From NCBI GenBank assembly GCA_024515975.1, contig JAMSKV010000003.1, positions 124,001-188,000 of the forward strand: 64,000 bases of DNA. Reading direction: 5' to 3'. Below are positions 1-64,000 of the stretch, in pieces. Under the pieces are notes generated by a model. It did not search any database. It was not told the origin of the DNA and saw nothing but the letters and a program-made list of their open reading frames with translations. The translations under genes and the position numbers were made by a program. This DNA is from Endosaccharibacter trunci. Lineage in GTDB: Bacteria; Pseudomonadota; Alphaproteobacteria; Acetobacterales; Acetobacteraceae. Each line of letters starts with the position of its first letter. Positions within the stretch are counted from its first letter, which is position 1.

Positions 1-1
1 C

Positions 2-346
2 GGTGGTGACCTGTTTGTCGGCCCAGGTGGTCGCTTGTCTCTGGTCGCAGGGAGTGAGGCGACGCAGCAACGTGTTTTGCGGCGGCTGCTGACGAGCAGG
101 GGATCGTATATCTGGCAGCCTGCATACGGTGCCGGTTTGCCGGGCCTGGTCGGCCAGGTCGCGTCGCAGCAGCAGGTTTCGGCGATCATCAAGACGCAGA
201 TGACGCTGGAGCCGTCAGTCCTATCGTCACCGGAGCCGGTGGTTCGCGTGACTGTGGGAACGCTCGGGGATATCAGCGCGGTGATTTCTTATTCCGAAGC
301 TGAGACCGGGTTGACGGAGACCGTTAGCCTGTCGACGGGAGTATAG
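2..346 (+). CDS. Phage baseplate protein, gp46/W-like (5' end outside window)
   Basis: Small baseplate protein of contractile-tailed phages (Mu gp46 / P2 W-like, T4 gp25 fold), expected in the baseplate wedge next to protein J. The reading frame is open to the window edge, and the residues before the first in-window start (GGDLFVGPGGR) match the usual pre-domain of this family, so the true start lies to the left. The diagnostic stretch is the QQRVLRRLLTSRGSY...YGAGLP region. It ends 5 bases before the J-like gene. Family assignment is by motif recall; a TTG at 35 could be read as a start but would cut the domain. Confidence 0.7.
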   Translation, partial: GGDLFVGPGGRLSLVAGSEATQQRVLRRLLTSRGSYIWQPAYGAGLPGLVGQVASQQQVSAIIKTQMTLEPSVLSSPEPVVRVTVGTLGDISAVISYSEAETGLTETVSLSTGV

Positions 347-351
347 GCAGT

Positions 352-1458
352 ATGCAGATCTCGTTGCAGAACTTCTCCAGCCTCGTCGCGAACATGTCGG
401 CTTCCGTGCAAGGCGCGTCGGCGACCGTGCTGGATGTCACTGTTGGTTCCGTCCTCAGGGCAATTCTCGAGGCTTCTGCTTCGGTAGGTCTCTGGTTGCA
501 GTATCTGATCTTGCAGGTGCTCTCCATGACGCGTCTGTCGTCCAGCACTGGTGCGGACGCTGACAGCTGGGTGAACGACTTCGGCATGAGCCGCCTCCCT
601 GCCACGGCAGCGACGGGTGTCGTGACGATGGCATCGTTCAATCCGTCTGCGCAGGCGGCCGTGATCAGCAACGGCATGACTGTTAGGCTGTCGGATGGCT
701 CGCAGACGTTTACTGTCGTGAATGGCCCCTATGTGCGCGCGATCGGCCAGGCTTCGGTTGACGTCACCGTTCAAGCTCAAACAGCGGGCGTCATCGGAAA
801 TGTCCAGGCAGGTGCTGTGAATATGCTTGGAACTGCGATTTCCGGCATTGATACGGTCTCGAATGCCGCTCCGTTTGCTGGCGGAGCTTCGGCGGAAACG
901 GATGCGGCTCTCCGTGCGCGATTCGTGACTTATATCAACACACGCGCTCAGGCGACGGAGCAGGCGATCGTGTATGCCGCAGCCTCTGTCGGGCCGACCA
1001 TCAGTGTGGCTATCCAGGAGAACGTAACGGCGACGGGAGCAGTCCTTCCGGGAAATGTGAATGTAGTTGTCGATGATGGCAGCGGCGCACCACCGGCTTC
1101 CGTGCTGACCGCGGTTGCGGCCGCGATAGATCCGATCCGGCCTGTTGGTACGACGATCACGGTCGTTGCCCCGTCGGTGATCGAAGTCAGTATGTCGGGA
1201 ATGATTTCCGTTGCAGCCGGCATTGATGCGGCTCCGGTCATCGCGACGGCGACGACGGCCTTGGAGAGTTTCGTCAACGGCCTATCTGTTGGTCAGCTAC
1301 TGCCTTATTCGCGGTTGATGGCGGTATTGTATGCAAGCTCGCCGCTGATCACGAACGTGACCGGTCTGACGGTAAATGGGTCGAGCGCGGATGTCGGGGG
1401 TATGTCGGGAACCGTCGTCAGGTGCCAATCGGTCTCATTGTCGGTTGCGCTCTCGTGA
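352..1458 (+). CDS. Phage baseplate J-like protein (gp47/JayE type)
   Basis: A 368-residue structural protein of the contractile tail baseplate. The N-terminal 80 residues resemble J proteins (a VGSVLRAILEA helix, then a DSWVNDFGMSRLPATAA segment). A long Ala/Val/Gly/Thr-rich beta domain follows, with the typical SNGMTVRLSDGSQTFTV strand near residues 105-125 and an ARFVTYINTRA motif near 190. It follows the W-like gene by 5 bases and overlaps the next tail gene, as in Mu-like and P2-like modules. AT-richer codon use than the genes beyond 9 kb supports a phage origin. Confidence 0.8.
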   Translation: MQISLQNFSSLVANMSASVQGASATVLDVTVGSVLRAILEASASVGLWLQYLILQVLSMTRLSSSTGADADSWVNDFGMSRLPATAATGVVTMASFNPSAQAAVISNGMTVRLSDGSQTFTVVNGPYVRAIGQASVDVTVQAQTAGVIGNVQAGAVNMLGTAISGIDTVSNAAPFAGGASAETDAALRARFVTYINTRAQATEQAIVYAAASVGPTISVAIQENVTATGAVLPGNVNVVVDDGSGAPPASVLTAVAAAIDPIRPVGTTITVVAPSVIEVSMSGMISVAAGIDAAPVIATATTALESFVNGLSVGQLLPYSRLMAVLYASSPLITNVTGLTVNGSSADVGGMSGTVVRCQSVSLSVALS

Positions 1459-2720
1459 GCGGCGCAACGACGCCGGCAATCGCCGTTGGAAGCGTCGCGG
1501 ACATGATAGCCCGGATGAGGGCGGTGTTGCCGTTTGCCTGGTTCCCATTGACGGAAGCAGGAAGTGCGAGCGAAACGCCGGTTCTCGACGCAGTGCTGTC
1601 CGGGATCGGATCAGCGTGGTCGTTCTGCTTCGGCCTGCTGAACTATGTGCAGTCGCAGACGCGATTGTCGACAGCCAACGGCACGTTTCTGGACCTGTTC
1701 GCCGCTGACTTCTTCGGCACGTCGATCACCAGGAAGGCTTTCGAGACGGATGACGCATTCCGTTCCAGGATTTCCGCAAGCCTGCTCCTACCACGGGCCA
1801 CACGGACGGCGCTGTCCGATACTCTTTTCCGTCTCATCGGTCTGCGGCCCTGGTTGTTCGAGCCGAGACGGGCTGCCGATACCGGCGCATATGGGGTGGC
1901 GGGATTGGGCTACGGCTCGAGCATGCCATTCCAGTATCTGGTCAGCCTCGACGCCAATGGTGGCGTGATCCGACGGGAGAGTGTTGCGACTTACGTGGAT
2001 ATTGTCGGGCAGCTCCAGATCGCCCCGCGTCACACTGCACGACCGGTGTATTCGAGCGGTTCCTGGGTGTCATTTCTGGTAGAGCCGAGCGGTTTCAATT
2101 TGTTAAAGGATAGTCTCGGATTTACTGGCTGGTCGGCGTCCTCCACCGGGGCGGTCGCCAGTTGGCTGGTCAACGCCAGTCCAGCGATTGCGCTCCTGTC
2201 GGGGTATCCCACGCTCGAATTGACGGTCGCTGGTGCTGGTTCCTTCCCCGGACCGTCAATCGAGACGTTCATCGGGGATCAGTCGGTGACGGCATCGTTG
2301 TGGATTTGGCTGCCATCCGGTCACACGCTGACGCAGTTACGCCTTCAATGCGGCGATGCCTCCGAAAATGCGCATGCTGATGCCAATCTGACGCTGGTGA
2401 ACCAGTGGCAACGTCTGATCACGACGATCGATGGTACTAGCGGCATAGCCAAAACAATTGCGGCGTGGCTGATCGGAACCAGCACCGGCCCGACGAGCAA
2501 CAAAATCGTCACGCAATGTTGGCAGGTCGAGCCGGGTACTGCCGCGACCAGCTTTATTCCGTCGTCGGGCCAGATCGGGGTTCGGGATCTCGATCGCGTG
2601 GTTGGTGACATCAGTAGCAACGACCCCTTCATTCTGGTCCGCGACGACATATTGGAGGCGGTTGGCCGTACCGCGCCGGCGGGGAGCGTTGCCTGGATGA
2701 ATATCCAACTCAGGCAGTGA
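1455..2720 (+). CDS. Phage tail/baseplate protein (I-like position) with beta-rich C-terminus
   Basis: About 421 residues from the GTG at 1455, which overlaps the J stop as GTGA; GTG 1422 and ATG 1503 are alternatives. Residues 20-140 hold a helical part (RAVLPFAWFP, FLDLFAADFFG, DDAFRSRI) seen in phage proteins located after J. From about residue 205 the sequence changes to a beta-rich domain (NLLKDSLGFTGWSASSTG, then VTASLWIWLPSGHT) that resembles carbohydrate-binding modules of the CBM4/9 type. Position suggests the protein joins the baseplate to the fibre. Function is inferred from position and partial similarity. Confidence 0.6.
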   Translation: MSGATTPAIAVGSVADMIARMRAVLPFAWFPLTEAGSASETPVLDAVLSGIGSAWSFCFGLLNYVQSQTRLSTANGTFLDLFAADFFGTSITRKAFETDDAFRSRISASLLLPRATRTALSDTLFRLIGLRPWLFEPRRAADTGAYGVAGLGYGSSMPFQYLVSLDANGGVIRRESVATYVDIVGQLQIAPRHTARPVYSSGSWVSFLVEPSGFNLLKDSLGFTGWSASSTGAVASWLVNASPAIALLSGYPTLELTVAGAGSFPGPSIETFIGDQSVTASLWIWLPSGHTLTQLRLQCGDASENAHADANLTLVNQWQRLITTIDGTSGIAKTIAAWLIGTSTGPTSNKIVTQCWQVEPGTAATSFIPSSGQIGVRDLDRVVGDISSNDPFILVRDDILEAVGRTAPAGSVAWMNIQLRQ

Positions 2721-2783
2721 ACCTGAGCAAGCCAGACTCGAAGAAAATCCTAAAGTCGACCTTAATAAGATTGGAGTCGTTGC

Positions 2784-4067
2784 TTGGACCGACAAATCGT
2801 GTATGCGGGCGCAATTCCGCTTGACACTGACCAGCTGTTGCAGAGCCGGTCCACTATGGTGGCTCTTGGGTATCTGGCTAAATTTGTTCTGGGCGACGGA
2901 CAGTCTTTCGCCGATGGGCTCAGTTGCACGCCGGCAGGTGCATTATCGGTCTCGGTAGCGCCGGGTAGCCTGACAAGTCCGGGTATCATAGATGCGCAAC
3001 CGTACGGATCGTTGCCTGTAGACGGCGATCCGTTGGTCAAGATCGGCATCAACACGTCGGCGATGATTTTGACGGTGCCTGGAAGCGGCCAGTTCGTCTT
3101 GTCCGCGCAGATGTTGGAGCAGCAGGCTGGAAGCGCTGCAACGCTCTACTACAACGCATCGAATCCTGCGCAGGAGCTTATCGGGCCTCAAGGCAACGGC
3201 CAGTTGCAGGCCAGCGTAGTTCAACAGCGGGTCGGTTTTCAGATTACGGCGGCGAATGCGGTTCCGAGCGGTGCAGTGCCGCTCTACGCATTGAATGTTC
3301 CGTCCGGGACGACCGTCATTACCCAGTCGATGATTGCTGTTGCTGCCGGTGCGCCATTTCTGGGCGTTAAGCTGCCCGGTGCGGCACCGCTTGTTTCTCC
3401 TGCCTTCCAGGGGGTGCCGACCGCGCCGACCGCCGTGCCGGGCGACTCATCCGCCGCCTTGGCGACGACGCAATTCGTGGCTGCTTCATGCGTCCGGAAC
3501 CGCGCTGCCTGGGGAACCGCCGGAAATTATAGCTGGACGTGTCCGACTGGCGTCGGCCGTATCCTCGCAAAGCTATGGGCCGCGGGTGGTAGCGGCGGTT
3601 CTGGCGGCGGCGGAAATGCGGGTGGCGGCGGCGGTGGCGGCGGCTATGTCGAGGTTCTCCTCAACGTGCAGGCCGGAACGGTCTACGCCGTGCAGGTCGG
3701 TTCGAGTACATCGGGCAGCGGGGCGAGTCAGTTCGATAGTCTGGCGACGGTCAGCATGGGAAGCGCGGGTGGGAACGGAAGCGGCTCTTCACCTGGTTCT
3801 GGCGGAAGTGCAGGTGTTTCTTCGGCGACGAATGCGAATATCGTGGGAGCTGCCGGCGTGACCAGCGGCGGACCGGGTTTCGCCATCGGTGGCACGGCTA
3901 TCGGCGGGCCGGGCGGATCCAGTTTCGGGGTGGCGGGCTGTGCGGCCGCCTTCGGGCGGACGATCGGCAATGATGGTGTCTGGCCTGGCGGCGGCGGCGG
4001 CGGCGGTTCGACCGGAGCGGGCGGGCGCGGCGCTGACGGACTCGTCGTGATCGAGTGGCTGGGCTGA
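2784..4067 (+). CDS. Phage tail fibre with glycine-rich C-terminal domain
   Basis: A 427-residue tail fibre or tip protein, probably the host-binding element. It starts at TTG 2784 with GGAG 7 bases upstream (GTG 2799 is possible). The N-terminal third (DRQIVYAGAIPLDTDQLLQ) is typical of tail-attachment regions. Middle residues include a collar-like APTAVPGDSSAALATTQFV segment. From about 245 the W-T-C-P-T-G-V-G-R-I-L-A-K-L-W-A-A-G-G start begins a glycine-rich domain with several runs of 5-7 Gly, common at fibre tips. It is the last forward gene of the tail module. Confidence 0.75.
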   Translation: MDRQIVYAGAIPLDTDQLLQSRSTMVALGYLAKFVLGDGQSFADGLSCTPAGALSVSVAPGSLTSPGIIDAQPYGSLPVDGDPLVKIGINTSAMILTVPGSGQFVLSAQMLEQQAGSAATLYYNASNPAQELIGPQGNGQLQASVVQQRVGFQITAANAVPSGAVPLYALNVPSGTTVITQSMIAVAAGAPFLGVKLPGAAPLVSPAFQGVPTAPTAVPGDSSAALATTQFVAASCVRNRAAWGTAGNYSWTCPTGVGRILAKLWAAGGSGGSGGGGNAGGGGGGGGYVEVLLNVQAGTVYAVQVGSSTSGSGASQFDSLATVSMGSAGGNGSGSSPGSGGSAGVSSATNANIVGAAGVTSGGPGFAIGGTAIGGPGGSSFGVAGCAAAFGRTIGNDGVWPGGGGGGGSTGAGGRGADGLVVIEWLG

Positions 4068-4077
4068 GGTCAGACTC

Positions 4078-4821
4078 TCAGCCAGCGTTGCCGTACCGGG
4101 ACCGTGGCGTTCCCTTGAAGTCCGATGGTCCAGTATGGGTCAGTTCTACTCCGGTATCCAGCCAGACCTCGCCGCCGATTTTTCGCCAGCGACTGCAAAA
4201 GACGAAGTCCTCGCTTCGGTACGACCCTGTTTCGGGCTCGATCTGGCAATCGAACAGCGCATGATTTGTAGCCGCGTGTGGAGAACCGGTCCGGTAGGCG
4301 TCGATGGCGGAATACCGTGTTTCGGGATAAGCTGAAATCATGCGTTCCAGCATCATCCGTTGGATCAACATGAAGCCGGTGCCCGCGAAATCGGCGGCGA
4401 CAAGGTCGCCCTGTGATCGACGCGGCTCGGCCGGCGTTCCGACATAGTGCAAGCCGGCGGTTTCGATGGGCTCACCGGCACGGGCCCGATCATGGAACGC
4501 GCGGTCCCAGTAGTAACTCTTCAGCGGGTAGATGCCCGCGACAAGCGGTTTCGCCGCTTCGACCAGGCGCACGACATCGATGGGTTGGAAGCTGATATCG
4601 CTATCGACGAAAAGGAGATGCGTCGCGGTTGTTTGGTGGAGAAACTGACCAACGAGGGTGTTTCGTGCTCTCGTGATCAGCGCGTCCTGTCCGAGCATCG
4701 CCAGACTTAGATCGAGCTCCAGGGTGGGGGCGGCGGCGATCAGACCCACGACAGACTGCATGTACCCCTGGGTGACTAGGCCGCCGAAGCATGGTGTGGC
4801 GATGAAGATGTGCGGTCGCAT
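4078..4821 (-). CDS. Glycosyltransferase-like protein beside phage tail genes
   Basis: A 247-residue protein. The ATG at 4821 is preferred because a strong AGGAGGG lies just before it; a longer 274-residue frame is open upstream. RPHIFIATPCFGG at the N-terminus and a THLLFVDSDISF segment near residue 70 look like a GT-A fold with a D-x-D metal site; ATNHALFDC...SEDFVFCSRWR near residues 195-220 resembles an acceptor-side motif of nucleotide-sugar transferases. It converges with the fibre gene, 10 bases apart. It may modify host lipopolysaccharide or the fibre itself. The exact family is not recognised. Confidence 0.55.
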   Translation of the reverse strand: MRPHIFIATPCFGGLVTQGYMQSVVGLIAAAPTLELDLSLAMLGQDALITRARNTLVGQFLHQTTATHLLFVDSDISFQPIDVVRLVEAAKPLVAGIYPLKSYYWDRAFHDRARAGEPIETAGLHYVGTPAEPRRSQGDLVAADFAGTGFMLIQRMMLERMISAYPETRYSAIDAYRTGSPHAATNHALFDCQIEPETGSYRSEDFVFCSRWRKIGGEVWLDTGVELTHTGPSDFKGTPRSRYGNAG

Positions 4822-4949
4822 TGGCCCTCCTGCTTGGGTAAGCTTAGCGAGAAAGTCTTTACGAACGGCTAAAACCGGCTGGGGCGATTGTGTCGGTCGC
4901 AAAACTTTGTGTGGAATCGGGCAGGACGTTACAGGTGGGACTGGCTCAA

Positions 4950-5468
4950 ATGGACGAAGATGACGAGGACGTTCCCCTTCCCGGACGTTTGTCCGGGATC
5001 AACCAGTACGTCACGCGAGCCGGTCTCGAACGCATGGAAGCCGAGCTGCGCCATTTGCTGCGGGTCGAGAGGCCTGGCGTGGTGGATATCGTCTCCTGGG
5101 CTGCCGGAAATGGGGACAGGTCGGAAAACGGAGACTATCTCTACGGCAAGAAACGTTTGCGGGAGATAGATCGGCGCATTCGATTCCTGGAAAAGCGGAT
5201 CGACAAGGCGCTCGTGGTTGATCCCGCCTCTCAGCCGCATCGCGACAGAGTGTTTTTTGGCGCGACGGTGACATTTGTCGACGATGATGATGTGAGCCGA
5301 ACGGTCACGATCGTCGGGGTCGACGAGGCGGACATGGAGCGCGGCGAGATCAGTCTGGCCTCGCCTGTCGCGCGCGCCTTGTTGGGTGCGCGGGTGGGCG
5401 ACGAGGTTGTCCTGCGTGTGCCGGGAAAGACAAATGTGCTCGAGGTGACGGCGATCGTTTATCCCTGA
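4950..5468 (+). CDS. greB: Transcription elongation factor GreB
   Basis: Rescues backtracked RNA polymerase by stimulating its cleavage of the 3' RNA end through the secondary channel. The 172-residue product has the N-terminal coiled coil with the GreB signature GDRSENGDYLYGKKRLREID near residues 55-75, including the acidic tip residues, then the FKBP-like C-terminal domain (FFGATVTFVDDDD...). ATG 4950 was chosen because AGGTGGGA precedes it by about 10 bases; the frame is open from GTG 4890 but that part is not family-like. It is the first clear chromosomal gene after the phage module. Confidence 0.88.
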   Translation: MDEDDEDVPLPGRLSGINQYVTRAGLERMEAELRHLLRVERPGVVDIVSWAAGNGDRSENGDYLYGKKRLREIDRRIRFLEKRIDKALVVDPASQPHRDRVFFGATVTFVDDDDVSRTVTIVGVDEADMERGEISLASPVARALLGARVGDEVVLRVPGKTNVLEVTAIVYP

Positions 5469-6012
5469 CGAGAAGTGACGGATCGTGCCCTCAACCCGAG
5501 GCTGGGCGGTTGGGGGCTGTCGCTGTTCGTCCCGGCCAGACGGTGCTGTTCCCGACGGTGTGTCCCATGGGGCGTTCCGCTCGATCCGACGCCAGGGATG
5601 GATGACGAAATCTCGTCGAAGCCTGCCGACGACAACGCCAGTTGCGCCATCTCCCCGACACCGAAATGGTCTTCTCTCCTCGTTCGGCTTGCCGGTGGCA
5701 GCGAGATCTGACGCACGATTTTGGTAGCTACCAGATCTTGGACGCCGCAATCTTTCCTACTGGTGTTTGGTGGTGCATGTCGCGTCCTGGCGTGTTCGCG
5801 GCTGATCCGGCAAGACACGGATTTCCGTACCTTGATGAAGCAGGGCCGGGCGCTTTCGATGTCCTGCCGCATCGTGGTATCGAGAGCCGGCTGCTCGTGT
5901 TCCCGGGCGAGACCCGTCGGGTTTTCAAACCGGCGAACGCGGCGTAGTGGCATCGGATCGTAGCAGCGTGGCGCGTCGCCCATATTGGGCGGGCGGCGGA
6001 GCGGAATGGCGG
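5469..6012. other. 544-base interval with no recognisable gene
   Basis: Several short frames (60-175 codons) are open here on both strands, but none has a convincing ribosome binding site, family motif or natural codon use. The reverse-strand frame 5459-5983 is the longest and begins with unmotivated Arg/Pro-rich sequence. No tRNA, strong hairpin or repeat was seen. It could be a decayed gene left between greB and gshB, or simply a long leader of gshB. Confidence 0.4.
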
Positions 6013-7014
6013 ATGACGGGCACTTTAAAGGTTGGGGTCCAAATGGATCCGATCCAGCATATCGACATCAAGGGCGACAGCACGTTTGCGCTGATGCTCG
6101 AAGCCCAGGCGAGGGGGCACGAGCTGTTTGTCTATGACGTTCGCAGCCTAAGCCTACGTGAGGGACGTAGTGCCGTCCGTTCGCCCCGGGCGGACCGGTT
6201 GACCGCCCGGATGCGACCTGTGCGCGTTCAGCGCGTCAGGGGCAACCATGCCGTGCTTGGCGACGAGCGGGTGGTGGATGTGTCGACGATGGACGTGGTC
6301 CTCATGCGCCAGGACCCGCCGTTCGACATGGCTTACATCACTGCCACCCATTTGCTGGAACATGTGCACGACCCGGTCGCGGGTGGGACGCTGGTCGTGA
6401 ATGATCCGCGCTCCGTGCGCGATGCGCCGGAAAAGCTTCTGGTTACGCATTTTCCTGACCTGATGCCCCCCACCTTGATCAGTTGGGATCTGCAGGCAAT
6501 CCGCGATTTTCGCGCCGAGCATCGGGATATCATCGTCAAACCGCTATTCGGTAATGGCGGCGCTGGCGTCTTCCGCCTCAAGCCGGACGACGAGAACCTG
6601 GCCTCGCTGCTGGAAATGTTTTTCTCGCAGTCCCGTGAGCCGTTGATGATACAGCGCTACGAACAGGCTGTCCGGCAGGGTGATAAGCGGATCATTCTCG
6701 CGGATGGGGAGCCGATCGGCGCCGTAAACCGTGTTCCGGCCGAGGGCGAGGCGCGGTCCAATATGCATGTCGGCGGCCAGCCGGCCCAGTCTACTCTTAC
6801 GCCTCGAGAAGTGGAGATTTGCCGGCGTATCGGCCCCATGCTGCGGGAGCGTGGCCTCATCTTCGTCGGAATCGACGTCATTGGCGATTGGTTGACCGAG
6901 ATCAACGTGACCTCGCCGACCGGGCTTCAGGAGATTGACCGTTTTGACGGCATCAATAGCGCAAGTTTGATCTGGACCCGGATTGAGCGGCGCCTGGCTG
7001 TCCGTGCGGGGTGA
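6013..7014 (+). CDS. gshB: Glutathione synthetase
   Basis: Adds glycine to gamma-glutamylcysteine using ATP, the last step of glutathione synthesis in the cytoplasm. The 333-residue length fits the family. The N-terminus after ATG 6013 ([20 protein letters not shown]) matches GshB proteins closely, which fixes the start although the frame is open from GTG 5947. ATP-grasp features: [18 protein letters not shown] near 175-195, and the metal-binding end [13 protein letters not shown] near 295-310. A GshB enzyme supplies the thiol used by the glutaredoxin at 53635. Confidence 0.93.
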
Positions 7015-7044
7015 TTCGTGATGGCGCCCGGCCTCCGTCGCCGG

Positions 7045-7215
7045 TCAGCCGTAGAGCCGCCAGAAGGGCTTCTTGCCTGATGGTGGCTTCTTCGGTCTTG
7101 TCATGTCAGGTCCGAATTTGTTGTCGAACCAGCTGAAAATCTCGCGTCGGAAATAAACCGTCACGATGCTGGTCCATAGAATGGCGCAGAGAATGACGAG
7201 GAGCGCGACGAGCAT
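7045..7215 (-). CDS. Small single-span membrane protein (56 residues)
   Basis: Short reverse gene: ATG at 7215 with AGGGA 8 bases upstream and a stop at 7045. Residues 1-20 (MLVALLVILCAILWTSIVTV) form one hydrophobic segment, followed by a basic, aromatic tail (YFRREIFSWFDNKFG) ending in a Lys/Pro-rich end and FWRLYG. This pattern fits a small inner-membrane protein with a cytoplasmic tail. It converges with gshB (30 bases apart). No family is recognised; reality of the gene rests on its start signal and sensible membrane pattern. Confidence 0.5.
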   Translation of the reverse strand: MLVALLVILCAILWTSIVTVYFRREIFSWFDNKFGPDMTRPKKPPSGKKPFWRLYG

Positions 7216-7412
7216 CGGGCGGTCCCTGAGGTTCGGTCGGTAGTGATATGGAAAACCGTCGAATCAGGCAACTGAATGCTGTTGCGCTGCCCGGTCGCCC
7301 TTGCTGACGGCGGCTCGGCAGGGCAGAGAGAGGCAACGAGCTTGTTGCTGAAGAGAGCCATGTCCAAGATGCGCATGCTGGTCGGTTCGACCGGCCAGAT
7401 CCGACACCCGGC

Positions 7413-8102
7413 ATGACCTCCTCCGGTCAGCTTGCGCCCAGCGGCATGCCGTCGAACGGTCCGCTCCCGAAATCCGCGCTCGATGCCGATGCGGTGCGTA
7501 CGGCCTATCAGCGCTGGGCTGGCGTCTATGATGCGGTGTTCGGAGGCGTCTCGGCCTTCGGACGCAAGCGCGCGGTTGCCGCGGTCAATCGACTGCCGGG
7601 AACGGCTGTGCTGGAAGTTGGCGTTGGAACCGGTCTCGCCCTGCCTCATTATAACGGCGACAAGCGGATCACCGGCATCGATTTGTCACGGGCGATGCTC
7701 GACCGGGCGCGGCAGCGCGTTCAGCGCAACGCCATGCCCCACGTCGCCGATCTGCTCGAGATGGATGCGGAAGAGACGAGCTTCGCCGACGATAGCTTCG
7801 ATATCGCCGTGGCGATGTTCGTGGCGTCGGTGGTGCCGAATCCACGGCGTTTGCTGGCCGAGCTGAAACGGGTGGTGAGGCCCGGCGGCAGTATCCTGTT
7901 CGTTAATCACTTCCTCGCGACCGGCGGGATCCGGCTAGCCGTCGAGCGCGGAATGGCACGGGCCTCGCATTCGTTGGGCTGGCATCCCGATTTTGCTATT
8001 GAATCGCTGCTGCCGGAGGTGGATTTAAGGCGCGCGGTCATTGAGTCCGTGCCACCTTTCGGCCTCTTCACGCTTGTGACCCTGACGAACGACGGGCCCT
8101 GA
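7413..8102 (+). CDS. Class I SAM methyltransferase, PmtA-like
   Basis: A 229-residue methyltransferase. After a 25-residue variable lead, AYQRWAGVYDAVFGGVSAFGRKRA is typical of the Rhodobacter-type phosphatidylethanolamine N-methyltransferase. SAM motif I is VLEVGVGTGLALPHY near 70-85, the acidic motif II is TGIDLSRAMLDRAR, and the post-motif LKRVVRPGGSILFVNH follows. If it is PmtA it makes phosphatidylcholine from phosphatidylethanolamine at the inner membrane, as is common in acetic acid bacteria. UbiE-like enzymes are the alternative, so substrate is uncertain. It lies 40 bases before the COX1-like gene. Confidence 0.65.
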   Translation: MTSSGQLAPSGMPSNGPLPKSALDADAVRTAYQRWAGVYDAVFGGVSAFGRKRAVAAVNRLPGTAVLEVGVGTGLALPHYNGDKRITGIDLSRAMLDRARQRVQRNAMPHVADLLEMDAEETSFADDSFDIAVAMFVASVVPNPRRLLAELKRVVRPGGSILFVNHFLATGGIRLAVERGMARASHSLGWHPDFAIESLLPEVDLRRAVIESVPPFGLFTLVTLTNDGP

Positions 8103-8142
8103 CGGGTCTCGTTGCTCTATCCGGGGAAGGGAATTCTCACTG

Positions 8143-9396
8143 ATGCAGCGTCGTCCAGATGCTGGTGCCGGGGTCGTTTCGACCACGATCGGCCTGTTGT
8201 TCCTGTCGATCGGTGTTTTGGCCGGAATCGTGGGTGCCCTGCTGTCCCTGATGCTGGAATGGCCGGGGCTGGCTCTTTCCGCGCCGATGATCAGAGGGGC
8301 GGCGGATGCTCATGTCCCGGTCCTGATCTTTTTCGCGGCGCTTCCTGCCACGCTGGGAGGACTGGGCGCCATCGCTGCGCCGTCTTCGGTGGGAGCGCGA
8401 GGAAGCGCCCTGCCGCGTTTGGAGTATGTCGGGCTCGTTCTTTTCGCGGCGTCGCTGCTTGCGCTTCTCGCAGCCATTTTTTCTCCCGGCGTCGCCGTGA
8501 TCGCCGTGTCCGTGAACTTGTTGGCGTTTTCAACGGTCCTGACGGGCGCTTCTCTTGTCGTCACCGTTCTTAACCGCAGCGCCTTGCCCTATCGGGCGGT
8601 TCCATTTGGCGGCTGGAGCTGGCTTATCGCCGGGGCCTTTGCGGTTTGCGCCGCGCCGGTCGCAGCCGCGTCTTTCACGATGCAGCTCTTCTCCGGCGTC
8701 ACGCCGAGGGCTGCGTGTGACACCTCCGCCTGGCCGGCTCTCGCCGTCATTCTCTGCGTCCTGCTGGGGGTGGTGACCGATCTGCTTCGTCCACGACTGA
8801 AAGGGCGTGTCATCGCCCTGCTGGCATCGTTGCTCGGCGCGGGCATGCTCGCTGTTTTCATGGGTTGGAGTGTTTCCGTGCTGGATGGGAACCGAACGAC
8901 TATGGTCGGTCCCGCCATCCATGCCTTGTTTCTTTTGATGATCGCTCCGTTCGTCGTGGCGTGGGTGCCGGGCCTCGGCGGCGTGGCCTCGATGACGCGA
9001 GAGGAGCGTCTTGCTGCGTTGTTCGCGGGCGGTATGGCCCTGTTGCTGCCCCTTGGTCTGACGCTCGAGGTGCTGGGTGTGGCCCGGCATGAGGCCATCT
9101 CTCTGGCCGTTGTGTTTGGCCTGTTCGCGGGGGTTTTCCGAGCCAAGTCGCGCGGGCCATGGCGTCTGATTGCCGTCATGCTTGTGGAGGCCCAATTCGG
9201 CCTGCTGCTCGCGGCCAGCCTCGCCGTGCTGCTTCCAGTCTCCCCGTTCCTGAAGAGCGTCGGTGCCGCCACGGCCGCCTTGTCGATCGGTGTCTTCGCC
9301 GCCGGTCTGCTGGCGGACAGTTTTGGAGCATTGCGCCGCTCGCTCGCCGCGAGCCGTCCCGCGGCCAGCAGCATGGCGGCAGGTCAGATCCCATGA
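8143..9396 (+). CDS. Degenerate cytochrome c oxidase subunit I-like membrane protein
   Basis: A 417-residue protein with about 12 hydrophobic segments and no recognisable alternative family. The N-terminus (TTIGLLFLSIGVLAGIVGAL) aligns by eye with the start of CtaD, and DAHVPVLIFFAALPATLGG (55-73) with its TAHGLIMIFFMVMPALIGG. Thus His57 corresponds to the first low-spin haem ligand. Near 316, RHEAISLAVVFGLFAGV aligns with HYVLSLGAVFAIFAGF, so His316 matches the second low-spin ligand. The CuB/Tyr motif (HPEVY) is replaced around 190-205 by a W-P-A-L segment, the HH pair of helix VII is lost, and the high-spin haem His is Ala314. AGGGAATTC precedes the ATG, and the stop overlaps ctaB (ATGA). 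Confidence 0.6.
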   Translation: MQRRPDAGAGVVSTTIGLLFLSIGVLAGIVGALLSLMLEWPGLALSAPMIRGAADAHVPVLIFFAALPATLGGLGAIAAPSSVGARGSALPRLEYVGLVLFAASLLALLAAIFSPGVAVIAVSVNLLAFSTVLTGASLVVTVLNRSALPYRAVPFGGWSWLIAGAFAVCAAPVAAASFTMQLFSGVTPRAACDTSAWPALAVILCVLLGVVTDLLRPRLKGRVIALLASLLGAGMLAVFMGWSVSVLDGNRTTMVGPAIHALFLLMIAPFVVAWVPGLGGVASMTREERLAALFAGGMALLLPLGLTLEVLGVARHEAISLAVVFGLFAGVFRAKSRGPWRLIAVMLVEAQFGLLLAASLAVLLPVSPFLKSVGAATAALSIGVFAAGLLADSFGALRRSLAASRPAASSMAAGQIP

Positions 9397-10310
9397 GCCA
9401 GACGACCCTGGGCGCATTGCCGCAGAGCGCCAGCACCGTTCGTGACTGGTTCGATCTGCTCAAGCCGCGGGTGATGACCCTGGTCGTATTCACCGGTGCG
9501 ATTGGGTTGTTTATCGCCCCTGCTCACGTGAACCCGCTGATTGGCGCCATCGTGATTCTATCCATCGCCATCGCCACCGGTGGGGCTGGGGCCATCAATA
9601 TGTGGTTCGATCGCGATATCGACGCGGTGATGCGGCGGACGGCGAGCCGTCCCGTGCCGGCTGGCCGTGTGGCGCCGGTCGATGCTCTGGCCTATGGCAT
9701 TGCGCTCAGCGTGCTGTCCGTCTGCCTCATTGGCCTCGCGACCAACTGGGTCGCCGCGGTCACGTTGGCGTTCTGCATTTTCTACTACGTCGTCATCTAC
9801 ACGATGTGGCTGAAGCGCTCGACGCCGCAGAACATCGTCATCGGCGGGGCGGCCGGAGCCTTCCCCCCGATCGTCGGTTGGGCGGCGGCGACCGGGCAGA
9901 TCGGATTGCTGCCGGTGCTGCTCTTCGCGATCGTCTTCTTCTGGACGCCGCCGCACTTCTGGTCGCTGTCGCTCTACGCCTGCAAGGATTACGGTGCGGC
10001 TGGGGTGCCGATGCTGCCGGTCGTGAAGGGTGCCCGGCATACGCGCTGGCAGATCCTGATCTACACGATCCTGCTGACCGCAGTGTCCCTGACGCCAGTC
10101 ATGATCGGATTGACCGGGCCGATCTATGCCGTCGCTGCGGCGCTTCTGGACGCCGGCTTCCTGGTCCTGGCCCTGCGCGTTCTGCGCGACAGACAGGATG
10201 CGACCGGGACCAGCCTGACTGGCGACAAGCCCGCCAAACAAGCGTTCCGCTATTCGCTGGCCTATCTCGCTGCCCTGTTCGGCGCCGTTTGCGTCGATCG
10301 GCTGTTGTGA
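9393..10310 (+). CDS. ctaB: Protohaem IX farnesyltransferase (haem O synthase)
   Basis: Integral inner-membrane prenyltransferase of the UbiA superfamily that attaches a farnesyl group to haem b, giving haem O. The 305-residue protein has the expected substrate-binding motif NMWFDRDIDAVMRRTASRP near residues 70-88 and the second Asp-rich loop near YACKDYGAAGVPML. About nine membrane spans are visible. The ATG overlaps the stop of the COX1-like gene, so the two are probably co-translated. In this organism haem O would feed a bo3-type quinol oxidase (the usual acetic-acid-bacterium oxidase) rather than an aa3 enzyme; that is inference. Confidence 0.92.
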   Translation: MSQTTLGALPQSASTVRDWFDLLKPRVMTLVVFTGAIGLFIAPAHVNPLIGAIVILSIAIATGGAGAINMWFDRDIDAVMRRTASRPVPAGRVAPVDALAYGIALSVLSVCLIGLATNWVAAVTLAFCIFYYVVIYTMWLKRSTPQNIVIGGAAGAFPPIVGWAAATGQIGLLPVLLFAIVFFWTPPHFWSLSLYACKDYGAAGVPMLPVVKGARHTRWQILIYTILLTAVSLTPVMIGLTGPIYAVAAALLDAGFLVLALRVLRDRQDATGTSLTGDKPAKQAFRYSLAYLAALFGAVCVDRLL

Positions 10311-10447
10311 TGGGAAAGCAAAAGCAGAGACCGAGCGTGCCGGTCGATCCGGTCCGCGCGAGAACCAGTCGAAGCATCGCTCTCGCGCTGGTTCTCGTCG
10401 GCTTCGCGGTGCTGCTCTACGCCATGACGGTGGTGAAGCTGCTCTGA
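10310..10447 (+). CDS. CoxF-like short membrane protein (45 residues)
   Basis: Small gene whose ATG overlaps the ctaB stop (TGATG). It has a basic, Pro-containing start (MGKQKQRPSVPVDPVRARTSRS) then one hydrophobic segment (IALALVLVGFAVLLYAMTVVKLL). In Rhodospirillales-type oxidase operons a protein of this size and pattern sits between ctaB and ctaG and is often called CoxF or cytochrome c oxidase assembly small protein. Here no ctaG follows: the next gene is the reverse Tim44-like gene, whose stop abuts this stop. Confidence 0.6.
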   Translation: MGKQKQRPSVPVDPVRARTSRSIALALVLVGFAVLLYAMTVVKLL

Positions 10448-11428
10448 TCAGCGTGCCTGCTGGATCGCCGACAGCAGCCAGCTTCCGCCACGCGCACGCA
10501 CGAACGTCCAGAGCTCAGTGACCGTCTGACGCTCGGTCGGGCTGCCATCGACGACGCGGCCGGTCAGATCCGTGGTGACGTCGATCATGGAATAGCGCAT
10601 GGCCACGGTCGCGAAGTCGCGGCCGTTTTCCGACCAGGCTTCCGACAGGTCACCATGCTCCATCCGAACGGCGCTGACCGCGTTGCGGAGGTTGCGGCTC
10701 GCCAGATCCGCAAGCTGCTCGGAAAAATAGCTGACCATTTCCGGTGTGGCGAAGCGTGAGAGCGAGCGAAGATCCTGCATGCTCCAGGCCTGCTGGATAT
10801 CAAGCAGCGCGCGCTCGAAGCTCTGATAGTCGGCATTGGTGATCTGGATGGCGCTACTGCCCCCGAACCCTCCAGTAGGGGCCCCCATCGGCGACGCCTG
10901 CACAACGTTCTGTCCGCGGCGGAAGAAACGCCGGAACAGCCAGCGACCGACGAAGAACAGGATCGCCAGCTGGATCAAGGTCCAGAAGATGTTGCCGAAT
11001 CCGGAGCGGTGCTCGCCGTAGCCGTCCGCATAGGCACCATGGTGGCCGAACAGCAGGCTGCCGATGCCGACGCCCAGCAGACCGCCTGCCAGACCGGTCG
11101 CGAACGGATGCGAGGGTCGTGCGGGCGCATAGCCGCCGCCGGCATAGGCGCCACCGCCATAGCTACCGGAATTTGGTGTCATGCTGCGGTTCATCGGTGC
11201 CGCGCCGTACGGGCTGGTGGTGGTGGCAGGCGGAGCGCTGTAGGTGCGGCTGCCGCGGCTGCCCAGCGACCCGCCAAGACCCGGCCGCGCCTCCGCTGCA
11301 CCCGGCATCAGGACGACCGGCGCCAGAACGCCGGCGGCTCCCAGCAGGGGCGGCAGAATAGCGGGCGCGCCGGACAGGAGCAGGGCCAGGGCGGCGGTGC
11401 GGCTGTGGCGAAGAACGGGTGTCGACAT
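10448..11428 (-). CDS. Tim44-like domain membrane protein
   Basis: A 326-residue protein. After the ATG at 11428, basic residues and a long hydrophobic Leu/Ala segment (about 9-43) look like a signal or first membrane span. A low-complexity Gly/Ser/Tyr/Pro region follows (to about 125), then a second span (IFWTLIQLAILFFVGRWLFRRFF). The C-terminal half (from YQSFERALLDIQQAWSMQDLRSL) is a Tim44-like domain, related to the mitochondrial motor-tether and to MlaC-type lipid-binding folds; its charged helix near 220-240 (SYFSEQLADLASR) fits. Its start lies one base after the pmbA stop. Confidence 0.75.
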   Translation of the reverse strand: MSTPVLRHSRTAALALLLSGAPAILPPLLGAAGVLAPVVLMPGAAEARPGLGGSLGSRGSRTYSAPPATTTSPYGAAPMNRSMTPNSGSYGGGAYAGGGYAPARPSHPFATGLAGGLLGVGIGSLLFGHHGAYADGYGEHRSGFGNIFWTLIQLAILFFVGRWLFRRFFRRGQNVVQASPMGAPTGGFGGSSAIQITNADYQSFERALLDIQQAWSMQDLRSLSRFATPEMVSYFSEQLADLASRNLRNAVSAVRMEHGDLSEAWSENGRDFATVAMRYSMIDVTTDLTGRVVDGSPTERQTVTELWTFVRARGGSWLLSAIQQAR

Positions 11429-11429
11429 A

Positions 11430-12767
11430 TCAGGCACCTGCGATAGTGAGCGTGTCGATGCGGATGGTCGGCGCATCGGTTCCGCGCTTGAAGACCAGAT
11501 CGTTCGCCGCCTGTAGCTCGGCGAACATCTCCATCAGATTGCCGGCAATGGTGAACTCGGCGATGGGTTCCGCAAGCGCGCCGTTGCGAATCATGTATCC
11601 GGCGGCGCCACGGCTGTAGTCGCCGGTCAGTCCGTTCACGGCGTTGCCCATCATCTCGTTCAGATAGACGCCCTCTGCGATGTCGGCGATCAGCGCCTCC
11701 GGTGTCACGGCGCCGCCGTTCAGGAACAGATTGGTTGGCGATGGCGAGGGCGGTGAGGACGGCCCGCGCCCGGCATGGCCTGTGCTGGGCTGGCCGAGCT
11801 GACGGCCGCTACGCCCGTCCAGGACCCAGCTGCGGAGTTCGCCGTTCTCCACCAGCATCAAGGGCGCAGTCGCCACACCCTCGCCGTCGAACGGCTTCGA
11901 TCGGCTGGCGCGGACCCGGGTCGGATCGTCCGTGACGTTGATGCCCGTCGGCAGGATGCGTGTTCCCATCCGCTCTTTCAGGAACGAGGTTCCACGCGCG
12001 ATGGCGGCGCCGTTGATGGCCGATGCCAGATGGCCAAGCAGGCTGTTCGAAACCCGTGGATCGAACACCACCGGCATGCGGCCCGTGCGCGGTTTGACGG
12101 GGTTCAGACGCGCGACCGCACGCGTGCCGGCGCTGCGTCCGATCATGGATGGATCGTCCAGATCGGACAGATGCACGCGCGAATCGTAGTCGTAGTCGCG
12201 CTGCATTCCGGTCCCGCTTCCGGCGAGAACGGTGGCCGATACGGAATGGCTGGTTCGGGCATAGTGGCCGGCGAAGCCGTTGGAATGGGCCAGCATGATA
12301 TCGCTGCGCCCATAGCCGGCGGAGCCGCCCTGCGAATTCGTGACGCCCGGCACTGCCAGGGCCGCCTCCTCAGCCGCGCCGGCGCGCTCGGTCAGCGCCG
12401 CCACGTCCGGCTCGGCGCCATCCACCAGATCGAGCGTGTTGGCGGTAAAGCGGCCTACAAGGCTACGGTCGCAGAGCCCGGCGAACCGATCCTCCGGCAC
12501 GACCCTCGCCATAGACACCGCCTGCTCGATCAGCCGGTTGAAGCCGGCCGGATCGGTGCTGGTGGTCGAAACGATCGCAGTTTTCGAGCCCACGAAGACA
12601 CGCAGTCCGACATCGTTGTGCTCCGAGCGCTCCAGTTCCTCGCTCTTGCCCTGGCGCACCTGCACGCCCAGCGACGTCCCGGAGACGAGAATGGCCTCCG
12701 CGGCATCCGCGCCGGCTTTGGTTGCGGCCGCGACAAGCTCCTCGATCAGGGAAAGCCGGTCGCTCAT
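11430..12767 (-). CDS. pmbA: TldD/PmbA family protein (PmbA/TldE)
   Basis: PmbA/TldE partners TldD in a protease that processes small modified peptides; PmbA itself lacks the metal motif. Start ATG 12767 (MSDRLSLIEELVAAATKAG) overlaps the M16 peptidase stop as ATGA; the frame is open further upstream but the longer form is not family-like. The 445-residue product has the family N-terminal domain with RQGKSEELERSEHNDVGLRVF near 40-60 and the C-terminal NLFLNGG...GVYLNEMMGNAVNG...GDYSRGAAGYMI. TldD was not seen in the window. It lies between the M16 and Tim44-like genes in one reverse operon. Confidence 0.88.
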   Translation of the reverse strand: MSDRLSLIEELVAAATKAGADAAEAILVSGTSLGVQVRQGKSEELERSEHNDVGLRVFVGSKTAIVSTTSTDPAGFNRLIEQAVSMARVVPEDRFAGLCDRSLVGRFTANTLDLVDGAEPDVAALTERAGAAEEAALAVPGVTNSQGGSAGYGRSDIMLAHSNGFAGHYARTSHSVSATVLAGSGTGMQRDYDYDSRVHLSDLDDPSMIGRSAGTRAVARLNPVKPRTGRMPVVFDPRVSNSLLGHLASAINGAAIARGTSFLKERMGTRILPTGINVTDDPTRVRASRSKPFDGEGVATAPLMLVENGELRSWVLDGRSGRQLGQPSTGHAGRGPSSPPSPSPTNLFLNGGAVTPEALIADIAEGVYLNEMMGNAVNGLTGDYSRGAAGYMIRNGALAEPIAEFTIAGNLMEMFAELQAANDLVFKRGTDAPTIRIDTLTIAGA

Positions 12768-14044
12768 GCTGCCAACCGTTCCGTGACGTCGGCGAGGCTG
12801 GGAATATGCGTGACCGGTCCCAGCGCGGTCAGCGTCGGCCGTCCGGCGAACATGCGGCTGGCGGCGCGACGGATATCGTCCAGCGTCACAGCCTCGATCC
12901 GGGCCACTGTCTCTGCCGTCGGGATGATGCGGCCGAAGATCTGAAGCTGCCGGGCCAGTTGCTCGCACCGGCTGCCGGTCGATTCCAGCGACATCAGCAG
13001 GCTCGATTTGAGCTGTGCCCGGGCACGATCCAGTTCCACCTGCCGCACCGCCTCCGGCCCTGAGGAGCGCTGCACCTTGCGCAGCTCTTCGAGCGTCACG
13101 GGCACCAGCTCCTTCGCCTCGTCCTCGCCGGTGCCGGCGTAGATGCCGAACAGGCCGCCATCGTTGAACGGTGAGTTGAAAGCGTAGATCGAATAGACAA
13201 GCCCGCGCTTTTCCCGGATTTCCTGGAACAGGCGGGACGACATGCCGCCACCGAGCAAGGTCGAGAGAAGCAGGACGGGATAATAGTCTGGGTCGCGATA
13301 GCCGACGGACGGAAAGCCCAGCACGACATGGACCTGTTCCAGATCCTTCTCCTCGCGGAACTCACCGCCGAGATAGCGGCCAGGATCGGTCTGCCCGACC
13401 AGTTCTGTCGGCAGGTCGCCGAAATGCGACCGAGCCAGTTCCACCACGTCCTCGTGACGCAGATTGCCCGCCGCCGCGATCACCACGTTGCCCGTAGTGT
13501 AGTGCTGCCGCATGTAGCCGGTCAGCGTGTCCCGCTTCATGTCGCGGATCAGTGCCTCGGTGCCGAGCGTGGGACGACCCATCGCCTGGTCTGGAAAGGC
13601 GGTTTCCTGAAAATGATCGAAGATGATGTCGTCCGGCGTGTCGTTCGCCTGGCCGATCTCCTGCAGGATCACGCCGCGTTCGCGCTCCAGCTCCTCCGGC
13701 ACGAAGGTGCTGTGCGTCAGGATGTCGCCGATGATGTCTGCCCCGAGGGCAAGGTCTTCCTTCAGCAGCTTGACGTAATAGGCCGTCTGCTCGCGCGCCG
13801 TGTAGGCGTTGATATGGCCGCCGACATTCTCGATCTCTTCGGCGATCTGCACGGCGCTGCGGCGCTCGGTGCCCTTGAACGCCATATGTTCGAGGAAATG
13901 CGAGACCCCGTTCTCCGAGGCGAGTTCATTGCGCGTGCCGCTGGCGACATAAGCGCCGAACGACACCGTCTCGACCCTGTCCATGCGCTCTGAAACGACG
14001 GTGAGCCCATTGGGCAGGCGTGTGGTGGCGATCGGATCGGTCAT
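12764..14044 (-). CDS. M16 family zinc peptidase (mitochondrial-processing-peptidase-like)
   Basis: A 426-residue metallopeptidase of the inverzincin type. The inverted zinc motif HFLEH is at residues 49-53, with the downstream Glu expected near 120-130 (LERERGVILQEIGQANDTPD). The start ATG 14044 gives MTDPIATTRLPNGLTVVSERM, the usual family start; the open frame continues far upstream but that is noise. Related to the beta subunit of mitochondrial processing peptidase and to bacterial PqqL. In alphaproteobacteria this gene commonly follows thrC, as here (65 bases apart). Substrates are unknown. Confidence 0.88.
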   Translation of the reverse strand: MTDPIATTRLPNGLTVVSERMDRVETVSFGAYVASGTRNELASENGVSHFLEHMAFKGTERRSAVQIAEEIENVGGHINAYTAREQTAYYVKLLKEDLALGADIIGDILTHSTFVPEELERERGVILQEIGQANDTPDDIIFDHFQETAFPDQAMGRPTLGTEALIRDMKRDTLTGYMRQHYTTGNVVIAAAGNLRHEDVVELARSHFGDLPTELVGQTDPGRYLGGEFREEKDLEQVHVVLGFPSVGYRDPDYYPVLLLSTLLGGGMSSRLFQEIREKRGLVYSIYAFNSPFNDGGLFGIYAGTGEDEAKELVPVTLEELRKVQRSSGPEAVRQVELDRARAQLKSSLLMSLESTGSRCEQLARQLQIFGRIIPTAETVARIEAVTLDDIRRAASRMFAGRPTLTALGPVTHIPSLADVTERLAA

Positions 14045-14109
14045 GCTGTTCCTGTCTGCGACCCGCTGAACCGGAAGCGGACGGGCCGTGTCTTTCGGTA
14101 TATGGGAAG

Positions 14110-15510
14110 TCAGGCGGCGTTCTTCAGCACCGAGGCGCGCACGGCGTCCTGCACCGCGTCGAGCCGGTTCGGCACCACCCGGAAGTGCTCCTCGCGTTCG
14201 AACAGGTCGGCGAGATGCGGCGGCAGGGCAGGGGACAGGCCGGTCGCGGACAGCATGGCGTCCGGGAATTTCGCCGGATGCGCGGTCGCCATGGCTACGG
14301 TCGGAATGCCGGGCAAGGCGCAGGCGCGGGCGGCGGCGATGCCGATCGCGGAATGCGGATCGGCCAGATATTGGGTCTCTCGATGCAGCCGGCGGATTTC
14401 CGCTTCCGTTGCTGGATCGTCGAGGGCTTCGCCATGAAAGAGCGTCGTCGCCTGACGCCAGCTCGCATCCGGCACCGCCATGCGGCCGGTCTGGCGGAAT
14501 CCGGTCATGATGGCGGCGCAAAGCGACGCATCCCGGTCCAGCAGCTCGAACAACAGCCGCTCGAAATTCGAGCTCACCTGGATATCCATCGACGGCGACA
14601 GGCTGGGCGTTACGGGTCGCATGCTCATGTCGTTGCCGGCCAGGAACCGCGCCAGAATATCGTTGCCGTTCGAGCCGATGGCGAGGCGGGCGACCGGCAA
14701 ACCCATGCGACGGGCAGCCCAGGCCGCGAACACGTTGCCGAAATTGCCCGTCGGCACGGCGAACGAGACCTCCCGGTCCGGCGCGCCCAGCGCCAGCGCG
14801 GCAGCAACATAATAGGGGATCTGCGCCGCCACGCGCGCCCAGTTGATCGAGTTCACGGCGCTCAACTGCATGTCGTCCCGGAACGGGGCGTCGGCGAACA
14901 TGGCCTTCACCATGTCCTGGCAGTCGTCGAACGTGCCCTCCAGAGCCAGATTGGCGATGTTGGGCGACAGGACGGTCGTCATCTGCCGGCGCTGCACGGC
15001 GCTGGTCCGTCCAAGCGGATGCAAAATCACCACCTGGAGACGCGCGCGGTCGCGGCAGGCCTCGATCGCCGCAGAGCCGGTATCGCCGGAGGTTGCGCCG
15101 ACGATGGTGACGCGCCGGTCCTGCTGCGTCAGAACATGGTCGAACAGCCGCCCGAGCAGCTGCATTGCCATGTCCTTGAAGGCGAGCGTCGGGCCGTGGA
15201 ACAGCTCCATCGCGAACAGGTCGCGATCGAGTTGGACCATCGGCACGGTGGCCGGATGGGTAAAGCCGGCATAGGCCTCCCGGCACAAGCCGAGCAGCGT
15301 GTCCTGATCGATCGACCCCGCTGTGAACGGCGCCATCACCCGCGCGGCGAGTTCCGGGTAGGAGAGGCCGCGCATGGCGCGCCAGTCGTCCGCGGAGAAT
15401 TCCGGCCAGGTTTCAGGCATGTAAAGGCCGCCATCGCCAGCCAGCCCTGCCAGCAGAACGCCGCTGAAATCGAGAGTGGGTGCCTGCCCGCGGGTCGAAA
15501 CATAACGCAT
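14110..15510 (-). CDS. thrC: Threonine synthase
   Basis: PLP enzyme converting O-phosphohomoserine to threonine, the last step of threonine synthesis. The 466-residue product starts at ATG 15510 (MRYVSTRGQAPTLDFSGVLL), the canonical start. The PLP lysine is K112 in GPTLAFKDMAMQ, the substrate motif GATSGDTGSAAIEA follows, and SFAVPTGNFGNVFAAWAARR is the phosphate-binding site. Long relative to the 350-residue Bacillus type, matching the 460-residue gammaproteobacterial and alphaproteobacterial type. First gene of the thrC-M16-pmbA-Tim44 run. LysC at 55742 supplies the upstream aspartate pathway. Confidence 0.95.
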   Translation of the reverse strand: MRYVSTRGQAPTLDFSGVLLAGLAGDGGLYMPETWPEFSADDWRAMRGLSYPELAARVMAPFTAGSIDQDTLLGLCREAYAGFTHPATVPMVQLDRDLFAMELFHGPTLAFKDMAMQLLGRLFDHVLTQQDRRVTIVGATSGDTGSAAIEACRDRARLQVVILHPLGRTSAVQRRQMTTVLSPNIANLALEGTFDDCQDMVKAMFADAPFRDDMQLSAVNSINWARVAAQIPYYVAAALALGAPDREVSFAVPTGNFGNVFAAWAARRMGLPVARLAIGSNGNDILARFLAGNDMSMRPVTPSLSPSMDIQVSSNFERLLFELLDRDASLCAAIMTGFRQTGRMAVPDASWRQATTLFHGEALDDPATEAEIRRLHRETQYLADPHSAIGIAAARACALPGIPTVAMATAHPAKFPDAMLSATGLSPALPPHLADLFEREEHFRVVPNRLDAVQDAVRASVLKNAA

Positions 15511-15727
15511 GGCGGCAGCATACGAAATTCGCTCTCCGCCGCGAAGAGCAGGCCGGCGCCGGGCGGCAATGCAGGGACCGGCGTTCCGTTGCAGCCCTGT
15601 TTCGGCCGGATATGGCGGCCGATCCGTCTGCCGTCGCTGCGTCGCGACTGACCGAAACGTGAAACAACTTCTCCGCTCGACCGGCATTCAGCAGCCAGGT
15701 CCACAATCGTATCAACGAGTATCAGTC

Positions 15728-15844
15728 ATGGCACGGGTCGTCCTGCTCACCGGCATCGTTCTCACCTTCGCTGTCGGCACCGTCGCGGCAACTGAGACCG
15801 GCATGGTCATGCCGGTCTCCACGACGCTGTCCGCGCTGAACTGA
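15728..15844 (+). CDS. Possible secreted peptide (38 residues)
   Basis: Short frame from ATG 15728 ending TGA 15844. The product begins MARVVLLTGIVLTFAVGTVA and is Thr/Val/Ala-rich, resembling a signal peptide followed by a 15-20-residue tail. The ribosome binding site is weak (CGAG about 7-8 bases upstream). Its stop abuts the stop of the convergent carboxypeptidase gene. It occupies the divergent region upstream of thrC. It may be chance; no family is recognised. Confidence 0.3.
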   Translation: MARVVLLTGIVLTFAVGTVAATETGMVMPVSTTLSALN

Positions 15845-17335
15845 TCAGTCGCGGAGATAGCGGCGCCGCAGGTGCGAGAGGTAGATCGACGGATCGAGCG
15901 GCCCGCCGGTCGCCTCCGCGATGATGGCGGGCGTCTCGCCGACGCTGCCTCTGCCGTGCACGGCGTCTCGCAGCCACGAGACCAGGGCTCCGAATTCGCC
16001 GTTCTCGATCGACGCGTCCAATGCGGGGAGCGCGCCCCGCGCCGCCTGCATCAACTGGGCCGCCGTCATCGCCCCCAGGGAATAGGTCGGAAAATATCCG
16101 AACAAGCCGGCCGGCCAGTGCACGTCCTGCATACATCCGGAAGCATCATCCGGAACGCACACTCCCAGTGACCGCTGCATGCCGTCGTTGAACGCGGCCG
16201 GCAGATCCGCCAGCGCCAGATCTCCGCTGATCATCGCTTTTTCCAGCGCATAGCGCAGCATGATATGTGCCGGATACGTCACCTCGTCCGCATCGACCCG
16301 GATCAGTCCCGGCTCCACACGCCGTAGGAACGCTGCCAGGTTATGCGCCTCGAAGGCGGGCTGATCGCCGAACGTCTGGCAAAGCAGCGGCGACAGGAAG
16401 CGCAGAAACGCGTCGCTGCGACATACCTGCATCTCGATCAGCAGAGACTGGCTTTCATGCAGGCTCATTCCCCGCGCCTGGCCGACTGGCTGCGCCAGGA
16501 AATCGGCCGGCCGCCCCTGCTCGTAGAGCGCGTGGCCGGTCTCGTGCAGCACGCCCATCAGAGCGCTGGAGAAATCGTTCTCGTCGTAGCGCGTGGTGAT
16601 GCGCACATCCTGACTGGCGCCGCCGCAGAACGGATGCGTACTGATATCGAGCCGGCCGCGCTCGAAATCGAACCCGATCGCCCGCATCAGCTTCTCGCCG
16701 AGCGCCTTCTGCGCCGCAATGGGAAAAGGACCGTCCATCGGCGTCGGCTCGGGCCGCGAATCCTGTTGTTCCATCGCCCGTCCAACGAGTTCCGGCAAGG
16801 CTGCGCCGATTTCGGCAAAGATCGGGTCGATGAAGGTCTGCGTCGTGCCCGGATCGAACTGGTCGAGCAGCGCATCGTAGGGTGACAATCCGAGTGCCTC
16901 GCCTTTGGCCTGGCCGATCTCGCGCTGGGTATCCAGGACCCACTGCAGGTCCGGGCGCAGACCTGAGAAATCGTTCTCTCCGCGGGCCCGGCGCCAGCGC
17001 ACCTCGCAGGCGGTCGACGCGCGCGCGGCCGCCTCCACCAGATCCGCCGGAACGGCGGTGGCATGGGCATGCTGCCGCCGCATCTCGCGCAGATTGGCGC
17101 GCTGCCAAACGCCGAGCGCGTCCTGTTCGGCGTTCGCGGCCGCGAGCAGCTCCGTCGTTTCCGTCTCGGTGAGCAATGTATGCGCCATCACCGACAGGGT
17201 CGCGATCACCTCGCCGCGCGTTTCGGCGGCGCCGAGCGGCATGGTGGTTTCCTTGTCCCAGCCCAGAATTCCAAGCGCGTCGCTCAGCCGGGAGAGCCGG
17301 GTGAAACGCTGTTCCAGCTTCGTATAGGCGGTCAT
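15845..17335 (-). CDS. Carboxypeptidase Taq (M32 metallopeptidase)
   Basis: Zinc-dependent carboxypeptidase of the M32 family. The 496-residue product has the zinc motif HETGH at 264-268, the expected SSALMGVLHETGHALYEQG, the conserved downstream RGMSLHESQSL and IMLRYALEKAMISGDL regions, and the C-terminal YFPTYSLGAMTAAQLM. ATG 17335 gives MTAYTKLEQRFTRLSRLSDA, a normal start. Length fits the family (about 490-510). Likely cytoplasmic; no signal peptide. Faces the TPR gene head to head, with 87 bases between starts. Confidence 0.9.
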   Translation of the reverse strand: MTAYTKLEQRFTRLSRLSDALGILGWDKETTMPLGAAETRGEVIATLSVMAHTLLTETETTELLAAANAEQDALGVWQRANLREMRRQHAHATAVPADLVEAAARASTACEVRWRRARGENDFSGLRPDLQWVLDTQREIGQAKGEALGLSPYDALLDQFDPGTTQTFIDPIFAEIGAALPELVGRAMEQQDSRPEPTPMDGPFPIAAQKALGEKLMRAIGFDFERGRLDISTHPFCGGASQDVRITTRYDENDFSSALMGVLHETGHALYEQGRPADFLAQPVGQARGMSLHESQSLLIEMQVCRSDAFLRFLSPLLCQTFGDQPAFEAHNLAAFLRRVEPGLIRVDADEVTYPAHIMLRYALEKAMISGDLALADLPAAFNDGMQRSLGVCVPDDASGCMQDVHWPAGLFGYFPTYSLGAMTAAQLMQAARGALPALDASIENGEFGALVSWLRDAVHGRGSVGETPAIIAEATGGPLDPSIYLSHLRRRYLRD

Positions 17336-17422
17336 CCTGCGGCTCCCTCTGCGCCGCGCTATTGCAGACCGGCCGCGCGACGGGAACAAGAGCGTCGGGC
17401 CGGGTTCGCGGGAGACGGGCAT

Positions 17423-19273
17423 TTGAGTCGGGACATGGAGCGGCTTCGCGCCGCGCAGACCCTGGCCGAACAGGGAATGGCGCATCACCGCCAGGGCGAT
17501 ACGATCGCGGCCGAACGGCTCTATCGCGAAGCGCTCGCCCTCGATCCGGAGGCGCCCGACGCCCTGCACGGTCTGGGGGTTCTGGCCCTGGAGCGCGGCC
17601 TGCCGGCGCAGGCGATCGCCCTGATCGGACGCGCCTCCGGCCTGCGTCCGGATCATGCACTTTTCACCCTCAATCTGGGTCATGCGCTGCTTGCCCGCGG
17701 CCATTTCGAGGAAGCACGCGCGGCGATGCGGGCGGCGACCTTGCAGGATCCCGGCGATCCGCGCGCGCATGCGGCGCTGGCGGGCGTACTGGAACAACTC
17801 GGTCGCCTGGACGAGGCACTGACTGCGGCGCGAACGGCGCTGGACCGGGTGATCGATTCCAGCGCGATCCCGGGCACCCAGGCTCTTGCCGGGCGGGCTG
17901 CGTCCGCACTGGGGCGCTGGCCCGATGCGGTTTCGGCCCTGTCGCGGGCGGTGGCCGAGAACCCGGCCGACGCCGCCTCCTGGCATGGCCTGGCCGTCGC
18001 TCATGCTGCGCTGGGCCGGAGCGATGAGGCGGAACGCTGTTTCCGAGAGGTGGCAGCGTTGTTGCCGGACGATCCGGCAGCGATCGCCAATCTGGGCGGC
18101 AGGCTGTGGGAAAACAACAAGCTCGACGAAGCCCTGGCCGCCTTGCGTCGCGCCGACGCGCTGGGACCGCCGACGGCGGAAACCGCCAGCAATCTCGGCC
18201 TGGTGCTTCTGGCGCTCGGCCATCTCGACGAGGCCGAACGGCGTCTGGCCGAGGCCGCGCGGCTGGCGCCCGATCGTGCCGGCATTCTCGTCAATCACGG
18301 CACGGCGCTGCTGGAACTGAACCGGTTCGACGACGCCGAACGCTGCTTCGCAGAGGTGGAGCATCGCCACGCCGGAACTCTCGATGCCGAACGCGCGCGC
18401 TTCAACCGGGCCACCCTGCTGCTCGGCACCGGTCGTTTTGCCGAAGGCTGGGCCGGATTCGAGGCGCGACATGCCGTTCTCGGCCGGTCGCCCTCCGCTC
18501 TTCCGTCCTGGGATGGCGGGCCCCTCGACCCGTCTGTGCCGCTGCTGATCGAGGCCGAACAGGGGCTGGGCGACGTGATCCAGTTCCTTCGCTACGTGCC
18601 GGAGGCGATGCGCCGCGCTTCGATCGTGCTGCGTCTGCCCGATCCGTTGCACCGCCTGGCGCGGGATTCCCTGCCATCCGAATGCCGCGTCATCGGCCCG
18701 GCCGATCCTGAACCCGGCGGTGCCGTACGCGCCGCCTTGCTCAGCCTGCCGTTGCTGCTCGGCATCCCGGAACCGTTCTTTCCGGGCGCCTATCTCCAGG
18801 CCGAACCCGGCCGCACGACCGGCTTGATCGGCCTGTGCTGGTCAGGCAGCCCCGCCTATCGCTTCGACCGCCGCCGCTCCCTTCCTCTTGCGCAACTGGC
18901 GCCGCTGGCCGCCGCGGACCGGCATTTCGTGGCACTCCAGCCCGACCGTCTGGATGAAACGCCGCCCGAAGGGATGGCGCTGTCGCGTTCCGCTCTGCGC
19001 GACCTCGCCGACACCGCCGCGCTGATCGCGACCTGTTCTCTGGTCGTCACGGTGGATACCGCCGTTGCCCATCTGGCCGGCGCGCTGGACCGGCCGACCC
19101 TCTTGCTGAACCGGTTCGGCGGCGATTGGCGCTGGCGCCGGGCCAACCGCGACGCGGAGGGAAGGAGCCTTTGGTATCCGAGCGTCCGCGTCCTGGATCA
19201 GGACGAGCCGGGCTCGCCCGAACGGGTCTGGATTGCCGTCATCGAACGGGCGGCGGCGATGCTGGACGGCTGA
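17423..19273 (+). CDS. TPR protein with glycosyltransferase 9-like C-terminal domain
   Basis: About 616 residues from TTG 17423 (GGAGA 8 bases upstream); ATG 17435 is possible. Residues 10-390 hold about ten tetratricopeptide repeats (for example DALHGLGVLALERGLPAQAI, DHALFTLNLGHALLARGHFE), then a domain with GQLWQ-type ends: LPSWDGGPL, EQGLGDVIQFLRYVP and the C-terminal TVDTAVAHLAGALDRPTLLL plus GGDWRW, which recall heptosyltransferase/GT9 folds. Such fusions are common in Acetobacteraceae and may glycosylate surface structures such as flagellin. Function is inferred. Convergent with glnD. Confidence 0.65.
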   Translation: MSRDMERLRAAQTLAEQGMAHHRQGDTIAAERLYREALALDPEAPDALHGLGVLALERGLPAQAIALIGRASGLRPDHALFTLNLGHALLARGHFEEARAAMRAATLQDPGDPRAHAALAGVLEQLGRLDEALTAARTALDRVIDSSAIPGTQALAGRAASALGRWPDAVSALSRAVAENPADAASWHGLAVAHAALGRSDEAERCFREVAALLPDDPAAIANLGGRLWENNKLDEALAALRRADALGPPTAETASNLGLVLLALGHLDEAERRLAEAARLAPDRAGILVNHGTALLELNRFDDAERCFAEVEHRHAGTLDAERARFNRATLLLGTGRFAEGWAGFEARHAVLGRSPSALPSWDGGPLDPSVPLLIEAEQGLGDVIQFLRYVPEAMRRASIVLRLPDPLHRLARDSLPSECRVIGPADPEPGGAVRAALLSLPLLLGIPEPFFPGAYLQAEPGRTTGLIGLCWSGSPAYRFDRRRSLPLAQLAPLAAADRHFVALQPDRLDETPPEGMALSRSALRDLADTAALIATCSLVVTVDTAVAHLAGALDRPTLLLNRFGGDWRWRRANRDAEGRSLWYPSVRVLDQDEPGSPERVWIAVIERAAAMLDG

Positions 19274-19298
19274 CCGTGCGGCACGGCCGCTGCGCGGA

Positions 19299-22226
19299 TC
19301 AGACCGCGCTGCGCTTGCGCGCAGGTGCCGCGCTGTCGCGCGCGATCGCATCCTCAGCGCGGGTCAGGACGGCAACGAGGGACGCGCGCAGCTCTTCCAG
19401 CTTGCGTTCGCTGCCGATCTTCAGTCCGAACAGATCCTTCACATAGAATACGTCCACCGCGCGCACGCCGTAGGTCGTGATATGCGCCGAGGCGATCTGC
19501 ATGCCCTGCTGGCTCATGGCCGCAGTGACGTCGTGCAGCAGGCCGGGCCGGTCGCGTCCGTTCACCTCGATCACCGTATAGGCATTGGAGGCGCGGTTAT
19601 CGATGACCACGCGCGGTGGCACATGGATCGCCCGCATGCGCCGTCCGATCGGGCTCACCGTGCTTCTGGCGATCTCCTCATCGAGATCGATGGTGCCCGA
19701 GAGCGCCTGCTCCACCAGCACGGACAGGCGCGCGAGACGGTGCGGCGCGTCGAACGTATCCTCCGAGGCGTCCTGGACCCAGAACGTATCGAGCGCCATG
19801 CCGTTGGTCATGGTATGGATTCGCGCATCGACGATCGAGGCGCCGGCCACCGCCAGCGCCCCGGCGATCCGGCTGAACAAGCCGGCATGGTCGGCGGTGT
19901 AGATCGTCACCTCCGTCACCGCCCGGGCGGGGAGGGGCTGGGTTTCGACCGTCAGCGCCGCGTTCCGCTGCATGCTGTCGCGGATCATGCGGGCATGGCG
20001 CGCATGGGTCTCGGGATCGAACGACAGCCAGTAGCCACCATAGCCGAGACGGAGGAAATCCTCGATCTCGTCGGGTGTGAGCCCTTCCTCCTCGAGCAGG
20101 ATCGCGGCGGCCTCCTTGCCGCGCGCCACGCGAACATCGCGCTCGGTGGTGGCGAGGCCGCCGGCCAGCACCTCGGCCACGCGGGCATAGAGCTCGCGCA
20201 GCAGCGTCGCCTTCCAGGCGTTCCAGACCTTGGAGCTGACGGCACGCATATCCACCACCGTCAGGATCAGCAGCAGCCGCAGCCGCTCCGGAGACTGGAT
20301 GGTATCGGCCAGGTCCAGGATCGTCTTGGGATCGTCGATATCGCGCCTGAAGGCGGTCTGGCTCAGCAGCAGATGGTGCAGCACCAGCCAGGATACGGTC
20401 TCGGTCTCTTCGGCCGACAAGCCGAGCGCCGGGCAGATTTCGAGCGCCATCTCCGAACCCAGCTCGGAATGGTCGCCGCCGCGCCCCTTGGCGATGTCGT
20501 GCAGCAGCGTCGCGACATAGAGCGCGCGACGGCTCTGCAGATCCTCGACCAGATCGTTGGCGACCGGGGTTTCCTCCGCCAGCTTCCCGGCTTCCAGCGC
20601 GCCCAGAATCCGTACCGCTTCGATCGTGTGCTCATCCACGGTGAACACATGATAGGTATCGAACTGCATCTGACCGACGATGCGCGACCAGGGCGGAATC
20701 AGGCGCCCGAGCAGGCCGGTCTCGTTCAGCACATGCAGCCAACGTGCGCCCGAACGCGGCGGATCGTTCCGGATGATCTCGTCGCGTCGCAGTTCCGCCG
20801 ATCGGTCCGGCCGCGGCTTGCGCACCGGACGCTCGCCGCACACCAGCTCCAGCAGGATCGCCATGGCTTCCGGGTTGTCGCGCAGCGACGCGGCGCGCCG
20901 TTCCCAGCGGATCAGCAGGTGCATCGCCAGCGGATGGATCGGCAGCTTGCGATCTCGGGCCGCCGCCAGCAGCCGCAGCATCATGATCGGATCGCGGTCG
21001 AACGAGACGTCCGGCTGCGGCATGATCGCGCCATCGGCGATCATGAAGCCGGCGCGGCGCAGCGCCTCGTCGGTCTCCGGCGCCGTGGCCGGAACCCCCA
21101 GGGCCTGGCGCAGCACTTGCGGCTCCAGGATATGGGTGAAGCGCATCACCTCGCGCGCGGTCAGGAAATAATGCCGCATGAACCGTTCGACGCCGACCTG
21201 GCGGCCGTGCTGCGTGTAGCCCATGCGCGCGCCGACCACGGGCTGCATGTCGAAAGTGAGCCGCTCCTCGGCGCGGCCGGCGACGTAGTGCAGATGGAAT
21301 CGCACCGTCCACAGGAAATCCCAGGACCGGCTCGCCCGCTTGGCCTCCTGTTCGGTCAGAAGCGCCTGACGCCCGGCTCCCGCTCGTGCGAGATCGGGGA
21401 AAGTATGCGTTCCGAGCGTGTAACGACAAAGCCAGTAGAGCGTCTGCATGTCGCGCAGACCGCCCCGGCCTTCCTTGATGTTGGGCTCGACAAGAAACGG
21501 GCTTTCCCCGTAGCGCTGGTGCCGCAAGGTGCGCTCTTGCTGCTTGTCGGTAATGAAATTGCCGGCTCCGCTCTCCACGCTGGCCAGAATGAACCGCGCC
21601 TGGAACGACGCGAACAAGGCGGCATCGCCGACGATTCGCCGCGCATCCAGCAGGGTTGTCCGCACGGTGGTGTCTGCCGCCGCCTCGGCCACGCACTGGC
21701 TCGCCGAACGGGTCGCGTGCCCGACCCTCAGCCCCAGATCCCACAGGAAATAGAGCATGAACTCGACCGCGGACAGGATCGCCGGCTCCGGCTCCTCGTC
21801 TGTCAGGAACAGAAGGTCGATATCGCTGAACGGCGCCAGAGTGCCGCGTCCGTAGCCCCCGGTCGCGACGATCGACAGGGTGAAGCCCTCCGGCGTGCCG
21901 CCGGCACCCACCCCACGCACGGCTTCCGCGGCACGCTTCGCCAAGGCGATCTCTTCGGCCAGCGCATCCTGGAGCGTGAAGTCGTGCAGGGCGGCGAGCA
22001 ATCCGTCGGTCAGCGCGGCGAGTTGCTGTGCGGCGCCGATTCCGTCCAGCTCATGCGCCTCGAACGCATCGCGCACGCTTTGCTGGATGCGCGCGAGATG
22101 GCGACGGAACGCGGCGATCGCCGTGCCTCGCGACGTGGGCGGCGCATCGGCGGGTCTGGCAAGCGCTGAGGCGAGCTGGCGAGCGGCCATGGCAGGTTCA
22201 AGAAAAGTCGCGGCGGATTTGGGCAT
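19299..22226 (-). CDS. glnD: PII uridylyltransferase / uridylyl-removing enzyme
   Basis: Bifunctional nitrogen sensor that uridylylates and deuridylylates PII proteins in response to glutamine. The 975-residue product starts at ATG 22226, one base after the mutS stop, suggesting co-transcription (a longer frame is open upstream). Nucleotidyltransferase motif GGYGRGTLAPFSDIDLLFL lies near 140-160, the HD domain near 520-620 (ATLLHDIAKGRGGDHSELG), and two ACT domains at the C-terminus (VTIYTADHAGLFSRIAGAL and IEVNGRDRPGLLHDVTAAM). All expected catalytic motifs are intact. Few PII genes are visible nearby. Confidence 0.95.
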   Translation of the reverse strand: MPKSAATFLEPAMAARQLASALARPADAPPTSRGTAIAAFRRHLARIQQSVRDAFEAHELDGIGAAQQLAALTDGLLAALHDFTLQDALAEEIALAKRAAEAVRGVGAGGTPEGFTLSIVATGGYGRGTLAPFSDIDLLFLTDEEPEPAILSAVEFMLYFLWDLGLRVGHATRSASQCVAEAAADTTVRTTLLDARRIVGDAALFASFQARFILASVESGAGNFITDKQQERTLRHQRYGESPFLVEPNIKEGRGGLRDMQTLYWLCRYTLGTHTFPDLARAGAGRQALLTEQEAKRASRSWDFLWTVRFHLHYVAGRAEERLTFDMQPVVGARMGYTQHGRQVGVERFMRHYFLTAREVMRFTHILEPQVLRQALGVPATAPETDEALRRAGFMIADGAIMPQPDVSFDRDPIMMLRLLAAARDRKLPIHPLAMHLLIRWERRAASLRDNPEAMAILLELVCGERPVRKPRPDRSAELRRDEIIRNDPPRSGARWLHVLNETGLLGRLIPPWSRIVGQMQFDTYHVFTVDEHTIEAVRILGALEAGKLAEETPVANDLVEDLQSRRALYVATLLHDIAKGRGGDHSELGSEMALEICPALGLSAEETETVSWLVLHHLLLSQTAFRRDIDDPKTILDLADTIQSPERLRLLLILTVVDMRAVSSKVWNAWKATLLRELYARVAEVLAGGLATTERDVRVARGKEAAAILLEEEGLTPDEIEDFLRLGYGGYWLSFDPETHARHARMIRDSMQRNAALTVETQPLPARAVTEVTIYTADHAGLFSRIAGALAVAGASIVDARIHTMTNGMALDTFWVQDASEDTFDAPHRLARLSVLVEQALSGTIDLDEEIARSTVSPIGRRMRAIHVPPRVVIDNRASNAYTVIEVNGRDRPGLLHDVTAAMSQQGMQIASAHITTYGVRAVDVFYVKDLFGLKIGSERKLEELRASLVAVLTRAEDAIARDSAAPARKRSAV

Positions 22227-22227
22227 G

Positions 22228-24915
22228 CTAGTGCGAACGTAGCGCGTCGTCGTCGGTCGCAACAGCTTGATCATGCGATGCAACAAAAATCGCGCGCAGC
22301 TGGTACAGCGCGTCTAACGCTTCCCGCGGGCTCATCCGGTCGGGATCGATGGCCGCCATCGCCTCGCGGAACGGATCGCCCGCTCCCTCTTCCTTCTCCA
22401 GCGCGGCAAAGAGCGGCAATCGCGCGGCGGTCTCGCCCCGGCTTTTCTCGAGCGCGGAGAGCAGCCGCCCGGCGCGCCGCACGACCGGTTCCGGAACGCC
22501 GGCCAGCTTGGCCACATGCACGCCCCAGCTCCGACCGGCGACGCCCGGGAGAACCTCGTGCCGGAACACCACCTGGTTCTTCCATTCCCGCACGCTCATC
22601 GTGTGCGGGCACAGGCCCGGCAGCGTGTCGGCCAGTTCCCCCAGCTCGTGGAAATGCGTGGCGAAGATGGTGCGGCAGCGCTGGGCGCCGTGCAGCGACT
22701 CCAGAACCGCCCAGGCGATCGCCAGCCCGTCCAGGGTCGACGTTCCGCGACCGATCTCGTCCACGACCACCAGCGAGCGCGGCCCGGCGAGATTCAGGAT
22801 GGAGGCGGTCTCCGTCATTTCCACCATGAAGGTGCTGCGTCCGCGCGCCAGATCGTCGGATGCACCGACGCGCGAAAACAGCCGGTCCACGAGGCCGATC
22901 TCGGCCCGCTCCGCCGGAACGGGCAAGCCAGCCTGCGCCAGAACCACCGCCAGGGCCGCCTGGCGCAGGAAGGTGGATTTGCCCGCCATGTTCGGCCCGG
23001 TGAGCAGCATCACCCGCCGCCCTTCGGACAGGTCGCAGTCGTTGGGCGTGAACCGCTCGGTCCGGCTCAACGCCGCCTCCACCACCGGATGGCGCAGCGC
23101 GGTCAGGCGGAACGTCGCGTCGTCTCGGATTTCCGGACGGCACCAGCGTCCGTCCGCGGCCAGCGAGGCGCAGGATTGCGCCACGTCGAGGAGCGCCAGG
23201 GCCTCGGCGATCGCCGGCAGTGCTTCCGTCGCCAGAACCTGGCTCACCAGGGCGTCGAACACGACCCGTTCCCGTCGCGCGGCGCGGCTGCCCGCCTCGG
23301 AGATGCGGCGATCCAGTTCGCTGAGCTCCGCCGTCGTGAAGCGCGACACGCTGGCCGTGCCTTGCCGCAGCACCAGCGCGGGATTCGAGCGCAGCGCCGC
23401 CGCAGTGCCAACCGGCGCCTCGATCACGTAGCCGAGCTGGGCGTGATGCTTGATCTTCAAGCTGGCGACGCCGAATTGTTGCGCGTAATCGAGCTGCTTG
23501 CCCGCAATCACCTTGCGGCTGTCGTCGCGCAGGCGGCGCTCCGCATCCAGCTCGCCGTCGAACCCTTCCGCGATCGCCCCGCCATCCTCCAGACGGGCCG
23601 GCAGGCTGTCCGACAAGGCGCGGCGCAGCAGCGTTTCCAGCCCGGCCGCGCGGCCGAGCGTCTGGCGGGCGCTTTCCAGAAGCAGTGGCAGAGGCGCCGC
23701 GAAAGGAGCCCCGGGCCTGTCCGGCGCCAGCAACGTGGCTGTTTCATGCGCCGCGGCCAGGCCGTCGCGGATCGCCGCCAGGTCGCGCGGCTGGCCGCGA
23801 CCGACGGAAAGCCGGCCCAGAGCGCGCGCAATATCGGGCGTTCCCCGAAGGATCTGCCTCAACTGTGCCACCGGCCCCGATTCGGCCTGAAGGAACTGCC
23901 AGGCATCCTGCCGCGCACCGATCGGTGCGGCGGTGGCCAAGGGTGCCGACAACCAACCCGCCAGCATGCGGCTGCCCGGTGCCGTTACGGTGCGGGAAAT
24001 CGTGCCGAACAGCGTATGTTCGGTGCTGCCGTCCCGGCTGCGCAGCAATTCCAGGCTGCCCCGCGTGGCGGGATCGATTCCCAGAAGCAGCCGATCGCCC
24101 TGCGGCACCGGGTGCGACAGGCGAGGCAGCTTTCCCGCCTGGCTGTCGCGGACGTAATCGAGCACCACCAGCCCGGCGACTGCCTCCGCATCGGAGAAAT
24201 CGCCGAACGCGTCCAGGCTTGCCGCCTCGAATGGCTGCGCCAGCTTCGCCCGCGCCGCCAAAGGCGCATGCGGCCCCGGTTCCGGTCCGCGCGCCGCCTC
24301 GTGTTCGCCTAGCGATAGCCCGGCAGGAGCCAGGATCTCCGCAGGATCGAGCCGCGACAGCAGCTCCGCCAGAACGTGCGGGCCCGCCAGCGTCGCCGTT
24401 TCGAACAGGCCGGTGCTCACGTCGATCCAGGCAGCGCCGAGCCGGTCGGGATCGCGCGGCCTGGCCCCCGGCAGGCGGGCGATGGCCAAGAGAAGGTTCG
24501 AGCGCCCGGCGTCCAGCAACTCGTCCTCTGTCAGCGTGCCGGCGGTGACGAGCCGGACGATATCGCGCGAGAGCGGCCCCTTGTTGGGCGAGCCTGGTTT
24601 GCGGGGCGCTTCCGTCTGCTCGGCGATTGCCACCCGGAAGCCGCGCCGGATCAGGCGCGCGAGGTAGGCCTGCGCCGCCGCCACCGGAACGCCGCACATC
24701 GGAATCGGTGCGCCGGAATGGGTGCCGCGCGCAGTCAGCGCGATATCGAGCGCAGCGGCCGCAGCCTGGGCGTCGGCGAAGAACAGCTCGTAGAAATCGC
24801 CCATCCGGAAGAACAGCAGCGCGTCAGGCTGGCGCGCCTTCAGGGCGAACCATTGCGCCATTGCCGGCGACGCGCCGTCGGGATCGGGAAAGGTGGAGAT
24901 CGCGGCTTCGCTCAT
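22228..24915 (-). CDS. mutS: DNA mismatch repair protein MutS
   Basis: Recognises mismatches and small loops and recruits MutL. The 895-residue protein has the mismatch-contact motif GDFYELFF (Phe41, Glu43) and the usual PMCGVPVAAAQAYLARLI connector, and the ATPase with GPNMAGKSTFLRQ Walker A, DEIGRGTSTLDGLAIAWA Walker B and TIFATHFHELGELA. Start ATG 24915 (MSEAAISTFPDPDGASPAMA) is the first in frame. It lies after the porin gene, separated by a strong inverted repeat, and immediately upstream of glnD. Confidence 0.96.
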   Translation of the reverse strand: MSEAAISTFPDPDGASPAMAQWFALKARQPDALLFFRMGDFYELFFADAQAAAAALDIALTARGTHSGAPIPMCGVPVAAAQAYLARLIRRGFRVAIAEQTEAPRKPGSPNKGPLSRDIVRLVTAGTLTEDELLDAGRSNLLLAIARLPGARPRDPDRLGAAWIDVSTGLFETATLAGPHVLAELLSRLDPAEILAPAGLSLGEHEAARGPEPGPHAPLAARAKLAQPFEAASLDAFGDFSDAEAVAGLVVLDYVRDSQAGKLPRLSHPVPQGDRLLLGIDPATRGSLELLRSRDGSTEHTLFGTISRTVTAPGSRMLAGWLSAPLATAAPIGARQDAWQFLQAESGPVAQLRQILRGTPDIARALGRLSVGRGQPRDLAAIRDGLAAAHETATLLAPDRPGAPFAAPLPLLLESARQTLGRAAGLETLLRRALSDSLPARLEDGGAIAEGFDGELDAERRLRDDSRKVIAGKQLDYAQQFGVASLKIKHHAQLGYVIEAPVGTAAALRSNPALVLRQGTASVSRFTTAELSELDRRISEAGSRAARRERVVFDALVSQVLATEALPAIAEALALLDVAQSCASLAADGRWCRPEIRDDATFRLTALRHPVVEAALSRTERFTPNDCDLSEGRRVMLLTGPNMAGKSTFLRQAALAVVLAQAGLPVPAERAEIGLVDRLFSRVGASDDLARGRSTFMVEMTETASILNLAGPRSLVVVDEIGRGTSTLDGLAIAWAVLESLHGAQRCRTIFATHFHELGELADTLPGLCPHTMSVREWKNQVVFRHEVLPGVAGRSWGVHVAKLAGVPEPVVRRAGRLLSALEKSRGETAARLPLFAALEKEEGAGDPFREAMAAIDPDRMSPREALDALYQLRAIFVASHDQAVATDDDALRSH

Positions 24916-24952
24916 GCTACGTCTGTAGAACGACGCGGCGAAGCCCCCAAGA

Positions 24953-24978
24953 GCCGGGCGGCGTTCGGTCCGCCCGGC
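24953..24978 (-). terminator. Inverted repeat after porin gene, likely terminator
   Basis: A perfect 9-base stem (gccgggcgg / ccgcccggc) with an 8-base loop lies just beyond the porin stop on the reverse strand and before mutS. Read in the transcribed direction it is followed by CTCTTGGGGGCTT, which contains T pairs but no clean T-run. Most likely it ends porin transcription. Confidence 0.5.
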
Positions 24979-24985
24979 ACGACGA

Positions 24986-26239
24986 TCAGAAGCCCAGGAT
25001 CACGTCGCCGGCCAGGGTGAAAGAGCCGTTGTCGCTCAGCCCGTTGAACGGATGGCCGCCGCTGAACGACTTGTCCCAGCGGATCTCGGGACGGAACGCC
25101 AGCAGCGCCACGTGCGGGATCACCGGCTTGTAGCTCACGCCCCAGGTCCATTCGCTGTAGGTTTGCCGGCCCGCGCCGAAGGAGGTGTTCGGCAGACCGT
25201 TCAGCGCTCGGGCGGCGTCGAGATTGCCCGGGAAGGCCGCCACGAAGAATCCGGCATTGTCGCGATACACCTCGCCGCGGAAATTCGCCGTCAGGGTCGG
25301 GGTGAGGGCGTAGGAGATGTAGCCGGCGAGACCATAGCTGTCGGCACCGATCGAATCGTCATGCTGCCACTGGCCTTCCGCCACGAAAGTGAGCTTGTCG
25401 GTGGCCTTGTAGGTCGCCACCACGTCGCCTTCGTAGCGCATGTCGCGATTGGCGGCCGAGCCGATCGCGTTCACCGCGTCCTCGGGCCCGAGATGCATGA
25501 GCGCCAGCACGGTCAGCTTGCCGCCGGCGATGTTGTTCAGGCCGATGCCGAACAGGCCGGCCGGTTCGGCATTGTTGTCGCCGCCGTCGAAGGTGGTGCT
25601 GAGGCCGGTATCCACCTGGCCCCACAGATCCACCGTCGGGTTCAGATGCACCACGGCCTGCAGGCCGGTGTGCTGGAACGGGCCGAAATTGAAGTTGTAG
25701 GAGTGCGAGTAGAACGGGTTGGTGGACGGGTCGATCGTTTCGTAGCCGATCGGCGTCGCGAACTGGCCCAGCTTGAAATCGACGCCGCCCTTGGTGAGCA
25801 CCGGCGCGTGCAGCAGCAGATCGGCCTGCAGGATCGAGAACTGGTTGCGGTCATGCGTCAGGTTGTTGAACTCACCCAGATAGTGCGTGTAGCGCGCATC
25901 CGAGCCGTAGGTGCCCTGCAGGGTGAAGCCCAGATCGTAGTTGGAGGACGAGCTGTCGATCGGGCGCGTGGCCGTGAGCTGCAGGTTGTTCAGCAGCACC
26001 GTGTTCGCCTTGTCGTCGAACAGGCGGCCGTAGTTCAGCCCATCGGATGGCCGGTCGAAATTGCCGGTGATGCCAGCATCCACCTGCGCGCCGAACGTGA
26101 TGGCGCTGGCCCAGGTCTTGGGGGCCGCAGGAGGCGCCGTCACCGTTGCCGCCTGGGTCGCGGTCTGGGCGAACGCCGTTCCGGCCGACCAGAAGGCCAG
26201 CAGTGGAACCGAAGCCAGAAGAAAGCCGCGCGTTGTCAT
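24986..26239 (-). CDS. Beta-barrel outer membrane porin (BBP2/OmpL-like)
   Basis: A 417-residue outer membrane protein. ATG 26239 is preferred with GAGGGA 7 bases upstream; ATG 26260 lies 7 codons upstream in frame. A signal peptide is visible (MTTRGFLLASVPLLAFWSAGTAFAQ, cut near Ala-Gln at 24-25), then a Thr/Ala/Pro linker and alternating aromatic beta strands ending in the barrel-closing GDVILGF, with a final Phe. The strands NNLQLTATRPI and KTNFNFGPF-like segments match putative beta-barrel porin-2 proteins. Substrate is unknown. Confidence 0.75.
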   Translation of the reverse strand: MTTRGFLLASVPLLAFWSAGTAFAQTATQAATVTAPPAAPKTWASAITFGAQVDAGITGNFDRPSDGLNYGRLFDDKANTVLLNNLQLTATRPIDSSSSNYDLGFTLQGTYGSDARYTHYLGEFNNLTHDRNQFSILQADLLLHAPVLTKGGVDFKLGQFATPIGYETIDPSTNPFYSHSYNFNFGPFQHTGLQAVVHLNPTVDLWGQVDTGLSTTFDGGDNNAEPAGLFGIGLNNIAGGKLTVLALMHLGPEDAVNAIGSAANRDMRYEGDVVATYKATDKLTFVAEGQWQHDDSIGADSYGLAGYISYALTPTLTANFRGEVYRDNAGFFVAAFPGNLDAARALNGLPNTSFGAGRQTYSEWTWGVSYKPVIPHVALLAFRPEIRWDKSFSGGHPFNGLSDNGSFTLAGDVILGF

Positions 26240-26386
26240 GATGGGTCCCTCGTCTGCCATCGACGTATTCGGAACGGTATCCGAACGGTCCTCTCTCATG
26301 CGGCGCGAGGATGCATGTTGTCCAGGCAAACCCACCGGGAAGCAGCTATACCACGATAGAATCTGTCCCATAGTAACGTTTTGGCA

Positions 26387-26415
26387 ACTGTAAATTGCTT
26401 ATAAAGGTGGTGCAA
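26387..26415 (-). promoter_or_regulatory. Candidate sigma70 promoter for the porin gene
   Basis: On the reverse strand, TTGCAC and TACAGT are separated by 17 bases in an unusually AT-rich 216-base gap between murJ and the porin gene. The spacing and -35 match are good; the -10 has 4 of 6 consensus bases. Transcription would begin near 26380. Found by reading only. Confidence 0.3.
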
Positions 26416-26455
26416 AACGACATAATATTACACGGCTTTGCCCTGTGGATGAGGA

Positions 26456-28015
26456 TCAGGCGGATCGAGGCCTCCTGCGTCTCAGCCGCTCCGCGATCGT
26501 CTGGATCGCCGTCCGCAGCTTCACCACGCCGAGAAGGTCCAGCAGCACCGCGTAGCTGACCATCCCGGTCGTGATCATCACGCCCAGCAATACCATCCGC
26601 ACCAGACCGTGGCGGAGCTCGATCCCGCTCATCGGCCCGAGCTTCAGCCCGGCCAGGATGGCGGCCATCGCGGCGGCGGCGATCGTCATGCGCCCGATGC
26701 GGAGGAGCATGATCCGGTCCGGCCGCAGATAGCCCCGGCGCAACAGCAAGATGCCGAGGATCAGCGCGTTCAGGGCCGAGGCGAGGCTCGTGGCGAGCGG
26801 CGGCCCGACATGCTGCAGCGGACGCATCAGAGCCAGGTTCAGGCAGAGATTGATGCCCAGCGTCGCCATGCCGACCCGCACCGGCGTGGTGGTGTCGCCG
26901 CGCGCGAAAAAGCCGGGCGCCAGCACCTTGATCAGGACGAAGAACGGAAGACCGAGCGCGTAGGCCGCCAGAGACTGCGCCGAGAGCGCCACGTCGCGCG
27001 CGGTGAATTCGCCATAGCCGAACAACGTCGCCAGGATCGGGCGCGCCAGCACCATGAGCGCCAGCGTCGCCGGAATCACCAGGATCAGTGCGTATTCGAT
27101 CGCGCTGTTCTGGGTCCGGCGCGCCTCCGCCTCCTTGCCGCCCTGCACGTGGCGACTCAGCACCGGCAGAAGCGTGGTGCCGGCAGCGGCGCCCAGCACG
27201 CCCAGCGGCAGCTGGTTCACGCGATCGGCGAAATACATCAGCGACACGCTGCCTGCCGGCAACAGCGTGCCGATGATGGTGTCCACGCCCAGATTGAGCT
27301 GGGTGATGCCGCTGCCGATCAGGCCCGGCGTCATGCGGCGCATCAGCAGGCGCATGCGCGGCGTGAGGCGGGGGCGGGGAAAGCCGAGCGGCATTCCGGC
27401 CCGCTTCGCCGCGACCAGAAGCACGCCGAGCTGCACCACGCCCGAGGCGGTGATTCCCCAGGACGCGGCATGCGCCACGCTCGCCACATGCGGCGTCAGG
27501 AACAGGATGGCGGCAATGCCCACCACGTTGAAAAGCACGTAAGCCGCCGCCGCGACACCGAACCGCTCCAGACCGTTCAGGACACCGGAGACCAGGGCGG
27601 CGGCGCAGATCAGCAGGACATAGGGAAAGGTGATGCGGCCGAGTGCGATCGCCAGCGACCGGTTCGCGGTGAAGCCGGGGGCGATCACGGCGATCACCTC
27701 CGGCATGAACAGCTCGCCCAGGATGGTCAGGCACAGCAGCCAGAATACCAGGACGCCGAACGCTTCCCGCGCGAAGCCGCGCGCGACCGTGGGCCCCTCG
27801 TTCGCCAGCAACCCGGAGAAGAGCGGCACGAAGGCGGAGTTGAACGCGCCCTCGCCGAACAGCCGGCGGAACAGGTTCGGCAGCCGGAACGCCACCTGGA
27901 AGGCGTCCTGCATCGGGCCGGCGCCCATCATGGCGGCGAGAAGCTGGTCGCGCACCAGACCCAGCACGCGGCTGAGCATCGTCCAGCCGCCGACGGTGAG
28001 AAAGCCTTTGAGCAT
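26456..28015 (-). CDS. murJ: Lipid II flippase MurJ
   Basis: Membrane flippase moving lipid II across the inner membrane for peptidoglycan synthesis (MVF/MviN family). The 519-residue protein has about 14 hydrophobic segments and family landmarks [20 protein letters not shown] at the start, [23 protein letters not shown] near 50-70 and [20 protein letters not shown] near 255-275, with the conserved Arg, Asp and Arg residues present. Start ATG 28015 is canonical. It is divergent from ade with a 90-base gap. Confidence 0.93.
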
Positions 28016-28090
28016 GGAGGCTTCCCTATCCCATCGGCGCCCCGAACGGTATCGCCCGACGGGAAGCGCTTGCCGGCGGCCGCCGCCCCG

Positions 28091-29929
28091 ATGCTAGATT
28101 TGCCCATGCATGCAGAACCGCTCCTGACCCGCTTCTCCGTTCCACCGCTTCACGCCGTGACGCGCGATCTCGCAGCCGTGGCGAGCGGACGCACACCACC
28201 CGATCTCGTGCTGACCAACGCGAGAATCCTGTCCACCTATTCCGAGCGCATTCTTCCCGGGCGCGAGCTCTGGATCAGCCACGGCCGTATCGCCGCGATG
28301 CAGCCCGCCGGTACGGCGAAGCGCCTCGGCCTCGCCGCCGGCCGGATCACCGATCTCGAAGGCGGCATTCTGGCGCCCGGCCTCGTCGATCCGCACCTGC
28401 ATATCGAGAGCAGCATGATGACCGCCTGCGCCTATGCGGAAGCGGCGCTGCTGAACGGCACCACCACGATCTTCTGCGACAGCCACGAGATCGGCAACGT
28501 GTCCGACGTGGCAGGCGTCGAATGGATGTTGGAGGATGCGCGCCGCGCGCCGCTGAACATCTTCCTCACCGTGCCCAGCACCGTTCCGGCCACCTCTGCC
28601 CGGTTCGAGACGGCCGGCGGCGACCTCACCCCGGACAAGATCGGCGTCCTGTTCGACCGCTGGCCGGAGGCGGTGGCGCTGGGCGAGAAGATGGATTTCG
28701 TGCAGGTCTGCGAGGGCGACGAGCGTTCGCACGGCGTGATCGCCGAAGCGCTGAAGCGCGGCCTGCCGGTCAGCGGGCATGTCTACGGCACCGAGTTCGT
28801 CCCGGCCTATGCCGCCAGCGGCGTCACCGACACGCACGAAGCCGTGTCGCGCGAGATCGCAGAGGCGCTGATCGAGGCGGGCGTCTGGGTGTTCCTGCGC
28901 GGCGGGCCGCCGACGACTCCGTGGCATAGCCTGCCGGCCGCGATCCGCGCCGTGACCGAACTCGGCTGCGACCCCAAGCGCGTCTGCGTCTGCACCGACG
29001 ACCGCGACGCCGAGGATCTGTTCTCGTTCGGCCTGGACTGGGTGGTGCGCGAGGCGGTGCGCGCCGGGCTGTCGCGCGAGCGCGCCTGGAGCCTCGGTTC
29101 GCTGCATCCGGCGACGCGCTTTGCCATGGATGGCGAGATCGGCGGCATGGGTGGCGGCCGTCGTGCCGACCTGGTGCTGCTGACGGACGAGCTGCGCGTG
29201 CGCCACACCTGGTTCGGCGGCGCGCTGATGGTCGAGAACGGCCGCTCGACCGATCTGCTCGCCCATCAGATGGAAACCGGCCGCTTCACCTATCCCGATG
29301 CCGCCTTCCGCACCGTGATCCTGCCCGAAACGCTTCCTTCTTTGGTGCCGGACCTCCCGGCTTCCGCCTGCAAGGTCAACGCGATCCGCACTGTGGACCC
29401 GTCCGACATCGCGCTGCGCCATGTCGTCCTGTCGCTGGACCGGGCCCCGAGCTGGGACGCGCATCTCGAACAGCACGATCTCTGCTTCGTCAGCGTGATC
29501 GAGCGGCACGGACACGGGGGCGCCGTTGCCCACGGCCTGCTGCAGAGCTTCGGCCTGCGTGAAGGCGCGGTCGCCAGCTCGGTCGGTCACGATGCGCACA
29601 ACATCATCGTCGCCGGGCTGGATGAGGCTTCCATGCGCCTGGCGGTGGAAACCATCCGCGCCAGTAAAGGCGGCGTGGTGGTGGTCGCGAACGGGCAGGT
29701 TCAGGCGCAGATCGCCCTGCCGATCGCCGGCCTCCTGTCCGACAAGCGCGCGCCGGAGGTCGCGGACGAGACCCGCGCGCTGAAATCGGCGTGGGAGGCG
29801 GCCGGCTGCCGCCTGCCCTATATGGGCTTCAACCTGATCCCGCTTTCCGTCATCCCGGACATCCGCATCACCGATAAGGGGCTGGTGACGGTGCCGGGCA
29901 TGGAACAGCTTCCGCTCGTGGTGGCTTAG
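28091..29929 (+). CDS. ade: Adenine deaminase
   Basis: Hydrolyses adenine to hypoxanthine and ammonia for purine salvage; a di-metal amidohydrolase. The product is about 612 residues from ATG 28091, though ATG 28106 fits equally well and no clear binding site decides. Metal motif [10 protein letters not shown] near 100-110, then [16 protein letters not shown], and the [14 protein letters not shown] region mark the barrel; the C-terminal Ade domain contains [18 protein letters not shown] and the [14 protein letters not shown] region. Length fits the family (560-620). The stop TAG is followed directly by the ATG of the next gene. Confidence 0.93.
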
Positions 29930-31594
29930 ATGTCGCTCACCCGTCTGCAGATCGGCGACGAGGCCTTCCTGGTTTCCAGCCTGATCGAGCGCTGCCCGCG
30001 GGTGATGATGCTGCGCGAACTGGTGCGCAATGCGCTGGAAGCCGCCGAAACCGCGCCCGAGGGAGCGCGCACGGTGTGGATCGATTCCGTGCCGGTGAAT
30101 GGCGTGCCGAAGCTGCGGATCCGCAATAGCGGACGCGGCATGGATGCGGCCGAATTGTTCGCCATGGCCGATCTCGCCGCCTCCATTCGCAAGACCCAGG
30201 CGCTGGACGGCAATTTCGGCATGGGCGCCAAGGTCGCCTCTTTGCCGTCCAACCGCCTGGGGCTTCGCTACCGCTCCTGCCGTGAGGGTGTGGTGCGGGC
30301 GATGCTGCTGGGCTGGCGCGAGGGCGTCTATGGCCGCATCCGGCAGACCGGCGTGGACGGGCAGGGCGCCGAGGTGGTCGAGACCGGCCGCGATTCGGGC
30401 GCGGACTGGACCGAGGTCGTGCTGTTCGGCAACGCGCCGGACCAGGATACCAGCTTGGACCCGTTCGCGGGCGATCCCCCGATGCCGGCGGGCTGGCTCT
30501 GGGACGAGCTCAGCGCCCGCTTCTTCCGGATCGAGAACGGCGTCGACCTGTTCGTGCGCGAGGACCGGTTCGAGCCGCTCGCCTCGCGGCTGCCGCGTCT
30601 GGCGGCGCGGTTCGACACCGTCACGCTGCCCGATGGCGTGTTGCTGCATTACGCCCATTGCCCGCCGGGTCGTTTCGACATGCCGCCCGCCATGGCGGGG
30701 CTGATCCATCGCGGCGAACTCTACGATGTCCGGCGCGACAGCGACTGGCTGCATGTGGCGCCGGTGTTCGGCGTGCCGTTTCAGGCCGGCAGCGTGGTGA
30801 TGCTGGTGGAATTGCCGGACCGTCATCCTGTGGTGCCCGACGCCTATCGCCAGTTTCTGCGCGGCGCCGACGGGCTTCAGGACCGGATCGAGCTGCGCGA
30901 TTTCGCGCCGCTCCTGCACGCGCATCGCCCGGACTGGCTTCGCGCCCTGATCGAAGCCGGCGCCCCGGACGCTGCCGTCTCGGACAGCACCTACCAGGCC
31001 CTGAAGGATCTCCTGCGGCAGCTCGGCGTGACCCGGAAACCACGTCTGGTGCGGGACGATCGCCCGCCGGTCCCGGAACAGCGACGCGACGATACCGAGC
31101 ACGAGGAGGACGGCTGTGCCGAGGCCGGGCCGCAGCCGGAGGCCTTCGACGCCGAACTGGTGCCGGAAATGCTGCTTCTCCGCATGCCGGACGACATCGC
31201 CGCCCGCGCTTTGTCCGGCCGCGCCGCGCGCTACTACCCCGAAACGCACCAGCTGTTTCTGAATGCGCTCTATCCGGCCGCCATCGACATGCGCGAGGCG
31301 CTGGAGCGCGCCTTTGCCTGGCATGGCGATCCGGGCCGCGTGCGCGCGCTGGCCCAGCGCCAGGCCGAACAGGCCATGGTCGCGCGCGTCGGCCGCGTTC
31401 TCGTCTTCGCGCTCTCCAAAGCCGGACACTGGCCGGATGCCGATCTGGCCCAGGCGCTTTCGCCGCATAGCCTGTCCCTGTCCGCCGATGATTGGCGACC
31501 GGGCTTGATCGAGGCGCAGCACGCGATCCGGGACGCGCTTGACGGCGCTTCGGCCGCGCCGGATCGCGCCGGCCAGCGCGAAACCGTGTGCTGA
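29930..31594 (+). CDS. GHKL (Hsp90-like) ATPase of unknown function
   Basis: A 554-residue protein whose ATG directly follows the ade stop (TAGATG), so it is probably translationally coupled. N-terminal GHKL ATPase motifs: LRELVRNALEAAE (N-box, Glu30/Asn34), RIRNSGRGMDAAEL (G1-like, with Asn66 where Asp is usual) and GNFGMGAKVASLPSN (G2). Residues 380-410 are acidic and the C-terminus looks helical. It lacks a histidine kinase dimerisation domain and MutL/Hsp90 landmarks. Role unknown; a regulator or chaperone working with Ade is only speculation. Confidence 0.55.
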   Translation: MSLTRLQIGDEAFLVSSLIERCPRVMMLRELVRNALEAAETAPEGARTVWIDSVPVNGVPKLRIRNSGRGMDAAELFAMADLAASIRKTQALDGNFGMGAKVASLPSNRLGLRYRSCREGVVRAMLLGWREGVYGRIRQTGVDGQGAEVVETGRDSGADWTEVVLFGNAPDQDTSLDPFAGDPPMPAGWLWDELSARFFRIENGVDLFVREDRFEPLASRLPRLAARFDTVTLPDGVLLHYAHCPPGRFDMPPAMAGLIHRGELYDVRRDSDWLHVAPVFGVPFQAGSVVMLVELPDRHPVVPDAYRQFLRGADGLQDRIELRDFAPLLHAHRPDWLRALIEAGAPDAAVSDSTYQALKDLLRQLGVTRKPRLVRDDRPPVPEQRRDDTEHEEDGCAEAGPQPEAFDAELVPEMLLLRMPDDIAARALSGRAARYYPETHQLFLNALYPAAIDMREALERAFAWHGDPGRVRALAQRQAEQAMVARVGRVLVFALSKAGHWPDADLAQALSPHSLSLSADDWRPGLIEAQHAIRDALDGASAAPDRAGQRETVC

Positions 31595-31616
31595 GGCGAA
31601 CCGCGCGACGGGGTGT

Positions 31617-31916
31617 TCAGATCGTCCCGGTAGGCAGAACCAACAGCGCCGCGGGCGGCAGCATCGCCGCCACGCCGTAGAGCGCCAGCAGGGGAAAGCG
31701 CCGTTCCCGCGGTTCCCGGTCCAGCAGCCGGTGCAGCACGCGGCCGAGGCCGCGAATGACCACGACCGCGGCGACCAGACCGATCATCAGCGCCACCGTG
31801 CGGTTGGTGCCCGGTTCGGTCAGCGTCATCGCCGCGATCGGGAACACGAAGCCGCTTCCTGTGACCAAGCCGATCCCCGCCACGCGGGCGACGCGGAGGG
31901 GAAACGCGACGCTCAT
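31617..31916 (-). CDS. Small membrane protein downstream of cobT
   Basis: A 99-residue protein with three hydrophobic segments (residues 9-30, 41-58, 75-93) separated by basic loops ([17 protein letters not shown]). Its ATG overlaps the cobT stop as ATGA, so it belongs to the cobS-cobT operon. It resembles no protein I recognise. Topology suggests an inner-membrane protein; a link to cobalt or cobalamin is suggested only by context. Confidence 0.6.
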
Positions 31917-33781
31917 GCCGCGCGCGCGGACGAGCGACCGCGTCCGCGCCCCGTGTTCTCGTCGAACAGCTCCGACAGCTTGGCCAGCATGGTACCGCCC
32001 AGTTCCTCGGCGTCGGTGATCGTCACCGCGCGACGGTAGTAGCGCGTCACGTCATGGCCGATGCCGATCGCGATCAGCTCGACCGCACGCCCGCGCTCGA
32101 TCTCGGCGATCACCTCGCGCAGATGCCGCTCCAGATAGGCGCCGGTATTCACCGAAAGCGTGCTGTCATCCACCGGAGCGCCATCGCTGATGACCATCAG
32201 GATACGCCGGCTCTCCGGACGGCCACGCAAACGCCGATAGGCCCAGTTCAGGGCCTCGCCGTCGATATTCTCTTTCAGCAAGCCTTCGCGCAGCATCAGG
32301 CCCAGATTGCGTCGCGCCCGGCGCCAGGGCATGTCGGCCGCCTTGTAGATAATGTGCCGCAGGTCGTTCAGGCGGCCCGGATCGCGCGGCTTTCCGGCGG
32401 CTACCCAGCGCTCCCGGCTCTGGCCCCCTTTCCAGGCCCGGGTCGTGAAGCCCAGCACCTCGACCTTCACCCCGCAACGCTCGAGGGTCCGCGCCAGGAT
32501 GTCGCCGCACATCGCCGCCACCGTGATCGGACGGCCGCGCATCGAACCGGAATTGTCCAGTAGCAGAGTCACCACCGTGTCGCGGAAATCCATGTCGCGC
32601 TCGTGCTTGTAGGAGAGCGACAGCATCGGGTTCACCACCACCCGCGCCAGGCGGCCGGCATCCAGGATGCCTTCCTCCTGGTCGAACTCCCAGGCCCGGG
32701 TTTGCTGCGCCATCAGCTTGCGCTGCAGGCGGTTCGCGAGCTTGGAGACCACCCCCTGCATGTTCTGGAGCTGCTGGTCGAGCTGGTCGCGCAGGCGGGA
32801 CAGCTCATCCGGATCGCACAGCTCTTCCGCCCCGATCTCCTCGTCGAACTGGGTGGTGAACACCCGGTAGGCGGTGCCGATTTCGCCCTGCGCCGGTGCA
32901 CGGTCCTGCTGCGGACCGCCGGGACGGTCTTCGCCATCGGCGGCGCCGCTATCGTCCTCCGACTCGTCCGGGTCGGCGTCGCCGCCACCGGACTGCTCCT
33001 GTTCGGACCCCAGCGTTTGTTCGGCGCTGCCCTGCCCCTGTTCCTGCTGCGGGGAGGGGGGCTGCTCCTGCTCGTTCTGTTCCTCGCCTGAGTCCGGACT
33101 GTCCTCCTGCTCTTCCTCCTCCTGCTCCGGCTCGGAATCGGCGTCCATCTCGGCCAGTTCGTAGGCGGCGAGCAGACGCCGTGCGGCGCGGGTATAGGCG
33201 GCCTGATCGTGCCGTGCAGCCTCCAGCGCGCGCAGAGCGTCCTCTGCGCCCTCGGCCAGGTTGCTGCGCCATTGCCCCAGAATCGCCTGGGCCGAGTCCG
33301 GCGCCGGAACGCCGTCCAGCCGCTCGCGGACGAGGAGCGAAAGCGCCGCGGCCATCGGCATCTGCTCGCGCTTGGTCATCCGGCTATAGCCGGCCTGCTC
33401 GCAATCCGCTTCCAGGCGCTGCCGCAGATTGGCCGCGACGCCGCTCATGTGCTGCGCGCCGACCACCTCGATCCGGGCCTGTTCCAGCGCGTCATAGACC
33501 TCGCGGGCGTCGCGCTGCTCCGGGGTGCGGGCGGCATGGATCGCGGCGTCGTGGTGTTTCAGACGCAGAGCCGCCTGGTCCGCCGTGCCGCGCAGGCGCG
33601 TCACTTCCGCATCCGGCAGCCCTCGGCTCGGCTGCGGCAGGCGCACGCGCTTGTCCGCGACCTGCGGCGGGCCGGACTGGAACGTGACCTGCACGTCCTT
33701 CTGCCCGCCGATCGCCCGGAGCGCGCCGGCCGTGGCGCGCTTGAACGCTTCCGACCGGGTGCCGTCCCCGCCGCCGCTCAT
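31913..33781 (-). CDS. cobT: Cobaltochelatase subunit CobT
   Basis: Subunit of the ATP-dependent aerobic cobaltochelatase CobN-CobS-CobT that inserts cobalt into hydrogenobyrinic acid diamide. The 622-residue product has an N-terminal helical part ([12 protein letters not shown]), a very acidic Glu/Gln/Ser/Asp region (about 210-300), and a C-terminal von Willebrand A domain with MIDAS motif DNSGSMRG, plus [23 protein letters not shown]. Its start overlaps the cobS stop by one base. CobN is not visible, but the two together imply aerobic cobalamin synthesis or salvage. Confidence 0.93.
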
Positions 33782-34848
33782 CAGCGCGCCCGGGATCCGG
33801 CCGGCAGCAGCTCCTCGTTGAAGCAGCGCTGGTAGTATTCAGCCACGGTCTGGCGCTCTGTCTCGTCGCACTTGTTCAAAAAGGTCAGGCGGAAGGCGAA
33901 GCCGAGATCGCCGAAGATCCGGGTGTTCTCGGCCCAGGTCAGCACCGTGCGCGGCGACATCACCGTGGAGATGTCGCCGTTGATGAACCCGGCCCGGGTC
34001 AGATCGGCCAGGGCCACCATGCTTTCCACTCGCTTGCGCGCCACCTGGTCCTTGCCGTCCCAGCCGCTTTTGGCCAGGACGATGGCGGTTTCCTGCGCAT
34101 GCGGCAGATAATTCAGGGTGGTGACCACGCTCCAGCGGTCCATCTGGCCCTGATTGATCTGCTGGGTGCCGTGATAGAGGCCGGTGGTGTCGCCCAGGCC
34201 CACCGTGTTGGCGGTGGCGAAGATGCGGAAGGCGGGATTGGGCCGGATCACCTTGTTCTGGTCCAGCAAGGTCAGGCGCCCGCCTGCTTCCAGCACGCGC
34301 TGGATCACGAACATCACGTCCGGACGTCCGGCATCGTACTCGTCGAACACCAGCGCGCAAGGATGCTGGAGCGCCCAGGGCAGCAGGCCTTCGCGGAATT
34401 CGGTGATCTGCTGCCCGTCCTTGACCACGATCGCGTCCTTGCCGATCAGGTCGATGCGGGAGATGTGGCTGTCGAGATTGATGCGGATGCAGGGCCAGTT
34501 CAGCCGCGCCGCCACCTGTTCGATATGGCTGGATTTTCCGGTGCCATGATAGCCCTGCACCATCACGCGCCGGTTGTGCGAGAAGCCCGACAGGATCGCC
34601 AGCGTGGTTTCCCGGTCGAACTTGTAGGCCGGGTCGATCTCCGGGACGTGGTCCGTGCGGACCGAAAAGGCCGGCACCTCCAGATCGCTATCGATGCCGA
34701 AGACCTCGCGCACGGACACCATCCGGTCCGGAACCGTCAGCGCGGCGATGCCCGGCAGACCCTCGGTGCCGGCATCGGCGAGATCAGAACCGGGAACCTG
34801 GTCGGTGATGTCGCTGTGATGTGCGGTGCGCTCGGCCATGGTCTCCAT
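33781..34848 (-). CDS. cobS: Cobaltochelatase subunit CobS (AAA+ ATPase)
   Basis: AAA+ ATPase that drives CobN with CobT in cobalt insertion. ATG 34848 gives a 355-residue protein; the frame opens at TTG 34869 and ATG 34839 is also possible. Walker A is [10 protein letters not shown] at residues 99-108, Walker B is CALVFDEYD, and [20 protein letters not shown] carries the sensor region. [13 protein letters not shown] near 50-62 is a CobS landmark. First gene of the cobS-cobT-membrane protein operon. No cobalamin riboswitch was seen before it. Confidence 0.94.
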
Positions 34849-35029
34849 GAACTCCGTATCCCTAATCAACCCGGTGACGTTCGGAACCCGATCGGTTCCG
34901 GCCCGGCTCGCCGGCGCATGGTCCGGCCTTGTTCTCTGTGGCGCAAGGTTTCCCGGCGCATAAGGTCCGAACCGTTCACGGGTTCGAGGGGCCTCGTGCC
35001 GCCCGCGGTTCGAACAGCTCCGGCGCGGC

Positions 35030-35647
35030 TCAGCCGGTTCTGGCGAGACCGGCGCCGGCCAGATGCTGTTTCACCGCCGTGTAGGCGACATTGATGGTCT
35101 TGAGGCGTTCCTCGGAAGCGCGGTCCCCGCCGTTGGCATCCGGGTGGTGCCGCCGCGCCAGATCCTTGTAGCGGGTCTTCACCTCCGCCATCGACACCGG
35201 CCAGCCGAGCCCCAGCGTCTCGAGCGGCTGCCGCAGCGCTTCCGGCCGCTGATCCGTGTTGGCCGCCGAAGCGTGCCCGCGTTGCCTGGCGCGGGCACGC
35301 GCCTCACCGGCGCCGCGCAGCAGCCCCAGCGGATCCAGCATCTTCTCCTCGTCGAACGCGGCGGCGGCTCCGCCGAGATGCCCGAGCCGCCAGGACGGCC
35401 TGTCCCACGACACGTCGGCGCGCAGATGCGCCTCGATTTGTCCGGGCGTCATGCCCTTGTAGTAATCCCAGCGCGCATTGTACTCGCGCACATGGTCGAG
35501 GCAGAACCAGAAATAATCGTTCAGCGCCTGCCTGGAACGCGGGGCCTTGTAGCCGGCCCGCTCGCCGCAGCCCGGCAGGTCGCAGCTTCGGTCCGGCGCC
35601 GCCGGGTCGGGATCGAAGGCCCGGTGTCGCTGGTTCTTTCTCATCAT
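35030..35647 (-). CDS. DnaJ-domain protein
   Basis: About 205 residues. The N-terminal 45 residues ([15 protein letters not shown]) hold a Cys pair and a conserved aromatic core followed by [13 protein letters not shown], known from alphaproteobacterial J-domain proteins; the C-terminal J domain contains [28 protein letters not shown] with the HPD tripeptide. It would stimulate DnaK ATPase. Start GTG 35650, ATG 35647 or ATG 35644 all possible. It is divergent from bolA and lies in the same direction as cobS, 160 bases upstream. Confidence 0.8.
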
Positions 35648-35761
35648 CACGCCCGTTTATGTGCGCGCAGTTCCGGCCTGCGCAAGGGCGTTCGCGACGG
35701 CATCGCGACCGCATATCCGGCCCGGCAGACCCCGCCGCCGCCGAACCCTGAGGAGCATCGC

Positions 35762-36064
35762 ATGAGCACGCCCGTTTCCCCCGCGCCCGCTACCCGTCTC
35801 TCCCGGATCGAGGCGGTGCTGGCCGAGCGCTTCGCGCCCCTGCGGCTGGTGGTCGAGGATGATAGCGCCCGCCATGCCGGCCATGCCGGCGCGCGCGGGA
35901 GCGAGACCCATTTCAACGTGCTGGTGGTGAGCGACGCCTTTTCCGGCCTGTCCCGCGTGCAGCGCTCCCGTGCCGTCCATGAGGCGCTGGATGCCGAGTT
36001 CCGGAGCGGGCTGCATGCCCTGTCCCTGGTGCTGCGCACCCCGGCCGAACCAAGCGGCGGCTGA
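35762..36064 (+). CDS. bolA: BolA family protein
   Basis: A 100-residue BolA-fold protein that works with monothiol glutaredoxin in iron-sulfur handling and may bind DNA. The core ETHFNVLVVSDAFSGLSRVQRSRAVHEAL and GLHALSLVLRTPAEP match the family, with the conserved His (HFNVLVVS) that can bind a cluster. GGAGC lies before the ATG. The N-terminus (first 15 residues) is variable. Divergent from the DnaJ gene with a 110-base gap that probably holds both promoters. Confidence 0.88.
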   Translation: MSTPVSPAPATRLSRIEAVLAERFAPLRLVVEDDSARHAGHAGARGSETHFNVLVVSDAFSGLSRVQRSRAVHEALDAEFRSGLHALSLVLRTPAEPSGG

Positions 36065-36180
36065 CCGCTGCCCAACGCCAGAAGGCCGTCGTCGCCGAGG
36101 TTGTTATTTGCGCGCCGCGGGACGTTCGGTTAGCGTCCACCGTGTGCAAATCTGCACTCAGGCGCTTTTGAGGGTATGGA

Positions 36181-38742
36181 ATGGCCGACGTGGACAGCTT
36201 CAGCGCGGACGCCGTTTCGACCCGTTTCAACGGCTATTTCGACCGCTACGAGGCGGGCGGCCGTGCTTCCGGCTGGGTCACCGATCTGTCCCAGCCCGCC
36301 AAGGTCGTCGTGCTGCGCGCCCTGATCGACGGCGTCGATCAGGGAGAGGTCGTCTGCAACGGTCATAGAGACGACGTGCGTGGCGCGTTGGGCCTGCCCA
36401 CCGCCGAGGTCGGCTTCTCCTTCGATATTCCAGAAGCGTTTCTCGACGGCGAGGAGCACGTGCTGTCGTTCGTGCTGCCCGACGGCGCATTCCTGCCGCA
36501 TATGGGCGAAGGCGGCCTGTCGGCGCTCAAGCCGTCCTACACCTTCACCGATGCGCCCACGGTCGAAATCCAGGGCAACGTGGACGGGCTGGTCCATAAC
36601 GCGCTGCGCGGCTGGGTGATCCGCAAGATCGGCCGTACGCCCCTGGTTCAGGCCCGCTGCGATATCCTGATCACCTGCGAGAACATCAAGATCGCGCAGA
36701 TCAAGGCGGACCGGTTCCGTCGCGACGTCGGCAACGTGCTCGGCTGCGACCCGAATTGCGGCTTCGAGTTCACGGTGCCGCACGCGTTCCAGAAGAGCTA
36801 TACGCAGAAATTCCGCTTCTTCGTGCTGCCGGAGATGATCGAACTCGGCAACAGCCCGTTCGTCACCGCGACCGTGTCGGATTTCCTGGAAGGCAAGCTC
36901 GTGTCGATCGGCAATGACATGAGCAAGATGTATGCGGACATGGAGCGCCTGCGACGCGAGATCATCTCGTTGTTGCCAAGCCAGGGCTATCACCTCGGCG
37001 ATTACGATCGCTGGGCGCGACGCTATTACGAGAACCTCCGCGCTCGCGTCGCAGCCGAGCGCCAGTTGCTGAAGCAGGCCGGCAAGCTGCCGGAGGAGCC
37101 GTTCGTCACCGTGATGGTGCCGACCTACAAGCCGCTGCTGTCGGATTTCGTGGCGGCGGTGGAGAGCGTGATCGCGCAGACCTACCAGAACTGGGAGCTC
37201 GTCATCGTCGATGACGGGTCGAAGTCGCAGGAAGTGTCGGACCGGATCGACGCGTTCTGCGCCCAGGACAAGCGCATTCGCTGCATCCGTTCCAAGAAGA
37301 ATGTCGGCATCGCCAAGGCGACCAACATCTCCATGGATGCGGCGCTCGGAGAATGGACCGTGTTCTTCGACCATGACGACGTGTTGGTCGACGTTGCCCT
37401 GGAGGTGATGATCCGCACGGCGCAACGCACGGGCGCAAAGCTCCTGTATTCCGACGAGGACAAGATCGACCAGGCCGGCTATTTCCTGGAGCCGAACTTC
37501 AAGCCGGACTGGAACTACCGCTACGTCCTCGGCTGCAATTATGTCTGCCATCTGACGGTGATCGAGACGGCCACGATGCGCGAGGTCGGTCTACTCAAGA
37601 AGGAGTACGACGGCGCGCAGGATCACGACTTCATTCTGCGTTGTTCCGAGGTTCTCGAACCCTCGCAGATCGTCCATGTGCCCGAGCTGCTTTACCACTG
37701 GCGCATCACGCCGAATTCCACCGCCGCGGACGTGTCCAAGAAAGGCTACGCTGTGGATGCCGGCGTGCGTGCGGTCAGCGATCATCTGAAGCGCAAGGGC
37801 CAGGTCGCGAAGGTCTCCTCCATCAACGGCCTTACCATCTACGGCGTGGAATGGATTCCGCAGTCGCAGCCGAAGGTGTCGATCATCATTCCGTTCCGGG
37901 ACCAGATCGAGACCACGCGCAAATGCATCGACTACATCCGGGACAACACCGACTATCCGAACTACGAGATCATTCTGGTCAATAACTGGTCTACCTCGAC
38001 CGAGGCGTCGCGCTTCTCCAAGGAGATCAAAGACCGTCCGAACGTGCGCGTTCTCGATGTGATCGAGGATTTCAACTACTCCCGCCTCAATAACCTCGCC
38101 ACCGCGGAAAGTGATGCCGAGTACTACGTCTTCATGAACAACGATGTGTTCATCGAGGACGAGACCTGGTTGAACCGGATTCTCGGCGAGGCGATGTCCG
38201 ACGAGAGGATCGGCATCGTCGGCGGCAAGTTCCTCTACCCGAACAAGACCGTTCAGCATGCCGGCGTGATCGTCGGCACGCATGGCGTCGCCGCCCATAT
38301 CCATCTCGGCATTCCGCACGACGATTACGGCTATATCGGTCGCGCCCGCCTGAGTCAGGACATGGTCGCCGTGACAGCGGCCTGCATGCTCATCAAGGCC
38401 GACGTCTTCAAGGAGGTCGGCGGCTTCGACGAGGAGCATCTCAAGGTCGCCTACAACGACGTCGATCTGTGCCTGAAGGTGTATGAAAGCGGCCGGCGCG
38501 TCGTCTGGTGTGCCGATTTCGTCGCCTGGCATCACGAAAGCCTGTCGCGCGGTTCCGATATGCGCCCCGACCAGGAGGCCCGTTTCTTCCGCGAACAGCA
38601 GACCATGTATCAGCGCTGGGGCGACAAGCCGTTCTTCCGCAACGACCCGTTCTTCAATCCGAATTTCTCGCGCGTGGACCGGCTTTTCTACGATCTGGAA
38701 GACCCGGCCCGCATCCGCACCGAGTCCGAAGAGGCTGCTTGA
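36181..38742 (+). CDS. Tandem GT2 glycosyltransferase
   Basis: An 853-residue cytoplasmic polysaccharide-making enzyme. Residues 1-250 form two beta-rich repeats (GWVTDLSQP... and GWVIRKIG...) of unknown role. A first GT2 domain (about 300-540) has TVMVPTYKP, VDDGSKS, FFDHDDV and YSDEDKID; a second (about 560-800) has VSIIIPFRDQ, EIILVNNWST, FMNNDVFIE and AACMLIKADVF. Double GT2 enzymes of this type build O-antigen or rhamnan-like chains. TGAGGGT precedes the ATG by about 8 bases. The stop overlaps the LolA-like start. Confidence 0.88.
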   Translation: MADVDSFSADAVSTRFNGYFDRYEAGGRASGWVTDLSQPAKVVVLRALIDGVDQGEVVCNGHRDDVRGALGLPTAEVGFSFDIPEAFLDGEEHVLSFVLPDGAFLPHMGEGGLSALKPSYTFTDAPTVEIQGNVDGLVHNALRGWVIRKIGRTPLVQARCDILITCENIKIAQIKADRFRRDVGNVLGCDPNCGFEFTVPHAFQKSYTQKFRFFVLPEMIELGNSPFVTATVSDFLEGKLVSIGNDMSKMYADMERLRREIISLLPSQGYHLGDYDRWARRYYENLRARVAAERQLLKQAGKLPEEPFVTVMVPTYKPLLSDFVAAVESVIAQTYQNWELVIVDDGSKSQEVSDRIDAFCAQDKRIRCIRSKKNVGIAKATNISMDAALGEWTVFFDHDDVLVDVALEVMIRTAQRTGAKLLYSDEDKIDQAGYFLEPNFKPDWNYRYVLGCNYVCHLTVIETATMREVGLLKKEYDGAQDHDFILRCSEVLEPSQIVHVPELLYHWRITPNSTAADVSKKGYAVDAGVRAVSDHLKRKGQVAKVSSINGLTIYGVEWIPQSQPKVSIIIPFRDQIETTRKCIDYIRDNTDYPNYEIILVNNWSTSTEASRFSKEIKDRPNVRVLDVIEDFNYSRLNNLATAESDAEYYVFMNNDVFIEDETWLNRILGEAMSDERIGIVGGKFLYPNKTVQHAGVIVGTHGVAAHIHLGIPHDDYGYIGRARLSQDMVAVTAACMLIKADVFKEVGGFDEEHLKVAYNDVDLCLKVYESGRRVVWCADFVAWHHESLSRGSDMRPDQEARFFREQQTMYQRWGDKPFFRNDPFFNPNFSRVDRLFYDLEDPARIRTESEEAA

Positions 38743-39377
38743 GCGCTCAGGTGACGAGGGCGGTCGTCCGGTTGCGCGCTTGGGCCGCTCTGCTGCTCGG
38801 CGCCGGCCTGGCCGCGTGCGGGCTCCAACCGCCCGCCACCACGCACGATGCCGCGGACCAGGCCAGCATCGCTCAGGCTCAGCAGGCGCTGGACCGCATG
38901 GGCGGGCTGAAGGCCGACTTCACCCAGATCGGCCCCGGCGCCAACGACGTCGCCAACGGCGTCGCCTGGTTCGAGCCCGGGCATCTCCGGCTCGATTACG
39001 CACCGCCGCTCCATCGCGTGGTCGTGGCGACGCATGGGCGTCTCACGCTGCACGACGAGCCGAGCGGCGCCACGACCCGGATCGCTCTGGCCTCCAACCC
39101 GCTCGGGCTTCTCCTGGCCGGGCCGGTGCATCTGTCCGGCGATATCGACGTCACCGACATCCAGCGCGGCGCCGACACGCTGCAGCTTTCGCTCGATCGT
39201 GCGTCCAATCCCGCGCAGGGTCTGCTCACATTGCTGTTCGTGCGTCAGCGCGATGGCGCTCTTCTACTCTCCAGCCTGGAAGCGGTGGACGCCGAGCACC
39301 ATCGCACGCGGTTCGACCTGTCCGATCAGCAGACCGGCCAGCATTTCGATCCGTCCTTGTTCACGCCGCCTGGATAA
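38739..39377 (+). CDS. lolA: LolA-like outer-membrane carrier protein, apparently lipidated
   Basis: About 212 residues from TTG 38739, which overlaps the preceding stop as TTGA; GTG 38751 is an alternative. The N-terminus is a lipoprotein signal: Arg-rich start, [16 protein letters not shown] with the lipobox L-A-A-C. The mature part shows LolA features ([44 protein letters not shown]). LolA carries lipoproteins across the periplasm and is normally soluble; an N-terminal lipobox cysteine is unusual. Sits after a GT2 enzyme and converges with lipB with a 17-base overlap. Confidence 0.75.
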
Positions 39378-40083
39378 CTGGCGCGTTACCGCCAAAGAAG
39401 CGGGGCCAGCACGCCGCCAGCGCTTCATCCAGCGCCGTCATGGAGGCGTCCCTGCCCAGCGCCTCGAGGCTGGTCGCGCCGTGCTCGCGGATGCCGCAGG
39501 GTACGATACCGTCGAAATGGCGCAGATCCGGCGAGACATTCACCGAGATTCCGTGCCAGCTGACCCAGCGGGTGATCCGCACTCCAAGCGCGGCGATCTT
39601 GTTGTCCCGCCCCGTTGCGTGATCGCGCACCCAGACCCCGACGCGCCCGTCTCTTCGGCCTGCCTCTACCCCAAGCTCTGAAAGGGCGGCGATCAGCCAG
39701 CCCTCCAGCCCATGTACGAAGCAGCGCACATCCCGGTCCGGAACGGCGCCATGGCGTTGCTGGAGGTCGAGCATGACATAGGCGATTCGCTGTCCCGGAC
39801 CGTGATAGGTCCATTGGCCGCCGCGTCCGGCTTCGAAGGTTTCGAACCCGAGCGGGTTGAACAGATCCTCCGCTCTGGCCGAGGTGCCGGCGGTGAACAC
39901 GGGGGGATGTTCCAGCAGCCAGACCTGCTGCGGCGCGATACCGGCACGGATCGCCTGGATTTGTTGTTGCATGGCCGCCATGGCATCGGGGTAGGGCACC
40001 AGCCCATCGTTGCGGCGCCACACGATTTCGGGGAACTCTTTTCCAGCTCCATCATCATGGGTGATTGCCGAGCGTCCAGCCAT
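39361..40083 (-). CDS. lipB: Octanoyl-[acyl-carrier-protein]:protein transferase
   Basis: Moves octanoate from acyl carrier protein to lipoyl domains, starting lipoate synthesis. The 240-residue product has the motif [16 protein letters not shown] near 93-107, catalytic Lys162 ([19 protein letters not shown]) and Cys196 ([15 protein letters not shown]). Start ATG 40083 is the first in frame; the family-like part begins near residue 18, so a shorter form is possible. Its stop overlaps the convergent lolA-like gene by 17 bases and its start lies 58 bases before tRNA-Leu on the other strand. Confidence 0.93.
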
Positions 40084-40141
40084 CGTCTATATGCCCCTCC
40101 GTCGATCCGGATATGGCCGTTTGGCCCCGGAAAGTCACGGT

Positions 40142-40227
40142 GCGGTCGTGGCGGAATGGTAGACGCGCAAGCTTGAGGTGCTTGTGGGGGAAACCCCGTG
40201 GAAGTTCGAGTCTTCTCGACCGCACCA
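40142..40227 (+). tRNA. tRNA-Leu (GAG anticodon)
   Basis: An 86-base tRNA. The acceptor stem GCGGTCG pairs with CGACCGC, with discriminator A and an encoded CCA. The anticodon loop TTGAGGT gives anticodon GAG at 40175-40177, reading leucine CUC/CUU codons. The long variable arm (GGGGGAAACCCC region) is typical of type II leucine tRNAs, and the TTCGAGT of the T loop is present. Lies between divergent lipB and galU. Confidence 0.95.
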
Positions 40228-40276
40228 ATCTGATCCCTCCCAACGAGGAGGTGATCATAGTCCGGTGACCTGGCAT

Positions 40277-40292
40277 TGCGGCAGGTGCCGCA
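40277..40292. terminator. Short hairpin downstream of tRNA-Leu
   Basis: Perfect inverted repeat TGCGGC-AGGT-GCCGCA, 50 bases after the tRNA. A T-run (TTTT) occurs only 9 bases further, so it may be a weak terminator for the tRNA or part of the galU leader. Confidence 0.25.
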
Positions 40293-40361
40293 GCATGGCA
40301 TTTTCCCCTGGCTTTTGCGTTGTTTAAAAGAAGCAACGCGTTTCAGGTGAAGGTACATCGC

Positions 40362-41240
40362 GTGATCAAGCCATTACGTAAGGCAGTGCTCCCGGTCGCG
40401 GGGCTCGGTACCCGATTCCTGCCCGCCACGAAAGCGATGGCGAAAGAAATGCTGCCGGTGGTCGACCGGCCGCTGATCCAGTATGCGATCGACGAGGCGC
40501 GCGCCGCCGGCATCGATCAGTTCTGCCTGATTACGGGCCGCGGCAAGACGGCGCTCGTCGAGTATTTCGACCGGGCCTATGAGCTCGAAGCCACGCTACG
40601 GGAACGCAACAAGCAGGACGCACTCGACGCGCTGCGGGACTCCAGCATGTTGCCGGGATCGATGCTGTCCGTGCGACAGCAGGAGCCGATGGGCCTCGGC
40701 CACGCCATCTGGTGCGCCCGGGCCTTCATCGGCGACGATCCGTTCGCCATTCTGCTGCCCGACGACATCGTTCTGTCCAAGACGCCGTGCCTCAAGCAGC
40801 TGGCCGAAGCCTATAACGAGACCGGCGGTTCCGTGGTCGCCGTGTCGGAAGTTCCGCGCGAGCACACGAATCGCTACGGCATCCTCAAAGTCGGCAAGGA
40901 TGACGGCCGCATGGTGGAGGTCACCGGACTGGTGGAGAAGCCGAAGCCGGAAGACGCGCCGTCGAACCTCAGCATCATCGGCCGTTATGTGCTGACGGCC
41001 GACGTCATGCAGCATCTCGGCAAGCTCGAGCGCGGTGCAGGCAACGAGGTGCAGCTGACCGACGCCATGGCGAAGATGATCGGCAATCACCCGTTCCACG
41101 GCCTGCGTTACGAAGGCCGCCGCTTCGACTGCGGCGACAAGGTCGGCTTTCTCGAGGCGCAGATCGCGTTCGCCCTCGAACGTCCCGATCTCGGCCCGGC
41201 TGTGCGTGAATTCCTGAAATCCTATGTTGGAGCGCTCTGA
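40362..41240 (+). CDS. galU: UTP-glucose-1-phosphate uridylyltransferase
   Basis: Makes UDP-glucose from UTP and glucose-1-phosphate, feeding cellulose, exopolysaccharide and lipopolysaccharide synthesis. GTG 40362 gives [20 protein letters not shown], the normal GalU start (292 residues); the frame is open further upstream without family similarity. Motifs: [20 protein letters not shown], the DDIVL metal region, [21 protein letters not shown] and [14 protein letters not shown]. The stop overlaps the start of the phosphohexomutase, which makes its substrate, so the two are an operon. Confidence 0.95.
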
Positions 41241-42649
41241 TGGCCTTCGCTCACAGCTTCGACCCGACGAGCCTGCGCGAGTATGATATCCGCGGCATCG
41301 TCGGGAAGACCCTGCACGCCGCGGACGCGTTCGCGATCGGCCGTACCTTCGGCAGCATCGTTGCCGGCAAGGACGGCAAGACGGTCGCGGTCGGTTATGA
41401 CGGGCGCCTGTCCTCCCCCGAACTGGAGGCGGCTCTGGTCGAGGGGCTGAAGGCATCCGGCATGGAGGTGCTGCGCGTGGGCCGCGGCCCGACGCCGATG
41501 CTGTACTACGCCGCGACCACGCTCGAGACCGATGGCTGTATCATGGTCACGGGCAGCCATAATCCGCCGAACTATAACGGCTTCAAGATGATGCTGGGCC
41601 GCAAGCCGTTCTTCGGCGCGCAGATCCAGCATCTCGGCAAGATGTCCGCCGCGGGCGAGGTCGTGGCGGAGAGCGCAGGCTCCGACCGCGCCGTCGATGT
41701 CAGCCACGACTACGTCGCGCGACTGATTTCCGACTGGGATGGCGGCGATCGCATCCTCAACGTGGTCTGGGACAACGGCAACAGCTCGGCAGGTGAGATT
41801 CTGCAGCGGCTGGTTGGCTCCCTCCCGGGCGAACACACGGTTCTGAACGCCGAGATCGACGGCAATTTCCCGGCGCACCATCCCGATCCGACGGTGGCCA
41901 AGAACCTCGAGCAGCTCATCGCGGCGGTGAAGGAGAAGGGGGCCGATATCGGTATCGCCTTCGACGGCGATGCCGACCGCATCGGCGTGGTCGACAACAA
42001 GGGCCAGATCCTCTGGGGCGACCAGCTCCTGGTGGTGCTGGGCCGCGACGTGCTGAAATCGCATCCGGGCGCCACCATCATCGCCGACGTGAAGGCGAGC
42101 CAGGTGCTGTTCGACGAGATCGACCGCGCCGGCGGCACGCCGCTGATGTGGAAGACCGGCCATTCGCTGATCAAGGCGAAGATGGCCGAGACCGGCAGCC
42201 CGCTTGCGGGCGAGATGTCCGGCCATGTCTTCTTCGCCGACAAGTGGTACGGCTTCGACGATGCGCTCTACGCAGCGGTCCGCGTGCTGGGGATCGTCGC
42301 TCGCATGGACGGCCCGTTCTCCGATGTGAAGGATTCGCTGCCGGTCGCGGTCAGCACGCCTGAGCTCCGGTTCGATTGCGAGGATACCCGGAAGTTCAAG
42401 GTGATCGAGGAGGTCGCAGCCCGCCTGGAAGCTTCTGGTGCCCAGGTTGCCGCGATCGACGGCGTTCGGGTCAAGACCGAGGATGGCTGGTGGCTGCTCC
42501 GCGCTTCCAACACCCAGGCGGTGCTGGTCGCACGGTGCGAGGCGTTTAGCGAAGAGGGCCTGGACCGTCTTAAGGCCGCCCTCGTCGAGCAGCTTGCCGC
42601 GTCCGGGCTGGAAGCCCCGGACTTCTCCGGCGAGAATTCCGGCCACTAA
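41240..42649 (+). CDS. Phosphomannomutase/phosphoglucomutase
   Basis: Interconverts hexose 6- and 1-phosphates, giving glucose-1-phosphate for GalU or mannose-1-phosphate for GDP-mannose. The 469-residue product starts [12 protein letters not shown], has the phosphoserine motif TGSHNPP (Ser106), the metal-binding DGDADRIG near 250 and the sugar-binding GEMSGHVFF near 330. This arrangement matches AlgC/PgmG-type bifunctional enzymes. Start ATG 41240 overlaps the galU stop as TGATG. Confidence 0.92.
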
Positions 42650-42670
42650 GCTCCGAGACGACGGCGGATC

Positions 42671-43732
42671 GTGTCCGTGATCGATCCGCCGTTGTCCTGC
42701 CTCCTGCTGGAGGCGCAATCGCCGTGCTTCACGGCGCCGCCGGTCGACAGGGTCGGCGCCGAACTAATGCCGGCGGACGTCCTGGCCGCCGGTTTCGCGC
42801 AGCATCAAGGATTTTTCCCGCCCCGTCCGGTGAGGATCTGGCTGCTGCGCGACGTCTTCGTCGCGTTTGAAGGGTTGGTGTTCGATGACGCCGGCCGATT
42901 GTTCGCCCCCAGCGTTACGCAGCATCATCATTCCGAGATCGAATGGGCCCGCCAGCAGGTCGTCGCGGCTCGGGATTCGGGATTAGCCCCTCGCATCGAT
43001 GGCCCGGTGATCCTGGGCAGCAAGCGAGGCGCCCACAATTTCGGTCATTGGCTGATCGAGATGCTGCCAATGCTGCATTTCGCGCGCGAACGCATCCAAA
43101 GCGGCTCGCTCGGGGTTCTCGTCCACAACGTCACGGAACCGCAACTCGGTGGGGTGATGCTGCACAGCCTGCGCAGGCTGGGCGTGCCGGATACGATGGT
43201 GCGTGTTGCCGACGTCGAGCCGGTAAGGGCAGAGCGGCTGCTGCTGGTGGAAGGGCTGACGACCCATGGCGTCTACATGTCGCCGTTGATTGCTCCCGCG
43301 ATCGACTCGCTGATGCGAGACATCCCAGGCGAGGGTCACGAACGCGTCTTCATCCGCCGCGGCAGGGGGATGCGGCGTGATTTCGCCAATCCGGCCCATG
43401 TGGAGGCGTTGGCGCGCATGCATGGTTTCCACGTTCTGGACACGGAAGGATTGTCGCTCGAACAACAGATTGCGGCGCTACGCGATGCGCGGGTCGTTGC
43501 GGGCGCGATGGGGGCGGCCATGACCAATCTGGTCTTTGCGTCGCCGGGGGCTGAAATACGCATGGTCGCGGGCGCGGACATGCCGGACACGTTTTTCTGG
43601 TTCGCGGCCACGGTAACCGGCCGGGGCTACAAGGAGCTGCGCTGCAGGCAGGCGGACGAGGTGCAGGGATTGCCCTATGATCGGGCGCTCATGCCGACGG
43701 ACGCGGAAATCCATGCGTTTCTCGGGTCTTGA
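42671..43732 (+). CDS. GT61-family glycosyltransferase
   Basis: A 353-residue enzyme of the DUF563/GT61 type. The signature region is ILGSKRGAHNFGHWLIEMLPMLHFA (about 115-138), followed by RVFIRRGRGMRRDFANP and the C-terminal VAGAMGAAMTNLVFASPGAEIRMV. GT61 enzymes transfer xylose or similar sugars to polysaccharides. GTG 42671 is the start; GTG 42677 is possible. No membrane span. It follows the sugar-nucleotide operon by 21 bases, and pabB overlaps its end by 20 bases. Confidence 0.8.
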   Translation: MSVIDPPLSCLLLEAQSPCFTAPPVDRVGAELMPADVLAAGFAQHQGFFPPRPVRIWLLRDVFVAFEGLVFDDAGRLFAPSVTQHHHSEIEWARQQVVAARDSGLAPRIDGPVILGSKRGAHNFGHWLIEMLPMLHFARERIQSGSLGVLVHNVTEPQLGGVMLHSLRRLGVPDTMVRVADVEPVRAERLLLVEGLTTHGVYMSPLIAPAIDSLMRDIPGEGHERVFIRRGRGMRRDFANPAHVEALARMHGFHVLDTEGLSLEQQIAALRDARVVAGAMGAAMTNLVFASPGAEIRMVAGADMPDTFFWFAATVTGRGYKELRCRQADEVQGLPYDRALMPTDAEIHAFLGS

Positions 43733-45101
43733 TCAAAGCGGCCGGATCGTCCGGGAACGCGCCTGGCGGCCGCCGGCTGAGATTTTCGCCGGGCTGAGCC
43801 GGCAGCGTTTTCCCGTATGGCTGGACAGCAACGGTCCGATCGGCCCACGCAGCCGGTTTTCCTTTCTGTGCATCGACCCGTCGGAAGTGGTGGAACAGCG
43901 CGGTGGCTGGCTGCGGCGCAATGGCGTTGGCCTGCAGGGCAGGGGGTTCGACGCGCTCGCGGCGATGGTGGCCGATTGGAGGCGCCCGATGCTTCCGGGC
44001 CCGGCGCCGTTCATGGGCGGCGCGGTCGGGCTGCTCGGCTATGATCTGGGGCGAGAGCTGGAAACCCTGCCGACCCGGCATCGCGCCGATCCCGATCTGC
44101 CGTCTCTCTGGTTTGGTCTCTACGACCTCGTACTGGCGTTTGATCGCCTGGAACGAAGAAGCTGGCTGATTTCGACCGGGCTGCATCCGCTCCGATCGGC
44201 CGCCGAACGTGCGGACTGGTTCGAGGACGTGATCGATGCGACGGGTTCGCCTGACCTCGCCCCTGTACCGCCGCTCGTCTTCAGGCCGGACCAGGCGCCG
44301 GATGCCTATCGGCAGATGGTGCGGCGTGGTCTCGAGCTGATCGAGGCTGGAGACATCTTTCAGGCCAATCTCACCATGCGTCATGTGGCGGAACGGCCGC
44401 CCGGTCTCGATCCTGCCGCTGTCTATCTGGCGCTTCGCGAGGGCAGCCCGGCTGCTTTCGGCGCGTTCATCGGGTGGGAAGGCGGTCGCGCCGTCGCCAG
44501 CGCGTCGCCCGAACGCTTCGTTCTTCTCGATCGTGAGGGCGTGGTCGAAACGAGGCCGGTGAAAGGGACAATCCGACGTCAGCCGGATCCGTCCTCGGAT
44601 GCCGTGGCGATCCGGACTTTGGCTGCAAGCGTGAAGGATCGCGCGGAGAATCTGATGATCGTCGATTTGATGCGCAACGATCTGGCGCGCGTCTGCGAGA
44701 CGGGCAGCGTGTCCGTGCCGGCCCTGTTCGAGATCGACAGCATCGCCACGCTGCACCATCTGGTCTCCACCGTTTCGGCACGGCTGCGCCCCGGGGAAGA
44801 CGCTGTATCGCTTCTGCGCGCCAGCTTTCCCGGAGGATCGATTACGGGCGCGCCGAAGATACGAGCGATGGAGATTATCGATGCCCTGGAAGCCTCTGCG
44901 CGGGGCCCCTATTGCGGCTCTGTGGCGTGGATCGGTCATGACGGTGCGATGGATAGTTCGATCCTGATCCGCAGCCTGTTCCTGACCACGAGTTTGGTGT
45001 TCGCGCATGCAGGGGGCGGAATCGTCGCGGATTCGGACCCAGACGCGGAACATGCGGAAATGCTGGCCAAGTTGGCATCCGTGCTGGGCCCGTTCCGATG
45101 A
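43713..45101 (+). CDS. pabB: Aminodeoxychorismate synthase component I
   Basis: Converts chorismate with ammonia to 4-amino-4-deoxychorismate for folate synthesis. ATG 43713 is chosen with GGAAA before it (a longer frame is open upstream), giving 462 residues. Chorismate-binding landmarks: AGDIFQANLTMRH, PERFV, ETRPVKGTIRR, ENLMIVDLMRNDL, GSITGAPKIRAMEIID and GPYCGSVAWI. These distinguish it from anthranilate synthase weakly; pairing with pabC supports the PABA role. The glutamine amidotransferase partner pabA is not adjacent. Confidence 0.85.
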   Translation: MRFSGLDQSGRIVRERAWRPPAEIFAGLSRQRFPVWLDSNGPIGPRSRFSFLCIDPSEVVEQRGGWLRRNGVGLQGRGFDALAAMVADWRRPMLPGPAPFMGGAVGLLGYDLGRELETLPTRHRADPDLPSLWFGLYDLVLAFDRLERRSWLISTGLHPLRSAAERADWFEDVIDATGSPDLAPVPPLVFRPDQAPDAYRQMVRRGLELIEAGDIFQANLTMRHVAERPPGLDPAAVYLALREGSPAAFGAFIGWEGGRAVASASPERFVLLDREGVVETRPVKGTIRRQPDPSSDAVAIRTLAASVKDRAENLMIVDLMRNDLARVCETGSVSVPALFEIDSIATLHHLVSTVSARLRPGEDAVSLLRASFPGGSITGAPKIRAMEIIDALEASARGPYCGSVAWIGHDGAMDSSILIRSLFLTTSLVFAHAGGGIVADSDPDAEHAEMLAKLASVLGPFR

Positions 45102-45907
45102 TGCTCTGGTTCAATGGCGTTCTGGCGACGGCGGAGTCCGTGCGGATCGATCCGGCCGATCGCGGCTTCACCTTGGGCGACGGCGTGTTCGAGACGATCC
45201 GCGTTCGCCAGGGAAGGCCGGTCCGGCTCGAACGCCATCTCGCCCGTCTGCAGGCTGGTGCGGCCGTGCTCGGCATACCGGCCCGGTTCGGCGAGGCCGA
45301 GATCGAAGCCGGCTGCACCTCCGCGATCGCCGGCAACGCGGTTCTGGACGGATCGCTGCGGATTTCTTTGTCGCGTGGTCCGGCAGCGCGCGGCCTGGCT
45401 TCCCCGGTTGCTCCGAACCCGACCCTGCTGATTGCCGCTCACAAGGCAAACGCGACATCGGAGCCGGTCATCTTGCTCACGGCCCGCACGACGCGCCGCA
45501 ACGAGCATTCGCCGCTCAGCCGCATCAAATCGTTGAACTATCTCGACGGCATCCTGGCACGGCGGGAAGCAGAAGCAGGCGGCGCCGACGATGCCCTGAT
45601 GCTGAACACCGCGGGGCTGGTCGCCGAAAGCACCGCCGCGACATTGATCGCTTTTGCGGAGGATCGGCTTTGGACCCCCCGTATTGAAGACGGCGCACTG
45701 CCCGGGATCGCGCGCCAAGTGTTGATGGATACCGCCCTCGTCGCCGAACGTGTCATCACGCCCGACTGGCTTGCTCGGGTGCCTGTGATGTTCCTGTGCA
45801 ACAGCCTTGGTGTCCGATCTGTCTCTGCTCTCGACGGCCGCTCCCTTAAGGAACGACCTGAGTTGCTCGACGGGCTGCGAAAGGCGCTGGAGCCGGACCG
45901 GTTTTGA
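45098..45907 (+). CDS. pabC: Aminotransferase class IV, probable aminodeoxychorismate lyase
   Basis: Fold-type IV PLP enzyme; releases pyruvate from aminodeoxychorismate to make p-aminobenzoate. The 269-residue product has the PLP lysine K144 in SRIKSLNYLDGILARREA, the substrate-end GDGVFETIRVRQGRP and the C-terminal MFLCNSLGVRSVSALDG. Branched-chain or D-amino acid aminotransferase activity cannot be excluded, but the ATGA overlap with pabB supports the name. Its end overlaps the convergent cheR by 62 bases. Confidence 0.82.
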   Translation: MMLWFNGVLATAESVRIDPADRGFTLGDGVFETIRVRQGRPVRLERHLARLQAGAAVLGIPARFGEAEIEAGCTSAIAGNAVLDGSLRISLSRGPAARGLASPVAPNPTLLIAAHKANATSEPVILLTARTTRRNEHSPLSRIKSLNYLDGILARREAEAGGADDALMLNTAGLVAESTAATLIAFAEDRLWTPRIEDGALPGIARQVLMDTALVAERVITPDWLARVPVMFLCNSLGVRSVSALDGRSLKERPELLDGLRKALEPDRF

Positions 45908-46718
45908 TGGCGAGATTCGGGGACTGACGCGTGAACGTCCCAGGCGCTCCGGGAAGACTGCAAAGATCGCAATCGATCCCCAGCAGCGTTTCCGCGCCGC
46001 CGAGATAGAGCGTGCCGTCATCGGCCAGGAGGCGAGACATGGCCTGGAGTGTGCGCGCCTTGGTCGGCTGGTCGAAATAGATCAGCACGTTGCGGCAGAA
46101 GATGACATCGAACCGTCCCAGAGCCGCGAGATCGCCTAACAGATTCCAGCTTCGGAATTGCACCATGTCGCGCAAGGGCCGGTTGATTCGCCAGCCCTGA
46201 TCTTCCTTGGTGAAATATTTCACCAACAGACGGGCAGGAAGGCCGCGCTGCACCTCGAACTGCGAGTAGAGACCTTCCGTTGCCCTGGACAGCGCGTCGC
46301 GGGCGATGTCGGTGCCCACGATCTCCACCGATCGCCCGGTGAGTGCCGCGCCCATTTCGCAAACAAGGATCGCCATGGAATAGGCTTCCTGCCCGGTGGA
46401 GGCGGCAGCCGACCAGATCCGCAGTTTGGCGCCCTTTGGTCGCGTCGCGGTCAAACGCGGCAAAACCACGTCGCGAAGATGGTCGAATGGCTTCCCGTCC
46501 CTGAAAAACAAAGTTTCATTGGTGGTCATTGCCTCGACCACTTCCTGCTCCAGCGCGGAGTCGGTTCTGAGGCGATCGGCGAGAGCAGACAGGCTGGCCA
46601 ATCCGCGTCGCCTGACGATCGGTCCCAGCCGGGCCTCCACCAGATATTCCTTGTCCGGACCCAGGGCGAGGCCGGATCTGGCCTTCACGATCGCGGCGAT
46701 GGCCTCGAAGCCCGTCAT
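45846..46718 (-). CDS. cheR: Chemotaxis protein methyltransferase CheR
   Basis: Adds methyl groups from SAM to glutamates of chemoreceptors. The 290-residue product starts MTGFEAIAAIVKARSGL and has the N-terminal helix domain, TNETLFFRDGKPFDHL, the SAM motif RIWSAAASTGQEAYSMAI and the ending NVLIYFDQPTKARTLQ and DDGTLYLGGAETLLG. Its ATG overlaps the cheB stop. C-terminal extension (about 30 residues) runs over the pabC end. Confidence 0.9.
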   Translation of the reverse strand: MTGFEAIAAIVKARSGLALGPDKEYLVEARLGPIVRRRGLASLSALADRLRTDSALEQEVVEAMTTNETLFFRDGKPFDHLRDVVLPRLTATRPKGAKLRIWSAAASTGQEAYSMAILVCEMGAALTGRSVEIVGTDIARDALSRATEGLYSQFEVQRGLPARLLVKYFTKEDQGWRINRPLRDMVQFRSWNLLGDLAALGRFDVIFCRNVLIYFDQPTKARTLQAMSRLLADDGTLYLGGAETLLGIDCDLCSLPGAPGTFTRQSPNLAIKTGPAPAPFAARRATQVVP

Positions 46719-47779
46719 GCAGCACCTGCCAGTTCGCGGATTTTTGCCGCGATGCCATCCAACGGCAGCACGGCCTGGCACAAGCCATCGCGCGCAACCG
46801 CGCCTGGCATGCCCCACACGACGCTTGTCGCTTCGTCCTGCGCCAGAACCGCTCCGCCTGCGTCCACCACATCCCGGGCGCCGGCGGCGCCGTCCCGGCC
46901 CATGCCGGTCAGGATGACCGCTAGCACCTGGCCACGGCTAGCCACCACGGCGCTGCGCAACATCGGATCTACCGACGGGCGGCAGGAGTTTTCTGGTGGG
47001 CTATCCGTCAAACGCGCCCTGAACTGGTCGCCGACCGCCTCCACCAGCATGTGTCGATCGCCGGGCGCAACATGCAGGCGATTGGGCAACAGCATCATCC
47101 CGTCTTCTGCCTCGACGCAGGGGCGGTGGCCAAGACGATCGAGATGTTCGGCCAGGCTCTTGGTGAAGATCGGCGGCATGTGTTGAGTCAGCAGCAAAGG
47201 CTGTGTCAGGCATGCGGACAAGGCACCGAAGATGCTGAACAGCGCCTGCGGGCCGCCGGTGGAACTGCCGAACGCGATCAGTTTTGGTCTGCGCAACGAC
47301 ATAGGACGCACGGCGATCGCGGGAGTAGTCCGTGCTGCTATCGGCGACGATCCGGCGGCGGATCGAGGACGTCGCTGATAGGCAAGCACCTTTGCGCGTA
47401 TCTCGTGGGCGAACTGCTCTCTTGTGTCGGCACGAGGCTTGTGCAGGCAATCGGCGGCACCGGTCCGGATGGCCTTCAAAGCGATCGCGGCGCCCGAACT
47501 GGTCAGGGCGGACGCTACGATCACCTTGACCGACGGATCGATCTGCAAAAGCAGCGGAAGCGCGGTCAAGCCGTCCATGACCGGCATTTCCACATCGAGG
47601 ACGATCACATCCGCGCCGGTTTGCTTCAGCGTGTCCACGGCGACGGCGCCGTTGGCCACGCTGGCAACGATCTCGATACTCGGTTCCTCGCGAAGGATAC
47701 GGGAGATCAGGCTTCTGATCACGCTGGAATCGTCGCAGATCATCACCCGGATGCGCCCGGAGGCGGGTGGAACCGTCAC
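46715..47779 (-). CDS. cheB: Chemotaxis response regulator methylesterase CheB
   Basis: Removes methyl groups from and deamidates receptors for adaptation. GTG 47779 overlaps the cheY stop as GTGA and gives 354 residues. Receiver domain: CDDSSVIRSL, phospho-Asp62 (VLDVEMPVMDG). Esterase domain: catalytic Ser in FGSSTGGPQAL, His in TQHMPPIFTKSLA, Asp in LTGMGRDGAAG. All essential residues are present. Confidence 0.92.
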   Translation of the reverse strand: MTVPPASGRIRVMICDDSSVIRSLISRILREEPSIEIVASVANGAVAVDTLKQTGADVIVLDVEMPVMDGLTALPLLLQIDPSVKVIVASALTSSGAAIALKAIRTGAADCLHKPRADTREQFAHEIRAKVLAYQRRPRSAAGSSPIAARTTPAIAVRPMSLRRPKLIAFGSSTGGPQALFSIFGALSACLTQPLLLTQHMPPIFTKSLAEHLDRLGHRPCVEAEDGMMLLPNRLHVAPGDRHMLVEAVGDQFRARLTDSPPENSCRPSVDPMLRSAVVASRGQVLAVILTGMGRDGAAGARDVVDAGGAVLAQDEATSVVWGMPGAVARDGLCQAVLPLDGIAAKIRELAGAA

Positions 47780-48171
47780 GAATAACCGTCCGTGCTCGAA
47801 GACACCTGCGTCAGTTTGCCGAGCAGAATGTCCGCGTCGAACGGCTTCATGACGAATTCCTCCGCGCCGGCCTCGATTGCGGAGATGATGAAATCCGGCT
47901 CGTTTTCCGTCGTGCACAGGATCACGCTGGGCGCTGTGTCGCCGAATTCGCGTCGGATCGCCTTCAGGCAATCCAGACCATTCATGTTGGGCATGTTCCA
48001 GTCGAGCAGTACATAGTCCGGCCGCTCGTCGCGGCAGGCGGAGAGCGCCTCCAGCCCGTCTGCGGCTTCCCGGGTGCGCATGCCCGCATCCTCGACGATG
48101 GTCCGTGCGATCCTCCGAACGGTTCGGCTATCGTCCACGATCAAGCATAGCCTGCCGGCCAGATGATTCAT
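47776..48171 (-). CDS. cheY: Chemotaxis response regulator CheY
   Basis: Single receiver domain of 131 residues, with Asp13/Asp14 (IVDDSRTV), phospho-Asp57 (LLDWNMPNMNG), the conserved Thr (CTTENE) and Lys (KPFDAD). When phosphorylated by CheA it binds the flagellar switch. The start overlaps the cheW stop; the stop overlaps the cheB start. Confidence 0.92.
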   Translation of the reverse strand: MNHLAGRLCLIVDDSRTVRRIARTIVEDAGMRTREAADGLEALSACRDERPDYVLLDWNMPNMNGLDCLKAIRREFGDTAPSVILCTTENEPDFIISAIEAGAEEFVMKPFDADILLGKLTQVSSSTDGYS

Positions 48172-48653
48172 GGCTGGAACGACAACAGAGCCTGGAGATC
48201 CAGCACGATCATGAGCCGGTCGGCGAGCCGATGGACACCCTTGCTGTAGGTGCGCCAGGCGGCGCCGAAATTGACCGGGAGCTCCTCGATCTGGTCGGCC
48301 GGAAGGCTTAGCACTTCCAGAACCTGATCGATCAGAAGTGCATAGAGAGCACCGTTGGCTTCCGCGACCAGCGCCACGCGTTCAGCGGCGGCCGGCGCCT
48401 GATCGAGGCCGAGCCGGGACCGCGTGTCGATTGCCGTGACGATACGGCCGCGCAGGTTGATGTTTCCGGCAATTTCGGCGGGCGCCAGAGGTACACGGAC
48501 GATTTTGCTGTTGGTCACGACCTCGCGCACAGCCAGAACAGGAACGCCGCAGAGCATCCCTGCCAGCATGAGAGTGACGAAGCCGATCTCCTCGCCGCGG
48601 TCAAAAACGGGGCCTACGGCCTGCGAAGACTGTGTTTGGAGCGTTGCGGACAT
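48168..48653 (-). CDS. cheW: Chemotaxis coupling protein CheW
   Basis: Links receptors to CheA. ATG 48653 (or 48656) gives about 161 residues. CheW core: FVTLMLAGMLCGVPVLAVREVV, VPLAPAEIAGNINLRGRIVTAID and the terminal VLDLQALLSFQP. GGGAGTGAAATTTG precedes the start. The N-terminal tail of 20 residues is longer than average. Second gene of the operon, 14 bases after cheA. Confidence 0.9.
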   Translation of the reverse strand: MSATLQTQSSQAVGPVFDRGEEIGFVTLMLAGMLCGVPVLAVREVVTNSKIVRVPLAPAEIAGNINLRGRIVTAIDTRSRLGLDQAPAAAERVALVAEANGALYALLIDQVLEVLSLPADQIEELPVNFGAAWRTYSKGVHRLADRLMIVLDLQALLSFQP

Positions 48654-48667
48654 CAAATTTCACTCCC

Positions 48668-51250
48668 TTACGCGGCGATGCGGTGCGACAGGCATTGTTC
48701 GAGGCTGAGCAGCAGCGTGTCGCGCTCGAATTTGCGAATGGTGTCCGTGAATCCAGCCGACCGTGCCTCGTGAACCACATCGCTGCCGGTCAGGGCGACC
48801 ATCGGCAGATCGGCCCAAGGACCTCCGTCTCTGACCGCGCGCGCGAAACCGAGACCGCCGAGGCCGGGCATCTCGATATCGGACACGATGGCTTCGAAGC
48901 ACTGGCCGGTATCGCGAAGGGCCAGAGCTTCTTCGGCGGACTCGGTTACGGTGACGTCGTATCCTGCTGCTGCAAGGCTTGGAGCCACCAGCTGACGGAA
49001 GAAACTGCTGTCGTCGACCACGAGGAGACGAGGCTTGCGGTTGGTCGCAGTTGCCGTCCTGAACCAGGTCCCGCAAGCTTTGTTCAGCCAGAAGCCGACA
49101 TCGACCACGTCAGTGGCTTTTCCGGCAATCACCGAGACGCCCAGAATACCGGCGCTGGCTGTGCCGGGCTGCAGCGTGGAGTCCGTGCTGACCACGTCGA
49201 TGATCTCGTCGACGAGGATACCGACCGGCTGGCCGCCGTTCTCGAACACCAGCACAGGGTAGGACTTGTCCGGGTCAGCGTTGGTGGAAAGGCGTGAGAG
49301 ATCGGACAATTCATCGAGCGCGACGACGGGCATCAGATGGCTGCGATATTGCGCCACGGTTCGGCCACCTGCCTGTTCGATGCGGGAGGCTGTGAAGGTT
49401 TCCAGTCTTGAGATCAAGAACAGCGGCAGAGCCTTCGGCGCCCCGCTCCCGGCGCGTACCAGAAGCATGTCCGACTTTTCGGTCTGGACGTCGTCTTCCT
49501 GCGGGGTGGTCGCGGTGTCCTTGCGTGCGGCGTCCAGACCCGCATGACGCGCGATCCCGGTAGGGTCGAGGATCATGATCACCGCCCCGTCCTCGAGAAT
49601 GGTGTTGCCGCCGAACAAGGGAATGTTGCGGAGCACCGTGGCGACCGGCTTGACGACGATCTCCTCGGTGTCGAACACGCCGTCAACGATCAGACCGAGC
49701 CGGGTGGTTCCGATGCCGATCACGGCGACCATCTCGGTGCTGGCTTCGTCGCCGGTTTCCGGAAGCCGAAGCAGCGTCCGCAGACGGATCAGGGGCAACA
49801 GGTGTTCGCGTAGGCGCAGTACGGAAGCTCCGTCGATGGTCTCGATGCGGGTTGCCGACTCTGCGTTCGGCAGCACGACCTCGATGACGCTGCTTTGCGG
49901 AATGGCGAAACGCTCGCCCGCCGCGCCAACGATCAGCGCCGATACGATGGCAAGAGTGAGGGGAATCTTGATGACGAACCGGCTTCCTCGGCCGGCTGTG
50001 CTGTGCAGCTCGATCAGTCCGCCGATTTGCTCGATATTGGTCTTCACCACATCCATGCCGACGCCGCGCCCGGAGACGGAGGTGACGGCTGCCGCGGTCG
50101 AGAAACCCGGCTGGAAGATGAAGCCGTGAATTTCGGAATCGCTCATGCGGGCGATCTGTTCCTGGGTCGCGAGCCCGCGCGCCACGGCTTTCTCCGCAAC
50201 GCGTCGTACGTCGATACCGCGGCCATCGTCCTCGATCTCGATCACCACATGGCCGCCCTCGTGGCGGGCGCTCAGCGTGATGGTGCCGGTGGGGTTCTTG
50301 CCGGCACGCTGCCGCTCTTCCGGCCCCTCCAGACCGTGATCCGCACTGTTGCGGATCATATGTGTCAGCGGGTCCTTGATCAGCTCCAGGACCTGGCGAT
50401 CCAGCTCTGTGTCGGCGCCCAGCATCACCAGATCGACCCGCTTGTTCAGATCATGCGCGAGGTCGCGCACCTGTCGCGGCAGCATGTTCCAGACATTGCC
50501 GATCGGCTGCATACGGGTCTTCATGACCCCTTCCTGCAGCTCGGTGGTGAGGTGGGAGAGGCGTTGGACCGGCCCTGTCAGCTCGGCATTGCCGCTCTGG
50601 CGCAGTTGCTGAAGGAACTGATTGCGGGTGAGCACCAACTCGCTCACGAGCGTCATCAAAGTCTCGAGCACGTCGACCGACACGCGGATGGTCTGCCCCC
50701 GGGTCGGCGCCGCTTCGATCGGATGGTCCGCGGCTGCGGCCGGCACCGACGCAGCCGAGCTCTCGGACGGCGCGGGCTCCTCCCTGGGCAAGGCAGCGGA
50801 TGTGAGGGCGAGCGTCGGTTCCGGCTGCGGAATGGCGCCCTGCGGCATGCCTTCCGGCTGCCGTCCTTCCGCGAGCGCTTCCAGAACGGCGATGAGGGCG
50901 GAGTCGTCGCCGACGGGTTCCGCGCCTGTGGCACTGATGCCGTCGATGATCAAGCGTATGCGGTCCAGGGCGGACAGGATAATGCCGATACCGCTGACCG
51001 ATACCGACAGAGCACCGTTGCGGAATTTGTCCAGCACCGTTTCGCTGGCGTGCGCGACTTTTTCCAGTCTCGGCAGGCCGAGAAAGCCGCATGTGCCCTT
51101 GATCGTATGAACCAGCCGAAAGATCAGCGACAAGGTCGGCTGGTCGTTTGGCGTTCGTTCCAGGCGAACGACCGCCAAATCGAGTTCAGCCAGATTCTCG
51201 GAACATTCGGTGAGAAAGTCCGCCAGAAGATCGTCCAAGACAGGCTCCAT
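48668..51250 (-). CDS. cheA: Hybrid chemotaxis histidine kinase CheA with receiver domain
   Basis: Receptor-controlled kinase that phosphorylates CheY and CheB. The 860-residue protein (ATG 51250; ATG 51268 also possible) has the HPt domain with His48 (LVHTIKGTCGFLG), a Pro/Ala-rich linker, the dimerisation domain (DVLETLMTLVSELVLTRNQF), the HATPase (MIRNSADHGLEGPEERQ, DDGRGID, GRGVGMDVV), two CheW-like domains and a C-terminal receiver (VVDDSSFFRQL, SDIEMPGLGGLG). A second CheW domain and attached receiver are less common. Confidence 0.93.
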   Translation of the reverse strand: MEPVLDDLLADFLTECSENLAELDLAVVRLERTPNDQPTLSLIFRLVHTIKGTCGFLGLPRLEKVAHASETVLDKFRNGALSVSVSGIGIILSALDRIRLIIDGISATGAEPVGDDSALIAVLEALAEGRQPEGMPQGAIPQPEPTLALTSAALPREEPAPSESSAASVPAAAADHPIEAAPTRGQTIRVSVDVLETLMTLVSELVLTRNQFLQQLRQSGNAELTGPVQRLSHLTTELQEGVMKTRMQPIGNVWNMLPRQVRDLAHDLNKRVDLVMLGADTELDRQVLELIKDPLTHMIRNSADHGLEGPEERQRAGKNPTGTITLSARHEGGHVVIEIEDDGRGIDVRRVAEKAVARGLATQEQIARMSDSEIHGFIFQPGFSTAAAVTSVSGRGVGMDVVKTNIEQIGGLIELHSTAGRGSRFVIKIPLTLAIVSALIVGAAGERFAIPQSSVIEVVLPNAESATRIETIDGASVLRLREHLLPLIRLRTLLRLPETGDEASTEMVAVIGIGTTRLGLIVDGVFDTEEIVVKPVATVLRNIPLFGGNTILEDGAVIMILDPTGIARHAGLDAARKDTATTPQEDDVQTEKSDMLLVRAGSGAPKALPLFLISRLETFTASRIEQAGGRTVAQYRSHLMPVVALDELSDLSRLSTNADPDKSYPVLVFENGGQPVGILVDEIIDVVSTDSTLQPGTASAGILGVSVIAGKATDVVDVGFWLNKACGTWFRTATATNRKPRLLVVDDSSFFRQLVAPSLAAAGYDVTVTESAEEALALRDTGQCFEAIVSDIEMPGLGGLGFARAVRDGGPWADLPMVALTGSDVVHEARSAGFTDTIRKFERDTLLLSLEQCLSHRIAA

Positions 51251-51335
51251 CCATCGCACTGGAGCCATCTTGCGCGCGGACGAGAAAACAAATGGTAAAC
51301 GCGAACCAAATCTGATTGTGGTCGTTGCCGATCTG

Positions 51336-51518
51336 ATGCCGAAAACCACTTCCGCAGCCCTGCTCGAACCCGGCCAGTGGGTCGCTCACCCGGACTGCCC
51401 CGATTGGGGTGACGGCCAGGTTCAGTCTGTCGTCGGCTCGCGCGTTACGGTGAACTTCGAGAATCGCGGCAAGGTGCTGATCAATACGGATCACGTCGAT
51501 CTTGTCGTGATCGACTGA
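51336..51518 (+). CDS. DUF3553 protein
   Basis: A 60-residue protein starting at ATG 51336 (GTG 51318 possible). The core EPGQWVAHPDCPDWGDGQVQS and VTVNFENRGKVLINTDHVDLVVID match the DUF3553 domain, a short SH3-like barrel found alone or at the ends of UvrD/RecQ-type helicases. Divergent from cheA. Function unknown. Confidence 0.75.
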   Translation: MPKTTSAALLEPGQWVAHPDCPDWGDGQVQSVVGSRVTVNFENRGKVLINTDHVDLVVID

Positions 51519-51527
51519 TCAGGGTCC

Positions 51528-51559
51528 CCGCCTCCGGCGCCGATTAGGGTCGGAGGCGG
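51528..51559. terminator. Inverted repeat between convergent genes
   Basis: Perfect 9-base repeat ccgcctccg / cggaggcgg with a 14-base loop, placed between the DUF3553 stop and the convergent lipoprotein stop. Position suits a bidirectional terminator, although no clear T-run follows on either strand. Confidence 0.4.
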
Positions 51560-51568
51560 CCCGACATC

Positions 51569-51754
51569 TCAGTATCCGTGCGGGGTCATCATCGAGGCAG
51601 GCGGCTCGGCCAGAGGCGAATGCTGCTGCGGCGTGCTGGTGGCATTGCTCGCCGGAGTATCGGATCCGCCGGCGCACCCCGTCAAAGCCAGGGACGTGCC
51701 GATGAGGACGGCGCCGACGAGCGTGCGACGCGATGCGAGGGAGAGAAGCTGCAT
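51569..51754 (-). CDS. Small lipoprotein
   Basis: A 61-residue protein from ATG 51754 (AAGG 7-8 bases upstream). The signal ends in the lipobox SLALTGC with Cys27; the short mature part is Ser/Thr/Pro/Ala-rich (GGSDTPASNATSTPQQH) with no recognised fold. Expected in the inner or outer membrane. No family known to me. Confidence 0.6.
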   Translation of the reverse strand: MQLLSLASRRTLVGAVLIGTSLALTGCAGGSDTPASNATSTPQQHSPLAEPPASMMTPHGY

Positions 51755-51785
51755 GGGAAAGCCTTTGCCGAGAGGGGCTGTCCCA

Positions 51786-52664
51786 CTAGCACGGCTTCTC
51801 CGCGTCGGGCATCGCAGCCAATGCATCTTCCAATCGAATGGTCGCCTGGCCCGGCTTCAGGGGCTTCGGCTGGTCCGGGGACGGGGCCCATCCGGTCATG
51901 ATGGCGATCTCGAGGGCGACGGGAACGCGGCCTTTCTCGTCGGTCTCCAGCGAGGCCAGCGCCATGGGGATCATCTCGGCAGCCATAGGGCGGCGATCGC
52001 GAAGCCGGATGGCGTTCGTCTCGCCAGCCGCACGCAGATCGCGCAACAGCGCCATCGGGTCGGCGTAGCTCAGTCGTAGACTGTCCGAGTCGGCGACCGG
52101 CAACGCAAATCCGGCGCGTTGCAGGAGCGCGGCGCAGTCGCGCAGCTCTGGGAAAGGCGATACGCGCGGCGAGGCGCCTCCGCTCAGCGCCGACTCCGCC
52201 GTCAACAGCCCGGCCCTCAGCGCCGACAGCGTCGGCAGGATCGGCAGAGATGCCAGCAACAGGCCGTCCGGACGAAGCGCCCTGCGAAGCTGGATCAGCG
52301 CGCCGGGCAGGTCATTCACCCAGTGAAGGGACAGGCTTGCCACCACAAGATCGAAGCTTCCCTCGGCGAAGGGCAGCCATTCCTCGTCCGCGGCGAGTAC
52401 GAGATCGCCCCCGGATCGATGCGCCATCGCGGGCGACAGATCGCAGGCGACCGTCTCGATCCCGCGCGTGCGGAGGGCAGGGGACACCACACCGCGGCCG
52501 CCGATATCGAGTGCCCGGGTGAAGCTGCGCTTTACGTCGTCGAGGCGGTCCAGCAGAAGATCGGCGCCGGCGGAGAGGATGTCGGCCACCGCATCCACGC
52601 GGGACGCCGCGCGGTCGCGATGCAGGCGGACGCTGCGGCGGTCGAAAATCTGGCTGTCGTCCAT
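51786..52664 (-). CDS. SAM methyltransferase, NDUFAF5/BioC-like
   Basis: A 292-residue methyltransferase typical of alphaproteobacteria. The N-terminal FDRRSVRLHRDRAA is a hallmark of the NDUFAF5-like family; ALDIGGRGVVSPAL is motif I (a G-x-G variant) and VVASLSLHWVNDLPGALIQL and RRALRPDGLLLASL follow. NDUFAF5 hydroxylates an arginine in complex I; BioC methylates malonyl-ACP for biotin. Which applies is unclear. Divergent from comF. Confidence 0.75.
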   Translation of the reverse strand: MDDSQIFDRRSVRLHRDRAASRVDAVADILSAGADLLLDRLDDVKRSFTRALDIGGRGVVSPALRTRGIETVACDLSPAMAHRSGGDLVLAADEEWLPFAEGSFDLVVASLSLHWVNDLPGALIQLRRALRPDGLLLASLPILPTLSALRAGLLTAESALSGGASPRVSPFPELRDCAALLQRAGFALPVADSDSLRLSYADPMALLRDLRAAGETNAIRLRDRRPMAAEMIPMALASLETDEKGRVPVALEIAIMTGWAPSPDQPKPLKPGQATIRLEDALAAMPDAEKPC

Positions 52665-52793
52665 GCGGCTCTTACTCCTGGCGTCACCGTCTCGCGCCGC
52701 TTCATGTGCTCATGACGCGCCCATTCACCAAGAGTCCAGTCTTGCCGGCCGTAGCGGGACGACCAACACTGTCGTGCGGGGAGCGGAACGACG

Positions 52794-53567
52794 ATGCAGG
52801 CGTCCGGTTTGGCGAGAACAATCCTGGAAAGCGGGCTCGGCATCAGCCGCGGCGCGCTGAACCTTGTTTTGCCCGGTCATTGCCCCTCCTGCGACGAGAT
52901 CGCCGCGGAGCCGGGGCAGCTCTGTGCCGGCTGCTTCCGCAAGGCCGGCTTCATTACCGAACCCTGTTGCGACCGGTGCGGTACCGGCTTCGTCAGCGCG
53001 GATTTCGCCGGCCCGTCACTGGTCTGCGTGAGTTGCGCGGCTGATCCGCCGCTCTGGAGTCGGGCCCGCGCGGCCTTCACCTACGATGAATTCTCCCGCC
53101 GCCTGATCTTGCCGCTCAAATACGCCGATCGAACCGAGAATGCCCGCGTGCTCGGCCGCCATATGACGCGGGCGGGGAAAAATCTGCTCGCCGAAGCCGA
53201 CCTGTTGGTGCCGGTCCCGCTGCACAAACGCCGCTTGTTTACCCGGCGCTACAACCAGGCTGCTCTTCTGGGCCGCCAGATCGGCCGGCTGGCGCAGGTT
53301 TCGGTGTCGGTCGATGCGTTGATACGCACCCGCGCCACCGCGACGCTCGTGGGTCATTCTCGAGCCGAACGCGCCGCAACCGTGGCGGGTGCGATCGCCG
53401 TGCGGCCGTCGCGGCGATCTGCCGTCGCCGGCCGCCGCATCGTCCTGGTGGACGACGTGCTCACGACCGGCGCGACTGCGGGCGCCTGTGCGCAGGCTTT
53501 GCTGGAAGCTGGCGCGGCCAGCGTCGATGTGCTGGCCGCCGCCCGCACGACGCGCGAGGAGGGCTGA
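52794..53567 (+). CDS. comF: ComF family phosphoribosyltransferase-like protein
   Basis: A 257-residue protein with an N-terminal zinc-binding part (Cys30/33, Cys44/47, Cys58/59/62, Cys78/81) and a C-terminal phosphoribosyltransferase fold whose PRPP loop is RIVLVDDVLTTGATAGAC. In competent bacteria ComF helps DNA uptake; elsewhere its role is unclear. ATG 52794 fits. Followed at 68 bases by grxC. Confidence 0.85.
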   Translation: MQASGLARTILESGLGISRGALNLVLPGHCPSCDEIAAEPGQLCAGCFRKAGFITEPCCDRCGTGFVSADFAGPSLVCVSCAADPPLWSRARAAFTYDEFSRRLILPLKYADRTENARVLGRHMTRAGKNLLAEADLLVPVPLHKRRLFTRRYNQAALLGRQIGRLAQVSVSVDALIRTRATATLVGHSRAERAATVAGAIAVRPSRRSAVAGRRIVLVDDVLTTGATAGACAQALLEAGAASVDVLAAARTTREEG

Positions 53568-53634
53568 TATGGTGGCCCTTGTCAGGCGCGAGGCGGGACG
53601 CAATTTCTGTGGCTGTGATACTTGGAACGGTGTG

Positions 53635-53889
53635 ATGGCGGTCGTCGAAATCTATACGCAGTGGGGATGCCCTTACTGCACGCGCGCCCTGGCGCTCCTG
53701 CAATCGAAGGGCGTGGCCTTCACCGAGATCGACGCACCCGGCGGTTCGCCCGAGCGCGCCCAGTCCCGCGAACGCTCCGGCCGCACCAGCGTGCCGCAGA
53801 TCTTCATCGACGGGCAGCATATCGGCGGATGTGACGACCTGATGGCGCTCGACCGCAAAGGCGGGCTCGACCCGCTTCTGGCGGCCTGA
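53635..53889 (+). CDS. grxC: Glutaredoxin 3
   Basis: Small 84-residue dithiol glutaredoxin. The redox motif CPYC is at residues 12-15, with TSVPQIFIDGQHIGGCDDL carrying the cis-Pro and glutathione-binding GG. ATG 53635 gives MAVVEIYTQWGCPYC; the frame is open from comF upstream but the shorter start is normal. Uses glutathione made by GshB at 6013. Confidence 0.93.
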   Translation: MAVVEIYTQWGCPYCTRALALLQSKGVAFTEIDAPGGSPERAQSRERSGRTSVPQIFIDGQHIGGCDDLMALDRKGGLDPLLAA

Positions 53890-53905
53890 TCCAGGGGGCG
53901 CGCGC

Positions 53906-54361
53906 GTGATCCTCTACCAGCTCCGCTGCGGTGCCGGGCACGAATTCGAAGGCTGGTTCCGCAGCAGCGACGCGTTCGACGAGCAGGCTGCCGGCGGCCT
54001 TTTGACCTGCCCCTTTTGCGGCACTATCGGCGTGGAACGGGCCGTGATGGCACCTGCTATCCGCAGCAGCCGGAACGCCGCCGCTAAATCCACGGCGCAG
54101 GCCGCCCCTTCCGCTTCGGTCGCCGGCACGCCGGCCCTGCCTGACGCGCTCCGCGCCGTGTTGCAGCGCATCCGGGCCGAGGTGGAGCGGAACTGCGAGA
54201 ATCTGGGCGACCGGTTTGCCGAGGAGGCGATCCGCATGCATCGCGGCGACGTCGAGGAGCGCGGCATCTACGGCAGCACGACGGAAAGCGACCGCGAGGC
54301 GCTGGAAGAGGCGGGCGTGGAGGTGGTCGCGATCCCGTGGCTGCGGTCGGCGGACGGCTAG
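53906..54361 (+). CDS. DUF1178 protein
   Basis: A 151-residue protein from GTG 53906. Zinc-ribbon-like start MILYQLRCGAGHEFEGWFRSS with a Cys pair (LLTCPFCG) near 34-37, a variable Ala/Pro linker, and the C-terminal RFAEEAIRMHRGDVEERGIYG, typical of DUF1178. Function unknown. 16 bases after grxC; may share its transcript. Confidence 0.85.
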   Translation: MILYQLRCGAGHEFEGWFRSSDAFDEQAAGGLLTCPFCGTIGVERAVMAPAIRSSRNAAAKSTAQAAPSASVAGTPALPDALRAVLQRIRAEVERNCENLGDRFAEEAIRMHRGDVEERGIYGSTTESDREALEEAGVEVVAIPWLRSADG

Positions 54362-54370
54362 GGGCCGAGA

Positions 54371-54844
54371 ATGCGCGGATCGATGCGCGGCCCCTGGCTG
54401 CGTCGCCTCATCTTGGCCGTGGCTGCGAGCACGGGGCTCGGTGCGTCCCTTCCCGCCATCGCAGCGCCCGACTCCGCCGCATCGGTGCTCGGCCGCTGGC
54501 TGACCCGCGATGCCGACGGCGTGTTCGATATCAGGCATTGCGGCGACGCGCTCTGCGGCCAGCTCGTCGGCATGCGCTATTCCGGCGCCATGCCGACCGA
54601 CTCGGAGCATCGTCCGCAATGCGGCTTGACCCTGCTCGAAGGTTTCGTGCCGGCGGACGAGCCTGGGCGCTGGCACGGCACCATACGCGATCCCGACGAC
54701 GGTAATCGCTACCAGGCCACGATCTGGTCGCCTGAGCCGGGCATTCTGAAGCTGCGCGGCTATCTACTGCTTCCGCTTCTGGGCGAGACGCAGCAATGGA
54801 CCCGCTATTCCGGCCCGATCGGCGCTGCCTGCAAGCTGCCCTGA
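54371..54844 (+). CDS. Secreted DUF2147 protein
   Basis: A 157-residue periplasmic protein. Arg-rich start then LILAVAASTGLGASLPAIAA as signal peptide (cut near residue 32). The mature part has VLGRWLTRDADGVFDIRHCGDALCGQLVGM, DPDDGNRYQATIW and LKLRGYLLLPLLGETQQWTR, matching DUF2147. Cys pair could form a disulfide. Function unknown. Convergent with ubiG. Confidence 0.82.
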   Translation: MRGSMRGPWLRRLILAVAASTGLGASLPAIAAPDSAASVLGRWLTRDADGVFDIRHCGDALCGQLVGMRYSGAMPTDSEHRPQCGLTLLEGFVPADEPGRWHGTIRDPDDGNRYQATIWSPEPGILKLRGYLLLPLLGETQQWTRYSGPIGAACKLP

Positions 54845-54863
54845 GAAGCGGTTCTCGGCCGGT

Positions 54864-55619
54864 TCAGTCTGCCGCCAGCGCGGCGATGTAGTTCACAGAC
54901 AGATCGCGGCTCTCGCGCCAGCCCGCGGACGGGTTGCCCCAGCGCGGCGTCATTCCGGCAATATCCGACACGCGCAGCCCAGCCACAGCGGCTTGGCGCT
55001 GCAGCTCGGCCGGCGTGACGAACCGGCGCCAGTCATGAGTGCCGATCGGCAGCAGACGGGCGACGTATTCGGCGCCGATCTTGGCGGCAGCCAGAGACCG
55101 GAGGGTGCGGTTCAGCGTGGAGACGATGGCAACGCCGCCCGGACGCAGCAGAGACGCGATCAGGCGCAGGAAGCCGGCCGGATCGGTGGTGTGCTCGATC
55201 ACCTCCAGCGCACACACCGCGTCGAACACCGCGCCTTCCTCGCGGAGCGCTTCGCCGCCGCAGGCGCGATAGCGGAGGGCGCCGCCAAGCTGATCCCAGC
55301 CGCCCAGGGCGGCATGCGCCTGCGCCGCCTCGATCGCCTCTCCCGACGCGTCGACGCCCAGGACGTCGAAGCCGCGGGCCGCCAACGCCTCGCTGGCCAG
55401 GCCAGCGCCGCAGCCAAGGTCCAGGACGCGCAGCCGCTCGCCCTCGGCGGGACGCAGACGCGACAGGCGCGCTTCCGCCCAGCCGATCCGCAGCGGATTC
55501 ATGGCGTGCAGCGGCCGCATCGGCCCGCGCGGGTCCCACCATTCGGCGGCCAGCCGGCCGAATCGGGCGATCTCGTCCGGCGATACGGTGGAAGGGAGGC
55601 TCGTCTGTGGCTGTTGCAT
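54864..55619 (-). CDS. ubiG: Ubiquinone biosynthesis O-methyltransferase
   Basis: Methylates the two ring hydroxyls in ubiquinone synthesis. The 251-residue protein has FGRLAAEWWDPRGPMRPLHAMNPLR, SAM motif VLDLGCGAGLASEALA, CALEVIEHTTDPAGFL and the C-terminal THDWRRFVTPAEL. Intact. Divergent from lysC with about 120 bases between. Confidence 0.93.
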   Translation of the reverse strand: MQQPQTSLPSTVSPDEIARFGRLAAEWWDPRGPMRPLHAMNPLRIGWAEARLSRLRPAEGERLRVLDLGCGAGLASEALAARGFDVLGVDASGEAIEAAQAHAALGGWDQLGGALRYRACGGEALREEGAVFDAVCALEVIEHTTDPAGFLRLIASLLRPGGVAIVSTLNRTLRSLAAAKIGAEYVARLLPIGTHDWRRFVTPAELQRQAAVAGLRVSDIAGMTPRWGNPSAGWRESRDLSVNYIAALAAD

Positions 55620-55741
55620 GTTGCTGCTCGTTCGCGGGAAAGCTATGTGACCCGCCAGGCGGCCGGCTGCAACGCGTGGGCGCTTTTCTGTTCGTTGCCC
55701 CGCACCGGAGCGGTGTCGGTGTCCACCGGAGTGGATGGTTC

Positions 55742-56995
55742 ATGGCCCGCATCGTGATGAAGTTCGGCGGCACCTCGGTGGCCGATCTCGACCGCATTCG
55801 GGCGGTGGCGACGCGCGTCAAACGGCAGGTCGAGAATGGCGACGAGGTCGCCGTGGTGGTCTCCGCCATGTCCGGCGTCACCAATCAACTCGTCGGCTAC
55901 TGCCAGGCCCTGTCTCCCCTGCACGACGCGCGCGAATACGATGCGGTTGTGGCGACCGGCGAGCAGGTCACCAGCGGGTTGCTGGCGATCGCCTTGCAGA
56001 CGGCTGGCGTGGATGCGCGCTCCTGGAGCGGATGGCAGATCCCGCTGCGCACCGATGGCGCGCACGGCAAGGCCCGCATCGAGCATATCGAGGGCGAAAC
56101 CCTGATCGCCCGCATGCAGGCGGGGCAGGTGCCGATCGTCGCCGGCTTCCAGGGCATCGGTCCCGACAACAGGCTGACCACGCTGGGTCGCGGCGGTTCC
56201 GATACCTCGGCGGTGGCGCTGGCGGCCGCGCTGAAGGCGGATCGCTGCGATATCTATACCGATGTGGATGGGATCTACACGACCGATCCGCGCATCGTGC
56301 CGCGCGCGCGCAGGCTGGAGAAGATCGCCTACGAGGAGATGCTGGAGCTGGCGTCGGTCGGCGCGAAGGTGCTGCAGACGCGCTCGGTCGAGCTGGCGAT
56401 GAAGGAACGGGTGCGGGTCCAGGTCCTGTCGAGCTTCGACGATGGTCCGGCGCCTTACGAGAACGAGACCGGCGCGCTGCTGCCCGGCACCCTGGTGGTG
56501 GATGAGGACGAGATCGTGGAACAGGAAATTGTCGCGGGCATCGCCTATTCCAGGGACGACGCCAAGGTCACGGTGCGCAAGGTGCCGGACCGTCCGGGCG
56601 TGGCCGCCTCCGTGTTCGGCCCGCTGGCCGAGGCCAACGTCAATGTCGACATGATCGTGCAGAGCACGGGTGCCGACGGCACGACGGACATGACGTTCAC
56701 CGTGGGCAAAACCGATCTCGCGCGCGCGATCCAGGTGCTGGAGGGCGCGCATGGCGTGATCCAGTACGGCGAATTGCTGACCGATCCCGATGTGGCCAAG
56801 ATCAGCGTGGTCGGCGTGGGCATGCGCTCCCATGCGGGTGTCGCCAACACGATGTTCCGCACCTTGTCGGACCGGTCCATCAACATCCAGGTGATCTCCA
56901 CCAGCGAGATCAAGGTCAGCGTGCTGATCGCGGTGGAATATACCGAGCTCGCCGTCCGGGCTCTCCATAGCGCCTATGGCCTCGATGTCGGCTGA
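55742..56995 (+). CDS. lysC: Aspartate kinase
   Basis: Phosphorylates aspartate, first step to lysine, threonine, methionine and diaminopimelate. The 417-residue protein from ATG 55742 has the kinase motif MKFGGTSVADLDRIR, the substrate region TTLGRGGSDTSAVALAAAL and a C-terminal pair of ACT domains (VTVRKVPDRPGVAASVFGPL and ISVVGVGMRSHAGVANTMF), matching monofunctional regulated AK type. Ends 4 bases before the chosen start of the next gene. Confidence 0.95.
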   Translation: MARIVMKFGGTSVADLDRIRAVATRVKRQVENGDEVAVVVSAMSGVTNQLVGYCQALSPLHDAREYDAVVATGEQVTSGLLAIALQTAGVDARSWSGWQIPLRTDGAHGKARIEHIEGETLIARMQAGQVPIVAGFQGIGPDNRLTTLGRGGSDTSAVALAAALKADRCDIYTDVDGIYTTDPRIVPRARRLEKIAYEEMLELASVGAKVLQTRSVELAMKERVRVQVLSSFDDGPAPYENETGALLPGTLVVDEDEIVEQEIVAGIAYSRDDAKVTVRKVPDRPGVAASVFGPLAEANVNVDMIVQSTGADGTTDMTFTVGKTDLARAIQVLEGAHGVIQYGELLTDPDVAKISVVGVGMRSHAGVANTMFRTLSDRSINIQVISTSEIKVSVLIAVEYTELAVRALHSAYGLDVG

Positions 56996-56999
56996 GGCG

Positions 57000-58100
57000 A
57001 TGACCGGGTCGACGACTGAGGCGATGCCCGGCGGGTTCGGCGAGGCGGATCGCGCCGCCGCCAGGATGCATCTCGATGCGCTCTGGGCCAGGGGGCGGGC
57101 CTTTCTGGGCACGGAGCTCGCCATCCTGGGCGGGGCGATGAGCTGGGTCAGCGAGCACCGGCTGGTGTCCGCCATCTCCAACGCCGGCGGGTTCGGCGTG
57201 ATCGCCTGCGGCGCCATGAGTCCGGAGCTGCTGGAGCGCGAGATCGCCGCCACGCAGGCCATGACGGCCAAGCCGTTCGGCGTGAATCTCATCACCATGC
57301 ATCCGCAGCTCGACGAGCTGATCGGCGTGTGCACGCGGGCCGGAGTGGGCCATGTGGTGCTGGCCGGCGGCGTGCCGTCGGGGGCCGCGGTGCGGACGAT
57401 CAAGGATGGCGGCGCCAAGGTTGTCGGCTTCGCCCCGGCTTTGGTGATGGCCAAGCGCCTGATCAAGCTTGGCGCGGATGCTCTGGTGATCGAGGGGTCG
57501 GAGGCGGGCGGGCATATCGGCCCGGTCTCGCTCACCGTTCTGGCACAGGAAGTGTTGCCCAATATCCGCGACGTGCCGGTGTTCGTGGCCGGCGGCCTCG
57601 GCCGGGGCGATTCGATCCTCGCCATGCTGGAAATGGGCGCGGCCGGCGCTCAGCTCGGCACGCGCTTCGCCGCGTCGGCGGAAAGCATCGCCCATGAGCG
57701 CTTCAAACAGGCTTTCGTAAGGGCTGCCGCGCGCGATGCGTTGCCATCCGTGCAGCTCGACGAGCGGTTTCCGGTGATCCCGGTGCGCGGTCTGGTGAAT
57801 GACGGCACGCGCCGCTTCATGGTGCATCAGGCGGAAACCGTGCGCCGGTTCCAGGCCGGCGAGCTGACGCGCGAAGCCGCCCAGCTGGAGATCGAGCATT
57901 TCTGGGCGGGTTCCCTGCGTCGCGCCGTCATCGACGGCGATATCGAGGGCGGCTCGGTCATGGCCGGGCAGTCGGTCGGCATGGTCACGCGGGTCCAGCC
58001 GATCCCGGAGATTCTTGACGAGCTGCTGGAGCAGGCGCTGCAATCGCTGATGCTGCGCAACGCCATGACGCGGACCGTCGCGGCCTCCGGCACGCACTGA
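57000..58100 (+). CDS. Nitronate monooxygenase (FMN enzyme)
   Basis: FMN-binding TIM-barrel oxidoreductase of the 2-nitropropane dioxygenase family. ATG 57000 gives about 366 residues; ATG 56976, inside lysC, is the longer option. Motifs: LAILGGAMSWVSEHRLVSAISNAGGFG, the phosphate site GSEAGGHIGPVS and VAGGLGRGDS...GAQLGTRF. FabK-type enoyl reductases share these. Followed by rodZ-like gene at 8 bases. Confidence 0.82.
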   Translation: MTGSTTEAMPGGFGEADRAAARMHLDALWARGRAFLGTELAILGGAMSWVSEHRLVSAISNAGGFGVIACGAMSPELLEREIAATQAMTAKPFGVNLITMHPQLDELIGVCTRAGVGHVVLAGGVPSGAAVRTIKDGGAKVVGFAPALVMAKRLIKLGADALVIEGSEAGGHIGPVSLTVLAQEVLPNIRDVPVFVAGGLGRGDSILAMLEMGAAGAQLGTRFAASAESIAHERFKQAFVRAAARDALPSVQLDERFPVIPVRGLVNDGTRRFMVHQAETVRRFQAGELTREAAQLEIEHFWAGSLRRAVIDGDIEGGSVMAGQSVGMVTRVQPIPEILDELLEQALQSLMLRNAMTRTVAASGTH

Positions 58101-58108
58101 GGAACCAG

Positions 58109-59407
58109 ATGGCCAGCGGCGGCGATCAGACCGGTACGGAAATCCCCACCGACATCTCGCGTCTCCCGGTGGGCGATGCGTTGCGCACGCGGCGCGAGCA
58201 GCTCGGCTGGACGCTGCCGGATGTGGCGGCGTGGCTGCGCATCCGGCAATCCTATCTGGAGGCGCTGGAGGCGGGGCAACCCGGCAAGATTCCCGGCGGC
58301 GCCTACGCCATGGCCTTCCTGCGTACCTATTCCGGCGCGCTCGGACTGGATGCGGACGACATGCTGCGGCGCTTCCGGGGCGAAACCAAGGAGGTGACGC
58401 GCAAGCCGGAGCTGTCCTTCCCGGTGCCGGTGCCGGAGCGCGGCGTTCCAGCCGGCGCGATCGTGCTGCTGGGCGTGGTGATGGTGGTCGGGGCCTATGT
58501 CGGCTGGTACGAGCTGGGCGGCCGCTCCACCCATGAGGCGCACAGCGTGCCGCCGGTGCCGGAAGCCCTGTCGCCCTACGTCAACAGTAATGGTCGTGGC
58601 CCGTCCCCCCAGGTGGCGACGGTGATGCCGGGGCCCGGCCAGGTTCCGTCGCCCCTGCCGCCCGCAGCGACCGGCACGCCGGCCGACGCTGCCGCGCAGA
58701 AGCCGGCCGCCAATCCGGAAACGGCCGGCGTTGCCGCCGACATGCCGAAGGTCGCCCCGAGTCCTGCCCCGGGTTCGGCCGCGCAATCGTCGAACGGCGT
58801 GGCATCAGACGCCACTCGGCCAGGTGCCGCCCCGGCCAGCGTCCCGACCACCGGCCTGTCGAGCGGCGCGGCGACTTCGACCCCTGCTCCGACCCCGGCT
58901 GCGTCCGATGGAGCAGACCCCAGCACCGTTACCCTCAATGCCATCAGCAATAGCTGGGTGCAGGTGCGTCAGCCCGGCGGCAAGGTGATCTACGATCACG
59001 TCATGCAGGCTGGCGAGCATTGGAGCGTTCCGGCCGATGCCGGTGCGGTTGTGCTCAACACCGGCAATGCCGGCGGCCTCACCGTCAGCGCGGGCGGCGT
59101 GACAAGCCCGGTGCTGGGACGGGTCGGCGGCGTGCGGCGCGGTATTCCGCTGACGGTCGAGGCGGTGAAAAGCGGCGAGATCGCCTCGGGTGCCGATAAG
59201 TCGGCCAAGCCGGCCGCGCCGGATGCCGCGTCATCGTCCGGCGCGACCGGAAGCGTGACGGCGACGCCCGCCGGCGGTTCGGTCGACTCCGTGCGGACGG
59301 CGCCCCATGCCGGTCCGGTGCAGCATCGCCCGGCGCAGCCGCCGGCAGAGGACGAAACCGAGCGCCTGAACCAGGCACAGCTGAAGCAATCCGTGCCGCC
59401 GCAATAG
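58109..59407 (+). CDS. RodZ-like helix-turn-helix membrane protein
   Basis: A 432-residue cell-shape or regulatory protein. N-terminal helix-turn-helix ([33 protein letters not shown], kept partial here), one membrane span near 115-135 ([20 protein letters not shown]), a long Pro/Ala/Ser periplasmic linker and a C-terminal DUF4115 beta domain ([20 protein letters not shown]). Very long repetitive Pro/Ala tail beyond it. In other bacteria this order (RodZ then ispG) is common. Confidence 0.78.
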
Positions 59408-59422
59408 GCGCATGGGATCGGC

Positions 59423-59441
59423 GCCCGGCTCCGGGCCGGGC
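59423..59441 (+). terminator. Hairpin after the rodZ-like gene
   Basis: Perfect 7-base stem gcccggc / gccgggc with a 5-base loop (TCCGG), then TTCTC. It could end part of the rodZ-like transcript, which is followed 160 bases later by ispG. T-content after the stem is low. Confidence 0.4.
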
Positions 59442-59567
59442 TTCTCAAGAACCGGCGTTCCTGGCAGGAAGCGCAGCCGGGCAAGGCCTGGCAGCGTCGC
59501 GGCTTCTGTTGTGTCCGGGTCGCGCCTATCTATGTGCGGAACACGCGCACGACCGAGGGAGTTCGTG

Positions 59568-60740
59568 ATGAGCTATCGTCCGTACCAGCAGATCGAGCGC
59601 CGCAAGTCCCGGCAGATCCATGTCGGACGGGTCGCGGTGGGCGGCGATGCGCCGATCAGCGTGCAGACCATGACCAACACCCTGACCACGGACGCGGCGG
59701 CGACCATCGCGCAGATCCGCCTGTCCGAGATCGCGGGCGTGGACATCGTCCGCGTGTCTTGTCCCGACGAGGAGAGCACCGCGGCTCTGGCCGAGATCGT
59801 GCGCGAAGTGAACGTGCCGATCGTCGCGGACATCCATTTCCACTACAAGCGCGCCATCGAGGCGGCGCGGGCCGGTGCCGCCTGCCTGCGCATCAACCCG
59901 GGCAATATCGGCTCGCCGGAGCGCGTGCGCGAGGTGGTGAATGCCGCGCGCGAGCATGGCTGCTCGATCCGGATCGGTGTGAACGCCGGTTCGCTGGAGC
60001 GGCATCTGCTCGAGAAATACGGCGAACCCAACCCCGATGCGCTGGTGGAAAGCGCGCTCGAGCACGCCAAGATCCTGCAGGATCTCGATTTCCACGAGTT
60101 CAAGATCAGCGTGAAGGCCTCGGACGTGTTCCTGGCCGTGGCGGCCTACACCCAGCTCGCCGAGGTGTGCGACCACCCGCTGCATATCGGTATCACCGAG
60201 GCGGGCGGGAAGCGCGCCGGCACGGTGAAGAGCGCGATCGGCCTCGGCAACCTGCTCTGGGCCGGCATTGGCGACACCATGCGCGTGTCGCTCTCCGCCG
60301 AGCCGGCGGAGGAGGTGCATGTGGGCTGGGACATCCTGAAGTCGCTCGGTCTGCGCCATCGCGGCGTGAAGATCATCTCCTGTCCGTCCTGCGCCCGTCA
60401 GGGCTTCAACGTGATCCAGACCGTGGCCACGCTGGAGGAACGGCTGGCGCATATCGAGACGCCGCTGACCTTGTCGATCATCGGCTGCGTGGTGAACGGG
60501 CCGGGCGAGGCGCTGATGACCGATATCGGCGTCACCGGCGGCGGCTCCGGCCGTCACATGGTCTATGCGGCCGGCAAGCAGGACCACACCATGCCGGCGG
60601 AGAGCATGGTCGACCACATCGTCGATCTGGTGACGGCGAAGGCCGAGGTGATCCAGCGCGAGATCGACGCCAGGAAGGCGGAAGAGGCGGCCGAAGCCTC
60701 GCGCCTTCGGGCGCAGCTGGCCGGGCAGGCGGCGGAATAA
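59568..60740 (+). CDS. ispG: 4-hydroxy-3-methylbut-2-enyl diphosphate synthase
   Basis: Fe4S4 enzyme of the MEP isoprenoid pathway. ATG 59568, with GAGGGAG 7 bases before it, gives 390 residues. TIM-barrel part starts [20 protein letters not shown], then [14 protein letters not shown] and NPGNIGS; the cluster Cys lie in [11 protein letters not shown] and [13 protein letters not shown]-terminal tail is Ala/Glu-rich. Confidence 0.95.
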
Positions 60741-60748
60741 ACGCCAGC

Positions 60749-62002
60749 ATGCAACCGATTCAGCCGGCCCGGGGTACTCGCGACCTCCTGGGTGAAGAGC
60801 AGCGCCGGCACGCCCATGTGATCGAAACCGCGCGCCGCGTCGCCGGGCTTTACGGCTACGACGAGTGGGTCACGCCGATCTTCGAGGATACGCGCGTGTT
60901 CTCGCGCTCGCTCGGCGAGACCTCGGATGTGGTGTCCAAGGAGATGTACAGCTTTCCCGATCGGGGCGGCGACTCCATCACCCTCCGGCCGGAAGGCACG
61001 GCGGCGATCTGCCGGGCGCTGGTGACCAACGGCCTGACCCAATCCCTGCCGCAGAAGGCGTTCTACGCCGGGCCGATGTTCCGCTACGAGCGTCCGCAGA
61101 AGGGGCGCTACAGGCAGTTCCATCAGGTCGGCGCCGAGCTGATCGGCGCCGCAGAACCGCTGGCGGATGCGGAAACCATCGCGCTCGGCCGGGACATTCT
61201 GCGCGCTCTGGGGCTCGAGAACGACGTGGCGCTCGAGCTGAACACGCTGGGCGACGCGCAGAGCCGCGCAGATTGGCGTGCCGCGCTGGTCGGCTATTTC
61301 CACGAGGTTGCCGACGGTCTGTCGGAGGAAAGCCGCAAGCGTCTGGAGCGCAATCCGCTGCGCATCCTCGACAGCAAATCGCCGGCCGATCAGGCGCTGG
61401 TGGCGGATGCGCCGCTGATCGAACCGTTCCTGTCAGAGCCGGCCCGCGTGTTCTGGGACCAGCTGCGCGCGGCGCTGGACGGGTTCGGCGTGTCGTTCCG
61501 GCATAATCCGCGTATCGTCCGCGGCCTGGACTACTACAGCCACACGGCCTTCGAGTTCGTGACCGAGAAGCTGGGCGCGCAGGGCACGGTTCTGGCCGGT
61601 GGCCGCTATGACGGTCTGGTGGCCGATATGGGCGGGCCGCAGACGCCGGCGATCGGCTGGGCGGCGGGTGTCGAGCGTTTGTCCATGCTGCTGGATCATG
61701 CGCCTGCCGCGCCGAGCGGCATCGCCGTGGTGCCGGCGGGCGATGCGGCGGAGGCGATGGCGGCGCAGGTGATGCAGACGCTGCGTGCCGCCGGTCTGCG
61801 CGCCGAGATGGCGTATCGCGGCAACCTCAAGAAGCGCATGGAGCGGGCCAACCGCATCGGCGCGCCGTTCGCGGTGATCGTCGGCGAGAGCGAGGCCGTG
61901 CGCGGCGTGGTGCAGCTGAAGAACCTGGCAGACGGCACCCAGGACGAGGTGCCGATCGTCGGCCTGGCGGCGCGGATCGCGGGAGCCTGTTCGGCGCGAT
62001 GA
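60749..62002 (+). CDS. hisS: Histidine-tRNA ligase
   Basis: Class II synthetase for tRNA-His. The 417-residue protein from ATG 60749 has motif 1 ([15 protein letters not shown]), motif 2 ([19 protein letters not shown]), the histidine site [14 protein letters not shown] and motif 3 ([12 protein letters not shown]), then the anticodon domain. Ispg stop lies 8 bases before. Stop overlaps prfA start. Confidence 0.95.
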
Positions 62003-63054
62003 GGTTCGAGGACCGGCTGGACCGGATCGTCGCGCGTGCCGACGAGCTGCAGGCCATGTTGTCTGGCACGCTGAGCGGAGACGCCTTCACCAAGGCATCG
62101 CGCGAATTCGCCGAGCTGGGTCCGCTCGTGGAGCGTGTCGGGGCGCTGCGGGCGGCCGAGAAGGAGCTGCGCGACGCCGAGGCGCTGATGGCCGATCCTG
62201 ACATGCGCGAGCTGGCCGAAGCCGAGCGCGACCGGCTGCTCGCCGAGCTTCCCGGCCTGCGTCACGAGATTCGTCTGGCGCTGCTGCCCAAGGACGAAGC
62301 CGACGCGCGCAGCGCGATCCTGGAGATCCGCCCGGCCGCGGGCGGCGACGAGGCCGGATTGTTCGCCGCCGAGCTGTTCGCCGCCTACCGGAAATTCGCC
62401 GAGCTGCACGGCTACAGCTTCGAGCTGATGGATTACGACGAGAGCGAGCTGGGCGGCCTGCGCGGCGCGATCGCCACCATCAACGGGCGCGGCGTGTTCG
62501 CCAAGCTGAAGTATGAATCGGGGGTGCATCGCGTGCAGCGCGTGCCGGCCACCGAGTCGCAAGGGCGCATCCATACCTCCACGGTGACGGTGGCGGTGCT
62601 GCCTGAGGCGGAGGAGGTCGATGTCTCCGTCAACGAGAGCGACCTGCGTATCGACGTGTATCGCGCTTCCGGCGCCGGTGGGCAGCACGTCAACAAGACA
62701 GAAAGCGCCGTGCGCATCACCCATCTGCCGACCGGCATCGTGGTGGCGATGCAGGAGGAGCGGTCGCAGCACAAGAACCGCGCCAAGGCCATGAAGATCC
62801 TGCGTGCGCGGCTTTACGAGGGCCAGCGCGCGCAGGCGGCCTCGGAGCGGGCCGCGGACCGGAAATCGCAGGTCGGCACGGGCGACCGCTCGGAGCGCAT
62901 TCGCACCTATAATTTCCCGCAGGGGCGGGTGTCGGATCATCGCATCAACCTGACGCTCTACAAGATCGACCGGGTGATGCAGGGCGAGTTCGACGAGTTC
63001 GTGGATGCCCTGGCGGCCGACGAGCAGGCGACCCTGCTGGCGCAGGAGGAATGA
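61999..63054 (+). CDS. prfA: Peptide chain release factor 1
   Basis: Recognises UAA and UAG stop codons and releases the peptide. The 351-residue protein carries the stop-reading tripeptide PAT in [16 protein letters not shown] and the catalytic GGQ in [18 protein letters not shown] 61999 overlaps the hisS stop. Substrate of the PrmC methyltransferase at 63536. Confidence 0.96.
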
Positions 63055-63071
63055 GCGGTCGCGTCCTTTCT

Positions 63072-63524
63072 CTAGGAGATCGGCGCCTCGCAGAAGGGCG
63101 ACGGGCCCGGCTTCGGGCGCGAGGCCATGCGGTCGGCAGGGTCGACCAGGAAGAACAGGGTGAAATCCGCCGCGCCCACGGCGATGAACCGCATCCCGTC
63201 CGGTGCAGGCAACGTGCCGCCGCCGCTGACCTGCCGCGTCTGACGCGCACCGTCGGCCGCGACATAGCTGATCTGGCCGCACAAGGCGTAGTCATGGGCG
63301 GTCTGGCCCGGCCGGTCGGGCGCGTCCACGCGGATCTCCTTGTGGGTATGCACGTCGTCGAGCCGGAATTGGGCGGCGAGCTTGCCGTCGATGTAGAGCC
63401 GCGTGGTTTCGGCGATTTCCTCGGCCGCCTTGTCGTCCACGACCGTAAAACTTGCGGCGTGGGCCCCAAGCGGCGTCGCGAGCAGAAACAGGGCGGTGGC
63501 GGCGAGGCGTGTTCTGAGCGGCAT
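63072..63524 (-). CDS. Periplasmic protein of unknown function
   Basis: A 150-residue protein from ATG 63524 (six residues can be added from GTG/ATG further up). Signal peptide MPLRTRLAATALFLLATPLGAHAAS, then a beta-rich mature part (ETTRLYIDGKLAAQFRLDD, DADYALCGQISYV-like) with two Cys. No family recognised. Lies reverse between prfA and prmC, with starts 11 bases from prmC. Confidence 0.65.
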   Translation of the reverse strand: MPLRTRLAATALFLLATPLGAHAASFTVVDDKAAEEIAETTRLYIDGKLAAQFRLDDVHTHKEIRVDAPDRPGQTAHDYALCGQISYVAADGARQTRQVSGGGTLPAPDGMRFIAVGAADFTLFFLVDPADRMASRPKPGPSPFCEAPIS

Positions 63525-63535
63525 GGTGCGCCAGC

Positions 63536-64000
63536 ATGACACGGATCAGCATCGGACGTCTTCTGGCGGAGGCGACTCAACGCCTGGACGCCGCAGGGAT
63601 CGAGCAGCCGGGCCGGGAAGCGCGCCTGCTTCTGGCGCAGGCCCTTGGCACCGACATGGCCGGGCTGATTCGGCTCGGTCGCGAGGCATTGGCGGAATCT
63701 GACCGGTTCGAGGCGCTCCTGGCGCGGCGCTGCCAGCGCGAGCCGATGGCGTTTCTGCTCGGCTCCTGCGGCTTCTGGTCCCTCGATCTGGCGGTCTCGG
63801 AGGAGACGCTGATTCCACGCGCCGATAGCGAGGCGGTGATCGAGGCTGTGCTGGCGGCAATTCCCGACCGGTCCCGTCCCCTGCGCGTGCTGGATTTCGG
63901 CACGGGTACAGGCTGTCTGCTGCTGGCGGTGCTCAGCGAATATCCAGCGGCGACGGGCTTCGGCATCGACCTGTCGCCCGGCGCGGCCGCGCTGGCACGC
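63536..64000 (+). CDS. prmC: Release factor glutamine methyltransferase PrmC (3' end outside window)
   Basis: Methylates the GGQ glutamine of release factors. The first 155 residues are in the window. N-terminal helix domain (LLAEATQRLDAAGIEQPGREARLLLAQAL, shown partly), EPMAFLLGSCGFW, and the SAM motif VLDFGTGTGCLLLAVLSEYP. The NPPY catalytic site lies beyond the edge. ATG 63536 fits. Near its substrate gene prfA. Confidence 0.88.
   Translation, partial: MTRISIGRLLAEATQRLDAAGIEQPGREARLLLAQALGTDMAGLIRLGREALAESDRFEALLARRCQREPMAFLLGSCGFWSLDLAVSEETLIPRADSEAVIEAVLAAIPDRSRPLRVLDFGTGTGCLLLAVLSEYPAATGFGIDLSPGAAALAR

Follow-up and report, generated by a model that had tools for sequence, protein, structure and literature searches.

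A CtaD-derived protein that keeps the low-spin haem histidines beside ctaB in acetous Acetobacteraceae, and may serve CtaB as a one-haem partner

Introduction

What keeps a gene for oxidase subunit I open when the residues of its oxygen-reducing centre are gone? The question is raised by an open reading frame (ORF) next to ctaB in the window, the whole 64,000-nucleotide stretch of Endosaccharibacter trunci DNA analysed here; we call its product dCtaD. In the passages available to us, PMC10715153 (Degli Esposti 2023, citing Matsutani 2014) reports that Acetobacter has, next to CtaB, a deranged COX1-like protein with none of the metal-binding residues. The accessible text of two other papers gives ctaB and ctaD as neighbouring locus tags in A. 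pasteurianus (PMC5158111) and the ctaB product of that species as functional, again citing Matsutani 2014 (PMC6915089). A preliminary description of the window, made from its letters alone, took the ORF for a cytochrome oxidase subunit I that had selectively lost its ligands apart from the low-spin haem pair, and suggested a new use of the COX1 fold. Here we ask which parts of that description hold, and what the protein might do.

Results

The ORF product is a CtaD/COX1 homologue

Searched alone, the window protein matches the TIGR02891 CtaD model with an E-value of 4e-10 (39 bits, far under the cut-off of 670.75 bits) and COX1 chains of the PDB with a best E-value of 8.8e-9, while the Pfam COX1 family (PF00115) gives no match to it. 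The same family matches seven of the nine members of the orthologue set A1 taken singly (best 2.1e-51), and in a profile-profile comparison the profile of these nine sequences aligns with six canonical CtaD sequences over 410 columns with a probability of 100 and an E-value of 3.4e-57. When the window protein is compared in this way by itself, the match covers the N-terminal half only (residues 15-184, probability 95.8, E 7.1e-9). The window protein was modelled with AlphaFold2 from a 5-row alignment (mean pLDDT 76.6, pTM 0.80). The model contains 12 long helices, with His57 inside helix 2 and His316 where helix 10 begins, as in COX1. The best 32 Foldseek matches of this model all come from heme-copper superfamily oxidase or NO reductase entries with TMq up to 0.72, and the best five are COX1 chains (TMq 0.69-0.72). 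The 417-residue product is thus a true CtaD/COX1 homologue; we regard the homology as certain because of the match between the orthologue profile and canonical CtaD together with the PF00115 matches to A1 members, and chance resemblance is rejected by the profile-profile match and Foldseek. The by-eye assignment to COX1, for which a profile search and a structure prediction had been recommended, is therefore borne out by TIGR02891, the PDB chains, the A1 members in Pfam, the profile-profile comparison and a structural similarity to COX1 (TM about 0.7).

The low-spin histidine pair is universal and the haem-copper ligands are lost

To read individual sites we used orthologues from 397 sampled genomes of the window's family, with the best four candidates per genome. 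Among the matches listed, 79 reach the end of the profile and were taken; those stopping near position 381 in longer frames were taken for canonical CtaD, without checking each, and left out. Another 17 orthologues, reached in additional genomes via their ctaB, brought the alignment to 96 rows (95 distinct) from 19 genera. Sites are numbered as in the canonical protein L012.

In the window protein the low-spin ligands His97 and His415 are present as His57 and His316. The three CuB histidines are replaced (His278 by Trp197, His327 by Val244 and His328 by Ser), as are the cross-linked tyrosine (Tyr282, now Ala201), the high-spin a3 ligand (His413, now Ala314) and Lys356, now Ala; of the residues that mark a catalytic CtaD, namely the three CuB histidines, the tyrosine and the high-spin histidine, none remains. 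The alignment confirms these calls, down to Ala314, as they stood in the preliminary description. Across the orthologues, both low-spin sites are His in 96 of 96, so that the pair is conserved where its absence would have spoken against the original proposal. His278, Tyr282 and Lys356 are kept in none of the 96, His413 in two, His328 in five and Glu280 in 54; His327 is kept in 46/96, and partly eroded relatives thus persist. Among 172 positions that are invariant in 16 canonical CtaD sequences, only His97, Trp224, Trp325 and His415 are invariant in all 96 rows as well. As judged from these residues, dCtaD is without an oxygen-reducing haem-copper centre.

Other contacts of the haem are gone. 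The loop with the haem-propionate arginine pair is missing in all 79 orthologues among the matches listed, and neither arginine is found in any of the 96 rows. This loss argues for caution in reading the protein as haem-binding from its sequence, and the conserved histidine pair may be structural instead. The arginine equivalent to canonical R73, which we take to be the contact of the haem A formyl group, is kept in 11/96.

The dCtaD ORF is coupled to ctaB in a conserved gene order

The features of the locus are collected in Table 1. The dCtaD ORF is intact over its 417 codons from ATG to TGA, and its stop overlaps the ctaB start in the sequence ATGA (9393-9396), as expected from the coupling to ctaB first noted by eye. 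The gap to the methyltransferase gene upstream is 40 bp. This ctaB is the only one above cut-off in the window's genome. The small ORF behind it has no match in the other tabulated loci by phmmer, and a promoter scan of 7000-10600 found none. A defence system was considered and rejected, PADLOC giving no match. Elsewhere in the window, the ORFs at its start (35-4067) resemble, by eye, phage tail or baseplate and tail-fibre genes, and the only tRNA detected by ARAGORN is a tRNA-Leu (gag) at 40142-40227.

Table 1. Position and annotation of the dCtaD-ctaB locus and its flanks in the window
Feature	Position	Strand	Remarks
Glutathione synthetase	5947..7014	+	Conserved upstream flank
Class I methyltransferase gene	7413..8102	+	Directly upstream of dCtaD
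dCtaD	8143..9396	+	CtaD/COX1-derived membrane protein, 12 helices, 417 aa, lacking the haem-copper centre
His57 codon	8311..8313	+	CAT; predicted low-spin haem ligand, helix II (canonical H97, L012 numbering)
His316 codon	9088..9090	+	CAT; predicted low-spin haem ligand, helix X (canonical H415)
ctaB	9393..10310	+	Haem O synthase; TIGR01473 324 bits, cut-off 210.3
45-codon ORF	10310..10447	+	One hydrophobic stretch; overlaps ctaB stop; may encode a small protein of the operon
Tim44-like domain protein	10448..11476	-	Conserved downstream flank; then TldD, M16 peptidase, ThrC

Of the 79 loci, all selected because they contain dCtaD, 61 had flanks long enough to tabulate and the remaining 18 were short-flanked. 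In 61 of 61, the genes for glutathione synthetase, the methyltransferase, dCtaD and CtaB are consecutive and co-oriented, and Tim44, TldD and M16 genes mostly stand behind ctaB. In the operon of a canonical relative (G019) the order is CoxB, CtaD, CtaB, CtaG, subunit III and Surf1. Since canonical ctaD likewise precedes ctaB, the link between dCtaD and ctaB may be inherited order. A specific link to the methyltransferase is weak for a similar reason: a methyltransferase of the same kind lies upstream in the canonical locus L123 too, so its place may be ancestral.

The pairing also extends to joint absence. In five genomes (G033, G159, G109, G113 and G251) the matches listed include neither dCtaD nor any other member of the CtaD family, and no ctaB reaches its cut-off. 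In 25 further genomes, ctaB is above cut-off in 21; it is accompanied by dCtaD in 12 and by canonical CtaD in four, it has nothing COX1-like within 1.5 kb in three (L169 of G005, L171 of G054 and L166 of G057), and in two (G011 and G013) the contig ends beside it, G035 being likewise cut off. In the other four genomes (G006, G038, G119 and G297), ctaB does not reach the cut-off, and the matches listed for the best four candidates per genome include neither dCtaD nor CtaD. The three genomes with ctaB and no COX1-like neighbour indicate that CtaB can do without dCtaD, and their loci are possible natural controls. E. coli CtaB is likewise not known to need such a partner. The dCtaD-ctaB pairing is thus usual, not absolute, and a role tied to CtaB, one of those originally suggested, fits the synteny and the co-loss but not the three genomes that have ctaB without dCtaD nearby.

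dCtaD is under purifying selection and apparently arose once

By the Nei-Gojobori method, dN/dS of dCtaD over 92 non-independent pairs of 80-99% identity has a median of 0.15 and a maximum of 0.39, the latter from a pair whose frames over-extend; the median for the adjacent ctaB is 0.077. Frames from stop to stop span 404-751 codons in 79/79 orthologues among the matches listed, at a median pairwise identity of 27%. dCtaD is under purifying selection. The view that the ligands were lost selectively and not by random decay, for which orthologue dN/dS had been named as a check, agrees with a value of about 0.15 rather than a neutral one, with the open frames and with both low-spin histidines in 96/96.

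In a tree of 67 rows, 45 deranged rows stand on one branch with an SH-aLRT of 99, which leads us to reject several independent erosions; dCtaD apparently has a single origin. The tree comes from a quick search, and its long branches make the inner placements unsure. The window dCtaD is the longest end branch (3.04). Its identity to four genus mates is 27-32%, compared with 63-77% for CtaB, indicating that the window copy evolved fast, and its codon-position GC resembles that of neighbouring genes. From the length of the branch, constraint may be relaxed in the window's lineage.

Two rows that had been left ungrouped join the deranged clade. L132 (1378-2808, genome G440), its sister, encodes a shorter CtaD with the high-spin histidine and the tyrosine and with Gln for one CuB histidine (WGQH), and is a possible intermediate. 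L131 (3812-5068, Paenirhodobacter enshiensis NZ_JFZB01000016.1) falls inside the clade on a long branch and encodes a COX1-like protein of 418 aa in which both low-spin histidines and one CuB histidine (GHPAIL) are present and the high-spin histidine is not; in place of ctaB, its neighbour is a gene for a c-type cytochrome (3224-3766), which it immediately follows. At an E-value of 1e-42, its own genome was the only one with a match to this protein among 149 genomes of the Paenirhodobacter family. A scan of genome contigs gave four loci, three from uncultured MAGs and one from Paenirhodobacter.

Oxidase and haem genes in genomes with dCtaD

None of the 15 dCtaD genomes tested has CtaG/Cox11, the factor that inserts CuB; the canonical G019 does have it. 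There are no CoxB or subunit III genes at the window locus, as judged by the lack of room between the listed genes. Haem A synthase is present in nine of the 15, including the window's genome, and absent in six. The window's genome has no CtaD above cut-off. Two further genes for subunit I are present in it: L031 exceeds the CyoB cut-off, and L032 has CyoB as its best model at 904 bits against a cut-off of 1020, so that a bo3-type CyoB is encoded elsewhere in the genome. Some dCtaD genomes do have a full CtaD elsewhere, above cut-off in G001 and G004 and just below it in G256, G046, G225 and others.

Discussion

From these results, dCtaD probably functions as a haem-binding protein rather than being a dead relic, because the low-spin pair is kept in every copy examined. 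We hold with moderate confidence that it is a selectively maintained CtaD derivative of acetous Acetobacteraceae that would hold one haem and act as a partner of CtaB, a reading drawn from sequence comparison; we go no higher because the propionate arginines are missing and some genomes have ctaB alone. Derived from subunit I of an aa3 oxidase, dCtaD has lost the haem-copper centre and kept the low-spin pair. On this reading, His57 and His316 would hold a single low-spin haem of type B or O; haem A is an unlikely ligand because six of 15 genomes are without haem A synthase and the R73 arginine is kept in only 11/96. As the membrane partner of the haem O synthase, dCtaD could stabilise a CtaB complex, and it could take up either haem B, ahead of farnesylation, or haem O, once farnesylation is complete, keeping the haem until it is passed to a bo3-type quinol oxidase. 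A former client of CtaB would in this way have turned into its haem-loaded scaffold or chaperone. Somewhat more tentatively, COX1 may here have become a one-haem cytochrome that serves CtaB and supplies the quinol oxidase replacing it, with no O2 or NO chemistry.

Much of this evidence can be read in other ways. A haem-free structural scaffold, in which the two histidines serve for packing only, is unlikely, yet it is the alternative to which the missing propionate arginine loop and the two tryptophans, as invariant as the two histidines, give most room; the available passages of PMC10715153 likewise propose a CtaB-stabilising role. It does not readily explain why the two low-spin ligands are the only universal ones among six haem/CuB histidines, since packing alone would not pick them. 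The kept pair would suit a separate one-haem redox or sensing protein that does not act on CtaB, such as an electron relay for quinol or cytochrome c, and the diverged Paenirhodobacter relative behind a c-type cytochrome gene points the same way. We consider this improbable, as dCtaD adjoins ctaB in the tabulated acetous loci, both are missing from five genomes among the matches listed, and one haem offers no evident path across the membrane. Nor did the analysis bring up evidence for a quinol electron relay, one of the roles that the preliminary description had suggested.

The remaining explanation is a relic without function that decays by mutation and persists by chance, or because its translation is coupled to that of ctaB. 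Divergence is high (27% median identity), the overlap with ctaB at ATGA could keep the frame open, and Matsutani 2014 reportedly explained by an accumulation of mutations why ctaD lost its function. We find such a relic very improbable all the same: dN/dS has a median of 0.15, and its maximum of 0.39 comes from a pair with over-extended frames, all 79 frames among the matches listed are open over at least 404 codons, and coupling guards a frame, not two specific histidines across such divergence. A neutral relic is thus disfavoured by the substitution rates, the frames and the histidines together, and the one-haem partner of CtaB is the reading we prefer.

Set beside known proteins, dCtaD shares with subunit I of A-type cytochrome c oxidase (CtaD/COX1) the fold, the helix order, the downstream ctaB and the low-spin histidine pair; unlike it, dCtaD is without the CuB ligand set, the tyrosine, the high-spin histidine and the K-channel lysine, and the genes for CoxB, CtaG and subunit III are gone. 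CyoB, subunit I of the bo3 quinol oxidase, belongs to the same superfamily and is likely where haem O ends up in these cells, but is catalytic, intact and encoded elsewhere. Haem A synthase (CtaA) and Surf1 also sit in the membrane; according to the accessible text of PMC9145763, they have been proposed to receive haem or hand it on along the way from CtaB to subunit I, and a complex of CtaB with CtaA can form in other bacteria. These are different proteins from dCtaD, which would be the former client itself.

The deranged COX1-like protein of Acetobacter has the locus, the partner gene and the oxidase loss in common with dCtaD and by its description belongs to the same family. Of the new use of the COX1 fold first suggested, the gene itself is not new, as it had already been described beside CtaB; the passages of PMC10715153 available to us do not mention the kept low-spin pair. 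Nor did the parts seen of PMC4013037, PMC5112900 and PMC4596401 add anything on the histidines, and a literature search, largely outside subscription papers, gave no report of the kept pair and nothing on COX1-like proteins without a binuclear centre. What appears to be new is therefore not the gene, but the low-spin haem site present in all copies and the selection that acts on this site.

The published view, as far as these passages give it, is of a deranged remnant without any metal ligands. Its wording "all" is contradicted by the low-spin pair, which is His in 96/96, and this corrects the printed description and gives a definite and cheap prediction, a haem spectrum. If our reading is true, dCtaD would clearly exemplify how an enzyme subunit can be put to a new use once catalysis is lost, and would offer a handle on a poorly understood step, the exit of haem O from CtaB to an oxidase.
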